A stretch of 45,570 nt of DNA, taken from positions 1-45,570 of the forward strand of contig JAAXKN010000036.1 of NCBI GenBank assembly GCA_025612375.1. Direction: 5' to 3'. Below the pieces are notes generated by a model. The model was not told the origin of the DNA, searched no databases, and worked only from the letters and a program-made list of their open reading frames with translations. The first letter of the stretch is position 1, and every line of letters begins with the position of its first letter. The DNA is from Ignavibacteria bacterium. GTDB taxonomy: Bacteria > Bacteroidota > Ignavibacteria > Ignavibacteriales > SURF-24. Positions 1 through 45,570 of this stretch are shown here, in pieces. The translations under genes and the position numbers were made by a program.

Positions 1-55
1 GTTGAAAAATGGGACTATGTCACGTAGAAGGATAAGTTGTGACCGTTACACGTAT
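1..55. repeat. Left copy of 55-bp terminal duplication
   Basis: These 55 bases are identical to 45516-45570. The reading frame of the nuclease gene at the right end continues unbroken through this copy into 56-403. The duplication is therefore an overlap of a circular or circularly permuted genome. Its exact length of 55 suggests an assembler k-mer overlap rather than a biological terminal repeat, although a short true terminal repeat cannot be excluded from sequence alone. Confidence 0.9.
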
Positions 56-403
56 ATAGCTTGTCTAAAGAAAAATGGCTTAGACCCGAAGGACTATGAA
101 GACTTTCTTAAAGTCCTAGATGAGAATCTGTTCTTCAGACGTATCCCTATCACAAAATCTAAGGATATGGTTGACCAAGTCATGAAGGACATCATTAACA
201 CAGGAAGACAGATAATGGCTCTCAATGGGAAGTGCAATACGAGGGCACTGAGTTTCACCTGTGAAAGACCAAAATGTGAGTACAGAGATCTCTGTCTTGC
301 AGAACTGCAAGGCCTGGACACCTCTATGCTAATAAAATTAAATTATGAAAGGAGTGAACATAGTGGCAACGAAGACAAAGGCGAAAGTGAACCCGACAAC
401 TGA
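1..403 (+). CDS. PD-(D/E)XK nuclease, C-terminal part (joins 44854-45570)
   Basis: This is the 3' end of the nuclease that begins at 44854; codons start at base 2. When the 55-base overlap is merged the whole protein is 354 residues. This part carries the clustered cysteines (about C299, C308, C313 and C319 of the joined protein). With C34 near the N terminus these resemble the split 4Fe-4S ligand set of AddB/Cas4-type RecB-family nucleases. The stop overlaps the start region of the Sak4-like gene, so the two are co-expressed. A role in phage recombination or end processing beside the recombinase is inferred. It is partial here only because of where the circle was cut. Confidence 0.85.
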   Translation, partial: LKNGTMSRRRISCDRYTYIACLKKNGLDPKDYEDFLKVLDENLFFRRIPITKSKDMVDQVMKDIINTGRQIMALNGKCNTRALSFTCERPKCEYRDLCLAELQGLDTSMLIKLNYERSEHSGNEDKGESEPDN

Positions 404-1298
404 GGACATCGATCTGGATAGTGAAGATTTAGACATGGACAGTGACTTGGTTAACGAACCTGTGGTAGAGACTCAATCAGCCTCGGGATTGGCAGTCATG
501 GACTTTTCTGAATTTGAACAGGGGATTGAGGAGATAACCCGTGAGTCAGAAGACTTTGTTAAGGCTCTCATTTACGGAGCAAACGGCACAGGTAAGACTA
601 CAGTTGCCGGTACCTTCCCCGGACCCCGTCTTATACTGGATCTCAACGAGCGAGGTACAAAGGCATTGGTTGGTACAAAGGAATCTAAGAAGAGATTCGT
701 TGATACCTTTGACCTATTTCAAATGTCATATTGGTACCTGAAAACAGGTAATCATCCCTTTAAGACAGTCGTTCTAGACAATGTTACTACTCTACAGGAA
801 TTAGCCATGAAGTTTGTAATGGGTAAGGAATCTGTATTCGACTCTACAAAGGATATGGACATGCCTACGAAGAGAGACTGGGGCGGACTGTCACAGTTGA
901 TGAAACGCTGGTTAGTTGACTTCAGAAATCTACCTATGAACGTAGTATTCATTGCACAGGAGAAACGTGAAGAGGAGGAAGACATTGATCTCAGCATTGC
1001 TGACGATGATAAGGACCCAACAGTGTTCCCTATGATTTCAAAAAGTGCTCGGTCAATTCTGGGAGGAGCTGTAGACCTGATTGGTTACACCTACAAGGTT
1101 GTTAGTAAGACTGATGAGGGAGTTGTAAAGAAGAAGTTTGGTATGAGGCTTGTATCTGATAAACATGTAACCAAGATACGTACTCCAATAGGAGCAGCGT
1201 ACCCCACAGCAATACTTAACCCAAATTACACTACTTTGAAGAAGATAATGGACGGTGAATGGGCGCCGCCACAACCAAAGAGCAAAATTAAAAAATAG
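363..1298 (+). CDS. Sak4-like RecA-fold ATPase (single-strand annealing/recombination)
   Basis: The protein has an acidic N-terminal stretch, then a Walker A motif GANGTGKTT at about residues 72-80. A Walker B-like strand (TVVLDN) and a later strand ending in IAQEKREEEED, placed like a sensor, follow. This is the layout of the phage AAA_24/Sak4 family, short RecA-like proteins that help a partner SSB in homologous recombination. I chose the GTG at 363 because AAAGGAG at 348-354 lies 8 bases upstream; an in-frame ATG at 345 would place the ribosome site inside the gene. The next gene looks like its SSB partner and the preceding one is a RecB-family nuclease, so the trio reads as a recombination cassette. 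The family call is fairly sure; the activity is inferred. Confidence 0.8.
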   Translation: MATKTKAKVNPTTEDIDLDSEDLDMDSDLVNEPVVETQSASGLAVMDFSEFEQGIEEITRESEDFVKALIYGANGTGKTTVAGTFPGPRLILDLNERGTKALVGTKESKKRFVDTFDLFQMSYWYLKTGNHPFKTVVLDNVTTLQELAMKFVMGKESVFDSTKDMDMPTKRDWGGLSQLMKRWLVDFRNLPMNVVFIAQEKREEEEDIDLSIADDDKDPTVFPMISKSARSILGGAVDLIGYTYKVVSKTDEGVVKKKFGMRLVSDKHVTKIRTPIGAAYPTAILNPNYTTLKKIMDGEWAPPQPKSKIKK

Positions 1299-1312
1299 GA
1301 GGAGGATAAATC

Positions 1313-1840
1313 ATGGCAAAGATAAAAGTAGACATGACTAATGTGGAGGACAGGGTAGTAGTACCTGAGGGAGACTACATCTGTAAGGTAGGCAAGGTTG
1401 ATTTGCACAGGAATGAGGAGAATGGTAAGCAGTCTTTGAAGTGGACTTTCTTGATAGGTGCTGGTGAGCATAAAGGTAGTAAAATGTTTAACTATACTTC
1501 ACTTAGTCCGAAGGCCTTATTCAGCCTTAGAAATTCTATTATAGCCTGTGGGTTCGATGTACCAAAATCTGTGATGAGCATTGATACAGATAAGTTTATA
1601 GGAAAGATTGTTGGAATCACCGTGGTACATGAAGAGTATAAGGGTAAACCTTCAGCGAAGGTTGCGGATGTATGGAAAGCTGCAAAAGGTCCCAAAGGAT
1701 GGGGAAGAGCTGACCAGATAGCCGCTCAGAAGGTAACTGATGAAGTCGCTGAGGAAGAAGAGGAAGAGGTAGTTGATGCCACCGAAGATGAGGAAATCGA
1801 TACTACGATGGCTGACGATGTGGATGAGATTGATGTATGA
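1313..1840 (+). CDS. SSB-like protein with acidic tail (DUF669-type)
   Basis: The first 125 residues or so are beta-rich, with the segment SLKWTFLIGAGEHKGSKMF followed by KIVGITVVHEEYKGKPSAKV. This matches the OB-fold pattern of phage DUF669-type single-strand-binding proteins that sit next to Sak4 genes. The last 35 residues are almost all Glu and Asp, like the C-terminal tip of bacterial SSB that recruits partner proteins. An AGGAGG site precedes the ATG. The stop overlaps the next gene's start in an ATGA, so translation is coupled. ssDNA binding is inferred from fold pattern and position. Confidence 0.65.
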   Translation: MAKIKVDMTNVEDRVVVPEGDYICKVGKVDLHRNEENGKQSLKWTFLIGAGEHKGSKMFNYTSLSPKALFSLRNSIIACGFDVPKSVMSIDTDKFIGKIVGITVVHEEYKGKPSAKVADVWKAAKGPKGWGRADQIAAQKVTDEVAEEEEEEVVDATEDEEIDTTMADDVDEIDV

Positions 1841-2136
1841 GTAGAAAGCCAGAGACCACCTTGGTTGGAAAGATAACTACGTGGTTGATTGCCCAAGGGG
1901 GATGGTGGGTCAAGGTACATGGCTCACCGTTTCAACGGGCTGGTATACCGGACATCATTGGTTGTTATGAAGGAAGGTTCATAGGGATTGAAGTTAAGTG
2001 CCCCGGTAATGGACCAACCATGATACAAGACCACACAATGAAGTTACTTAAAAAGGTAGGAGCCCGAGTTGGGGTTGCCTACAATGTACAGGAAGCATTA
2101 GACATACGAGATGGAAGGAGACTTTACGATGAGTGA
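1837..2136 (+). CDS. VRR-NUC domain nuclease
   Basis: This 99-residue protein is a single PD-(D/E)XK domain. GIPDIIGC supplies the catalytic Asp, GIEVKCPG supplies the E-x-K pair, and a Gln in TMIQDHTMK follows. This is the stand-alone VRR-NUC form common in phages and related to FAN1 and Holliday-junction-type nucleases. Its length is normal for the family. It overlaps the SSB-like gene by 4 bases (ATGA) and the next gene by 8, so all are read from one message. It probably resolves or trims branched replication intermediates. The domain is clear; the substrate is unknown. Confidence 0.85.
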   Translation: MSRKPETTLVGKITTWLIAQGGWWVKVHGSPFQRAGIPDIIGCYEGRFIGIEVKCPGNGPTMIQDHTMKLLKKVGARVGVAYNVQEALDIRDGRRLYDE

Positions 2137-2446
2137 GTTATTAAATCAAGCAATGAGGGGAGAAATTGTGTCGGAGGCAAAAACGTGTGCTGGGGGACCG
2201 GCCGGACCGTGTCCAACTCCTGTGGAAGCAGGACCTGTAGAGGAATGTCTGAATCGTACTCTGGGAGAGCTCAATGAGTTATATGAGGGAATTAATTGTT
2301 TGGCTAGGAAGCTATTCGGGGCGAATGTAACACTGTGGCCCAATTTCGAAAACATGCCCGATACCGTACAGGGTAAGGCTAATTCTCTACATTCAGTCGC
2401 CTGTAATTTAAGGAAAGCCGTTTGGCAGATCGATGAATCCTTATAA
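2129..2446 (+). CDS. Hypothetical protein, end of early operon
   Basis: I do not recognise this 105-residue protein. The N-terminal third is rich in Gly, Pro and Cys (TCAGGPAGPCPTP), and the rest is predicted helical. The ATG at 2129 is chosen because GGAAGGAG at 2113-2120 stands 8 bases before it; an in-frame ATG at 2111 would include that site. It is followed by an AT-rich gap and a new promoter, so it may be the last gene before a fresh transcription start. Confidence 0.65.
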   Translation: MSELLNQAMRGEIVSEAKTCAGGPAGPCPTPVEAGPVEECLNRTLGELNELYEGINCLARKLFGANVTLWPNFENMPDTVQGKANSLHSVACNLRKAVWQIDESL

Positions 2447-2476
2447 AAATTTTTTAAAAAAATTTCATAAAAGTAG

Positions 2477-2505
2477 TTGACAAATTTTTCAATTACTTAT
2501 ATAAT
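2477..2505 (+). promoter_or_regulatory. Strong sigma-A/sigma-70 promoter
   Basis: TTGACA at 2477-2482 and TATAAT at 2500-2505 are separated by exactly 17 bases, a consensus match in both boxes. The surrounding sequence is very AT-rich. It should drive the 199-residue acidic protein that starts at 2552. Confidence 0.9.
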
Positions 2506-2551
2506 TGTAGTATCAAATAAAACTTATAAGATTTGAGAGGAGAATAAAACA

Positions 2552-3151
2552 ATGGCTAACAAAGTAAAAGGTAACACAAAGGCAGTACAAAAGGTTGAGG
2601 AACCTGAAATCGAGGAATCTGAGATGGAGATGGATGACATCGAGATAAACATTGAAGACCTCGAAATTGATGGGGTTGAGGTAGAGGACATCACAGATGA
2701 AGAGGTACCTGACGAAGCTGATAGTGAAGCTGATGGTGACGATATAGAAGCTGAACTCGAAGAGAAGGCCATCACCAAGGACAAGAAGGTTAATAAAAAC
2801 AAGAAGCCTACAGGCAGTGGACTCACAAGTACACAACCCCTGGCTGATGATGAAGTTGGGGTATCCTACATTGCTGAACAGTGTGGTGTAGAACCCCGTG
2901 AATTAAGAGTATTCCTGAGAAAGAACTACCGTGACATGGAGACTGATAAGTCTAAGAGATACGCCTGGAAGAAGAATGACCCACAGGTTCAGGAAATCAT
3001 CGATGCCTTCAAGGCTAAGGATGTTAAGACTGAAAGTCCAAAAACTGAAGACTCAAAGACCGAAGCTCCAAAGGCAGCTGGGACCCCGAAGACTGTAGCT
3101 ACTCAGAAGACTGTAGCTACTCAGAAGACTGTAACCAAAGTTAAGAAATAA
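2552..3151 (+). CDS. Acidic protein with C-terminal domain shared with the 24140 gene
   Basis: The protein is in three parts. Residues 1-75 or so are very acidic, residues 100-155 form a compact helical domain, and a lysine/threonine-rich tail contains tandem KTVATQ repeats. The middle domain has LRKNYRDM and later AWKKNDPQVQEIIDAF. The protein encoded at 24140 shows LRKSFGD and WKWDKNDPVLKSIVTYF in the same arrangement, so the two are paralogues in that domain. It has its own consensus promoter and an intrinsic terminator, so it is probably made in large amounts alone. The layout of an acidic arm, a small HTH-like domain and a basic tail suggests nucleic-acid or nucleoid binding, but this is inference. 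Confidence 0.75.
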   Translation: MANKVKGNTKAVQKVEEPEIEESEMEMDDIEINIEDLEIDGVEVEDITDEEVPDEADSEADGDDIEAELEEKAITKDKKVNKNKKPTGSGLTSTQPLADDEVGVSYIAEQCGVEPRELRVFLRKNYRDMETDKSKRYAWKKNDPQVQEIIDAFKAKDVKTESPKTEDSKTEAPKAAGTPKTVATQKTVATQKTVTKVKK

Positions 3152-3196
3152 TCCACCAAAACATGTAGTGCATTTCATATTTACCTCCCTTTCACT

Positions 3197-3220
3197 GGGA
3201 CCCTACGGGGTCCCCTTTTT
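3197..3220 (+). terminator. Intrinsic terminator of the rightward block
   Basis: GGGACCC at 3197-3203 pairs with GGGTCCC at 3208-3214 around a TACG tetraloop, followed by C and a T5 run. It lies 45 bases after the last rightward gene and closes the early block. Confidence 0.9.
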
Positions 3221-3226
3221 ATAGGC

Positions 3227-3278
3227 AAAAAAAAATGGTGTAATGACATTCTTGAATATTCAATCATGTCATTACACC
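3227..3278 (-). terminator. Intrinsic terminator of the leftward late block, nested palindrome
   Basis: A 13-bp stem (3237-3249 with 3266-3278) encloses a loop that is itself built on the palindrome TTGAATATTCAA at 3252-3263. Read on the minus strand, the stem is followed by one A and then nine T residues (A-run at 3227-3235 on the plus strand). This ends late transcription head-on with the rightward terminator. The stretch 3279-3351 is AT-rich and I see nothing else in it. Confidence 0.85.
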
Positions 3279-3351
3279 GGTAATATATATAGAATTGATT
3301 TGAGAGAATTTTAAGACACTGATAATTTAATGGTTTTTGTCATTTCACCCA

Positions 3352-3543
3352 TTATAATTGACCTCGAGTAGTGGGGTCATTGACGATACCAAAAAGAGCT
3401 GCGAGGTTTAATACGGTTCCTATAACCTGGTTGATGGTTTCACTCTCTGTGGGGGTTATTACACCCACGGTGACAAGAGTTCCTACTACTAGTGAGGCTG
3501 CTGTAGCCCACATCACCTTACTTCTCCATCTGTTCTGTTTCAT
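3352..3543 (-). CDS. Holin, phi-LC3 (Phage_holin_5) type
   Basis: This 63-residue protein has one or two hydrophobic segments (about 11-27 and 37-52) and ends with GIVNDPTTRGQ. That ending closely resembles the D-P-T-T-K-G signature of phi-LC3 family holins of Gram-positive phages. Holins form the membrane lesions that let the endolysin reach the wall. It is the last gene of the late block, right behind the amidase, with AGGAAGGAG upstream of its ATG. The order endolysin then holin is less usual than holin first, but both lie in one lysis cassette with a third membrane protein at 4245. Confidence 0.8.
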   Translation of the reverse strand: MKQNRWRSKVMWATAASLVVGTLVTVGVITPTESETINQVIGTVLNLAALFGIVNDPTTRGQL

Positions 3544-3545
3544 AA

Positions 3546-4232
3546 CTATTTCTCCTTCCTTATGTATTCTGCGAGTTTATGGACTAGACCCTTAAAGTGG
3601 GGGTCAATATTTGATCTTCTACCCCAGTACTCTGCATCGATACCTATTGCCCTAGCGACAGCACATATATCGTCTTGGTAAGTGTCTATGGGAGGTTTGA
3701 TATCTAACATCTCTACCACAGAGTCTACTAGAGCCTGTGCTATATGTCTGAGGTTGTCTATAATCCATGCGGCATCCTCCACATTATCATGGAATGATAC
3801 CTCTACCAGGGCCGCAGGGGCTGTTGTGTATGCGGTTTCGTACAGGGGTTTACCTGGGCCAAAATGATTCTGTCCCTCATGTACTCCCCTATCAGAGACG
3901 GGTGTTATAGGACTAAGATGGTGATAGATTATCTTAGCAAACTTCTCTCCCTGACCTCCCGCTTTATGGAAGAACACATCGCAACCCCTAGCCTTACCGT
4001 TGCAGGCATTAGAATGGATAGCTAAATGTATCGTGGGCTTACGTAGATTGCTATCTTTCACCGATTCTACCACACCCATGCCTGGGTTGTTGCGGTATAC
4101 CGTTATACCTAATTTTTTAAGAGCGGGCTCCATTAGGTCCGCTATGTCATTCATCCTTTGTTCTTCAGTACCATACCCTCTTACTCCAAGGTTCTTATCC
4201 TGTGTACTGGGGCTCAGATAGATACTATACAT
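3546..4232 (-). CDS. N-acetylmuramoyl-L-alanine amidase (Amidase_3) endolysin
   Basis: The protein cleaves the bond between muramic acid and L-alanine in peptidoglycan at lysis. Key residues seen are the Glu pair in GTEEQRM (E23/E24), H73 in AIHSNA and E144 in LVEVSFHDN, the zinc and catalytic positions of Amidase_3. The first zinc His usually found in a GHGG-like motif near residue 10 is replaced by SPST, as I recall for a subgroup of clostridial phage endolysins. Residues 1-175 form the catalytic domain. The last 50 residues are a small helical tail that may bind the wall. Its ATG follows AAGGAG. Function is well supported; the odd N-terminal zinc site is noted separately. Confidence 0.9.
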   Translation of the reverse strand: MYSIYLSPSTQDKNLGVRGYGTEEQRMNDIADLMEPALKKLGITVYRNNPGMGVVESVKDSNLRKPTIHLAIHSNACNGKARGCDVFFHKAGGQGEKFAKIIYHHLSPITPVSDRGVHEGQNHFGPGKPLYETAYTTAPAALVEVSFHDNVEDAAWIIDNLRHIAQALVDSVVEMLDIKPPIDTYQDDICAVARAIGIDAEYWGRRSNIDPHFKGLVHKLAEYIRKEK

Positions 4233-4244
4233 ACTATCATCTCC

Positions 4245-4577
4245 TTACTTAGGCATCTTGCCCAAAACTTGAATCGTTTTCTCTACCACAGAGGCACTGG
4301 TGACTCCTAGAACCAATATGAGTAATACGATGCATCCAGTTACTACGATATACTTAAACCATGGTTGTGACCACACATGGGGAGACTTGGTCTGTGTCAT
4401 TCTTAGTTCTCTTTCCTCCATGAGTATCTCAATGATGGTCTGGTTTTGTTCAGATATTTTGCTCAATGAAGCTATAGACTCATCGATCTTCTGCATATGA
4501 CCCTTCATCTCCTCTATATTCTCATCCATAGCCTTATGAACCACCTTACAGACATCTCGGGATACTACGTTGTCCAT
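4245..4577 (-). CDS. Membrane-anchored coiled-coil protein (XhlA/holin-associated type)
   Basis: Residues 1-70 are a charged, helical coiled-coil-like stretch. One strong transmembrane segment follows at about 74-95 (YIVVTGCIVLLILVLGV) with a short C-terminal tail. This layout resembles XhlA-type hemolysin/holin-associated proteins of Bacillus phages, which also sit next to amidase and holin. Its stop lies 12 bases from the amidase start, so the three are one lysis cassette. It could be a second holin, an antiholin or a lysis accessory protein. Confidence 0.65.
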   Translation of the reverse strand: MDNVVSRDVCKVVHKAMDENIEEMKGHMQKIDESIASLSKISEQNQTIIEILMEERELRMTQTKSPHVWSQPWFKYIVVTGCIVLLILVLGVTSASVVEKTIQVLGKMPK

Positions 4578-4578
4578 A

Positions 4579-7500
4579 CTATTCGCCCCCTCCAGACAAT
4601 AATTGCTTGATTCTAGACCTACCCCCAGTCTTCTTCAACTCATTCGTGGTAGGAATATCTACCCCTTCAGCCTTCAGTTGCTTGATAAGGGTATCCAGCT
4701 CATTTTTTTCCTCGTAGAGTTTACTCCTCTCTACCCCCTCTCTTTGATAGATTGACGGGCCTCCGATAAAGGAAGATATTCGAGATACTCTACGAGGGCT
4801 CTCGGGGTTAGTCATAACATCAACATTCCTCAATAGAGGAATCTGGTCAAGAGCATTACCCACTACTCGATTATCTACCTGAGGGGCCCGTTGGTCCTTA
4901 TCTATAGCACCAAGGTATCTCAGTAAACCGGCTAATGGGATGTCACGAGTCTGTCCCTTATAATCTTCGAGGGGTTGACCAGTGAACCATTGTAGGTTAG
5001 TAGCTGACTCAATAGGAGCTCTTATAATGGGGTTCACAGAGGATAATAGTTGCATTATCGCATCCATGTTAGTGGGTACTCTAGATAGATCAGTGAATGG
5101 AAGGTTGAAGGCGACGTATGGACCATCTGAGCCCAGTTGGACAGCTCCGGATTCCTTGATGTATTCGGGTTGCTCATCCCAGTCTACAGCTTCGCCACTT
5201 GCGGCGTTCATAACGTCACCAATTCTAGCGAAGTTTCTGGGGTTCTTAAATAATTGTTCTACCTGTAAAGGTATGTTCTTACGGATCCAAGTATAGAAAG
5301 GTATAATCCTTTTCATTACCTTTCTCTCAAAAGGTGTTAGGTCAAAGTAGTCAAAGTAGAATTTCTTAACCTGTGCTGAGGCTTCAGTCAGACTCTTACC
5401 AGCCTTTAATTCATGTAACAGACCGGTGAATCTGGTGAGGGTATCAGACATTTTACTACCTTGTCTCATCAGTGATGAATATTTACTGACAGCATTGACA
5501 ACTGTGTTTCTACCAGGCAAATTTAAACGGTCTATAACGTCTCTGGGAGTTTCAGCAAGTGATGCCCCTACATCAAGTACACCCATTTTTTCAGCTCTAT
5601 CTAGGAGGTCCTGTATCATAACCTTACCGCCTGGTAAGTCAATTACAGTTTGGGGTCTCCGGAGCAGTTTAGCTGCCTGTGCATACTCAAGGGGGTTAAC
5701 TACACCCATTAAATAACCGTTGAAGACGTTACCAATGAAGTCTCTGGGTATATGTCCAGGATTCCACAGGTATGCCACTTTCTTGTAAGCAGAGGTGGCA
5801 GAATCATACAGTTTGAGTAATGGATGCTTAGCTTTAACGCCGAATATCAAATCTGTGTACTCATTGTATATATTAGCCATCTCTTCGGGTATGAAGAAAC
5901 CTTCAACATTCCTCTGAGCTATACCAGGGGCATTGAATACTTCCTGTAATACCTTTTTACCACTATCCTCAACCTTAACAATGTACATTTTATAGCCATT
6001 GGGTATTCTACCTCCAGCCATAGCCCCAAGATCCTCAGGTTTAAGGCCATATTTGCCCAGGAAGCCGTCTAAGAATTTAGCTACCTCCTGTGCCTTGATA
6101 GCACGAGTGCCACGGAGTGCCATGGCTAATGCCGCATCCTCCGTGAGCCATTCCTTACCGAGTACTTTGTTAACTTCAGCCGGGCTCTTGGCCTGAGTAG
6201 TTCTTTCATGCAGGTTAGGGTCAGTCTTAGCGAGGGTATCGAGGAGGGTATTTAGTTCATCCCCTGACTTCATACCCGTACCAAACATAGTTCTTAGCGC
6301 CTCCTGTTCGGGTTCTTTGAGCCCCCTCACAGGGATGAACGGTACATAGTTCTCAAGCTCATGTATAGGTATCTGAAGGTTTCTGTACTCCTTGACTACT
6401 GAATCTCTCCACTTAAGGAAGGAATTAAGAGCTTGTTGACCCCGTTCGCTCAATTCATTTGTTACCTTGTCACCTTGCTTAAACAGGGGTTGTCCCTCGT
6501 AGAGCACAGATTGTTTAAGCTTATCAGTCACAGGGATAGACATCTGTTGGACACCATCAACTGTGGCGTACTCCACTTTAGCTCCAAATTTCTTACCTAT
6601 CTTTTCGAATTGAGCAGGTACCATCCGGTCATAGAAACCTCTCATACCGGAGCCTCCTACATCGAGGTCTGCACCCTGTAGAACTAATTGGCCGGTCTCA
6701 TCGGGAGATTGTTTCATAATGTGTAAAGCTTGTTCCTTACCTATATAGTCACCAAGTTGTTCCTTAGGTACAGTCTCGGAGAACAGTCTCTCGCCCTTCA
6801 TGTAGCCAGACAGTACCTGCTCATCAGGGTGATATATCAATCTATCCACAGTGTTACTAAGGCTGTATCTCGCAGCCTGCTGGGTACCCGTGGTCCAGGC
6901 TATCCTGTCATAGCCGTTCTCAGCTGCGTAACGAATGAGTCTTTTCTCCACGAATTCGGGCCATGTTTTCTCAAATGGTGCATGCTCTACCTGCTGAGCA
7001 ACAGTGTTTTTTTGTTCCAACAATCCTTTATATTCCCGTAGTACCGCATAATCTCCCGTTGAGTTCAACTCCCAGTTCCGTATGTCACCTGCAAGGTCAC
7101 TTATAGCCCTATAGGCCTGTGTAGGGGTATCGAAACCCAGGTAGTCATTCTGTTTAAGTATATCCATAACCTGAGGTTTCATATCTTTTATCTGAGATAT
7201 TAGAGCGGTTGAATCGGGTCGATAACCTTTCTCCCTACCTGCCTGATGCCAGTCAGACTGTATCTCCTCAACGAATAGAACCTTCTCGCCCGTATCAGTA
7301 GTTCTAGTATCGAATCTTGTATGGGCTACTACGTTAGGTTCATTCCAATGTCCCGACTGATACTTGGTTTCACCTGGCAGGGTAAACAGCATCTCTTGAT
7401 AGTCCTCACCCCCCGGTAAGGTGTATTGGGCATACTTTGTGTGCTCGGCGTTCCTGTTGATCTCGTCTAGGGCATCTGTAGCTGAAAAACCCTCCGGTAG

Positions 7501-10044
7501 ATTTAACTCACCCGATTTGGTAACTTCCTGTATCTCAAGATTATTCCATTTAAGCCAGTCCTGTACTTCTGCCTTAGTAACCTTGTCTTTACCCCTCAGC
7601 AGGTCTTCGATGCCTAGCCATTTAACCTCATCTTCTTTAACACCCTGTGACTTAAGCAGGTTCCTGAATTGGTCCACAGGCATTGAATTACCCATCTTAG
7701 GCAATACGTCATGCTCAGTTTTGGTGTACCAGGTTGGAGCATAGTCAGTCCTCATGTTGACATTCCCAACATAACCTCCAGCAGCGGTCTCCATTATCTT
7801 CTTACGTTCCTGGAGGGGTATATCTTTGAATATAACCTCGACTTGTTTTACAAAGTTCTCTACCTTATTGGCAGACTCCTCAAAGATACGAGTCAACTCA
7901 CCACGGAACTCCTGATAAGCTTCAGAACCTTCTTGAAAGGTCCCACCTTTAGTCATACCTTGCTTCATAGCATCGTCAACCTGAGACAATATGGTATCCA
8001 ATTGTTGGTCAGCGGATGGCATATTCGACATATTGTTAGCTCTTGTAGCTTGTTCCTGCATCAGCCCACTAAGCTCTTCTGGAGTTATCTTAGTTTTCTC
8101 CAAGATATCTTGTATGTATTGGGACCTTGCGGGGGACTCAGTGGCGAACTGTTCAGGGTTAGCAATATAATTCTGGAATGACTCAGCAAAGTCTTCCTTC
8201 AATGCTGTGGCCTGGTCAGTCTGGCCCATAGCATATTGATTAAGACCTCCGTCCCTCTCCACAGCATCGGCATACCCCACAGCAATGTTGTCACCAGAAG
8301 CATTCTGGATAGCATGACCGTACTCATGGGGTAATACCTGCTTAGCGGGACTACCAAGTACTATGAGCTGGTCATCAAGGGTATAACCCTGAACAGCCTT
8401 CCCTTCGTTCCTACCTAGCTCCACAGGTGACACCTGAATTCTGTCCTTCAATACTTGTAAATTTTCGGCAGGCAACTCATCCAGCGCACGGATAGTACCT
8501 CCCAATTTTACCCATATATCATCATTGAAATTTTTTGAAGTATTTATTACTGCAGATATGTCTACGCCCTTATAGTTGAATATGTAGTTAATCATAGGTG
8601 AAGCATTAGTACCCTGTGGTATATCTTCAAGTACCGAGCCACTAAAGTTAGGCATACGGTTTGGAGTCATCATAGTACCTTTGAAGAACGGCATTAACTC
8701 ATTAGGTATATTATCAGCTAATTGGTCCATAACCTTACGGAGCTTGGCGGCCTGAGTGAACATGTTTTTAGCCGTGTCAGGATTAGCCGTGTTACCCGCC
8801 AGCACATTATATATCTCCTTAATGTCCATAGTAAAAGGTAACTCAGTCTCAAAAAAGGTACGGGCTAAATTAGTGTCTAAGCCCACAGTGTTAGCTACAC
8901 TATCAAAACTAACGTGTGTCCCAGCGTCAGCCCTTTTAGGGTCGAATGTGGTACTGATAGAGGGAATGCTGTTCAACTCATTTTTTAATTGTATTAATTC
9001 ATCATGGTCTAGTGGAGAATTGAAACTTCCTTTCTCTGCGTCGCTAATAAGGTTATCCATTTGACGTCCGGTGATGTCACGTATAATCACAGTATCTGGC
9101 ACATTATGTGGGATATGTTTTGTGGAGAATGCCTTAGCTAGGGCATCTCCCGCCTTAGTACCCATGAAGGCGCTCTTAACTTTGGAACCAACCCCGTACA
9201 ATTTGCTAGAACCTGGGATGGCAATCTCCCCAAAAGTCTTACCTGTGCCTAGGCTTAACGGGTTCTGAAGACCTATTGTAATAGGTTTCTCCACTATGTA
9301 AGGTAATCTACTGGTGGCTTTCAACCCAGTCTCCTCAAGACCTTGGCTCATATGTTGCAATAGTTGTTGCAGAGCATCTCCCTTAAGACCACTACGGGTA
9401 GCCTCTTTACCTACCTGACCCATGAGTTTGCCCACAGATGGGGCTCCCAATCTACCTACTGCCTCATCACCTAAGATTTCAGAAATACGAGAGGCTCTTG
9501 AACCAAAGCTCTTGGTCAGAGCCCCTGCACCTTTCACTCCAGTAGTTTTAGTAGTATTACCAACTCCGAATGACACCCAGTTGATGGGGTCTAAAGGATT
9601 AACTACATCCGCAACCAAACCAGTAAAACCTGCAGGACTGGGGTTATACCATTTAGCTTTACCTCCGAACATACCTTGAGTACCGTTTAGTCCTAGACCT
9701 TGCATGACTTCCTTACCAGTGGTAGGTTCCTCCAGGGAGAAACCACGTTTGAAGGCCTTCCAGGGGTCGTATATACCAGGGGTTGCACCAGACTGTGGAT
9801 CTGTCATTTCCCTCACATAGTTCATAGATCCGTAACCAAATCTACTCAAATTCTTAAGCACAGTGGTCAGAAAGTTACCGTCCTCCTTAGATTTCTCAGG
9901 CGATTCGTTTACGCTCTTAAGTCTCCGCTCATCATTAGTTATCCCACGGGTCACAGAGGACAATGGATCATCTTCTTCATTATCGTCGAAGATACTTCTG
10001 TAACCTCCCAGACTGGCTCTAAGACCCTTTGATAATACTCCCAT
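4579..10044 (-). CDS. Giant internal virion protein with metallopeptidase motif
   Basis: This 1,821-residue protein fills a tenth of the genome. Residues 573-577 read HEYGH, the HExxH zinc-peptidase motif, with EDFAES about 40 residues later as a likely third ligand. A further region (about 905-935) contains VLFVEEIQSDWHQAG, a motif I recall from very large polyvalent phage proteins. Near the C terminus KRIIPFYTWIRKNIPLQ is typical of internal or ejection proteins of podoviruses. Position between the LysM virion protein and lysis genes fits an ejected core protein. I chose ATG 10044 because AAGGAGG stands 8 bases before it. It probably opens or lines the path for DNA through the envelope; the target of the peptidase is unknown. 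Confidence 0.8.
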   Translation of the reverse strand: MGVLSKGLRASLGGYRSIFDDNEEDDPLSSVTRGITNDERRLKSVNESPEKSKEDGNFLTTVLKNLSRFGYGSMNYVREMTDPQSGATPGIYDPWKAFKRGFSLEEPTTGKEVMQGLGLNGTQGMFGGKAKWYNPSPAGFTGLVADVVNPLDPINWVSFGVGNTTKTTGVKGAGALTKSFGSRASRISEILGDEAVGRLGAPSVGKLMGQVGKEATRSGLKGDALQQLLQHMSQGLEETGLKATSRLPYIVEKPITIGLQNPLSLGTGKTFGEIAIPGSSKLYGVGSKVKSAFMGTKAGDALAKAFSTKHIPHNVPDTVIIRDITGRQMDNLISDAEKGSFNSPLDHDELIQLKNELNSIPSISTTFDPKRADAGTHVSFDSVANTVGLDTNLARTFFETELPFTMDIKEIYNVLAGNTANPDTAKNMFTQAAKLRKVMDQLADNIPNELMPFFKGTMMTPNRMPNFSGSVLEDIPQGTNASPMINYIFNYKGVDISAVINTSKNFNDDIWVKLGGTIRALDELPAENLQVLKDRIQVSPVELGRNEGKAVQGYTLDDQLIVLGSPAKQVLPHEYGHAIQNASGDNIAVGYADAVERDGGLNQYAMGQTDQATALKEDFAESFQNYIANPEQFATESPARSQYIQDILEKTKITPEELSGLMQEQATRANNMSNMPSADQQLDTILSQVDDAMKQGMTKGGTFQEGSEAYQEFRGELTRIFEESANKVENFVKQVEVIFKDIPLQERKKIMETAAGGYVGNVNMRTDYAPTWYTKTEHDVLPKMGNSMPVDQFRNLLKSQGVKEDEVKWLGIEDLLRGKDKVTKAEVQDWLKWNNLEIQEVTKSGELNLPEGFSATDALDEINRNAEHTKYAQYTLPGGEDYQEMLFTLPGETKYQSGHWNEPNVVAHTRFDTRTTDTGEKVLFVEEIQSDWHQAGREKGYRPDSTALISQIKDMKPQVMDILKQNDYLGFDTPTQAYRAISDLAGDIRNWELNSTGDYAVLREYKGLLEQKNTVAQQVEHAPFEKTWPEFVEKRLIRYAAENGYDRIAWTTGTQQAARYSLSNTVDRLIYHPDEQVLSGYMKGERLFSETVPKEQLGDYIGKEQALHIMKQSPDETGQLVLQGADLDVGGSGMRGFYDRMVPAQFEKIGKKFGAKVEYATVDGVQQMSIPVTDKLKQSVLYEGQPLFKQGDKVTNELSERGQQALNSFLKWRDSVVKEYRNLQIPIHELENYVPFIPVRGLKEPEQEALRTMFGTGMKSGDELNTLLDTLAKTDPNLHERTTQAKSPAEVNKVLGKEWLTEDAALAMALRGTRAIKAQEVAKFLDGFLGKYGLKPEDLGAMAGGRIPNGYKMYIVKVEDSGKKVLQEVFNAPGIAQRNVEGFFIPEEMANIYNEYTDLIFGVKAKHPLLKLYDSATSAYKKVAYLWNPGHIPRDFIGNVFNGYLMGVVNPLEYAQAAKLLRRPQTVIDLPGGKVMIQDLLDRAEKMGVLDVGASLAETPRDVIDRLNLPGRNTVVNAVSKYSSLMRQGSKMSDTLTRFTGLLHELKAGKSLTEASAQVKKFYFDYFDLTPFERKVMKRIIPFYTWIRKNIPLQVEQLFKNPRNFARIGDVMNAASGEAVDWDEQPEYIKESGAVQLGSDGPYVAFNLPFTDLSRVPTNMDAIMQLLSSVNPIIRAPIESATNLQWFTGQPLEDYKGQTRDIPLAGLLRYLGAIDKDQRAPQVDNRVVGNALDQIPLLRNVDVMTNPESPRRVSRISSFIGGPSIYQREGVERSKLYEEKNELDTLIKQLKAEGVDIPTTNELKKTGGRSRIKQLLSGGGE

Positions 10045-10057
10045 ACCTGTCACCTCC

Positions 10058-11809
10058 TTATTCGGCCCCTATAGACCGTTTCATGTCATATATTTGGTTA
10101 CTAATAAAATTATCTCCCAATTTGAAAGCTTCCTCCAAAGAAGATTTAACTTTTCCTACATCTACACCTTCCTTGCTTAAGGCACTACGATACGAATTGT
10201 AGGCGTTAAGAGCCCCTGCCTTGGTTGGGTTATTGATAATTATTGTTGCTATGGCCTCACAAGTTGCAGCGTCATAACCATCTTTTTCCTTCACAGAGAG
10301 TAAGCTGCCAGCATAACCATCTACCAGTTTGTCAATCTTAGACTGGTTAGATTTTTTCTTAGCGTCCTCTAACTGTATCTGATTCATCTGGTCATTGGCA
10401 TTTGGTACCCATGCTGAGCCAGGAGCTATACCGTAGGCTTTCATTGCGGGGGTATTAGGAGCCTTGCCAGTCAGTTCCCATACAGCTAGGTCCTTGTTGA
10501 AGTTTGCGAGAGCACTATCAGCTCTAGCCCGAGCATTAGCTGCTTGCCTGTCAGCTGCAGCAATAGACGCCTCAGCGGACAGTTGTTTATCGAGTCTAGC
10601 CATTGCTGCCTGACGTTCAGCGATAGCATCCTTAGCCTGGAAGCTCTGCGTACCTCTGGCAACACCAAGAATCTTAGCATCAGCGTCATTGCTTACATAA
10701 CCGAGACTCTCGAGCCTGGATACGGCTGAACTGAAGTTCGTCTTATACTTCTCTAAGTTAAACTCCTCTCGGTCTAAGGTAGGTTTATTCTTATAGTACC
10801 CAGTCAAGTCAGCTTCTTTAAAGGCCTTGTCAGCTTCTAGCTGTTGTGCTGCAATGGTCTTAACACCGTTAAGTATACCGGTCATTTCAGCGGTACTCAA
10901 TTGCCTGTTAGACAACGTCCCTAGAAGACTTGCAAGAGCATCAGTTCTCTGGGCTCTATCCTGGAGATATAACTGTTGACGTTGGAAGGAATTCTCCTGG
11001 TCCTGTTGTACTATCTCTCCAGCTCTCTTGTTGATAGCAGATTGCCTACCAGATTCGAAGTCAGCTGACTTCTCAGTAACGATACCAGAAGCTAAGGGGG
11101 CATTATATATCCCCCTCTTCTCTAAGTCAACATCTGTAAGTCTCATCAACTCACGTTTTGCTGCATCGTAATCAGGGTTTAGTTCATTGCCCGCCTGAGT
11201 TCGTGCTTGATTATAATCCATCACAGGAAAAGATGGTGTCTGACTCTGACCCAGCGACTGTAACATGGATATAAGAGAATCTATCTGTTCTTGGGACCCA
11301 TTATTAGTAGTCTCACCCATGCCCAAGGCAGTCCTCAGTGCCTCAACATTAGTCACGGTATGACGATTATTTACCATGTCGCCGATACCATAATTCTCTC
11401 CCTGATTGGAGAGGAATGATACCTGTTGCCCTGTACTCGGGTTAGTCATTACAACCTTACCATTGTTATATGCCACCTGTATACCGTTCTTACCAGCCCA
11501 ATCAGTCAATGCTGGTGGCTTAGCGGCCACAGAGGTTTGGGCAGGAGCCGGAGTTGGAGCCGGAGTTGGAGCCGGAGTTGGAGCAGGTGCTGGGGCCTGG
11601 GCATTAGCTTTGGCTTGGCCTCCCACTGTGGGGATGGTGATTGCTGCAGGTGTAGTAGCTATAGTAGGTATCTTCAGTGCCCCGCCTGCATAGATTTGAT
11701 TAGGGTTAGAGATGTTATTAGCCTGAGTGATAGCGTTCACTGTAGTGTTATATCTCTTAGCTACCGCTGGCAGGGTCTCACCCGGCTTTATAGTATAGGT
11801 ATTAGCCAT
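10058..11809 (-). CDS. Virion protein with N-terminal LysM and long helical body
   Basis: Residues 3-48 are a LysM peptidoglycan-binding module (YTIKPGETLPAVAKRYN... ending IYAGGALKIP). A Pro-Ala-Thr linker with PAPTPAPT repeats follows at about 70-92. The remaining 450 residues are Gln/Ala-rich helical sequence typical of internal or tail virion proteins. It precedes the giant internal protein with 13 bases between, like paired ejection proteins of podoviruses. It probably ties the tail tip or ejected complex to the cell wall. LysM is certain; the place in the virion is inferred. Confidence 0.75.
   Translation of the reverse strand: MANTYTIKPGETLPAVAKRYNTTVNAITQANNISNPNQIYAGGALKIPTIATTPAAITIPTVGGQAKANAQAPAPAPTPAPTPAPTPAPAQTSVAAKPPALTDWAGKNGIQVAYNNGKVVMTNPSTGQQVSFLSNQGENYGIGDMVNNRHTVTNVEALRTALGMGETTNNGSQEQIDSLISMLQSLGQSQTPSFPVMDYNQARTQAGNELNPDYDAAKRELMRLTDVDLEKRGIYNAPLASGIVTEKSADFESGRQSAINKRAGEIVQQDQENSFQRQQLYLQDRAQRTDALASLLGTLSNRQLSTAEMTGILNGVKTIAAQQLEADKAFKEADLTGYYKNKPTLDREEFNLEKYKTNFSSAVSRLESLGYVSNDADAKILGVARGTQSFQAKDAIAERQAAMARLDKQLSAEASIAAADRQAANARARADSALANFNKDLAVWELTGKAPNTPAMKAYGIAPGSAWVPNANDQMNQIQLEDAKKKSNQSKIDKLVDGYAGSLLSVKEKDGYDAATCEAIATIIINNPTKAGALNAYNSYRSALSKEGVDVGKVKSSLEEAFKLGDNFISNQIYDMKRSIGAE
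11544..11579. repeat. Three 12-bp tandem repeats coding the Pro-Ala linker
   Basis: The unit GGAGCCGGAGTT occurs three times without change, followed by a degenerate fourth. It encodes the PAPT repeat linker of the LysM protein on the minus strand. Identical units suggest recent slippage. Confidence 0.85.
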
Positions 11810-11822
11810 ATAAATATCCTCC

Positions 11823-11969
11823 TTACGTGGTTGAACCCACAGTGTTCTTAGGAAGTAACATTATCTCAGCCTTCTGTTGTGGTGTGATCCAACCCAATGT
11901 TACTGCCTTGTCTAACATGGCTTCGGTGAGTTTCCCTTCTTGCCATAATTTACACAATGTCTCGTACAT
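11823..11969 (-). CDS. XkdX-like small tail protein
   Basis: This 48-residue gene begins at an ATG with GGGGGTG just upstream. Its sequence, with LWQEGKLTEAML followed by AVTLGWITPQQKAEIM, matches the short helical pattern of the XkdX family of Gram-positive phages (usual length 40-55). Those genes lie just after tail fibre or tip genes, as here. The function of XkdX is not known; a tail-tip accessory role is inferred from position. It lies 3 bases from the previous gene. Confidence 0.7.
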   Translation of the reverse strand: MYETLCKLWQEGKLTEAMLDKAVTLGWITPQQKAEIMLLPKNTVGSTT

Positions 11970-11971
11970 AT

Positions 11972-12220
11972 TTACACCCCCAAACTTGCTAATACAAGCA
12001 TCTCGACGGTTTCCTGTAATATTGTCAACTCATTCTTTGGGGCATCCTCCAACACTGGCCGAGGCTCAATGCCCGTAAGGTCTATCTTTGAGAGGCGTTT
12101 TCCATCCGGTACGGTAACCCACAGATACGGCAAACCCACGGGGATTCTTGGATTACTGTCATACCGCTCTGACTCTATGTACCCCTCGAGATCATACACT
12201 ACAAGTGCTAGTCTACTCAT
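11972..12220 (-). CDS. Small tail-associated hypothetical protein
   Basis: This 82-residue protein starts with a beta-rich half (LALVVYDLEGYIESERYD and PYLWVTVPDG) and ends with a short helix ILQETVEMLVLASLG. Small proteins of this shape commonly lie between a tail fibre gene and an XkdX gene in Gram-positive phages, and the order here is the same. A strong AAAAGGAGTG site precedes its ATG. A tail fibre accessory or assembly role is plausible but not shown. Confidence 0.65.
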   Translation of the reverse strand: MSRLALVVYDLEGYIESERYDSNPRIPVGLPYLWVTVPDGKRLSKIDLTGIEPRPVLEDAPKNELTILQETVEMLVLASLGV

Positions 12221-12249
12221 TATAAATCACTCCTTTTTTAATTGTATTC

Positions 12250-14040
12250 CTAGGCGAATGCCCAACAGAAGTAAGCGCAACCGGCTAACTGACTTATCAC
12301 CGTGAAACCGCTCGCAGTTGGTGTAACTTGAACAGCGGGGATATCCCAATGGTTCATAAGATAAGTTGAACCCGCTGGCCCACCCTTCGTGTAGGTAGAG
12401 TTGATACCTGTATTATACCCTATATGAAATAGTCTACTAGCAGCATCATACAGAAACATCTCCTTAAGGCCGTTATATGTGGCCTCTTGAACCTGCATGT
12501 ATACGAAGGACGGCTCAAAACCTAAGTCTACCACAGTGGTACCCCCCGGGGACCCTGAGGTAGTACCTGTCCTGAAGGCCCAACCCACATTTGTATTTGT
12601 GCCAACAAATCTCTGGCCATTACTATATCCAACTTTATTGAGTGTAATATCTGCAGCGGTTATTGTGCCGTCAACGGTCAATGCCTCCAGGTCACTATCC
12701 CACCACCCTCCGAATAGACTTATAGCGTAATCCATGTCTGCCTTGCTAGGCTCTTTACCCGCGCCACAGGATTCGGTCAAGTCTATTATCATTACCCCGT
12801 CGAATACCATTGACATCCCCACATTATTGTTATCATTGTCTATCCTAATCGAGTAATTACCTGAGGCTATGGAACTATCCTGACTTATAAAGCTATTGAA
12901 GTACCACGTATAGGGGTTTGTACACTCTATTGGGGGTGATACTGGATATGTTCCTGTCGCCGGGAAGTATACTGCTGAAGGTTTTCCAGCAACACTTGAC
13001 AATGCCCAATAGCATACATAATACTTATGCCCTTGGGTATATTTAATATTATCTTGCATCAGGAAACCCTCATTCAAGGCTGCAGGCACATACAGGTCAG
13101 CACCGTTCAGGCCGTACTTTTTATAGGTTGTATCGATGCCTAGTATAGCATCGGGGCTTGGGGTATACCAAGGACTTAGCCCGTTCTCGAAGTTGCCGTT
13201 CTTTACCAAGTTGGGTAATTTTGAAATCACCCCCTCCTCACCCAACAACTGAAAATTTGAGCCATTGTAGAAATAGGTATAGGTTCCCGCCTTAGGTAGG
13301 TGTGATAAACCTCCTGGTTTAACTAGGGAGATTGTATTTAAGGTAGCTGCTCCCGTTGCTGCCACATTAAAAGTCACTGAGAATTTATCATTTGATTCAA
13401 TTGTCTCACTCGTGGTAACCGTATAGGCATTACCTACATTCGTGGTTGTACCCAGATGAGGTACTATCTTAGTCTTCACAGTGGTCATTTCATTTTGTAA
13501 GGCGGTAAGATCATCAAACTTAGCTACACCTCCGGCTTGTTTCTTCATGTCAGCTGCCATCTTAGCCTCAGTCAAAGAGTTATCTAATACGGTACCCATC
13601 TGAAAGCTACTAGCTACACTATCAACATAGGCCTTATCTGCTTTACCTTCCACAGAGGCTACAGCGTCCTCCATCTGAGGCCTAAGGGCCTCATAATTGG
13701 TTTGTACTGTTGTAGCCGTAGTAGCAGCTTGATCCGCCTCAGTCATAGCCGCCTGGGCTATACTAAGTGCACTGTTGGAGGTGGTAACAGCACTGTTAGC
13801 TTTAGTCTGTGCATCTGTTGCTGCAATATTGGCGGCATTAGCGGTACTTACAGCATTATCAGCCTTAGTGTTACTCGCCGTTATCTGAGTATTAGCTGAT
13901 GTCATCTGGGAGTTTAAGGTACCTATAGAAGTGTCATGGTCATTATGACCGGCTATAAGTTGATTAAACTCATCGTCTACATCAGCACTTTTAATTTTAG
14001 TCCCCGGCTGAAAGTCAAATTTTCTAGATATTTGTGACAT
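12250..14040 (-). CDS. Tail fibre / receptor-binding protein
   Basis: Residues 5-32 (FDFQPGTKIKSADVDDEFN) form a conserved anchoring segment seen in many tail fibres. Residues 40-150 are a long Ala/Thr/Asn coiled coil. A beta-domain follows, and from about 275 a carbohydrate-binding-like module begins with NLVKNGNFENGLSPW. The C-terminal 100 residues are Gly/Ser/Thr-rich beta sequence with several aromatic residues, probably the receptor tip. The gene overlaps the hub gene by 17 bases. It should decide host range, and the C-terminal third is the part expected to vary. Confidence 0.8.
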   Translation of the reverse strand: MSQISRKFDFQPGTKIKSADVDDEFNQLIAGHNDHDTSIGTLNSQMTSANTQITASNTKADNAVSTANAANIAATDAQTKANSAVTTSNSALSIAQAAMTEADQAATTATTVQTNYEALRPQMEDAVASVEGKADKAYVDSVASSFQMGTVLDNSLTEAKMAADMKKQAGGVAKFDDLTALQNEMTTVKTKIVPHLGTTTNVGNAYTVTTSETIESNDKFSVTFNVAATGAATLNTISLVKPGGLSHLPKAGTYTYFYNGSNFQLLGEEGVISKLPNLVKNGNFENGLSPWYTPSPDAILGIDTTYKKYGLNGADLYVPAALNEGFLMQDNIKYTQGHKYYVCYWALSSVAGKPSAVYFPATGTYPVSPPIECTNPYTWYFNSFISQDSSIASGNYSIRIDNDNNNVGMSMVFDGVMIIDLTESCGAGKEPSKADMDYAISLFGGWWDSDLEALTVDGTITAADITLNKVGYSNGQRFVGTNTNVGWAFRTGTTSGSPGGTTVVDLGFEPSFVYMQVQEATYNGLKEMFLYDAASRLFHIGYNTGINSTYTKGGPAGSTYLMNHWDIPAVQVTPTASGFTVISQLAGCAYFCWAFA

Positions 14041-15517
14041 TAGTTTTCACTCCCTTCGGTTTCTTAGGTTTAAATACTGCACCATAGCCATATATGGTGA
14101 CGGGTTCGTCTATAACATCGTGGCGAATAGTAATTTCCAATCGGTCACACTTATGACCGTTTAGGTCAATCTGTTTCTTTACAATATCCTCAAAATCGAA
14201 GAGATTGTCATCCCAATCACTAATATCCCAAAACCCACTCTCATCAATCCGGACACCTTTAGACACCTTGTAGTAACCGAGGGAGATATCTACCTCGACG
14301 TAACAACTTTCCCCCTCATACTGTCTTGCCAGTAGTAGGATAGATTTCAACTTCTTGATACGGAATGAATCATCAAGATTGAGTCTATGTTTGGCTTGCA
14401 TAACAATGGGGATGCCATCATCGTTGTCTCCTTGAAACGCTTTGTAAATCATACCAGTACTTGCCGAAGCGAAGTAGAGATCATCATTATCGTCCTTGAA
14501 CCAATCGGCCACAGACCATCCCCTATACAGCGTCCAAGGAAAGGACCTCAATGAGATCGTCTCATCTCCTTGAAATGCCATAGTCACATAGCCCTTAAGT
14601 ACAAGGTTGTTTATACCTGAACCGTCATCACAACAGGCCAGATAATAACAACCCCTATAGTATACACCCACAGCTTTATCCCGATTGGTTAACGTCTCTA
14701 TGATGTCAGTTACACCAGTAGATACCTTCATGGTACTTATGACATCCTTTTCAGTAGACACTAGGGCTACAATAGCGTCATCACCCAGATATAACAAGTA
14801 ATCCTCTGCAGCACATACACTACGGGGGGATTGGGTACCATCATGTACCCTAAGAGGATGAAACTCCACATCCGTAGTCGGATCCCAGCCAGTCCAAGCA
14901 TATACACTATTTCTCTTGAAGATAATAAGAGCATCACCATAGAGAGCTGCAGCCACAGGATTGTACAGGTCAGTCGATAGAGCCCTTATGGCCTGGGAGG
15001 CCGTAAAGTTATTAGGTTCTCCTGTTGCAGAGAAATATATGTTGTTAGTGTTATCCCCCATAGCGAACATTCTCTGTCCACGTTGAATCAGTAACTTACA
15101 GTTCTTCACGTTAGTTAGGTCAGCGCTGGTTGCGGGAGTTACTTCAGCAATGGTAGTACCATCATATACATAGTATTTGGTACCGTCCACGATGTACAAT
15201 TTCTGGTTAGTAAAGTATTCAACTCCTACATCATTTGAAGACAGTGTACTAAGTAATACGGTACCATCCCATTTGACCAATTTTTTATCTATAATAGCTA
15301 AATTCATACCCGGATATTTTATCAATCGGGAGATACCTGTTGTCCCCAGAGGAGTAACAAGTGCCTTTATGCAACCTTTTCGTTGTGAATATCCACCCCT
15401 TACCATTAAATCAACATTCTGGGCTTCTCTCATCTCAGAGGCTAACAGGGAATCAGCTGAAGCCGTGCCATTCCGGCCACGGTTAAAGTTGATATAGGCG
15501 GTCAATCTTTTAGACAT
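14024..15517 (-). CDS. Tail hub / head-completion protein (P22 gp10-like)
   Basis: This 497-residue, beta-rich protein opens with an N-terminal segment ending NVDLMVRGGYSQRKG. Repeated short strands with W-D-G and Y-D-G turns follow (VKWDGTVL, KYYVYDGTT), as in beta-propeller-like stabilisation proteins of P22-type necks. It directly follows the adaptor gene, as gp10 follows gp4 in P22. I chose ATG 15517, preceded by GGAGG 9 bases upstream; an earlier in-frame start would add 17 residues. It overlaps the adaptor gene by 8 bases. The similarity is by pattern and gene order, not by a search. Confidence 0.65.
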   Translation of the reverse strand: MSKRLTAYINFNRGRNGTASADSLLASEMREAQNVDLMVRGGYSQRKGCIKALVTPLGTTGISRLIKYPGMNLAIIDKKLVKWDGTVLLSTLSSNDVGVEYFTNQKLYIVDGTKYYVYDGTTIAEVTPATSADLTNVKNCKLLIQRGQRMFAMGDNTNNIYFSATGEPNNFTASQAIRALSTDLYNPVAAALYGDALIIFKRNSVYAWTGWDPTTDVEFHPLRVHDGTQSPRSVCAAEDYLLYLGDDAIVALVSTEKDVISTMKVSTGVTDIIETLTNRDKAVGVYYRGCYYLACCDDGSGINNLVLKGYVTMAFQGDETISLRSFPWTLYRGWSVADWFKDDNDDLYFASASTGMIYKAFQGDNDDGIPIVMQAKHRLNLDDSFRIKKLKSILLLARQYEGESCYVEVDISLGYYKVSKGVRIDESGFWDISDWDDNLFDFEDIVKKQIDLNGHKCDRLEITIRHDVIDEPVTIYGYGAVFKPKKPKGVKTNVTNI

Positions 15518-16100
15518 AATCATCATCCTCCACATAGCTACTATGTCTACCCCTCTTAGGTAGGGCATCTGAGGTTTTCACAGGTTCGGAGCCAGAGGGA
15601 TTCCTGATTTTATCTAGGGTTCTCTCCTTCTTCGCCTCATAGAAATTCATCCAGCGGGATGCCATAGAACTTTCTTCATCTCCCTCACCTTCCTTGTCAT
15701 AGTACAGAGACAATAGGTAATAGAATCCCAGGGGCTGCAATAGGGGGTGTACTGACAGATCTAAGTCTAGGTTAATATAGTCCGCAGGTAGTTGTCTGTA
15801 CCTTAGAATAATGTCTCCAGGTAGAGTCTCAGGGAAGGTTATGTAACCTTCAGTATCTATCCTCACCTGGTCTGACTTCCTGTATTCCTTGCCTTGATAC
15901 CTGAACTCTACTACGGAGATAAAATCAGGTGGAAGCACGTTCTCAACATCAGCCACGGGGTTGGTGAATGTAGTCCTGACTATCAATCCACCGTCTGGAG
16001 CTAGGTCTTTTTGCCAGGCATCTATCCAGTTAATTACTTGTTCCTCTGAGGGTTCAATCCCCACATTACTCATCCTTGTATATAATTCTCGTCCTCTCAA
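15510..16100 (-). CDS. Head-to-tail adaptor protein
   Basis: This 196-residue, mostly helical protein has the pattern of gp4/gp6-like adaptors that fit under the portal: an N-terminal helix, a WIDAWQKDL segment, a small beta insert with EFRYQGKEYRKSD, and C-terminal helices. It lies between the capsid and the hub gene. I chose the TTG at 16100 because a perfect GGAGGTGG stands 6 bases before it. An upstream TTG at 16130 would sit inside a terminator-like hairpin and has no ribosome site. An internal ATG 8 codons later (MSNVG) is the other candidate. Confidence 0.65.
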   Translation of the reverse strand: MRGRELYTRMSNVGIEPSEEQVINWIDAWQKDLAPDGGLIVRTTFTNPVADVENVLPPDFISVVEFRYQGKEYRKSDQVRIDTEGYITFPETLPGDIILRYRQLPADYINLDLDLSVHPLLQPLGFYYLLSLYYDKEGEGDEESSMASRWMNFYEAKKERTLDKIRNPSGSEPVKTSDALPKRGRHSSYVEDDDYV

Positions 16101-16121
16101 CTCATTCCACCTCCATATACT

Positions 16122-16147
16122 AGAAAACAAGGAGCCCTAAGGGCCCC
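16122..16147 (-). terminator. Terminator-like hairpin after the capsid gene
   Basis: On the minus strand GGGGCCC and GGGCTCC pair (7 bp, one G-U) around TTA, followed by TTGTTTTCT. It falls between capsid and adaptor genes. There it could reduce downstream transcription so that capsid protein is made in excess. Confidence 0.7.
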
Positions 16148-16165
16148 TCGTCATCTAAATTTAGC

Positions 16166-17050
16166 TTATTGTCCAGCGTTTCCGATCCAACCTCTCCAGT
16201 CGGAGTAACCACAGGAGAATCTCAGATATCCACGATATTTAGCTACCATGTTATCGAAGTTCTCAGTACCCTTAAACTCGGGCTTTACCCTCCAGAAGAA
16301 GTTGAGCTCATTCAGTACGGGATCTTCCAGGAACCATGCGTTAGTATCTGTGAGGTAGTCAAGTACCACAGGGGTCAACTTACCCTTCAGAGTATTAACA
16401 TCATTGTTGGGAGTTCCCGACTGTCCTGCAGAGTGTAGAATGGTGAGTGCAGTGAATTCAAGGTCAGGTGGTATTACGAGTTTCTTAGCCTTAGCCTGCA
16501 TCTTAAGCCCTTCCTCAGTAACCATGTTAGTTCTCATCTGGGTAAGACCTAACTTAAGGTTAGCATCTGAGAGAGCTCCAGGGGCCATCAGGTTATCGGC
16601 GGTTCCACCTTTAAGCAATGGGTGAGCATCGGAGAATAGTGGTTCATCATCGTAGCCGTCCACGGTGAAGGCATTGTTGAGTATGGCAGCAGCTGTCTTC
16701 TCAACTGTAGCTCTACCGCCACGTGCGAGTTTCTTAGGCAATTTATCCATAACACCATACAGTTCATCATCTGCTAACTCTCTCTCAATGGAGATAGTTT
16801 TAGCATATGCCTTATGTACGTAGGATACTTCGAGACCATGTTCGATGTCTTCCTCACCAATAGGACCACCAGGAGCCTTCTCCTCCCATTCACCAGTACC
16901 AGATACATGGTAGTCATACTCCTTAGCTTTCTTAGACTTATTAACGTTGAAGATATCAGAGTACTGCTCAGGAATCTCATCGTAAGTATCGAAAAAGATC
17001 TTTCTGAATTTAGGTTCGAGCAGCTGTTGAAAATTACCAGAAGTAAGCAT
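16166..17050 (-). CDS. Major capsid protein (Mu gpT-like / HK97 fold)
   Basis: The 294-residue sequence has the features of gpT-type HK97-fold capsid proteins. These are an E-loop region rich in charged residues (ERELADDELYG), a long spine helix (GRATVEKTAAAILNNAF), the DDEPLFSDAHPL turn, and the A-domain strand LTPVVLDYLTDTNAWFL. There is no separate prohead protease, so the scaffold upstream probably shapes the shell. AAGGAGGTG precedes the ATG. A terminator-like hairpin follows the gene. Confidence 0.85.
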   Translation of the reverse strand: MLTSGNFQQLLEPKFRKIFFDTYDEIPEQYSDIFNVNKSKKAKEYDYHVSGTGEWEEKAPGGPIGEEDIEHGLEVSYVHKAYAKTISIERELADDELYGVMDKLPKKLARGGRATVEKTAAAILNNAFTVDGYDDEPLFSDAHPLLKGGTADNLMAPGALSDANLKLGLTQMRTNMVTEEGLKMQAKAKKLVIPPDLEFTALTILHSAGQSGTPNNDVNTLKGKLTPVVLDYLTDTNAWFLEDPVLNELNFFWRVKPEFKGTENFDNMVAKYRGYLRFSCGYSDWRGWIGNAGQ

Positions 17051-17064
17051 TATATTTCACCTCC

Positions 17065-17508
17065 TTAAGAATTCCATAAAGCAGATCTCTTGATTACGAC
17101 ATCTGCCGTTTTATTGGTATTGTTATAGCCAACTACTAACATAGCGCCACCTGTAGTATCATCAAGATTGATGTTCTGGTTAGCATCTATGTCGAAGGCT
17201 GTGAGATACATATCTGTATCAACTAGTGAGGTCTTGGTGGTCCCCACATAGCTCATACGAACTACAGACCTCTCATTGATGGCGATGACAAGAATAGCAT
17301 CAGCATCGGTCACAGTAGTTCCTGTAGTAATATCCTGAGTAGCTATACCCAGAATGCCCGTTGCAGCCGCACCAGCCTTAACTCCCTTCCCGGAAGTTAT
17401 TGAGATGAGGTCTCCGGCTAAGATAGTCTGGCTAGCAGCTATCTTAACACGTACTTCATTTGGCTGGGTTGCATCTAAAGACTTCAAATAAGCAACCTTT
17501 TTAGACAT
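17065..17508 (-). CDS. Capsid decoration / head stabilising protein candidate
   Basis: This 147-residue, beta-rich protein carries AGDLISITSGKGVKAGAAA and GILGIATQDITTGTT. These resemble the small beta-barrel head-decoration proteins (DUF2190-like) found next to capsid genes. It sits between scaffold and capsid genes with AAAAGGAGTG before its start. Its composition (many Thr, Ala and Asp, with no Trp except one at the end) fits a surface-exposed virion protein. The assignment rests on fold pattern and location. Confidence 0.6.
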   Translation of the reverse strand: MSKKVAYLKSLDATQPNEVRVKIAASQTILAGDLISITSGKGVKAGAAATGILGIATQDITTGTTVTDADAILVIAINERSVVRMSYVGTTKTSLVDTDMYLTAFDIDANQNINLDDTTGGAMLVVGYNNTNKTADVVIKRSALWNS

Positions 17509-17527
17509 TTAATTCACTCCTTTTAAG

Positions 17528-18439
17528 TTATTTTTTCTTCTTGGAGGCCCTATAAGCATCAATATTGTCTATTCCCTGATACTTAGCATACTCCACAGGG
17601 TCCATGCCAATTCTCTTAGCGGCCTGAACTACCTGAGGGCTTAGTTTAGGCCCATTAGAAACTGCGTTAGAGTTTCCTGTATTCACTACCTTTTTAGTCT
17701 GTGCCGTCTTGACCCTACGAGCAATAGCTCTCTGTTCCCCGTCCCGTGCAGCTACGTCGAGTGCTACATCCCCCTTAGCCAGAAGATAAGCCTGTTTAAT
17801 GCTGAGTTTCGGGTTCTCATCCAGCAACTCATCAATTTCTTCCTTAAATAAGTCATAATCGTGAAACTTGGGGTCAGATTTAAGCTGTGTCTCCTCCAAT
17901 TGTCTCTGAAGAGACTGATTTTTACCCTGTTCCTTAGCTATGGTTACTCGAGTTTGCCTAGCCTGGGCTATCTGTGCCACAGGAACACCGAGAATCTTAG
18001 CCTGTTCCTCGTCAGTCATGTTAGTAAGTCTACCTATAAGGGAATCGAAGTTAAGACCTGTAACTTCACAAATTTTATCTACCGCTTCTTTGTACGGTTG
18101 AAGTTTCTGTACTCTCTTAGCATACGTGCCAACACGGGTCTGAACTATCTTTTGAACCTGTTCTTTACGGTACGATGGTTCCTTACTTGCGGGTTTGGTG
18201 ACCACATCGTCTTCACCAGCATCATCATCTGACTCCTCAACAAACTCATCGTCTAAGTCCTCATCAGTGTCTTCAAGGTCCTCGTCGCCCTCATCTTCCA
18301 CAGACGGTTTAGAAGTAGATCTTACCCTTGAACCAGAACCAAGATCCTCACCCAGGCCTGAGATGTCCTCATTATCGTCTGTAACACCCAGTCCCATGTT
18401 TCCTTCAATAGCGTCCTGATAACTTACTGTCTTTCCCAT
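17528..18439 (-). CDS. Capsid scaffolding protein
   Basis: Residues 20-95 are extremely acidic and low-complexity, with long Asp/Glu runs. Residues 100-210 are a charged helical region that includes SFTTAKEQ-type heptads (RVTIAKEQGKNQSLQRQLEE), and the C terminus is basic (RASKKKK). The basic tail is the part that contacts coat protein in known scaffolds. Position between portal and capsid is the usual place. It should guide procapsid assembly and then leave or be degraded. Confidence 0.75.
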   Translation of the reverse strand: MGKTVSYQDAIEGNMGLGVTDDNEDISGLGEDLGSGSRVRSTSKPSVEDEGDEDLEDTDEDLDDEFVEESDDDAGEDDVVTKPASKEPSYRKEQVQKIVQTRVGTYAKRVQKLQPYKEAVDKICEVTGLNFDSLIGRLTNMTDEEQAKILGVPVAQIAQARQTRVTIAKEQGKNQSLQRQLEETQLKSDPKFHDYDLFKEEIDELLDENPKLSIKQAYLLAKGDVALDVAARDGEQRAIARRVKTAQTKKVVNTGNSNAVSNGPKLSPQVVQAAKRIGMDPVEYAKYQGIDNIDAYRASKKKK

Positions 18440-18542
18440 AACATCCTCCTTAAGTATTTTACTAGGTCTTCACCCGATAGTATTCAGCTTTAACGATGCC
18501 GTGTCTCGGGCCTTACGAGCAGCCAACGAATTATGTAAACCG

Positions 18543-18788
18543 CTATTTGTATAAACGGTCTTCAACATAAGCAGATAAGACATGAGTAGCCTTACCGTGG
18601 TACCCACAGTGTGGACAACTCATAGTCTTGTTAAGTTGCCATCCCTTATCCCTGAAGCCAACCCTCTCACATTTGGGACATACGGGCAGACTAGCTGCCT
18701 TATGACGTCTCCCATTATGCATAGAGTGAGATAGGCCATGGGCTATGTAAGTACTCTTGCTGGTACCTGAATTATTAAGTATTATCAT
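18543..18788 (-). CDS. Small zinc-ribbon protein
   Basis: This 81-residue protein has two cysteine knuckles, CPKC at about 37-40 and CPHC at about 57-60, which should hold one zinc. It lies between portal and scaffold and overlaps the portal stop in ATGA. Its job is unknown; a packaging or DNA-binding accessory role is possible. The 103 bases after it (18440-18542) contain no gene that I can support. Confidence 0.7.
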   Translation of the reverse strand: MIILNNSGTSKSTYIAHGLSHSMHNGRRHKAASLPVCPKCERVGFRDKGWQLNKTMSCPHCGYHGKATHVLSAYVEDRLYK

Positions 18789-20761
18789 GCTACTACCACC
18801 CCCAGTTTGGCAAGTACTTCAGGAATCATATTTTCAGGTATGGCGGACAAGGCCTCCATCAGCATAGCATCCATACCTTGTGGCATACCTTGGGCAGCAA
18901 TGTCACCTTCCACAGGTGCCTGTTGGACTGGCTGTCCTGTTGGTACAGGTTGTTCTGTCTGCGGTGCCCCGGCGTTGTCCTGAGGAACTGAGGACGGGAA
19001 TGGTGTACCATTTGCCATGGCTAATTGCTCATCAGACATGTTCCTACTTACAAATTGTCCTTGAGGGTTGAATGGGTCAATTATAGGCCAATTCAATACC
19101 TTCTTCAAGGTTGCCCTACCTTCTTCTCGGGTAATAAGTCCTTCACGGTTAAGTTCGATTACCGCCTGATATAGGAAGGACTTGTTATTAGGCATACCTG
19201 CACCGAGAGATATCTCAATGTCAAACTCAGCCTCTTTAGTAATCATCTCACCGTTCTCATCCTTAAGGGGTCTGTACCGTGAGGTATTGAGAGTCTCATC
19301 CTCGGGGTTCCAATTCTCATTAAGTGTAAGATAAGGTATCTCCTTGAGAGAACTACCCCTATACCACAGGTAATCTGTCTTATCGTTCTCGGTGACATCA
19401 AAAGCTTGTTCCTCATCCATAAATTCCTTAATATAATCTAACAATAGTTCTATAACTTCAATAAATCCCTCTTGCAACATGAGTTTCTTATGGTTAGCTC
19501 TTCTACTACCGGCTTCCTGTAAAGCTAATATAGCAGAAGCAGCACGGAGACTACCAGACCTACGTCCTTCAACTACATCAGAACGTCCAGATACTACCTC
19601 CGATTCATTGAAACCCTCTTGCCTTCTAGTGTATATGTACCCAGGAATGGTTGGAGGATTCACAGTTTCCCATGCCGTGTGGTCCTTAGCAGGTATCTTA
19701 AGCCCTGGCTTATTGGTCCATTTCTTAATATTTATACCTGCGGCGGTTCCTACAACTATCTGGATGTTACCCATCAGACGAGCATTCATTCTAATCTGGT
19801 CATCCAGCTCATTGATAACGTCCTGTATAGGAATGAGTTGCTCAGTATCACTCTTGCCCCATAACCTACCTTTCTTCTTGTAGCACACAAGGATTACGAA
19901 GGGGTATTTACCATGTTCGTAGAAGCTCTTCCGTTCACCCTTCTCTTCGTCGTAGTGATCCCAGTCTGAGTCCTCAAGGATGATGTCACGGGTGCAGTAG
20001 ACTCTCCGCAAGTTACCATCATCGTCTTTCTCCCAATACTCAAACAAGACAGCTTGGTCATTGATGACCTCATTAGCCGTCGAGTCATCCTCCTCACCGA
20101 ATATGGTGGGATGATATGACTGAAGACCGAATCTCCCCTCGGGTTTTACAAATTTGCCCCTTTTACCAAACCTCCTCCTAAACCATGAGCAAGGATATGG
20201 TTGAGCCTGTATGAAGAAGTCACCGTCATTTATCTTACGTGGGTCATTAATCTTAGGGTCGGGGAACAATGTATCTGGGCTACATGGCTGCATAATAGGT
20301 AGACCCCTACCCTTGAGGGCGTCAAAGTCATAGTAAACCTTCCAGCCCACAGAGCCAAGATTGAGTCTATCTCTCTCACCCTCATCAAACTTAGGTATCA
20401 TCTTGTTCTTCTGCCACACCCATTTAACTAGTTGACTTACGTCTGTAGCAAATGGTGCATCAGATGGCCCAACACCCTTCAATAGTACCTCCATCTGACC
20501 ATCTACCAAGTCAGCTACCTGGGACTCAATAATAGACTGTACAATGTTAGTCTCAGAGCCAGGGTCATCCTCATCCTCCGGAGTATTAACGTCTCCAGAC
20601 CAGTAGTCCTCGCACTTTCCCCACAGGGTATTCATGCCGAGAGACTCCTTTTTTATATACGAAGCTCTATACCGGTCTGTGATCTTCTCCAATAATTCCT
20701 TCTCAGACTCGGTATTGATATACTCTAAGTCCTCTCTCTTGTCTACCTTGTCCTTAGACAT
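18785..20761 (-). CDS. Portal protein
   Basis: The 658-residue protein resembles large portals of P22-like podoviruses. It has an N-terminal helical stem region (ETNIVQSIIESQVADLVDGQ), a wing with conserved DTLFPDPKINDPRKINDG, and crown helices around DVVEGRRSGSLRAASAILAL. The C-terminal 60 residues are rich in Gln and Pro. Twelve copies form the DNA channel and motor docking site. The terminase gene is just upstream and the scaffold downstream. AAAGGAGG precedes the ATG. Confidence 0.85.
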   Translation of the reverse strand: MSKDKVDKREDLEYINTESEKELLEKITDRYRASYIKKESLGMNTLWGKCEDYWSGDVNTPEDEDDPGSETNIVQSIIESQVADLVDGQMEVLLKGVGPSDAPFATDVSQLVKWVWQKNKMIPKFDEGERDRLNLGSVGWKVYYDFDALKGRGLPIMQPCSPDTLFPDPKINDPRKINDGDFFIQAQPYPCSWFRRRFGKRGKFVKPEGRFGLQSYHPTIFGEEDDSTANEVINDQAVLFEYWEKDDDGNLRRVYCTRDIILEDSDWDHYDEEKGERKSFYEHGKYPFVILVCYKKKGRLWGKSDTEQLIPIQDVINELDDQIRMNARLMGNIQIVVGTAAGINIKKWTNKPGLKIPAKDHTAWETVNPPTIPGYIYTRRQEGFNESEVVSGRSDVVEGRRSGSLRAASAILALQEAGSRRANHKKLMLQEGFIEVIELLLDYIKEFMDEEQAFDVTENDKTDYLWYRGSSLKEIPYLTLNENWNPEDETLNTSRYRPLKDENGEMITKEAEFDIEISLGAGMPNNKSFLYQAVIELNREGLITREEGRATLKKVLNWPIIDPFNPQGQFVSRNMSDEQLAMANGTPFPSSVPQDNAGAPQTEQPVPTGQPVQQAPVEGDIAAQGMPQGMDAMLMEALSAIPENMIPEVLAKLGVVVA

Positions 20762-21006
20762 TAATGATTCCCTCCTTTACTGAAGTAATGTTTCTTAGGT
20801 TTGGTCTCTAACATCTTCTCTAGCCTCTGGTCAGCGGGACTTATTGGCTCAAGTAGATTCCCGGCATTATACCGAGGGATGTGAGCCTTCTTCTTAGGTT
20901 TCTCTGGGACGTCCTTAGTGGCTGTCATCAATGCTATAGTAATGCCGATGACATAACCTACACATAAACATAGAGCTGAGAGAAGTATAACCTCTAATGT
21001 GGTCAC
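20761..21006 (-). CDS. Small single-pass membrane protein
   Basis: This 81-residue protein has one transmembrane helix at about residues 5-28 (VILLSALCLCVGYVIGITIALM), followed by a basic cytoplasmic tail. It starts with GTG, overlapping the terminase stop in GTGA, so it is translationally coupled. A membrane protein between terminase and portal is unusual and has no function I recognise. Confidence 0.7.
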   Translation of the reverse strand: MTTLEVILLSALCLCVGYVIGITIALMTATKDVPEKPKKKAHIPRYNAGNLLEPISPADQRLEKMLETKPKKHYFSKGGNH

Positions 21007-22442
21007 TGGGCAATCCTCCTTTTTATATCCATATGAACATAATCGTCACGGTCAAAGTCTTCATCTTCCTCATAACTGGGATGTTCCCACTCTCCCCCAA
21101 CACTCAATGACCCCTTACCCCTACCAGGTAGCACAGGATTGAGTAAGCCGGGATGCATGCCGTAAGTATTTAGGAAGTACTTAAAGGCGTCTCTAGCATG
21201 GTTAGGCTGCTTCTTAAGTTTATCATGGGTGGTTCCCTTCAATGTTAAGGGGTCCCATGCCTCCTTCTTAATCTGGTCTATAAGATATACACATTTGCTA
21301 GATATATGTATAACTGCAGTCCCGTCCTTCTTCCTCTTCTTAAGAAGATTTATGAATAACTTCATAAAGTAGTCTTCATCATTGGAAGCAGGAAGCAGAT
21401 TCACACCAAACTCTTGGTAGAGCTGTCGAGGGGACTTTTTATTCGGCCCTTTACTGCCAGTTGCAGGGTCAGCATTAACGTCTGTAAAGCCACGATTCTT
21501 TATCTTATGAGCAAACTCCTCAATGTCAGCGTCTGCCTCATAGTCCTCAGCATACATCCAGATATCACCGTCATGGTCTACACAACCATATACACAGGCT
21601 GTAGGAGCAGTGACACCAAAGTCGAAGCCAGCACCATAATCCCACTGTGGTGCAAGGTCTACATCCTCGTCCTTGTAGACGTGTATAGCTTCATCAAAGT
21701 CAGTATAAACTTGACCCTCAAAAGCATCAAAGCTACCATCAAGAAATCTCGAAACCCAAGTTGGCGGGTTGTTCTTACGGAGCTCATCCTCATATCCCGG
21801 AGGCAAGTACTTAGCGTTAGCACGGGTTGGGACGTTCCATCCTATGTACTCAGTGTAGGTAGCTCTTTTCTTCGGGTTGAAGAACCTATCCCACACCCAG
21901 TCTTTACCGCCCGAGTTCGATGTTACAAAACCTCTCCAGGGTCCCACAGGATGACGAAGACGAGCCGTCAGCATCTGAAAGGTAGCCTCAGGCACCTCCG
22001 CACCGTCCGGCTCGTGAGCTTCATCTATCCAGAAGTAGGATATATCAAGTGACCCGAGAGGTCCAGGGTCATCAAGATGGTAGAACAATATCTCAGAGTA
22101 CACAGGATTACCTTCCTCATCCACAGCATTGGTTCTTATCCACATGTGTTCCTCTGACTTGTTGTACTCCTCAATTAGTGATGGGTCACATACCTCGAAG
22201 AAACGTCTCTGTGTAGTCTCACGTAGAGACTTAGCAGTTAGACGTCCGATAACTCCGAGTGAGCCAGGATAGAGCTGAGTCCACTTAATTATCTCCTCAA
22301 CACCCATACGAGTTTTACCAGCACCAACACCAGAGACTATAGCACGATACTTGTGAGTATCTTGATGAAAAGCCTTCTGGTGAGGATGTGGATCGTATGT
22401 AGCAAGTTTACGAGGTGGACTTAGTCTACGTCTCCTACTCAT
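21003..22442 (-). CDS. terL: Terminase large subunit (ATPase/nuclease)
   Basis: This is the packaging motor. The Walker A motif GVGAGKT is at residues 38-44 and the Walker B motif YFWIDEAH places D140/E141. The RNase-H-like nuclease domain begins with GFDFGVTAP (catalytic D274), with NADPATGSKG giving D325 and a further acidic site near the C terminus. Its length of 479 is normal. It cuts the DNA concatemer and pumps it into the prohead through the portal. The ATG is preceded by GGGGTAGG. Confidence 0.95.
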   Translation of the reverse strand: MSRRRRLSPPRKLATYDPHPHQKAFHQDTHKYRAIVSGVGAGKTRMGVEEIIKWTQLYPGSLGVIGRLTAKSLRETTQRRFFEVCDPSLIEEYNKSEEHMWIRTNAVDEEGNPVYSEILFYHLDDPGPLGSLDISYFWIDEAHEPDGAEVPEATFQMLTARLRHPVGPWRGFVTSNSGGKDWVWDRFFNPKKRATYTEYIGWNVPTRANAKYLPPGYEDELRKNNPPTWVSRFLDGSFDAFEGQVYTDFDEAIHVYKDEDVDLAPQWDYGAGFDFGVTAPTACVYGCVDHDGDIWMYAEDYEADADIEEFAHKIKNRGFTDVNADPATGSKGPNKKSPRQLYQEFGVNLLPASNDEDYFMKLFINLLKKRKKDGTAVIHISSKCVYLIDQIKKEAWDPLTLKGTTHDKLKKQPNHARDAFKYFLNTYGMHPGLLNPVLPGRGKGSLSVGGEWEHPSYEEDEDFDRDDYVHMDIKRRIAQ

Positions 22443-22447
22443 GTTTC

Positions 22448-22699
22448 CTACCCCCCATACCTTTCAAGATTATTGAGAATCATCTGGTCTATCATGTCCG
22501 CCTGAAGATGACCGATTATCTCAGCCTTTTGACCAAAGTCTACGTGCCAGTACCCAGTCATGACCGTGCCATCCTTACACTTCACGGCGATAGTTATTCC
22601 CACAGGGTCAGCGTCCAGTGTTAGCTGAACACTCTCTTGTAGGAACTCATCAGCTGTCTGGTCTGACTCGTTCTTGGGGAAGTTAATTATTTTAGCCAT
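22448..22699 (-). CDS. Hypothetical protein between terminase subunits
   Basis: I do not recognise this 83-residue protein. It has an N-terminal acidic segment, a beta hairpin around GITIAVKCKDGTVMTGYWHVDFG, and a C-terminal helix. The beta part looks like a small SH3 or Sm-like strand pair. It overlaps the terS stop by 8 bases and lies 5 bases before terL, so it belongs to the packaging cassette. Confidence 0.65.
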   Translation of the reverse strand: MAKIINFPKNESDQTADEFLQESVQLTLDADPVGITIAVKCKDGTVMTGYWHVDFGQKAEIIGHLQADMIDQMILNNLERYGG

Positions 22700-23111
22700 T
22701 AGACTTACCTCCTAACTTCTCCCGTGCTTGCTGCTGTGCATCCTCGAGGAGTTTCTTCTCCTCATCGTTGAGCATACCTTCTGAGAACAGGAGGGTGATC
22801 TGGGAGGACGGTAGGTTACCGTTTATCTCAGTTCTGTCACCATACTTCTCTCTTCTTTCAGCTTTAAGCAGAAACATTAGTAAAGAGTCAGATTTTTCTT
22901 TAGCCCTCTGTATAGCCACAGACTCGAGACCATCTACGAATCTTTCTTTGAGTTCTTCGTACAGTTCCTTGTATTTGGGGTATTTCTGCAACCATCTGTT
23001 GTGTGCGGCACGTCTTACCTTAACGTTATCACAGGCTACACCTATAACTCCAACTTTAGCAAACTCACTGAGAACTCGAGTCATTAGAACTTTTTCTACC
23101 TCTCTCTGCAT
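22692..23111 (-). CDS. terS: Terminase small subunit
   Basis: This 139-residue protein shows the pattern of phage small terminases. A short helix-turn-helix region (KVGVIGVACDNVKVRRAAHNR) is followed by the signature RFVDGLESVAIQRAKE, then LMFLLKAERREKYGDR. It recognises the packaging start site and hands DNA to TerL. I chose ATG 23111 because AAAGGAGG stands 9 bases before it; an earlier in-frame start would extend into a terminator-like hairpin. It is the first gene of the late block. Confidence 0.85.
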   Translation of the reverse strand: MQREVEKVLMTRVLSEFAKVGVIGVACDNVKVRRAAHNRWLQKYPKYKELYEELKERFVDGLESVAIQRAKEKSDSLLMFLLKAERREKYGDRTEINGNLPSSQITLLFSEGMLNDEEKKLLEDAQQQAREKLGGKSNG

Positions 23112-23130
23112 ATATCTCTGCCTCCTTTCT

Positions 23131-23162
23131 ATAAAAATAAGAGGGTAGCGGATGTCCCCTCT
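23131..23162 (-). terminator. Intrinsic-terminator-like hairpin in the terS leader
   Basis: On the minus strand AGAGGG and CCCTCT form a 6-bp stem with an 11-base loop, followed by TATTTTTAT. It lies just before the terS ribosome site, inside the untranslated leader of the late message. There it could stop transcription unless an antiterminator acts. Confidence 0.6.
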
Positions 23163-23188
23163 CAACAGAATGTAAATATGAGTGTTTT

Positions 23189-23274
23189 GGTCGAGAGATG
23201 AAGTTGTTCAGCTTATTACCTTCACCGAGCCTCCCATAGCAAGGAGCATATCGTTACGGGCTGTATCTCTCACC
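23189..23274 (-). promoter_or_regulatory. Structured 5' leader of the late transcript
   Basis: Ten bases at 23265-23274 pair with 23189-23199 with one bulged base, closing a domain of about 85 bases. Inside are a CAGC/GCTG helix (23209-23212 with 23260-23263) and a CTCC/GGAG hairpin. The leader runs about 180 bases from the promoter to terS and has no ORF preceded by a ribosome site. It is a candidate regulatory RNA; I do not recognise its class. Confidence 0.5.
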
Positions 23275-23301
23275 GAAAAAACTACTATTTGGTACACTTA
23301 T

Positions 23302-23331
23302 ATTATACCACCTCGCCGCAACGACTGTCAA
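23302..23331 (-). promoter_or_regulatory. Late leftward promoter
   Basis: On the minus strand TTGACA (23326-23331) and TATAAT (23302-23307) are 18 bases apart. It points at terS and the whole structural block. The boxes are host-like, so late timing may depend on a repressor, an activator or the leader rather than a phage sigma factor. Confidence 0.8.
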
Positions 23332-23654
23332 TAACTTTTTTAAAAAATTTTTATAAGGTCAAATTATTACCCACGGGTAGCTTCTCTGGGCTGACGGGGT
23401 GCCTCTTCCACAGGAATAGAGGCGGCGTGAGTGTGCATCTGAAGTCTGTACTCCTCACCTATGAGCCCGGCCCGTGGTTGGGCTTGACCCGGGGTCGAGT
23501 CATTGACCAATGACATGCAGTTGCAACTCAACCACATACTATACATAATAATGAATAAATAAAATGAAGGGGATCTCTTCTTCTTTACTATACATAATAG
23601 TCTACTCCTTTCATTATCAATATAAAAGTTAAACAAAAATATTTAATAAAACTA
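23332..23654. other. GC-rich intergenic segment with palindromes (possible cos/pac or operator)
   Basis: This segment of more than 300 bases holds no convincing gene. Within an AT-rich surround, 23370-23510 is distinctly GC-rich. It contains GACCCGGGGTC (23486-23496), the dyad GTCATTGACCAATGAC (23499-23514) and the palindrome AGTTGCAACT (23519-23528) in a row. It lies between divergent promoters and just upstream of terS, where packaging sites and genetic switches usually occur. Which of these it is cannot be told from sequence alone. Confidence 0.45.
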
Positions 23655-23683
23655 TTGACATCCACATCCATGTCTGATATCAT
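23655..23683 (+). promoter_or_regulatory. Rightward promoter of the 23.7-26.5 kb block
   Basis: TTGACA at 23655-23660 and TATCAT at 23678-23683 are 17 bases apart, 43 bases before the first rightward start codon. The -10 overlaps the palindrome TGATATCA, a possible operator half. Confidence 0.75.
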
Positions 23684-23725
23684 AATAATGTAATCAATAA
23701 ACAAATTGGATATGGAGGTACAGTT

Positions 23726-24070
23726 ATGAATAATGAGTTTCACTCTCGAGCTGACGGCAATTGTGATGAATGTGAAGAGTACGGCATGAAGATGTGTATT
23801 GAGCAGTGCCCACATTACAAACATATCGTAAGCAACCAGACAATCATTGAAGCATACGCTTATCTTGATGACATTTTAGAATTTGAACGTCAAGACGAAT
23901 TGGGATTAACCAGAAGACAAATGTTCGACATGGGTTTATTTTATCAATGGGCGGATCCCATCATTGAGAATCATGAGCACAATCGTAATGAGAAAAGTCG
24001 AGTGCCAGACACATTCGTATATGTCATTGATTTGCTGCAATCGTTCATAGAAAAGTATGAAAAGCAATAA
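23726..24070 (+). CDS. Hypothetical protein with N-terminal Cys cluster
   Basis: I do not recognise this 114-residue protein. Cysteines cluster near the N terminus (NCDECEEYGMKMCIEQCPHY), which may bind a metal. The rest is acidic and helical. It is the first gene after the rightward promoter, with GGAGG before its ATG, so it is likely expressed early in this block. Two small hairpins follow it. Confidence 0.7.
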   Translation: MNNEFHSRADGNCDECEEYGMKMCIEQCPHYKHIVSNQTIIEAYAYLDDILEFERQDELGLTRRQMFDMGLFYQWADPIIENHEHNRNEKSRVPDTFVYVIDLLQSFIEKYEKQ

Positions 24071-24077
24071 ACGTCCA

Positions 24078-24112
24078 GCGGAACGTCAATTCCGCTCCAA
24101 CCCAATTTGGGT
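24078..24112 (+). repeat. Two small hairpins between genes
   Basis: GCGGAA and TTCCGC (24078-24095) form one stem, and ACCCAA and TTGGGT (24100-24112) form another. There is no T-run, so they are not ordinary terminators. They may mark message processing or a binding site. Confidence 0.55.
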
Positions 24113-24139
24113 CAATAAATTACATCGGAGGTAGACATC

Positions 24140-24574
24140 ATGGAAAAAATAAAAGAATTGGTGAAGGGGGCCACAGAAATGGCAGCAGCAATTGATAAGA
24201 AGAACAGCAAGAAGAATGAGAAGGTTGATGTTGACAAGTTGATTGATGAAGTAATCGACGGAGCTAATGTATCGGAGAACAAACCAGATGAGAAAAGCGA
24301 AGTGAAAGCAGCAACAGATTCAGCAAAAGTTAAAATCATCATTGCCAAATTGCCGGACACCGTTACGCCAAAGGTATTGAGTGAATTGTTTCAACTCAAC
24401 GATAGTGGCAAAACTGTACGGAGACATTTGAGAAAATCATTCGGCGACAACCACGATGCTCAAGCTGATTGGAAGTGGGATAAAAATGATCCCGTGCTGA
24501 AGTCAATCGTGACATATTTCGCTGAACGTTACAATCCCGTGGTTAAAGAAGAAAAGAAGGTGGAGGCAAAATAA
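24140..24574 (+). CDS. Charged protein with domain shared with the 2552 gene
   Basis: Residues 1-60 are a Lys/Glu/Asp-rich arm. Residues 75-140 form a compact domain with LRKSFGD and WKWDKNDPVLKSIVTYF, matching the domain of the protein at 2552. A basic tail follows. The shared plan of charged arm plus small helical domain suggests DNA or nucleoid binding, as for the paralogue. It starts at ATG 24140 after GGAGG. The end of the gene overlaps a hairpin. Confidence 0.75.
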   Translation: MEKIKELVKGATEMAAAIDKKNSKKNEKVDVDKLIDEVIDGANVSENKPDEKSEVKAATDSAKVKIIIAKLPDTVTPKVLSELFQLNDSGKTVRRHLRKSFGDNHDAQADWKWDKNDPVLKSIVTYFAERYNPVVKEEKKVEAK

Positions 24575-24583
24575 ATTTGCCTC
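24563..24583 (+). terminator. Weak terminator or attenuator hairpin
   Basis: GAGGCAAA (24563-24570) pairs with TTTGCCTC (24576-24583) around ATAAA, which contains most of the stop codon. TTCTCTT follows. It may lower expression of the genes after it. Confidence 0.5.
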
Positions 24584-24654
24584 TTCTCTTAATGCAACCG
24601 TTGCCGGATAAGCAAGCTCCGGATGTGAAATGCAGAGCAAGAGGAGGTGAGAGT

Positions 24655-24825
24655 ATGAAGAGATTGCTCATTGGTGTAGCAATAGGTTTTGTTCTCACAG
24701 CAGCTGTGGCAACATATACATTCTACAACTTCAAGGTTGATGCTGATGGGAACTACGTGTACATTCAAGTCTTTGGCCAGATACACGAATTCAATTATGG
24801 AAAGCCATTAGTTCAACATCCGTAA
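24655..24825 (+). CDS. Small membrane or exported protein
   Basis: This 56-residue protein begins MKRLLIGVAIGFVLTAAVAT, a basic start followed by a hydrophobic helix, so it is an N-terminally anchored membrane or secreted protein. The remaining 35 residues are polar and aromatic. ATG 24655 is chosen for the AGGAGGTG just upstream. The function is unknown; superinfection exclusion or a cell-envelope role is possible for such proteins. Confidence 0.6.
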   Translation: MKRLLIGVAIGFVLTAAVATYTFYNFKVDADGNYVYIQVFGQIHEFNYGKPLVQHP

Positions 24826-24841
24826 TGAGATGAGAGAATAG

Positions 24842-24922
24842 TCAGAATGTTTCACGTGAAACAATGACGGCGGGAGCGCTAAAAGCCGTAGTTTTCTCAA
24901 CATTTTACATGAAATATTCTGA
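24842..24922 (+). repeat. Long-arm inverted repeat around the parS site
   Basis: The 13 bases at 24842-24854 can pair with 24910-24922 as RNA (one G-U pair). They enclose an inner ACGGC/GCCGT hairpin at 24867-24889. The left arm overlaps the parS half-site, so the DNA site lies in a region that can also fold as RNA. The rest of the intergene to 24990 is AT-rich with one small TTGCC/GGCAA hairpin. Confidence 0.6.
24848..24863. other. parS: parS centromere-like site (perfect 16-bp match)
   Basis: TGTTTCACGTGAAACA is a perfect palindrome and matches the bacterial parS consensus bound by Spo0J/ParB (TGTTNCACGTGAAACA in Bacillus subtilis). It lies in an intergenic region, not in a coding sequence. 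No ParA or ParB gene is in the window, so any use would rely on the host proteins. Confidence 0.85.
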
Positions 24923-24990
24923 ACTCTGTTCTCGATTCGGTTGCCCATGTCGGCAAACTATTCAAAATTTTACAAATGGAGGTAATTATT

Positions 24991-25263
24991 ATGTCTAATA
25001 AGAAACAAGCAGTCTGGCAATACCAGGGTGACATGAAATGCCCAGATTGTGGATGTTATTCATCCGTATGGACAAAAGGTAGAGGTGGTAACATGATTAT
25101 GAGATTGACATGTAAGCATGGTCGTGGAACTTATCTTCGTGATGCAAACACACCATGGCAAGATCCGGACAAATTCATGGCAGAAAGAGAAAGAGCTCAC
25201 ATAGCTGAGTTAAATATCATATCTATACAATTAAAAGGAGGTAAGGCACATGCAATGGTCTAA
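24991..25263 (+). CDS. Small zinc-ribbon protein
   Basis: The 90-residue protein has MKCPDCGCYSSVWT (CxxCxC) and a later CKHG, enough for one zinc site. A charged helix follows. GGAGGT before ATG 24991 decides the start over an ATG five codons earlier. It overlaps the next gene by 14 bases. No family is recognised; small zinc ribbons in phages often touch RNA polymerase or DNA. Confidence 0.65.
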   Translation: MSNKKQAVWQYQGDMKCPDCGCYSSVWTKGRGGNMIMRLTCKHGRGTYLRDANTPWQDPDKFMAERERAHIAELNIISIQLKGGKAHAMV

Positions 25264-25648
25264 ACAAGAGGGTGACAATTGGGTATTCACAGAAATGGGT
25301 TATGTAATGTGGCAAAATTTCAGAGATAAAATAATCAAAGTTGATATGGAGAGTGACAGTCCCATACTCAAACTTGTAGCTGAAGGTGGCAATGAAATCA
25401 TACGCTGCACAGAGGAGGCACCAGATTATATTTGGGCACAATACACACCAAACACAGATGAGTTCACGATTAACAAGTATGTGGTATTACATGTCATTTT
25501 TGGAGATGAGTGGACATTGGGCCAATATATGAATGATGAGTTATACGCCATGAAGATAATCACAGAGATAACATTGGCATTAATCAACGCTCCGGCTGAT
25601 ATAAAACTGGAGTTCCGTAAACGTCTTAAAGAAAGAAGGGGTGAATAA
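25250..25648 (+). CDS. Hypothetical protein
   Basis: I do not recognise this 132-residue mixed alpha/beta protein. Its N terminus has several aromatic residues (WVFTEMGYVMWQNF) and its C terminus is a basic helix (LEFRKRLKERRGE). AAAAGGAGGT precedes the ATG. It overlaps the preceding gene by 14 bases and abuts the PC4-like gene, so it is part of one operon. Confidence 0.65.
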   Translation: MQWSKQEGDNWVFTEMGYVMWQNFRDKIIKVDMESDSPILKLVAEGGNEIIRCTEEAPDYIWAQYTPNTDEFTINKYVVLHVIFGDEWTLGQYMNDELYAMKIITEITLALINAPADIKLEFRKRLKERRGE

Positions 25649-25897
25649 ATGGCTGAATTCAAATGGGATACGGAAAAACTTGTTGGCACAGTGGGCAAGA
25701 ACCAAAAGGGAGACGAGATTCAAATTCGTCTCACCTCTCTTAAAGGTAAGAGTTACGTTGATGTCCGTACTTATTACAAAGACAAGAATGATGAGTTAAA
25801 GCCAGGTAAAGGTATCAGCATACCCGATGACTTAGCAGACGAAGTGGCTACAATTATAATGGATTCAGGTTCAAACATGAAGGAGGATGATGAATAA
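25649..25897 (+). CDS. PC4-like ssDNA-binding transcription coactivator
   Basis: The 82-residue protein carries the PC4/p15 core. Beta strands end in YVDVRTYYKDK, then DELKPGKGISIP leads into the helix DDLADEVATII. In bacteria such proteins (YdbC type) bind single-stranded DNA as dimers. In phages they may protect ssDNA or adjust transcription. It lies in a tight run of small genes starting without a gap after the previous stop. The domain match is from memory of the family pattern but is good. Confidence 0.75.
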   Translation: MAEFKWDTEKLVGTVGKNQKGDEIQIRLTSLKGKSYVDVRTYYKDKNDELKPGKGISIPDDLADEVATIIMDSGSNMKEDDE

Positions 25898-26253
25898 TGG
25901 CACGAAAACTTAAGGGTATGGTAGTAAAGGTAGATTTGACTACGGAGATAAAGATGTACGATGAGCCATTCTACAAAACGATTGGTGAAGACGTTGACGG
26001 TTGGATTGAAATCGTCAGACCCAGAGATTTGCCAGAGGGACTCGTCATGGTGGTTGATGAAGAGGGACTCATTAAGAATAAGCCAGTTAACTTGCTCGGC
26101 TCACTATTCTATGGGCATTATGCTCCCATCGTGGGAGATATCGTACTTATACGTGAAGGCATGACAAACGAAGGTATGGACTTCATGTCTCTCACAGATG
26201 CTCAGATTAACTTCATTGAGAATATACTCAAAAGCCTGAAGGAGGATAGATAA
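25897..26253 (+). CDS. DUF3846 family protein
   Basis: This 118-residue protein has the DUF3846 layout: an N-terminal strand pair, IGEDVDGWIEIVRP, then VVDEEGLIKNKPVNLLGSLFYG, and IVGDIVLIRE. The family is common in phages, plasmids and mobile elements of Bacillota and has no known function. It shares one base with the preceding stop and one with the next start, so it is translationally coupled. Confidence 0.75.
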   Translation: MARKLKGMVVKVDLTTEIKMYDEPFYKTIGEDVDGWIEIVRPRDLPEGLVMVVDEEGLIKNKPVNLLGSLFYGHYAPIVGDIVLIREGMTNEGMDFMSLTDAQINFIENILKSLKEDR

Positions 26254-26552
26254 TGGACATAAGACAACAGTTTGAACACAGGTTGGGCAAATTGATTGAT
26301 GACATGGAGTCTGCCAATCTAGTACAAAGTGAGCAAATCAGTATACTCGAATCGGCTATAGAATCATTGAAGGCACGGGAAGACGATAAGAAGCTATACA
26401 AACCACGTTCACTACTCGGAGTTTTAATTGACTTAACATCTGACCTAGAGGAAGCTGATGAGATACTTGAAGAAAAGATTAACGAATTGGCTGAGACAAG
26501 CGAAACACGCAAGTCTTCGACCACAATACCACTCTCATCTGATGATGATTAA
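26253..26552 (+). CDS. Coiled-coil hypothetical protein
   Basis: This 99-residue protein is nearly all helix, with heptad-like stretches (EQISILESAIESLKARED and LEEADEILEEKINEL) and a Ser/Thr/Asp-rich tail. It is the last gene of its block, before a terminator. No family is recognised. Confidence 0.65.
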   Translation: MDIRQQFEHRLGKLIDDMESANLVQSEQISILESAIESLKAREDDKKLYKPRSLLGVLIDLTSDLEEADEILEEKINELAETSETRKSSTTIPLSSDDD

Positions 26553-26585
26553 CGTTCAATAAAATATCATATTTCATACGTCTAT

Positions 26586-26622
26586 GAAGGCATCCAGTTT
26601 CATTTTTGGATGCCTTCTTTAT
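26586..26622 (+). terminator. Intrinsic terminator of the 23.7-26.5 kb block
   Basis: GAAGGCATCC (26586-26595) pairs perfectly with GGATGCCTTC (26608-26617) around a T-rich loop, and TTTAT follows. The minus strand lacks a T-run, so it chiefly serves the rightward block. Confidence 0.8.
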
Positions 26623-26651
26623 GTATACTCTGTGTATTCATATTGTCAAAA

Positions 26652-26996
26652 TTATAAGTTAGCATCCCAGTTGCCCTCACATTCAGCTCCACGCTTACCT
26701 CGACACTCTCGCATAGTCTTACGCTTACCAGCTGGCTCATTCCCCCCGCTTCCAGCTGTGTATCTACCCCACACCTCCTCCAGGTACACTTCACGGATGG
26801 CTCTACTACTCATTCCTCCCTGCACATCATTCTCATAACTCCTACTAAGCTCAGATTCTACTGAGTTAAGCTCCTTTTCGAGCTTATCCTCCCCAATCTT
26901 CTCTTCGAGCTTCGCTCTCAGCTCAGCTAAGCTACTCACTCCTTTGAACTTCAGTCTTCTACCATTCACTACAACCTTTAGCTCATCACTCATCAT
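26652..26996 (-). CDS. Hypothetical protein, end of leftward block
   Basis: The 114-residue protein starts with a ubiquitin-like strand-turn-strand (LKVVVNGRRLKFKGV), then a long charged helix, and ends in a basic Gly/Arg/Cys-rich tail. GGGGGTG precedes its ATG pair at 26996. I know no family for it. It is the last leftward gene before the convergent point. Confidence 0.6.
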   Translation of the reverse strand: MMSDELKVVVNGRRLKFKGVSSLAELRAKLEEKIGEDKLEKELNSVESELSRSYENDVQGGMSSRAIREVYLEEVWGRYTAGSGGNEPAGKRKTMRECRGKRGAECEGNWDANL

Positions 26997-27005
26997 CGCA
27001 CCCCC

Positions 27006-27095
27006 TTATTCTTCTGAATCACACAAAGCTAATATTATTACTATAGCACGAAATGCTAATGAGATAAGATAAATTACTAATCCTATTAGTTCCAT
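27006..27095 (-). CDS. 29-residue transmembrane microprotein
   Basis: The short frame codes MELIGLVIYLISLAFRAIVI followed by ILALCDSEE. It is a single hydrophobic helix with one central Arg and an acidic end. A strong AGAAAGGAG lies 7 bases before the ATG, which is why I call it real. Its size and shape resemble small membrane regulators or toxins, but no role can be assigned. Confidence 0.55.
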   Translation of the reverse strand: MELIGLVIYLISLAFRAIVIILALCDSEE

Positions 27096-27137
27096 TTTAT
27101 TTCTCCTTTCTCATTCCTCAACCGGTATCACACATAT

Positions 27138-27166
27138 ACATACACATATTATATATATGTGTATGT
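27138..27166. repeat. AT-rich dyad, candidate unwinding element
   Basis: ACATACACATAT (27138-27149) and ATATGTGTATGT (27155-27166) are perfect inverted arms around a TATAT-like centre. The segment is almost free of GC pairs and lies beside the TGTACA repeats. Confidence 0.7.
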
Positions 27167-27195
27167 GTATGTATGATTGATACAGTTTTTCATTC

Positions 27196-27341
27196 TGTAC
27201 ACAACTGTACAATTCATATTGTAACACTGTCATATCAACGTCTATACGGTTCACTGTACATCACTGTACACATTGATGAATTGTACAGCGTTATATGACA
27301 AAATTGACTTTTTACCAGCACCAAATTGTACAGTGTGTACA
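27196..27341. repeat. Seven TGTACA repeats (iteron-like array)
   Basis: TGTACA occurs at 27196, 27206, 27255, 27265, 27282, 27327 and 27336. Three close pairs are spaced 9 or 10 bases, about one helical turn. Each copy is a palindrome, so it can bind a dimer. The array lies between the microprotein and the tandem ribbon-helix-helix gene, with the AT-rich dyad next to it. A replication origin or an operator array are both reasonable readings. Confidence 0.75.
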
Positions 27342-27352
27342 GTGTTTTACGT

Positions 27353-27940
27353 CTATTCTTGTTTCTCATCGAGCCAACTCTCTAACACCTGTGCCATAAG
27401 CAGATTTGTGGTTTTGTTAAGACTCTGTGACTGCAGCTTATACTTCAGGTATACATCTGATGAGATACGGAGCGTTACTGACACATTATCTTTATTGCTG
27501 GCACGTGGCTTCTGTGGCTTCATTTCATCCCACTGCGACAAGACATCTGGGTCATATTCTTTGATGTATTTGGCGAGGGTACGAATGCAAAAGCTTAGTG
27601 CTTTAGCGTCTGTGTTGAGGAACGTGGAGAATTTGTTCTTTATGTCATTCAGCTTAACTTCATTCTCATCTGTGAGTTCTACGTTGATACGTTTGTCTCT
27701 CATCACAGCATATGGCCCTTCCACAGACTGTTTGCCGTTCTTCATTACCTTCCTGTCTGGCATCTGGAGGTGGGGGTCTTCACGTTCTATTGAGACAAGC
27801 CGTTTGTTAGCAAGCATTAGCTTGTGAGTAACCATAACGGCGACATTGAGGTAGCCTCGTTTTGAGACTTGCCTCGTGCCCACTCTGATACAATGCCACT
27901 GTTCGACTCTTGTTGGGTTGAATGGTATTATTCTGCTCAT
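27353..27940 (-). CDS. Tandem ribbon-helix-helix DNA-binding protein
   Basis: The 195-residue protein seems to hold two RHH units. At about 95-135 RINVELTDENEVKLNDIKN leads to LNTDAKALSFCIRTLA. At about 150-190 NVSVTLRISSDVYLKYKLQ leads to LNKTTNLLMAQVLESW. Both begin with the alternating strand that reads DNA in the CopG/Arc/MetJ class. The N-terminal 80 residues are a separate basic beta domain. It overlaps the next upstream gene by 4 bases (ATGA). The TGTACA array just past its stop is the obvious candidate target. A role in replication control or transcription is inferred. Confidence 0.7.
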   Translation of the reverse strand: MSRIIPFNPTRVEQWHCIRVGTRQVSKRGYLNVAVMVTHKLMLANKRLVSIEREDPHLQMPDRKVMKNGKQSVEGPYAVMRDKRINVELTDENEVKLNDIKNKFSTFLNTDAKALSFCIRTLAKYIKEYDPDVLSQWDEMKPQKPRASNKDNVSVTLRISSDVYLKYKLQSQSLNKTTNLLMAQVLESWLDEKQE

Positions 27941-28218
27941 GTCTTCAACCTCACTGGTCTTGTTCTCCGTGCATACTGTGACTGTAACTCTTCCACCGTC
28001 ATCCAGTTATCTTCAGACAGGCGGTCATCTACTCTATCAGCTATTCTTGGGCCAGGTACACTGACCGCCTTGTCCTCTGTGAAGTACACTCTCCCCATGC
28101 GTACACTCTTTATAGTGATGACTCTACCTAGTTCGAAGTTGAGTTCTACACATTGACATTTGGCACCTCTCTTCAGTTCATACGGGTCACCTATGGGTAC
28201 TAATACTACATTTGACAT
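27937..28218 (-). CDS. Hypothetical protein
   Basis: I do not recognise this 93-residue protein. Its first half is beta-rich (NVVLVPIGDPYELKRGA and VITIKSVRMGRVYFT), its second half is helical and ends basic. AAGGAGGAG precedes the ATG. It is coupled by an ATGA overlap to the RHH gene, so the two may act together. Confidence 0.65.
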   Translation of the reverse strand: MSNVVLVPIGDPYELKRGAKCQCVELNFELGRVITIKSVRMGRVYFTEDKAVSVPGPRIADRVDDRLSEDNWMTVEELQSQYARRTRPVRLKT

Positions 28219-28231
28219 ATTATCTCCTCCT

Positions 28232-28792
28232 TCATAACGTTGGGAACAATGCTCGGGGTAATGTTAACCCCTCAGCATCGGCCTCATCGAATACCTCTCT
28301 CCACTCTTCTTTTGTCATCGTGACGGGCTTTAATGCCAGCTTTCTACGCTTCGCCCTTAGCTTTCTTGCCTCTCTTTTTTCTATATGTTCTCTGAGTTTA
28401 GCCATTGCCTCATCATGACTCATACCCCCTTGAATGTACTTATAGTACCTTATCTTGTTGGTGTCACTGAGTATATCATATTTGGCATCATTGACTATAT
28501 GGCATCCCGATGCTAATAGCACAGGATTGACTGCATACCTGCCGGGCCCTACCTTAACGATAAGGCCCATGCTGATATACTTAGCGTAATGACTAGTAGG
28601 TATGTTGTGTTTCCGTTCACCCACTAACACACTGTGTGGGTTGATTAAGTAATATAACTTTCTATGGTTTATTACGCCACCGTTTTGTAGGATAGCCATG
28701 ACGATTGATTTGTAATAGTCTTTCTTACCGCTTACGAATCTGGTGTGAGTAGGTGTAGTATACCATCCTCTCTCGTTTGGCATAATAGGCAT
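28232..28792 (-). CDS. Hypothetical protein with winged-helix-like region
   Basis: The 186-residue protein has a helical N-terminal half that ends in a wing-like turn (MGLIVKVGPGRYAVNP), as in small winged-helix proteins. A very basic helix follows (REHIEKREARKLRAKRRK), then an acidic helix (EEWREVFDEADAE). DNA or RNA binding is plausible but I cannot name a family. AAAGGAGG precedes its ATG. Confidence 0.6.
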   Translation of the reverse strand: MPIMPNERGWYTTPTHTRFVSGKKDYYKSIVMAILQNGGVINHRKLYYLINPHSVLVGERKHNIPTSHYAKYISMGLIVKVGPGRYAVNPVLLASGCHIVNDAKYDILSDTNKIRYYKYIQGGMSHDEAMAKLREHIEKREARKLRAKRRKLALKPVTMTKEEWREVFDEADAEGLTLPRALFPTL

Positions 28793-28806
28793 AGCTTATT
28801 CCTCCT

Positions 28807-28914
28807 TTACTCGGGCCAATGAATACATCCCATACATTCTCCAGGGGTATCACAGTCAGCACAATAATCTCTGTGTTCAGTATCGTCTACCTCAGTGTTT
28901 ATCAATTCATCCAC
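28807..28914 (-). CDS. 35-residue Cys-rich microprotein
   Basis: The reading frame starts at GTG 28914 with AAGGAGG eight bases upstream. The product has YCADCDTPGECMGCIHW, four cysteines spaced for one zinc or iron site. It lies between the DHH gene and the 28232 gene in the same direction, with no gap. The ribosome site and cysteine pattern support it; the function is unknown. Confidence 0.55.
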   Translation of the reverse strand: MDELINTEVDDTEHRDYCADCDTPGECMGCIHWPE

Positions 28915-28917
28915 GGT

Positions 28918-29961
28918 CTAATCCTCCTTCTTCAGCACTTCTTTAGCTAATTGCTGCCGTTGTTTACGTGTGGACTTTGGGATGTTAATATCATCAGCTT
29001 TTGGGTTATACAAACCAGCTTCTACGTCAGCCTTCATTCTTCTCATTTGATTCCTGAGCCTGTCAGTGTATTCACATTTGCCTCCACAGGAGAAGAAGAT
29101 ATGCGGGGTTGTTTGTTGTAATGGGAACCCTGCAGCCTTTTTATGTCCTCCTCCACCAAGTGACTTAGCCATAGCACCTACATCGACCTTTCCTCTACTT
29201 CTGACTGATGCCTTGTCCTTCCTAAAGTCTAATGATAGAACGTACTCCAGTTCAGGTATTGCTTTCAATATCTCATGGCATACAACTGACACATATCTAT
29301 CAGCAGCTAGGAGGCCATATTTGTTACCTTCAGCATCCTCTGCAACACTGACCTGTGCTAATGAGTCATTGATGTATTGCTGTTCCCATTCAGTGTCCAA
29401 TTGTATCAAGGCTATCTCTGTGTCACTCAACGTCACACTGGGTATCTGCAAGAATCGTTGGAAGAATCTTACTTGACCCAACAGTCCCAGCAATCGTGTG
29501 AAGTCTTTACTTACAGGTTTAGGTTCAGTGTCATGTCCCCAGGTGTCATAATCGTCAGCAATATCAGCTAAGTCTTTATAATCCTGAATGTTGAACTTCT
29601 CAGACAATAGTCGATACATTGCATGGGACGCTGAGAATGATATGTCACATAGTGCCCAAGGGTATTGCACACTCAGCCATTTTGCCGTTGGGTGATGGTC
29701 TACCAGGTCCACGTTGCCACGTACATTGAGCAATTCAGCTATGTCCTCATTTACAGACATGTCGCTAATCATTATTGGGGTATCCATATCTTCAGCTACT
29801 AGCTGCATAACGATCTCATTCACCTGGTCATACTCCACGAAGTACACCTGTGTACCTGGGAAGCACTTCGCATATAACACCGCACAGGTTACACCATCAA
29901 GGTCTGTGTGTGTTATCAATATCCTCTTTTGTCTTGGGTTTAATTCAATTACTTTACTCAT
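28918..29961 (-). CDS. DHH/DHHA1 phosphoesterase (NrnA/RecJ-like)
   Basis: The 347-residue enzyme has the DHH order: THTDLDGVTC (residues 17-26) with metal-binding Asp residues, DMSVNED, VDHHPTAKW (DHH at 88-90), and the C-terminal DHHA1 motif GGGGHKKAAGF at about 266-276. Family members break phosphodiester bonds in short oligonucleotides, pAp, cyclic dinucleotides or single-stranded DNA. ATG 29961 is chosen because GGGAGG precedes it and it overlaps the previous stop in ATGA. In this replication block it may recycle primers and short oligos; removal of cyclic-nucleotide defence signals is an alternative. Confidence 0.85.
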   Translation of the reverse strand: MSKVIELNPRQKRILITHTDLDGVTCAVLYAKCFPGTQVYFVEYDQVNEIVMQLVAEDMDTPIMISDMSVNEDIAELLNVRGNVDLVDHHPTAKWLSVQYPWALCDISFSASHAMYRLLSEKFNIQDYKDLADIADDYDTWGHDTEPKPVSKDFTRLLGLLGQVRFFQRFLQIPSVTLSDTEIALIQLDTEWEQQYINDSLAQVSVAEDAEGNKYGLLAADRYVSVVCHEILKAIPELEYVLSLDFRKDKASVRSRGKVDVGAMAKSLGGGGHKKAAGFPLQQTTPHIFFSCGGKCEYTDRLRNQMRRMKADVEAGLYNPKADDINIPKSTRKQRQQLAKEVLKKED

Positions 29962-30221
29962 TCTCTTCTTTCCTCCCTCTGCTCTAATATAGCTACACAT
30001 ACCGCCGCTATCTCTACCAGTTCTTTCTTTATCTTCGTTACATCTCCATCATCGTAATTGTACAATACCGCATTGATGGCCTCTCCCAGCTGGCCTACTT
30101 GTTTACCCAGTATAAGGTACCATTCAGGTAACGTATGGGGGTTATCCTCACCCCACTTCCAATCCTGATAGTTACGTTCAGCGTCTACTAGTTTGAGGGC
30201 TTCTTCTCTACTCACCGCCAT
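29958..30221 (-). CDS. MazG-like phage protein
   Basis: The 87-residue helical protein shows PHTLPEWYLILGKQVGQLGEA and later KKELVEIAAVCVAILEQ, the pattern of small MazG-like proteins common in phages. Those with full EExxE/ExxD motifs hydrolyse nucleoside triphosphates. Here the first motif is altered (KQVGQLGE), so activity is uncertain. ATG 30221 follows AAGGAGG by 9 bases. It overlaps both neighbours. Confidence 0.65.
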   Translation of the reverse strand: MAVSREEALKLVDAERNYQDWKWGEDNPHTLPEWYLILGKQVGQLGEAINAVLYNYDDGDVTKIKKELVEIAAVCVAILEQREERRE

Positions 30222-30354
30222 TTGCTCTTTCCTCCTTCCACTCATCAAAAGTCTGGGGCTCTAACCCTAAGGTTCTCATCTCTGTGCAGTAACCCCCGTA
30301 TAATTTATACAACTCCTGTTTGAAATCTTCATAAATCTCCTGTTTACTCTTCAT
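30208..30354 (-). CDS. 48-residue hypothetical protein
   Basis: The frame begins at ATG 30354 with GGAGGAGAGAGG just upstream. It overlaps the primase-helicase stop by 11 bases and the next start by 14. The product is charged and helical (MKSKQEIYEDFKQELYKLYG) with one Cys. Overlaps on both sides and the strong ribosome site support it as a real coupled gene. Function unknown. Confidence 0.6.
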   Translation of the reverse strand: MKSKQEIYEDFKQELYKLYGGYCTEMRTLGLEPQTFDEWKEERANGGE

Positions 30355-32290
30355 TACCTCTCTCCTCCTTATTCACAGTTTTCCATAATTCCCCAACTTG
30401 AATGATTAACCCTTTTGCCTTAAGGCTCTTCAATCTCTCCTTCAGTTGCTGTTTGCTGATACCTAGCGCCTCTTTTATCTCGGCCTCTGTGACACCAGCA
30501 TTACCTTTGATAAGGTCATAAACCGCATCATCATTGTTCTCGATGAAGTCAGCTATTTTGGCCTCATACGTCAATTCTCCAGGTTCACCAAATTTAAATA
30601 CAACGTCAATTTTTGCAGGTTTACTAAAAGAACGAAATTCACGTTCTACTGCTATCTCATGTTGTTCCTCATTGATGACCTGCGTGTACATAGCAGATTC
30701 AACCCACCCATGAAACAATACTGATCCCAGCATCCTCTGACCCCCACGGTCTGACTTACCATTCTTGTTCCAGTGGTGTATAACTATTACGGAGGTCTTA
30801 TACACGTACCTCAACTTAAGGAGCCAGTTGAGCATAGGCCTGATGTCTTTAGATGAGTTCTCATCTTTGCCTCCCATCATAAGGTACAACGGGTCAAATA
30901 CTATCAGCACAGGGTTGACTTGTTCAACTGTCTGCTCTAATGACCTACGGTCCTCCTCGTTAGTGAAATCGAATCCCTTGTTGTTCATAAAGCTGATAGG
31001 CAGTATTGGGGGCCACTGTACCTTGATAGTATGGTTGTTAACTACCTGTACCTTACCATCAAGTAAACCTCTACTGTTGGCAATCTTAGCTACCCTATCC
31101 TTAACCAACCACGGGTCATTCTCTTCCTGTATTACTAACACAGGCCCAGAATGATGCACTGGAAACTTATCCATGAAGTCTGTACCTGATGCCACACTTA
31201 CTATCATGTCAGAGGCAATGACAGACTTATATGTCTTAGGTTCGCCACTTATCATCCCGTGAGATGTTCTCTGCCAGATTCCTTCAATCATCCAGCCAGG
31301 TTGAGTTAGCTCCATGCCCATCAAGTCACAATAACTAGTCCACGACTTGTCTTTGTACTCTGTCTCTGTGGCCGATGGCTTGATTGTCTGAGCAGCTTTC
31401 TCAACTTCACCAACTATCCTTCTAGTCTCGTCTCTTCTACCTTTGTACTTGTTCCAGTTGCACGCTGCGACGAGTTTCACAACGGCATCCTGTGGCACTC
31501 CACTCTCCAGCAACTTACATTCAAGTTCCCAGAGTCTAGCACTTCTGTCCTCCAGTAATACGTCATCCTCTGTAGCAAACAATAGCTCCAGAGTCTTTGT
31601 ACCCAGCTTAGACAAGTAAGGTTTCACTAACTCAGGCAATAATGATGGCTCTGATTCGAGGATCTCCTCAGCGTCCAGCTCAGTTAATGAATCTACATCA
31701 TCCACATCAGGCAGTGACTCAAACTTGGTAGGAGAAAAGTGACTCTCATCATACCACAGTAATTGTCCTTTGGGTGCTCCCTCATATTTGTAGTTTCTTA
31801 AACCAGGAACCCTCAATACCTGTGTAAGGTCCCATCCTCCAGGATCTGCCCCAATGAAATATGTAAGCTTTTTGTTGAGTTTCTCCCCAACGTCAGAGGG
31901 GACAGCTTCTTTTAGATTCCAGATAGCTGCGTACCTTCCTGGAGAACTCTCCCATGCCATACTTGGTCTTAAGTCCTTCGGCAGTTTTTCAGGCTTTACT
32001 TCATCGAGGTCAGCATATAAGCAGGTCAATTGTCTAATGTTGTTCTTGGTTGACCTAGACTTTTGAAATACAGAAGGACACCAATATAGGTCATACTTTT
32101 TAGTTACACTATCTTTAACCCAATTGATGATTCCTTCACTGTCTTGAGGCCATTGAAACATCTTCTCTTCCCATGTACCTGCATGATTCTTCGGTCCTTT
32201 AGGGCTCGAGGTACTTCTTAATTTACGAGGTAGTCTAACCCATCCTTTTTGATTACCCCACACTTTAAAGATGGTATTAACCCCACTCAT
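30344..32290 (-). CDS. Primase-helicase (RepB-primase-like domain plus RepA-like ATPase)
   Basis: The 648-residue protein has three parts. The N-terminal primase-like domain has LYADLDEV (Asp-x-Asp at 93-96), ESSPGRYAA and GGWDLTQVLRVPGLRNYKY, an archaeo-eukaryotic/RepB-type pattern. A RecA-like ATPase follows, with Walker A SGEPKTYKS at about 346 and Walker B VLIVFDPLYLMMGG at about 458, like plasmid RepA. The C-terminal 55 residues form a winged HTH (AEIKEALGISKQQLKERLK). It probably opens the origin, unwinds DNA and makes primers for the phage polymerase. It overlaps the HTH gene upstream by ATGA. Confidence 0.8.
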   Translation of the reverse strand: MSGVNTIFKVWGNQKGWVRLPRKLRSTSSPKGPKNHAGTWEEKMFQWPQDSEGIINWVKDSVTKKYDLYWCPSVFQKSRSTKNNIRQLTCLYADLDEVKPEKLPKDLRPSMAWESSPGRYAAIWNLKEAVPSDVGEKLNKKLTYFIGADPGGWDLTQVLRVPGLRNYKYEGAPKGQLLWYDESHFSPTKFESLPDVDDVDSLTELDAEEILESEPSLLPELVKPYLSKLGTKTLELLFATEDDVLLEDRSARLWELECKLLESGVPQDAVVKLVAACNWNKYKGRRDETRRIVGEVEKAAQTIKPSATETEYKDKSWTSYCDLMGMELTQPGWMIEGIWQRTSHGMISGEPKTYKSVIASDMIVSVASGTDFMDKFPVHHSGPVLVIQEENDPWLVKDRVAKIANSRGLLDGKVQVVNNHTIKVQWPPILPISFMNNKGFDFTNEEDRRSLEQTVEQVNPVLIVFDPLYLMMGGKDENSSKDIRPMLNWLLKLRYVYKTSVIVIHHWNKNGKSDRGGQRMLGSVLFHGWVESAMYTQVINEEQHEIAVEREFRSFSKPAKIDVVFKFGEPGELTYEAKIADFIENNDDAVYDLIKGNAGVTEAEIKEALGISKQQLKERLKSLKAKGLIIQVGELWKTVNKEERGNEE

Positions 32291-32496
32291 GTATTATTGA
32301 CCCCCTTGTTTTTAGCGATTCTAGGAGCATCAGGCCAATCCTTGGGGAGTTTATCCTTGGGGAACAGCCATTGCCACCCAACTTTGATAGCGGTTAACCT
32401 TTTTGTCTCCGCTGCATATCTTATCTGGGTGTAGGTTTTGTTATATAATGCCATCACTTCGTTTAGCGTGAGATACTCATCTTTATCTCCGAACAA
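32287..32496 (-). CDS. Helix-turn-helix (excisionase/MerR-like) protein
   Basis: The 69-residue protein has YLTLNEVMALYNKTYTQIRY followed by AVKVGWQWLFPKDKLP-like sequence (AIKVGWQWLFPKDKLP), the HTH_17 pattern of excisionase and MerR-type readers. It starts the leftward replication block. I chose TTG 32496 since AAAGGAGG lies 7 bases before it; an upstream ATG would contain that ribosome site. It may help the primase-helicase load or control the divergent promoters. Confidence 0.65.
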   Translation of the reverse strand: MFGDKDEYLTLNEVMALYNKTYTQIRYAAETKRLTAIKVGWQWLFPKDKLPKDWPDAPRIAKNKGVNNT

Positions 32497-32673
32497 TTCA
32501 TCACCTCCTTTCATATTTCTATAATTTATTCATTTATATTATATAACATCGTCAATGACCTTGTATACTTTTTATATAAAATTTTTATAAAATAGTTTAC
32601 AAGAGGTATAACTCAATGATATAATTAAATTAATTAAATGAATGAAGTTAAAAATGATTAGGAGGAAAAGATT
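32497..32673. promoter_or_regulatory. Divergent regulatory region
   Basis: This very AT-rich gap separates the leftward replication block from the rightward one. A rightward promoter has TTTACA at 32596-32601 and TATAAT at 32620-32625 (18 bases apart). A TATAAT-like box on the minus strand near 32540 lacks a clear -35. TTAATTAAATT-like repeats near 32626 could be operator or melting sequence. Confidence 0.6.
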
Positions 32674-33111
32674 ATGAGTAACAATGAAGAGTTGAAAGGT
32701 TTGAAGGACAGATTAAGGGAGAGGGCTGAAAGAACTATAGAACATGTAGAGAAGGTATCAGGTAGTCAATTGCTTGTTACTATCAAGGATTCTGAGGGGA
32801 AAATAGTGTTATCTGAATCTGTTAGTAATATGATATTATTGTATAAGGTTAAGGATGGCACAGGGTGCTTCCGTGACGGTAACAGTGTATTTATATTTGA
32901 TATGCTGGAGAGTGCAATAGGGGACATAGTACAGTCGGATCCAAATATAGAGCATGCCCTTAGTCTTTACCGTAGTGCTAAGGCTGTCAACTCCTCGTTA
33001 GAGACGTTAGATACATTCATGTCTAAGAACGAATCAGAACATGACTGTGAACACTGTGAGGCCTACGATGAGTGTTTTCTACCTATGAGAAAGCCAAGAC
33101 AGGAAAAGTAA
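32674..33111 (+). CDS. Hypothetical protein, first gene of rightward block
   Basis: The 145-residue protein has an N-terminal charged helix, a beta-rich middle (QLLVTIKDSEGKIVLSES) and a C-terminal cysteine cluster CEHCEAYDEC that may bind metal. It follows the rightward promoter and an AGGAGG site. I do not recognise the family. As the first gene of the early block it may be a takeover or regulatory protein. Confidence 0.7.
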   Translation: MSNNEELKGLKDRLRERAERTIEHVEKVSGSQLLVTIKDSEGKIVLSESVSNMILLYKVKDGTGCFRDGNSVFIFDMLESAIGDIVQSDPNIEHALSLYRSAKAVNSSLETLDTFMSKNESEHDCEHCEAYDECFLPMRKPRQEK

Positions 33112-33130
33112 TGACTGGGGGGTCAGATGT

Positions 33131-33535
33131 ATGAAACCTAAGTGGGCAATATCGATACGAACTCACGAAGTAACAAAGATGTTTATGTTAAGAGGAAAGG
33201 AAGGGCAGAGTAACTTAGACTTCTATAAAGAGGTTATTAAGTTGAAGGTACAAGAGTTGAGAGACAAGTTTACGGGGAATCGAGCAGGACCAGTTACGAT
33301 AGATGTTATATCCCGACAGGTTGCATTTAAACCTCCGAAGGACAAGAAGATACCACGTAATCATTACTGGTGTCCTTACTGTATTAAACCTCGAATATTT
33401 GTACATAGAGAAAAAACTGGGAATGACCACTGCCCAATATGTGGCGTGTCGGACCAAGACTTTTATGTTAAAAAGTTTAATGGCATATTCAGGAGAGAAT
33501 TTGAAGAATATGCAATGAGAGGAGCGAGGAAGTAA
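33131..33535 (+). CDS. Zinc-finger hypothetical protein
   Basis: The 134-residue protein has two knuckles, YWCPYCIKPR and HCPICGVSD, placed about 25 residues apart like a zinc ribbon. A basic helical region precedes them. Nucleic-acid binding is likely, the role unknown. Its stop shares one base with the next start (TAATG). Confidence 0.65.
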   Translation: MKPKWAISIRTHEVTKMFMLRGKEGQSNLDFYKEVIKLKVQELRDKFTGNRAGPVTIDVISRQVAFKPPKDKKIPRNHYWCPYCIKPRIFVHREKTGNDHCPICGVSDQDFYVKKFNGIFRREFEEYAMRGARK

Positions 33536-33714
33536 TGAACAATAGTCCAGAGTACCAGGAGGCATTGGCTGAATATCATCAGGCCTTACAGAACTTTTCA
33601 TACGCTGCACCTGAATTTCTAGATATAGCCATATTGTTATTATCAGCCGCAGAGATTAAATTAGACATGGCAGCTCATACTGATAGTAGAGGAAGGATTA
33701 GATATGAAATATAG
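33535..33714 (+). CDS. DUF2508-like small helical protein
   Basis: The 59-residue frame begins in a TAATG overlap. The pattern YHQALQNFSYAAPEFLDIAI followed by LLLSAAEIKLD recalls the DUF2508/YaaL type of two-helix proteins found in Bacillota and their phages. It overlaps the helicase start by 11 bases. Function unknown. Confidence 0.6.
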   Translation: MNNSPEYQEALAEYHQALQNFSYAAPEFLDIAILLLSAAEIKLDMAAHTDSRGRIRYEI

Positions 33715-35155
33715 GTTCAAACGTAAACCAAGGCCATATCAATTGGCAGCATTAAGAAAAGCTCTAGACCTGGACGGTGCCATAGCTCTCTGGTTTGACC
33801 CTGGGCTCGGTAAGACGAAGGTAGCAATTGATTTCATGGCTATTAAGAGAATGACTCAACAATTAGAAAGAGTACTCATCATATGTCCACTATCAGCTAT
33901 GGGCATATGGGAGGATGAGATGATAAATGACATGCCCAATGGCATCAACTACACCGTGGTGACAGCCGTTGGCGCAGGGAAAGAAAAATTGAGACACATA
34001 GCCGAGGCCACAGGGGTGAAGAACTCCCTGTGTGCCTTAGTTATTAACTACGATTCACTGAGAAATGACAGCGTACACAAGGCTTTGAAAAAGTTTAAGC
34101 CCAGCCTGTTGATTGTGGATGAGATGCATTATTGTAAGAATCATACCACTAAGAGGTCAAAGGGTGTATATGCTATAAGGAAGTTAGTCCGTTGGGTTAT
34201 CGGGTTGACGGGTACTCCTATCCCTAAGAACCCTTTAGATATATTTGGACAGTATAAGATACTCGATGAGAGTATATTCGGGACCAATTTTAAGAGGTTT
34301 AAAGATACTTATGCAATACCTCATTATATGTTCCCAAGCAAGATAATAGCATGGAAGAACTTAGATGATATGGCTAAAAAGATACACAGGATTGCTTGTA
34401 GAGTTAAGGACGAAGAAGCTAAACAATTACCTCAGCTCATAGAGCAGGATGTTCCTGTGTACTTTTCAGATAAATCTAAAAAGGTATACCGGCAGATGGC
34501 TGAGGAAATGATAGCAGAGTTGGAAAACCTGGAAGTTGTGACAGCAGCCATAGCAGCCGTGAAGGCAACTAAACTTCAACAGATCACCGGGGGGTTCTTG
34601 ATGAGGACGGATACCTTTGAGGGACCAAACGGTGAACCTAAGAAGCAGCAAGTGGCCTTCCCTGTAGGAACAGAAAAACTTGACGTATTCATGGATCTTG
34701 TCACCCGATACATTGATGACCACAAAATATTAGTTGGATGCAGGTTCCTATGGGAGATATCTCAGATTGAAAGTCGATTAAAGAAAAGAGGTGTTAGGTA
34801 TGTAACCGTAAAGGGTGGTATGGATGGGGATGCCAGAACAGAGGCCAGGAAACAATTTCAAAGGGACTCTCTGTGCAGGGTAATAATCTTTCAGGTTTCA
34901 GCCGCCACCGCTATGACGCTGACCGCTGGCGATATTGGCATCCTCTACTCCTGCACGAGGAAATGGGATGACTACTGGCAATGGTTGAAACGTATCCACA
35001 GAGATGGTCAGACTAAGCCAGTTTATATATTAAGACTTGTAGTGAAGGGCACTATCGACTATCAGGTACTTAAGGACCTGGAGACTAAACGTGACTTTAC
35101 AACGGCTATGGTTGATAGGTCTAAGTATCGTGACATGTTGAGACCCAAATTTTAA
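33704..35155 (+). CDS. SNF2-family DNA helicase/translocase
   Basis: The 483-residue protein has the superfamily-2 motif series: Walker A DPGLGKTK (about 32-39), DEMH (about 138-141), TGTP (about 169-172), and the C-terminal VI-like RIHRDGQTKPVYILRL with the SNF2 R-x-x-R-x-G-Q form. Such phage proteins remodel replication forks or recombination intermediates. It lies in the rightward early block, after a run of small genes. Family certain; exact substrate not known. Confidence 0.9.
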   Translation: MKYRFKRKPRPYQLAALRKALDLDGAIALWFDPGLGKTKVAIDFMAIKRMTQQLERVLIICPLSAMGIWEDEMINDMPNGINYTVVTAVGAGKEKLRHIAEATGVKNSLCALVINYDSLRNDSVHKALKKFKPSLLIVDEMHYCKNHTTKRSKGVYAIRKLVRWVIGLTGTPIPKNPLDIFGQYKILDESIFGTNFKRFKDTYAIPHYMFPSKIIAWKNLDDMAKKIHRIACRVKDEEAKQLPQLIEQDVPVYFSDKSKKVYRQMAEEMIAELENLEVVTAAIAAVKATKLQQITGGFLMRTDTFEGPNGEPKKQQVAFPVGTEKLDVFMDLVTRYIDDHKILVGCRFLWEISQIESRLKKRGVRYVTVKGGMDGDARTEARKQFQRDSLCRVIIFQVSAATAMTLTAGDIGILYSCTRKWDDYWQWLKRIHRDGQTKPVYILRLVVKGTIDYQVLKDLETKRDFTTAMVDRSKYRDMLRPKF

Positions 35156-35169
35156 GGAGGTAAGCTAAG

Positions 35170-35367
35170 ATGCCTAAGATAGAGATTGATATGACAAACG
35201 TAGGGCGAGCTTCACAGAAAATGTGGGAACTCGTTTGGAACATTGAAGATGTGTTAGGAATATCATACTCTGGTCCCGATGATTTCAAGCGGGTCAGTGA
35301 GTGGATTGATGAACACAACGAGGAATACTACCACGAGCTGGGTAAGGGAGGTGTAGATGATGAGTAA
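35170..35367 (+). CDS. Hypothetical protein
   Basis: The 65-residue acidic helical protein opens with the beta strand PKIEIDMTNV. The SSB-like protein at 1313 begins AKIKVDMTNV, a short N-terminal likeness that may reflect copied start sequence. AAGGAGG precedes its ATG. No family is recognised. Confidence 0.6.
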   Translation: MPKIEIDMTNVGRASQKMWELVWNIEDVLGISYSGPDDFKRVSEWIDEHNEEYYHELGKGGVDDE

Positions 35368-35530
35368 TCGCTTTGTTAAGACTATTCGTGAAAAGGTCAA
35401 ATACCCGAATGAGGAAGGTGAATATGGGGCGTGGGATATCTTATCCTGTGAACAACGTAAGTTCTTAATCGAATGTGCCGATTATATAGAAGCTCTGGAG
35501 AGGGAGATAGACCGTATTAAAAGTCGTTGA
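35360..35530 (+). CDS. 56-residue hypothetical protein
   Basis: The frame starts at ATG 35360, overlapping the previous gene by 8 bases with GGAGGTG upstream. The product has an aromatic N-terminal half (YPNEEGEYGAWDILS) and a C-terminal helix (CADYIEALEREIDRIKSR). Its TGA lies inside the -35 box of the next promoter. Confidence 0.6.
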   Translation: MSNRFVKTIREKVKYPNEEGEYGAWDILSCEQRKFLIECADYIEALEREIDRIKSR

Positions 35531-35555
35531 CAGAAATTCAACTTTGTCATATAAT
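35527..35555 (+). promoter_or_regulatory. Strong internal rightward promoter
   Basis: TTGACA (35527-35532) and TATAAT (35550-35555) are 17 bases apart. It restarts transcription before the nucleotide-metabolism genes. Confidence 0.9.
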
Positions 35556-35592
35556 AAATATATGAAATAAATTAATTGAAGGGGGAGTTAAG

Positions 35593-35742
35593 ATGCCGGG
35601 AGCAGTACAGGTAGCTGGAATAGCATTAATATTGCTACATACCATCGTCTTAGTTGGAGGATTAATTAGAAAGAGACCAGTAACTCGGTACGATATGCTA
35701 AGTTCAGCTACGGCTGTTACTTTACTATTCATCTTATTTTGA
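35593..35742 (+). CDS. 49-residue membrane protein
   Basis: The frame follows GGGGGAG and starts at ATG 35593. The product has two hydrophobic helices (VAGIALILLHTIVLVGGLI and AVTLLFILF) joined by a basic loop (RKRPVTRYD). It lies between a strong promoter and the kinase gene, so it should be well expressed. Role unknown. Confidence 0.6.
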   Translation: MPGAVQVAGIALILLHTIVLVGGLIRKRPVTRYDMLSSATAVTLLFILF

Positions 35743-35756
35743 AAGGAGGTGAGAAA

Positions 35757-36269
35757 ATGATTATAGTTACAGGAGCAGATAACACGGGTAAGTCCACACT
35801 GGTAGATCACATTGCAGACAAGTTTGGTATAATGAAGGTAGATAGGTATCACACGTTGCCACCTGTGGATTATGTGGACTGGTATCGCTGGGTTAAACAA
35901 GTATTAGACACCAGGACCCATAGTATTATAGACAGATTCTTCGTAGATGAGTTCGTTTATGGTCCACTGAAGAGAGGTAAAATCAGTCTACCTGAACCTA
36001 AACTGGGGCAACTAAAGTATATGTTCTACCGCCACAGACCGCTTATTATAGTCTGTGAGACTGACTTAGAGACTATTGAGAGTACATACGAGCAACGTGA
36101 ACAGTACCCTAATCTCGATGAGATACCTCTAGTTATGGCTAAGTTCAGGGAGGTTATGGATAGTGAGCCATTCAGTGAATGCCCCGTGTGGTATCATAAC
36201 TTTACTGAGCCCCATGCGGCTGAGATGACAGACAGGGTAGTTAACATTTATTTAAAATCGAGGAGGTAA
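35757..36269 (+). CDS. P-loop nucleotide kinase (dNMP/thymidylate kinase-like)
   Basis: The 170-residue protein begins IIVTGADNTGKSTL, a Walker A P-loop at residues 6-14. It continues with a kinase-like core (SIIDRFFVDEFVYGPL, then RPLIIVCETDLETI with a lid rich in Glu and Arg). The size and motif order fit small phage deoxynucleoside-monophosphate kinases. It is followed by dUTPase-like, TS-like and dCMP deaminase genes, so it probably converts a pyrimidine monophosphate to the diphosphate. The exact substrate is open. AAAGGAGG precedes ATG 35757. Confidence 0.7.
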   Translation: MIIVTGADNTGKSTLVDHIADKFGIMKVDRYHTLPPVDYVDWYRWVKQVLDTRTHSIIDRFFVDEFVYGPLKRGKISLPEPKLGQLKYMFYRHRPLIIVCETDLETIESTYEQREQYPNLDEIPLVMAKFREVMDSEPFSECPVWYHNFTEPHAAEMTDRVVNIYLKSRR

Positions 36270-36274
36270 GATGT

Positions 36275-36943
36275 ATGAATGTAAATGACTTCAAGGCTCC
36301 AGAACAATTGCCGGAAGACACACTGATAGCAATATTTAAGCACCAGCACGACTTAGCGGGGAAGTATCTCGATATTGAGGAAGCCAATGGTTTACTCCAG
36401 ACCAGAGATATACCTGTCAACATCCATGACAAACTTGGGCAGGCCCGTATCAAGGATGAGTTTTGGAGGGTTACTGAGGAGGTATGCGAAGCTCTCGAAG
36501 CTCTCGATGAGGAGGACCTCCCGCATTTTCACGAGGAGTTAGCGGATGCCATGCATTTCTTTGTAGAGGCCTGTGTTTTGTCTAACTTTATGGAGTTTGG
36601 TGTAGAGATACATAATGGCAACAAGGACACCTTGTACAACCTGTTCTGGGAGTCCCATGAGGTACAGCCACAGTTTGAGGAGCAGGTTAATCCTTTTTAT
36701 ATTCACCGTAAGGCTATGTGCTTTATTAAGGAATTAGGACTTGCAGCTAACTGCCTTAAGAACAAACCGTGGAAACAAAGCCATGTGCATACAGATGAGG
36801 CAAAATATCGTAACATAATGAGTAAGGCATTTCGTCGATTTATTGACCTCTGTAAGGCCTCTGGGTTCAGTTGGGATGGTCTCTACAATATGTACATGTG
36901 TAAATACGAAGTGAATAAATTCAGACAAAATTCTGGATATTAA
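36275..36943 (+). CDS. Dimeric dUTPase / all-alpha NTP pyrophosphatase
   Basis: The 222-residue helical protein has the metal site of the MazG/dUTPase_2 class: WRVTEEVCEALEAL (E-x-x-E) and HEELADAMHFF (E-x-x-D). It ends YEVNKFRQNSGY, matching the N-x-x-R-Q-x-x-G-Y end of dimeric dUTPases. It would hydrolyse dUTP to dUMP, feeding the thymidylate synthase nearby and keeping uracil out of DNA. A dCTPase or related activity is also possible in this class. Confidence 0.75.
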   Translation: MNVNDFKAPEQLPEDTLIAIFKHQHDLAGKYLDIEEANGLLQTRDIPVNIHDKLGQARIKDEFWRVTEEVCEALEALDEEDLPHFHEELADAMHFFVEACVLSNFMEFGVEIHNGNKDTLYNLFWESHEVQPQFEEQVNPFYIHRKAMCFIKELGLAANCLKNKPWKQSHVHTDEAKYRNIMSKAFRRFIDLCKASGFSWDGLYNMYMCKYEVNKFRQNSGY

Positions 36944-36957
36944 TTTTGGAGGCATAA

Positions 36958-37842
36958 ATGTTTAGAATGAGGTGTAAAAACTTTGATGACGGGTATTTCA
37001 AATTAAATAACTACCTATTCTTCAATATAGGGTATGACATGGTAAGGGGTACAGTCACATCCCACAGCTTCCATGACGAACTCATATTTGAAACAGCTAG
37101 TTGTGGACTCAACATGCATGACATTAACTACACCATCAGCAAGTGGAAGATGCTAATTAATCTGTATCTTGACCCGAAGGAACTGGGGCTCATGTGTGCT
37201 AGGTTACTTCATTACAGAAACGGTAAGGGCCACAAAGATTATATCCCTGACATAGGTATGCAGTTTAAGAAACGTCGCAATGTGTCTGGGTCTTGTCTGA
37301 TGTCTATGACAGTGGGATTCAACCCCACAGATGGCTGGCATTGTGAGGTATTTAGTAGGGCATCCGAGCTCACCATGAGGTGGTACGTGGACCTGATATT
37401 CGTACATGTACTACTACGTGAGATAGGCAAGGTAGTTGGCTTCACCGTAAACAATATTAAAGTATATTGGCATATGGTCAGCACCTATCAGTCTATTACC
37501 TCAATGCCTTGGTTTGTCATTATGGCGGGCAAGGAAGAGTGGCTCTGTTCAAACTTGGAGTTACTCAATAACCCCACATTAAGGACTCATGACTGGGAGT
37601 TGACTAAGTGGCAAGAGGCAACTGTCAAGCGGTTTGAGAAGACATATCTTAAGGGTGACTATCAGAACTTCAAAGTTCAACGTAGACCTATGGAAGCTTA
37701 CCTCATGTTAAAGGGTGAGATGGAAAGAAAGGACCCTGTATGGACTAAGGATCTTACTCTACCTGACATAGACATCAACCAAGAGGTAGATTTTGCATCA
37801 GACCCTGAAAATGATTGCTTTGGGAAAGGAGGTTATAGATAA
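36958..37842 (+). CDS. Divergent thymidylate-synthase-superfamily protein
   Basis: The 294-residue protein contains VSGSCLMSMTVGF, then EVFSRASELTMRWY and later NNIKVYWHM. In order these correspond to the catalytic Cys loop (C113), the phosphate-binding Arg (R134) and the H-x-Y region of thymidylate synthases. The Asp after the Arg is Glu (E137), and the Asn that reads uracil is Val (V144). The next but one gene is a more standard family member. So this may be a catalytically changed paralogue, a partner subunit, or an enzyme for another pyrimidine modification. The family call is moderate. Confidence 0.6.
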   Translation: MFRMRCKNFDDGYFKLNNYLFFNIGYDMVRGTVTSHSFHDELIFETASCGLNMHDINYTISKWKMLINLYLDPKELGLMCARLLHYRNGKGHKDYIPDIGMQFKKRRNVSGSCLMSMTVGFNPTDGWHCEVFSRASELTMRWYVDLIFVHVLLREIGKVVGFTVNNIKVYWHMVSTYQSITSMPWFVIMAGKEEWLCSNLELLNNPTLRTHDWELTKWQEATVKRFEKTYLKGDYQNFKVQRRPMEAYLMLKGEMERKDPVWTKDLTLPDIDINQEVDFASDPENDCFGKGGYR

Positions 37843-38063
37843 TGGCTGAGAACACAACAGTACCACAGGAGGACATGGCTCAGGACCTACCCCCGTACAT
37901 TCAAAGGGAAGATTGTACGGAGGAAATGGTTAACTCCCTGATTAAGTTGGGCTATACTCCGTGGCAAATAACTCCAAAGACTCAGGAGTTAAGGAAAGGA
38001 CCTGTGCTGATTAGCATAGAGACTAAGTTAATATATCACTTCATAAGAAAGAGGGTAAAATAA
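37842..38063 (+). CDS. Hypothetical protein between the two TS-like genes
   Basis: This 73-residue protein has an acidic, proline-containing N-terminal half and a C-terminal basic helix (KLIYHFIRKRVK). Its start shares one base with the previous stop, and the next gene starts 2 bases after its end. Being locked between the TS paralogues suggests a linked role, but no family is recognised. Confidence 0.65.
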   Translation: MAENTTVPQEDMAQDLPPYIQREDCTEEMVNSLIKLGYTPWQITPKTQELRKGPVLISIETKLIYHFIRKRVK

Positions 38064-38065
38064 TT

Positions 38066-38746
38066 ATGAGATTCTTCACTACATTTGGTCAAGCTATAAA
38101 CGAGATAACGAGAGACCTTGCTGAGATGGGCTTAGAAGTTCATCCACAGACTATGCAGGATAAGTATGTAGGAGATGACCCTAACTACGCTACTAAGGAA
38201 CTTCAGAACTATATGTACACAGTCTTCAATCCCTTGAATAGCTTGGGTGATCTGAATGTATCACAGCCGTGGGCAGACCTTGAGTTTGGGGAAAGAATAG
38301 CCCCTGTGGCAGTCAACCCCGGTGAAGCTTACAAGACAAGGATTGAGGTATGGAATGAGTTCCTGCATGATGGTAAGTTTGCCTATACTTATAATGAGAG
38401 ACTCCGTAATCAATTATGGAAGTTCATACATGAGATTCAGGGGCACCCTGACAGCCGGCAGCTATATGTGTCTATATGGGACCCAAACACTGACCCAGAC
38501 AAATTAGGTGGAGGAAGTAGAGTCCCATGTTCATTGGGCTATTTGTTCCAACTCCGTAATGGTAAGCTTAACATGACCTACATGATGAGGTCCTGTGATT
38601 TCATCACTCATCTCCACAACGATGCCTACCTAGCTACCAGACTTATGGACTATGTGGCATATCACGCAGGAGTTGAGCCTGGAGACTTTACTCATTTTAT
38701 TGGGAGTCTGCATGTGTATAAAAAGGACGTGAAAGGAGTATTTTAA
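38066..38746 (+). CDS. Thymidylate synthase family enzyme (dUMP methylase or hydroxymethylase)
   Basis: The C-terminal half is clearly TS-like: VPCSLGYLFQLRNGKLN with catalytic C155, MMRSCDF with R175 and D178, HLHNDAYLA with N185, and FIGSLHVYKK for the sugar-binding His/Tyr. Asn at the N185 position favours a uracil rather than cytosine substrate, since dCMP hydroxymethylases carry Asp there. At 226 residues it is shorter than usual (260-320), lacking some N-terminal sequence. It would make dTMP or 5-hydroxymethyl-dUMP; sequence alone does not decide which. Confidence 0.8.
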   Translation: MRFFTTFGQAINEITRDLAEMGLEVHPQTMQDKYVGDDPNYATKELQNYMYTVFNPLNSLGDLNVSQPWADLEFGERIAPVAVNPGEAYKTRIEVWNEFLHDGKFAYTYNERLRNQLWKFIHEIQGHPDSRQLYVSIWDPNTDPDKLGGGSRVPCSLGYLFQLRNGKLNMTYMMRSCDFITHLHNDAYLATRLMDYVAYHAGVEPGDFTHFIGSLHVYKKDVKGVF

Positions 38747-38747
38747 G

Positions 38748-39047
38748 ATGGCTAAATATGTGAAAAAACCTGTTGAGATCGAGGCCTTTCAGTATGACGG
38801 TGACCTTAAGGACAGTCACGGCGTTCATTATGTTCCTGAATGGGCAGTTGAGGCTATCAGGAGGGGGACAATATATTATGGCTCTATCCCCCCGTATGGA
38901 GGACCACCCTGCGAGTTATTTATTAAGACCTTAGAAGGTCCACACCACGTGAGTGTAGGTGACTACATTATCAAGGGGATAAAGGGTGAGTTGTACCCAT
39001 GTAAGCCAGACATATTCGAAGCAACCTATGAGGAGGTAAGCGAATGA
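38748..39047 (+). CDS. Conserved phage hypothetical protein
   Basis: The 99-residue protein begins KKPVEIEAFQYDG and ends VSVGDYIIKGIKGELYPCKP. This pattern is widespread in phages of many hosts, but the function is unknown. It starts right after the TS gene and overlaps the ligase start by 4 bases (ATGA). Confidence 0.75.
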   Translation: MAKYVKKPVEIEAFQYDGDLKDSHGVHYVPEWAVEAIRRGTIYYGSIPPYGGPPCELFIKTLEGPHHVSVGDYIIKGIKGELYPCKPDIFEATYEEVSE

Positions 39048-40027
39048 GTAAAGTTTGGCCTATGGGCTGTAAAAAGATTGATACTGAGGACCAGCTCCAG
39101 AGAATCATACATGATGATAACTATATAGGCCAGAGAAAAATCAAGGGGGTTCGTGCAGTAATGCACGTCCTCCAAGACGGTTCTCTTAAGTTTACAACCA
39201 GAGGGGCTACGTTAGATGACCCGGAGACACCCATAGACATTACCCACAGGTTGAAACATCTGACCCGTCAGCGTTTTAAGTCACTAGCTGGACTAGTCTT
39301 AGATGCTGAAATGTGGGCCCCAGGGATGGATGACTCTGAGATAGCCGGGAAGCTGAATTATCGTTCAACTGTGGAAGTGCCTCGAGAGATTGAGCCATAT
39401 TTCTTTGATGTTATTAATGTGAGCCGTTTAGACTTAGGTGATAAGCCGCTAGCATTTAGGCTTAAGCTCTTGGAGAAGTTAGGTGTCCTGTTTAAGAATG
39501 AAGACGTTATGACCTGGGCTAACTTTGTCCCACATGTGCAAGGAGCAGAAGACAAGGAGAGATACCTATATGAACTTTTGGAGAATGGCGAAGAAGGTAT
39601 GGTATTCAAAAATCTGGGCTCTGGTTACATATTCACCGAAAAAAAGTGTAAAAAGGCGGGGTATTGGTATAAGTATAAACGGAAGGACACTGTTGATGCT
39701 GTTATTACCGGGGCCACACCTCCTGAACAATTTTACAGGGACACTAACACGGGAATTTATGACCTGGGTAGACATACAAAGGCTTGGGCGCTTGGGTGGT
39801 TTGGAAGTCTTAATTTTACGTTTACCAAAGGAGATAAGGAGTTTACGGGCTCATGCTCAGGAATGACAGATGAGATGAGAAAGAAACTCAGTGATGGTAA
39901 CCACAGTGTTAAGCCAGAGTATGTGGGCAGAGTCATTGAGGTGGAGTTCTTTGAGAGAAATAAGTACGGCAACTGTGAGCACCCTCGTTTCCTCCGTTTA
40001 CGTGAAGAGGTTGAAATTGAGGGTTGA
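39044..40027 (+). CDS. ATP-dependent DNA ligase
   Basis: The 327-residue enzyme seals nicks in phage DNA. The nucleotidyltransferase core shows motif I as KIKGVR (usual KxDGxR), motif III-like VLDAEMW, motif IV EEGMVFKN, and motif V YWYKYKRKD. An OB-fold C-terminal domain follows, with RVIEVEFFERNKYGN. The Asp of motif I is replaced by Lys. All other motifs are intact, so activity is likely. The stop TGA lies in the -35 box of the next promoter. Confidence 0.85.
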   Translation: MSKVWPMGCKKIDTEDQLQRIIHDDNYIGQRKIKGVRAVMHVLQDGSLKFTTRGATLDDPETPIDITHRLKHLTRQRFKSLAGLVLDAEMWAPGMDDSEIAGKLNYRSTVEVPREIEPYFFDVINVSRLDLGDKPLAFRLKLLEKLGVLFKNEDVMTWANFVPHVQGAEDKERYLYELLENGEEGMVFKNLGSGYIFTEKKCKKAGYWYKYKRKDTVDAVITGATPPEQFYRDTNTGIYDLGRHTKAWALGWFGSLNFTFTKGDKEFTGSCSGMTDEMRKKLSDGNHSVKPEYVGRVIEVEFFERNKYGNCEHPRFLRLREEVEIEG

Positions 40028-40052
40028 CATTAGTTCAATAATTTTATATAAT
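40024..40052 (+). promoter_or_regulatory. Strong internal rightward promoter
   Basis: TTGACA (40024-40029) and TATAAT (40047-40052) are 17 bases apart, just before the deaminase and polymerase genes. The ligase stop codon is inside the -35 box. Confidence 0.9.
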
Positions 40053-40090
40053 TAATTCATAAAATAAAATCATTTAAGGAGGTAGTTCAA

Positions 40091-40504
40091 ATGAGTAAGG
40101 TAGAGGTAAAATACAAAGAGGTAAAGAGACCAATTATTAGGGTGATAGCGAATGACAGTAATATAAAGGATAGAGCATTGGTGATACAGCCCTCACAGTC
40201 TATCAAGAATGCTTTGACTGTGTATGTGTCAGGAGTAAATAACTCTAGGGTTAGGATTAGCCGTAGTGATGTGCCCGAGTTGTTGAACGCTATCAGTCTT
40301 TTAAACCACAGTGGTGAGTTTAAAACAGATGATAGTTCTACCGAGGACCTGGTGGTCACCTTCAAGAGGGGCAATTATACTAACACCTTGAATTTAGGAG
40401 ATTTCAAGAGACCTGTGACCATAAAGGAGTGGGGCGATTATCGGGACAAAGTTGAAAGAGTAATAGGACAGGTACTAAGACTGTCAGGTGATAACAATGA
40501 GTAG
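40091..40504 (+). CDS. Hypothetical protein
   Basis: The 137-residue protein is beta-rich in its first 100 residues (IIRVIANDSN, LTVYVSGVNNSRVRIS, LVVTFKRGNY) with a C-terminal helix. No family is recognised. It has AAGGAGGT before its ATG and overlaps the dCMP deaminase start by 8 bases. Confidence 0.65.
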   Translation: MSKVEVKYKEVKRPIIRVIANDSNIKDRALVIQPSQSIKNALTVYVSGVNNSRVRISRSDVPELLNAISLLNHSGEFKTDDSSTEDLVVTFKRGNYTNTLNLGDFKRPVTIKEWGDYRDKVERVIGQVLRLSGDNNE

Positions 40505-40985
40505 GATAAGTAGGGACGAGATGTTCATGCAGATAGCACAGATTGTAGCCCAAAGAGGTACCTGTGATAGAGCCTCCGTGGGGGCTGTTCTCGTCAACAA
40601 TAATAGGAACATAGTCGCCATCGGATACAATGGGGCCCCAGCTGGAGAACCTCACTGTGACGAGGTAGGTCATAAGTTAGTCAACAATCATTGCACTAAT
40701 GCTCTCCACGCTGAAGAGAATTGTCTGGAGGCCCTTCAAAAAAGTATACACTATGACCGGGACGGTTACCCCATAGGTATAACAGGATACCACTTGACGT
40801 TGTATGTAACTCACTACCCTTGTATGAAGTGTGTACATAAGGTAATCTCAGCGGTCAATGTAGGAGGGTTGCCTATTGGAAGAATTGTGTATCTACACCC
40901 CTTCGGGGACAACCCTTCAGTAAGACAGAAGTTGTTGAAAGGAGCTGGAATAAGCATTGAGCGACATATCAGGCCTGAGGAATGA
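40497..40985 (+). CDS. dCMP deaminase
   Basis: The 162-residue enzyme turns dCMP into dUMP, the substrate of the TS-like enzyme. The zinc site is H71-A-E73 with C109-x-x-C112 in HYPCMKC. The CDRASVGAVLV region and HC near residue 53 match the second zinc site of phage and Bacillus dCMP deaminases. ATG 40497 is preceded by CAGGTG; a GTG 3 codons earlier is possible. It overlaps the polymerase gene by 29 bases. Confidence 0.9.
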   Translation: MSRISRDEMFMQIAQIVAQRGTCDRASVGAVLVNNNRNIVAIGYNGAPAGEPHCDEVGHKLVNNHCTNALHAEENCLEALQKSIHYDRDGYPIGITGYHLTLYVTHYPCMKCVHKVISAVNVGGLPIGRIVYLHPFGDNPSVRQKLLKGAGISIERHIRPEE

Positions 40986-43482
40986 AAACTGTACTATGTG
41001 CTCCCTATGTGAGAATGCCGAACACGTCTGCCTCTGTGGCACCGGACCTGTCCCCGCTAAATACATGATAGTGGGGGAGGCCCCCGGGCTGGGTGAAGAC
41101 CGCACAGGATTGCCATTTCAGGGGCAGTCAGGTAAACTACTCCGTGCTACACTTAGAGCTATGGGCGTTGATGATAGTCAGGTATACATAACTAACACCT
41201 GTAAATGTAGGCCCCCAGAGAACAGAACACCTAGCAAGGAAGAGATAAAAGCTTGTTATACATACCTGAGTTATGAAATAGACACTGTTGAGCCTGAAGT
41301 AATTGTAACCCTAGGAAATTCTGCATTGTATGCCGTCACAGGACACTCAGGTATTAGTAAGTACAGGGGCAGTGAGCTCGAGAAAGGAGGGGCTATGGTG
41401 ATACCTACATATCACCCTGCCGCTGTATTACGCTCTCCCAAGTATACTAATCAGTTCAAGAACGATTTACGGAAGGCATTTGGAGACACGTCAGAAAAAA
41501 CTCAAAAATTTGAACCGGTAATTCATTATGTAATGAATAAAGAATCACTTAGAGAGCTAATTACGCACCTTCAAAAGGCCTCTAAAATCGAATTGAATTA
41601 CGGTGCACTTGACCTAGAGACAACAACATTTGATTATTGGAGACCCGAGACTAAGGTAATGTCTATGGGTGTATGTGTGGATGATGTACACACCTGGTCA
41701 ATACCTATGGAACACCCTGCAAGCCCCTGGAGGGGACAATCACATAAAATAGTAGCCCTTGTAAAAACCTTCTTGGTGGGTATGAAGTGGGTGGGTAATA
41801 ACTGGAAGTATGACAACAAGTGGATGAGAGCTAAGTATGGTGTAACTGTTAATTTTGGTCCAGACAATATGCTTATAGGTTACGCCAATGATGAGAATGC
41901 CCCCCATGACCTGAAGTATCAGGCGGCAGTACACTGTGGAGCTCCAGACTATGCCAAAGATATAGTATGGCCCAAGAAGTTTGACCCTGTGGTGGATGAC
42001 ATCAATAAGAAGGTGGCCGAATATCTAAAAATGGACCTCAAGAAGTTAATGAAATATCAGGCTCTTGACTCATACTACACACGGCAGGTATACCCTAGGG
42101 AAAGGGGCATACTCGTGAAAGATATGAGAATAGCTCGTATCTACAAACATCTACTTGAAAAAGGTAGTACGGTCTTCATGTATATCGAGGAATTCGGCAT
42201 GTGGATTGACCCCGAGAGGCTAGGGAAGGCCACAGAGGAATGTGTCACCAATCGAGATGCTGTACTGGAGAAGTTAAATAGCCTGATACCTGAGGGGTGG
42301 TGTGAAACTCATCTCAGTAAGAAACAACTCAAACAAGGATTCAACTGGAACAGTACGAAGCAACTCGGGGCATTGTTATTTGGTGAAGATGGATTAAATT
42401 TTCCTGTATTGCTCAGGACTGATAAGGGTGCGCCAAGTACGTCAGAGTCTGTGCTCATATCACTAGGAGCGGACATAGATCATCCTGTGCTTGAGGGGCT
42501 GATGGAGTATAGGAAGTGGACAAAGTATCTTAATACTTATCTTGAACCATGGAGGGCCAAATTAGATGAGAACGGTAGAATACATCCTACATTCAAGCTG
42601 CACGGAACTGTCACCGGGCGTCTATCGGGCGAGGACGGAGTGCATCAGGTACCTCGAGACAAATTCATTAGAAGTTTGCCTGGAGCTCCTGCCGGATGGT
42701 CCTTCTTTGAAATTGATGGATCCCAAATCGAACTCCGAGTAGTGGCAGCTGTAGCCTGTGAGAGGACCATGCTACGTATCTTCGCCACAGGTGGGGACAT
42801 ACATCGAGAGACAGCTGCTACCATAATGGGTGTTGACCCTAAGGACGTTGGGTACGATGATAGAAAGAAGGCAAAAGCTGTTAACTTTGGTTTTGTATAC
42901 GGTATGGGCTGGAGGAAATTCAGGCAATACGCCTGGGAGAAGTATGGTATACGTCTCACAGAGGCTGAGGCTAAATTGTATCGTAAAAGGTTCTTCGAGA
43001 AGTATCCTGACTTACCTGCATGGCATGCTAAGATGCGAAGACTGGTCAGAGCTATGGGCTATGTTGTATCACCTATTGGACGTAAAAGGAGACTTCCAGA
43101 CATATACTCAGTAGATGAGGATAAACAAGCATCAGCTGAGAGGGAAGCAATTAATTCACCCGTGCAAGGGTTCGGAAGTGACTACGTATTAGCTGCATTT
43201 ATTGACATGGTATTGGTAAAGATAGCACAAAAAGACCCCAACTTCGAAACCATACGTCCTGTGGGGGCAGTTCACGATGCCCAGTACTATGAAATTCGCA
43301 ACGATATGTTAGAGTATTGGCCCACAGAGATTAAGAAGAACTTTGATGACCCAACTAGATTAAGGAAGTGGTTCGGCTATGAACCTCCGGTAGCTATCAC
43401 AGGTGACTGTAAGATAGGGACACACTGGGGTGACGCTAAGGACTGGGAGCTAGGTCAACCACTGCCATTTACTCCGAGGTGA
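40957..43482 (+). CDS. Uracil-DNA glycosylase (family 4)-DNA polymerase A fusion
   Basis: The 841-residue protein has two enzymes in one chain. Residues 1-185 are a family 4 UDG: CTMCSLC, VGEAPGLGEDRTGLPF, TCKCRPPENRTP with a later Cys for the 4Fe-4S cluster, and YHPAAVLRSP. From about 210 a 3'-5' exonuclease starts (ALDLETTTFD, then QALDSYYT). The polymerase has motif A DGSQIELR (about 587), motif B KAKAVNFGFVYG (about 638-649, Phe at the sugar-selecting site) and motif C VHDAQYY (about 772), where the usual Glu is Ala. It starts at TTG 40957 since the cysteine motif lies close to the start and AAAGGAG is upstream; start confidence is moderate. It is the main replicase. Confidence 0.9.
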   Translation: MSDISGLRNENCTMCSLCENAEHVCLCGTGPVPAKYMIVGEAPGLGEDRTGLPFQGQSGKLLRATLRAMGVDDSQVYITNTCKCRPPENRTPSKEEIKACYTYLSYEIDTVEPEVIVTLGNSALYAVTGHSGISKYRGSELEKGGAMVIPTYHPAAVLRSPKYTNQFKNDLRKAFGDTSEKTQKFEPVIHYVMNKESLRELITHLQKASKIELNYGALDLETTTFDYWRPETKVMSMGVCVDDVHTWSIPMEHPASPWRGQSHKIVALVKTFLVGMKWVGNNWKYDNKWMRAKYGVTVNFGPDNMLIGYANDENAPHDLKYQAAVHCGAPDYAKDIVWPKKFDPVVDDINKKVAEYLKMDLKKLMKYQALDSYYTRQVYPRERGILVKDMRIARIYKHLLEKGSTVFMYIEEFGMWIDPERLGKATEECVTNRDAVLEKLNSLIPEGWCETHLSKKQLKQGFNWNSTKQLGALLFGEDGLNFPVLLRTDKGAPSTSESVLISLGADIDHPVLEGLMEYRKWTKYLNTYLEPWRAKLDENGRIHPTFKLHGTVTGRLSGEDGVHQVPRDKFIRSLPGAPAGWSFFEIDGSQIELRVVAAVACERTMLRIFATGGDIHRETAATIMGVDPKDVGYDDRKKAKAVNFGFVYGMGWRKFRQYAWEKYGIRLTEAEAKLYRKRFFEKYPDLPAWHAKMRRLVRAMGYVVSPIGRKRRLPDIYSVDEDKQASAEREAINSPVQGFGSDYVLAAFIDMVLVKIAQKDPNFETIRPVGAVHDAQYYEIRNDMLEYWPTEIKKNFDDPTRLRKWFGYEPPVAITGDCKIGTHWGDAKDWELGQPLPFTPR

Positions 43483-43486
43483 TAAT

Positions 43487-43621
43487 ATGAAGGTATTTGA
43501 AATCTTGTACCACCGGGCTCTGACGGATAAACACAGAGGTAAGGAGAAGAAGTACATTACTCGATTGCAGGGTTTTCTTGATAAGGTGGGTGTGATACAT
43601 GTTAAAAGAGGTCAGAAGTAA
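43487..43621 (+). CDS. 44-residue basic protein
   Basis: The frame begins at ATG 43487 after GAGGTGATA, 4 bases past the polymerase stop. The product is strongly basic (RALTDKHRGKEKKYITRLQG). It overlaps the next frame by 23 bases. A nucleic-acid contact is possible; no family is recognised. Confidence 0.55.
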   Translation: MKVFEILYHRALTDKHRGKEKKYITRLQGFLDKVGVIHVKRGQK

Positions 43622-43775
43622 ATTAGACTCGAAGGCTAACACCAGTGAGACATACGAACAGTTTATAAGGAACTCAGAAGAGGATTTCGGGATGGGACAC
43701 CCCAGTTTTGAGTTATATACGCTGGATGAGTTAGAGAAGTACATCGAGTGGTTAGACTATCTGTGGACGAAGTAG
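43599..43775 (+). CDS. 58-residue acidic hypothetical protein
   Basis: The frame starts at ATG 43599 with AAGGTGGG upstream and ends in TAG at 43775, directly before the next AGGAGG. The product is helical and acidic with an aromatic end (LEKYIEWLDYLWTK). Together with the 44-residue basic neighbour it could form a charge-complementary pair, but that is speculation. Confidence 0.55.
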   Translation: MLKEVRSKLDSKANTSETYEQFIRNSEEDFGMGHPSFELYTLDELEKYIEWLDYLWTK

Positions 43776-43786
43776 GAGGTGAGAAG

Positions 43787-44152
43787 ATGAACTCAAGGGC
43801 TGAGAAACGTAGGGAGGCACGTAAGAATGACAAGACTCCCACTTATAACTTCAATAAGGAGCAGTTGGAGTCTATAGTTCAGGACAAGACCCAAAGGGAC
43901 ATTCAAAGAGCTAAGGAAGAGGCTACACAGGATGCTTTAAATTTTGCTGCCAATGGTATGATAGCTGCTTTCTCTCTAGCCTTGCATGACCACTTTGGTT
44001 TCGGCAACAGAAGGTTGAGAAAGTTGATGGATAAGGTTAACAGAATCTTCGATGCTCTAGACTATGACGGGGCTGATATGAGTATAGATGACCTGCTCAA
44101 CCTGTGTAAGGAAGTAACAGGGATAGACGTTAAATCTGAAGTTGGAGGGTAA
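43787..44152 (+). CDS. Hypothetical helical protein
   Basis: The 121-residue protein begins with a basic helix (SRAEKRREARKNDK) followed by a Gln/Lys-rich stretch, a hydrophobic helix (AANGMIAAFSLALHDHFG) and an acidic C-terminal third. ATG 43787 follows AGGAGGTG; an upstream in-frame start lacks such a site. Similar small phage proteins exist but have no known function. Confidence 0.65.
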   Translation: MNSRAEKRREARKNDKTPTYNFNKEQLESIVQDKTQRDIQRAKEEATQDALNFAANGMIAAFSLALHDHFGFGNRRLRKLMDKVNRIFDALDYDGADMSIDDLLNLCKEVTGIDVKSEVGG

Positions 44153-44156
44153 AAGG

Positions 44157-44354
44157 ATGGATAAGGATAAGGTAAGAGTTATGAGAATCTTGGTGTATGA
44201 AGGCCCACGAAAGAGTGTAGAAGATACTCTAAAACATAGCATGGTCCCCCTAGAGGGGTCGGAGATAATTGGGGAGCTTACTATAAAGTCAACTATCGTA
44301 GATAAGTTTCCTGAGGTACTAGATAAGGAGGTAACCAATGACCCAGATTGCTGA
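44157..44354 (+). CDS. Conserved phage hypothetical protein
   Basis: The 65-residue protein has VMRILVYEGPRKSVEDTLKH, a pattern I recall from small phage proteins that begin RILVYEG. The rest contains GELTIKSTIVDKFPEVL. GGAGGGTAAAAGG before ATG 44157 sets the start. It overlaps the next frame by 17 bases. Function unknown. Confidence 0.65.
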   Translation: MDKDKVRVMRILVYEGPRKSVEDTLKHSMVPLEGSEIIGELTIKSTIVDKFPEVLDKEVTNDPDC

Positions 44355-44499
44355 TTATGTTAGGCAAGTAAAGGAACTCGAGACAGAGATTAGTGAGATG
44401 GAAGATGCATTAAGACAGAATAAAGTTGCACTCTCCCAGCTGTTAAGTATAGAGGTAGAGGAGGTGAACCCGTGTGAAAAAAACAAGATACAGAGCTAA
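44338..44499 (+). CDS. 53-residue coiled-coil protein
   Basis: The frame starts at ATG 44338 with AAGGAGGT upstream. Residues 5-40 are one regular heptad-like helix (VRQVKELETEISEMEDALRQ). It overlaps the following gene by 26 bases. It may be a small oligomerising regulator; the role is unknown. Confidence 0.55.
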   Translation: MTQIADYVRQVKELETEISEMEDALRQNKVALSQLLSIEVEEVNPCEKNKIQS

Positions 44500-44761
44500 T
44501 GCGACAGAAATAAATAAGGCACCTGGACACATCAGGTATCTGTGGGTAATACAATTTAAGGCCTCAGGATATAGGGCAGCTACTCCTACAGTGGCTATGA
44601 CTTATCAGACACTCGATAGAGTAGACCCTAATTATGTAGAGGTATTAAGGGTGGTTGACCTATCTAAGGATAAGGTGCTTACATTAGCCCCGGAACGGCT
44701 GGAAGAACTAAAATCTGCCTGGAGGGAGAATTACTTCAACCCCGAGTGGGACATAGTTTAA
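44474..44761 (+). CDS. Hypothetical protein
   Basis: The 95-residue protein starts at GTG 44474 after GAGGAGGTG. It is basic at the N terminus (KKTRYRANATEINK) and beta-rich in the middle (RYLWVIQFKASGY, VEVLRVVDLSKDKVL), with a C-terminal helix. No family is recognised. It ends the run of small genes after the polymerase. Confidence 0.6.
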   Translation: MKKTRYRANATEINKAPGHIRYLWVIQFKASGYRAATPTVAMTYQTLDRVDPNYVEVLRVVDLSKDKVLTLAPERLEELKSAWRENYFNPEWDIV

Positions 44762-44783
44762 ATGAAATAATTTAATTTTAAAG

Positions 44784-44812
44784 TTTACAAAGTTTCTGCC
44801 TTATGATACAAT
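44784..44812 (+). promoter_or_regulatory. Rightward promoter of the recombination cassette
   Basis: TTTACA (44784-44789) and TACAAT (44807-44812) are 17 bases apart. It drives the nuclease-Sak4-SSB cassette through the join of the circle. Confidence 0.75.
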
Positions 44813-44853
44813 AATAATGTAGAAAAAATATGATATGAAAGGAGCTGGTACAA

Positions 44854-45570
44854 ATGAAGGAAGTTTCACCACAGTGCATTAAAATAGGAGTGGTGGAAGG
44901 CGAGGAAGGCCTTCTGGAGATTTCAATATCTAAAGCGAAGAAATGGCAATCTTGCCAGAAGGCCTTCGCTTATCGGTACAACGATAAACTGAGACCCAAG
45001 AAAAAGGCTACAGCCCTCAGACGTGGTACATGGGTACATAGTTGCCTTGAGCAACGTGCCCTTGGTAACGATTGGGTGAAGGTCATTAAGGATCTCAAAG
45101 CTCAGGAATATGACAAACTGTTTCTGGAGGAGAAAGTTGAACTGGGTGACCTCCCCACGGAGGTATTTCGTATGATGAGGGCCTACCATCAGACATACCT
45201 GAAAGTGGATGCTGAGTACGAGACCGTACGTGCTGAACAAGACTTTATGATACGGGTACCTGGAACCAAAATTGTCCTAGTGGGAAAGATTGATGCCATC
45301 ATCAGACACAGGGTTAGTAGAAAGGTATGGATTGTGGAGCATAAGACGGTGGGTAAGGACATACCTAGTGAAGATTACAGAATGTCAGACGGTCAGACAG
45401 CTGTATATAGTTGGGTACTAGAACAAATCGCGCCAATACTTGGCTTCAAGCCTGGAGATGTTGCAGGGGTCCTGATGGACTATATCAAAACGAAGCCACC
45501 TACAATTCCTGATATGTTGAAAAATGGGACTATGTCACGTAGAAGGATAAGTTGTGACCGTTACACGTAT
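44854..45570 (+). CDS. PD-(D/E)XK (RecB/Cas4-type) nuclease, N-terminal part
   Basis: Starting at ATG 44854 after AAAGGAG, the protein shows the RecB-family core. A Cys at 34 (WQSCQKAF) and GTWVHSCLE (H62) come first. LVGKIDAI follows with D147, VEHKTVG with E162/K164, and a Gln at 181 (GQTAVY). The four C-terminal cysteines are encoded at 1-403 because the gene runs through the join, giving 354 residues in all. It is an exonuclease-type enzyme that should work with the Sak4-like and SSB-like proteins in recombination or end trimming. Confidence 0.85.
   Translation, partial: MKEVSPQCIKIGVVEGEEGLLEISISKAKKWQSCQKAFAYRYNDKLRPKKKATALRRGTWVHSCLEQRALGNDWVKVIKDLKAQEYDKLFLEEKVELGDLPTEVFRMMRAYHQTYLKVDAEYETVRAEQDFMIRVPGTKIVLVGKIDAIIRHRVSRKVWIVEHKTVGKDIPSEDYRMSDGQTAVYSWVLEQIAPILGFKPGDVAGVLMDYIKTKPPTIPDMLKNGTMSRRRISCDRYTY
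45516..45570. repeat. Right copy of 55-bp terminal duplication
   Basis: This copy is identical to 1-55 and lies inside the nuclease reading frame, so the sequence joins head to tail without a break. Confidence 0.9.

Follow-up and report, generated by a model that had tools for sequence, protein, structure and literature searches.

Gene layout of the phage contig

The window analysed here is an entire contig of 45,570 nucleotides from the assembly of an Ignavibacteria bacterium, and its first 55 bases are identical to its last 55, so that it is most likely a phage genome of 45,515 bp that is circular or was assembled as a circle. By Pfam and PHROGs scans, the segment from 23.2 to 3.5 kb is read leftward and carries genes for terminase, portal, head, tail fibre and lysis, while DNA polymerase A, a ligase, an SNF2-type helicase and nucleotide genes are read rightward. 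The DNA polymerase A (40957–43482) carries an N-terminal uracil-DNA-glycosylase domain and shares a gene block with dUTPase-, thymidylate kinase- and thymidylate synthase-like genes, which possibly points to an unusual base chemistry.

The features of main interest, a CTGTACA repeat array and an AT-rich dyad, sit in non-coding DNA at the 3′ end of a leftward operon (Table 1). On the other side of the operon's first ORF, an HTH ORF, lies a divergent gap (32515–32673) with 82% A+T. At segment sizes of 60, 100 and 200 b, the least stable DNA of the contig is found there (32.5–32.7 kb), and the gap could be an early promoter region or an alternative origin site. Just behind the dyad and array there is also a second repeat cluster, GAGCTTAG, with six copies (at most one mismatch) around 26850, inside the 114-aa ORF.

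Table 1. Positions of the array, the dyad and the neighbouring genes
Feature	Position	Strand	Basis
HTH_17-like small protein, first ORF of the operon	32287..32514	-	Pfam match below cut-off
Primase-helicase	30344..32290	-	RepB_primase and AAA_25; C-terminal winged-helix-like matches below cut-off
ORF	29958-30248	-	operon member
DHH phosphoesterase	28918-30000	-	operon member
ORF	28232-28792	-	operon member
ORF	27937-28218	-	operon member
RHH gene, 195 aa, C-terminal RHH unit, candidate array binder	27353..27940	-	PHROG and L005 homologue
Seven-site CTGTACA array	27195..27342	.	motif positions
Nested long stem-loop	27195..27342	-	predicted fold
CTGTACA sites, minus orientation	27336-27342, 27327-27333, 27282-27288	-	motif positions
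CTGTACA sites, plus orientation	27264-27270, 27254-27260, 27205-27211, 27195-27201	+	motif positions
TGTACA hexamers, first bases	27196, 27206, 27255, 27265, 27282, 27327, 27336		span 146 b
AT-rich dyad, candidate unwinding element or hairpin	27127..27177	.	arms 27127-27149 / 27155-27177
Possible 29-residue ORF, strong Shine-Dalgarno, directly behind the dyad	27006..27095	-	by eye
114-aa ORF, kept in L005 behind the L005 array	26652..26996	-	homology
Terminator-like hairpin between convergent operons	26586..26617	+	sequence scan

The primase-helicase matched RepB_primase (PF16793, E 1.4e-9) and AAA_25 (E 5.2e-28) in Pfam. A search of solved structures with E up to 0.01 gave no matches beyond 3h25 (E 0.005) and 3h20 (E 0.008), both of them chains of Replication protein B (RepB′), so the primase is of the RepB′ type, as in RSF1010-type systems; at the same threshold no RepA structure was found, and the AAA_25 helicase part is a candidate RepA-type helicase. 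Asp94 and Asp96, presumably the primase motif, are invariant in six aligned primase sequences. Two overlapping samples, one with 163 genomes from the order and one with 394 from the phylum, contained no relative of this primase at E 1e-20 outside its own genome, and two scans of genome contigs, with the primase and with TerL, confirmed this absence of relatives. A 61-kb phage-like contig of the same assembly (C29; L180–L182) encodes a distant second primase-helicase, and in the 37 kb of it examined there is no repeat cluster comparable to the array. The phage contigs of this assembly may be host-carried or misbinned.

Repeat array, dyad and predicted fold

From the motif positions, it is clear that the seven TGTACA palindromes (27196–27341) form three pairs, spaced by 10, 10 and 9 b, and one single site, and that all seven share the 7-mer CTGTACA. 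Three copies of the 7-mer face one way and are followed by four facing the opposite way, so that the array has a turning point. The clustering is exceptional in the contig, since with the array masked no 146-b stretch anywhere contains more than one TGTACA, and a comparison of all 4096 hexamers revealed no other with more than five copies per 146 b. A first-order Markov model fitted to the array itself produced seven or more TGTACA in 0.035% of 20,000 draws. Seven paired TGTACA (gap of 3–7 b) occur in the whole assembly; besides the three pairs of the array, contig C2 has three and C15 has one.

The array starts 10 b behind the stop codon of the RHH gene, whose start codon overlaps the preceding ORF by 4 b; the primase-helicase gene lies on the same strand, with four ORFs in between. 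An earlier sequence-only reading had described seven TGTACA palindromes in 146 bases with three pairs one helical turn apart, an RHH gene directly beside them and a primase-helicase in the same operon, all of which we could confirm. It had also described an almost GC-free dyad. The dyad is real, with arms of 23 nt that are 91% complementary, and its 16-b core is nearly free of G and C (2/16), although the whole contains 12 G or C among its 51 bases (39 A/T) and the description was thus overstated. Its best position falls among the least stable 0.3–1.5% of the contig, depending on the segment size used, though it is not the least stable place. Clustered sites at helical spacing in non-coding DNA, with an AT-rich element adjoining them, are the features expected of an iteron-type origin.

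The stretch is also predicted to fold strongly. A 250-b segment over the array and dyad ranked first of 412 such segments on the plus strand of the contig. In the predicted nested stem-loop the outer sites pair with each other (27196–27201 with 27336–27341, and 27206–27211 with 27327–27332), the inner sites 27255–27260 and 27265–27270 pair together, and the single site (27282–27286) pairs with a degenerate site at 27243–27247. When the hexamers were kept fixed and the remainder was shuffled, none of 300 shuffles folded equally well (z −4.05 for the array and −6.4 for the dyad). When the hexamers were masked, the array alone showed no excess folding (z 0.05), meaning that the long stem in this contig needs the sites and their flanks together. 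Among 119 gaps or gap pieces from 32 primase loci, all of at least 110 b and delimited by a crude gene caller that split the corresponding stretch of the relative L005, the gap of the contig ranked third and the sole L005 piece included ranked 18th.

Related phages and the RHH protein

The IMG/VR contig L005 is syntenic with the window and keeps the order of RHH gene, repeats, large stem-loops, dyad and small gene. Identities between the two are 61% for the primase, 50% for the DHH protein, 38% for a DUF3846 protein, 27% for the RHH protein (E 7e-20) and 28% for the small ORF behind the array (E 1e-8). The equivalent stretch of L005 is 387 b long and contains no TGTACA; its repeat is TGTAT-like. 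TGTA occurs 22 times, 18 of them in one direction, where 9.3 would be expected; none of 5000 Markov draws reached that number, and several of the copies are 8 or 10 b apart. The inverted repeats of the stretch have arms 24 nt (88%) and 25 nt (84%) long, and just ahead of the next gene lies a dyad around ATGCATATAATATGCAT. With all TGTA/TACA masked, the array part of L005 still folds with a z of −5.0, so that there the repeats and the stem-loops are two separate features. A layout conserved while the letters have changed is the strongest evidence for the putative origin, as judged by sequence comparison of two phages and by tests on relatives that were made after inspection of the contig and hence were not blind.

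L005 also carries, near its small terminase gene (14272–14567), a TTGTATGCAAT cluster of four exact copies, three one way and one the other, with a fold z of −3.1; the corresponding part of the contig contains no TGTACA. This cluster outscores the one behind the L005 primase and lies beside the small terminase gene, so that repeats need not mean an origin. A packaging site is thought unlikely for the array itself, as the small terminase gene lies about 4 kb away. Five other IMG/VR contigs (L013–L017), with TerL 67–69% identical, start 416–1062 b upstream of the TerL match, which might be a genome end or an assembly break; a start repeat is common to L013 and L014, and the other three differ.

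We have also scanned 39 of 46 primase loci for repeat clusters (L029, L040, L045 and L054–L057, which are duplicates or cut short, were left out). By our count, with part of the clusters inspected individually, a clear cluster 3′ of the primase gene was present in five, namely the contig, L005, L008, L020 and L042, and absent from the other 34. The L008 cluster, TTCCGCAG, has an AT-rich dyad nearby and overlaps an annotated hypothetical gene, the L020 cluster (GCGAGA) has an AT-rich stretch further on, and the L042 cluster, ATCCGCAAACCC, is directly behind the primase gene; in L042, as in L005, it is outscored by another cluster. Strong clusters, possibly coding ones, occur elsewhere in other loci, e.g. 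L022, L025 and L026, and the L008, L020 and L042 clusters fold at chance (z −0.4 to −1.2). The full layout of RHH gene, repeats, stem-loops and dyad was thus found in one relative, L005, and across the wider family the repeat clusters behind the primase are only suggestive of an origin. CGAGGA clusters (L037, L039, L041, L043 and L044; the first, third and fourth were viewed) and an ACAACC cluster (L027, viewed) were set aside, the viewed ones resembling coding sequence for acidic or Thr-rich repeats. In L021–L023 a small single-RHH-like ORF lies immediately 5′ of the primase, with weak matches (E 0.014 to 0.37), those of L021 and L022 being below Pfam cut-offs.

The RHH protein of the contig had been read as a tandem of two RHH units. 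Its C-terminal unit gave an Arc-like PHROG match (E 0.0024), and the protein itself had no Pfam match at E 0.05. The L005 homologue scored 21.1 for RHH_1 (cut-off 20.5) and 23.3 for RHH_5 (below 26) as a whole protein, and its C-terminal piece reached both cut-offs (RHH_5 26.8, RHH_1 24.5). A C-terminal RHH unit is therefore supported by sequence matches, with the family cut-off passed solely through the L005 homologue. The second unit is putative: the middle region proposed for it has no RHH match, and two AlphaFold runs gave models (mean pLDDT 37 and 44) too poor to judge it. A PDB search with the RHH alignment returned mostly antibody light chains, taken as chance, with one CopG chain (E 0.56) among the 60 matches listed.

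Relatives of the protein are scarce. None was found at E 0.1 in 50,697 phage records or in 72,556 plasmids, nor, at E 0.001, among 95 further genomes close to that of the host; the L005 protein had none at E 1 in the phage records, and in IMG/VR only the L005 contig encodes a relative. It is by position only that the RHH protein is a candidate to bind the array.

A putative origin, its alternatives and known systems

From the repeats, dyads, gene order, primase family and layout in one relative, all of them observed, we infer binding by the RHH protein and an origin function: the stretch at about 27100–27352, at the 3′ end of the RepB-type primase/helicase operon, is a putative replication origin of this 45.5-kb phage, a reading to which we give an even chance and which draws on the distant relative keeping the layout with different letters. 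At such an origin, the RHH protein, encoded just upstream, would bind CTGTACA as dimers about one turn apart and bend or remodel the DNA; supercoiling together with this binding would open the AT-rich dyad, extrude the nested stem-loop, or both; the RepB-primase/helicase of the same operon would load on the exposed strand and prime there, and the phage's own DNA polymerase A would extend the primers. The RHH protein could additionally limit firing, and it may be a copy-control or architectural protein rather than an initiator. That it is a true origin-recognition factor, a RepC analogue that would coat the opposed iteron blocks on a cruciform-forming origin and hand the hairpin to the fused RepB-primase/helicase, with shape and site spacing rather than sequence conserved between relatives, seems to us unlikely.

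RHH proteins are mostly transcription regulators, and RHH dimers such as those of MetJ and Arc bind their operators cooperatively. An operator accordingly ranks next after an origin, as a possible but not a probable function: RHH dimers binding CTGTACA cooperatively could repress or activate a promoter for the 29-residue and 114-aa ORFs, or silence read-through of the operon, with the dyad as a second operator or a 5′ leader hairpin. The PHROG matched by the RHH protein is annotated 'Arc-like repressor', and the array is directly 5′ of these two same-strand small ORFs, the second of which is the one kept in L005. Two of the four promoter-like sites found fall on the minus strand within the stretch, one inside the array (27233–27204) and one before the first ORF (27121–27094), although the four in 26400–28200 are what chance would give (4.4 expected). 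Being 3′ of the RHH stop codon, the array is not an operator of the RHH gene's own promoter, and the CopG/Arc-type autoregulatory layout, with sites over that promoter, is not seen at the array. No dispersed regulon is apparent either, since the other 15 TGTACA of the contig are isolated and scattered, close to the mean of 15.6 in the shuffled whole contig, and the large stem-loops would be left unexplained. Where the sequence-only reading had offered an origin or an operator, the origin half has thus gained, through the L005 layout and the RSF1010-like RepB primase with AAA_25, and the operator half has lost ground through the position of the array behind the RHH stop codon and the promoter scan. 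GC skew, proposed there as a check, was mixed at third positions, slightly in the expected direction for plus-strand genes and opposite for minus-strand genes, which says little in a phage.

RNA stem-loops can be sites of processing of the RNase III type, and the transcript of the operon could fold into the long stem-loop and the dyad hairpin to give a processing site, an mRNA stabiliser or a leader of the small ORFs. The stretch folds well as RNA (z −6.57 in the contig and −5.66 in L005, against its own shuffles), a ribosome-binding site closely follows the dyad in both, and the sense strands have slightly more G-U pairs (20/206) than the antisense strands (11/196). However, the antisense strands fold equally well (z −6.51 and −7.12), single-stranded DNA folds as well or better (z −6.68 and −9.16), no Rfam family matched at gathering scores, and the directional 7-mers would be left unexplained. 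We consider an RNA element quite improbable, and the evidence, despite the slight G-U excess on the sense strands, leans towards a stretch that acts at the DNA level.

In plasmid partition, RHH adaptors on repeat arrays are known, and the RHH protein and the array could likewise form the partition complex of an extrachromosomal prophage. Plasmid-like upkeep is conceivable, as the contig is circular by its terminal overlap and contains an exact copy of TGTTTCACGTGAAACA (24848–24863), which we take to be the consensus of the bacterial chromosomal parS palindrome. A centromere-like array is nevertheless very improbable: no ParA or ParM family was found among the ORFs scanned (Pfam, PHROGs), the sole hint of a lysogeny gene among them is the HTH ORF, which weakly matches an excisionase (E 0.017, PHROGs), and the parS site would use host ParB rather than the RHH protein. 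The parS copy is within a larger inverted repeat upstream of a rightward early operon, and the phage may use host ParB there. Elsewhere in the assembly, parS with at most two mismatches occurs twice, both on contig C8 and one of them, by eye, between mnmG and mnmE; the TGTTTCACGTGAAACA palindrome is present in at least 120 IMG/VR stretches.

If the stretch is indeed an origin, it would offer a short, clonable cis element together with a candidate binder, tie initiation of the plasmid type, as in RSF1010 and pRN1, to phages equipped with a polymerase A of their own, and provide a case in which an RHH protein works at the origin of a phage itself; for related phages with a RepB-type primase-helicase, shape and gene order would then predict the origin. 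The putative origin is of a known kind, with iterons and a stem-loop; it stands next to an RHH gene, and the phage encodes an RSF1010-like primase. In the excerpts consulted from the literature on RHH proteins with origins, iterons or inverted repeats, we found no RHH protein described at a phage origin.

PcfF, an RHH relaxosome accessory protein, binds and bends the origin at oriT and recruits a DNA-processing enzyme, according to the excerpt of PMC6514445; it resembles the candidate role of the phage protein in being an RHH protein at an origin, and differs in that this is a transfer origin with a relaxase, whereas no relaxase family was found among the phage ORFs scanned. The PrpA antitoxin, in the excerpted account of PMC7848731, binds the origin iterons of pMBL6842 and sets its copy number. 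There, as perhaps in the phage, a small non-initiator DNA-binding protein meets short origin iterons with an AT-rich element alongside, but PrpA, according to the same excerpt, belongs to the PF03693 antitoxins and competes for iteron binding with RepB.

The orf56 product of the Sulfolobus plasmid pRN1 is an RHH protein. Like pRN1, the phage combines in one operon a small repressor gene (orf56 in pRN1) with a primase-helicase fusion, and the operon is followed by a large non-coding stem-loop, the shape of which is kept (here with one relative) while the sequence is not. For pRN1, the excerpted part of PMC4234260 reports a requirement for the orf56/orf904 operon together with a stem-loop of 100 nt behind the operon, the shape of which is conserved without its sequence, and a similar stem-loop in phage BIP-1; its authors note there that they have no direct evidence of an origin function of the stem-loop. 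Unlike pRN1, which has an SF3 helicase and an origin without iterons, the phage has AAA_25, with no SF3 family listed by Pfam in its primase-helicase, and a stem-loop with repeats; it also has four ORFs between the primase and RHH genes, and the winged-helix-like end of its primase-helicase stays below Pfam cut-offs.

The iterons of RSF1010 are longer direct repeats. The phage shares with RSF1010 oriV the primase family (PF16793, PDB 3h25/3h20), repeats, AT-rich DNA and hairpins, and differs from it in that primase and helicase are fused into a single protein, the 7-b sites form two blocks of opposite orientation, and the candidate binder is an RHH protein in place of RepC. At RSF1010, as given in the excerpts of PMC4434180 and PMC4234260, RepC acts on the iterons, RepA opens the DNA and RepB′ primes at ssi hairpins. 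Origins of the RSF1010 type have a short ssi hairpin with a GTG priming site on each strand. The phage hairpins are far larger, and a GTG lies in their loop region, where it may occur by chance. Taken together, by analogy, the putative mechanism would be a mixture of RSF1010, with its iterons and priming hairpins, and pRN1, with its RHH gene, primase-helicase and stem-loop.
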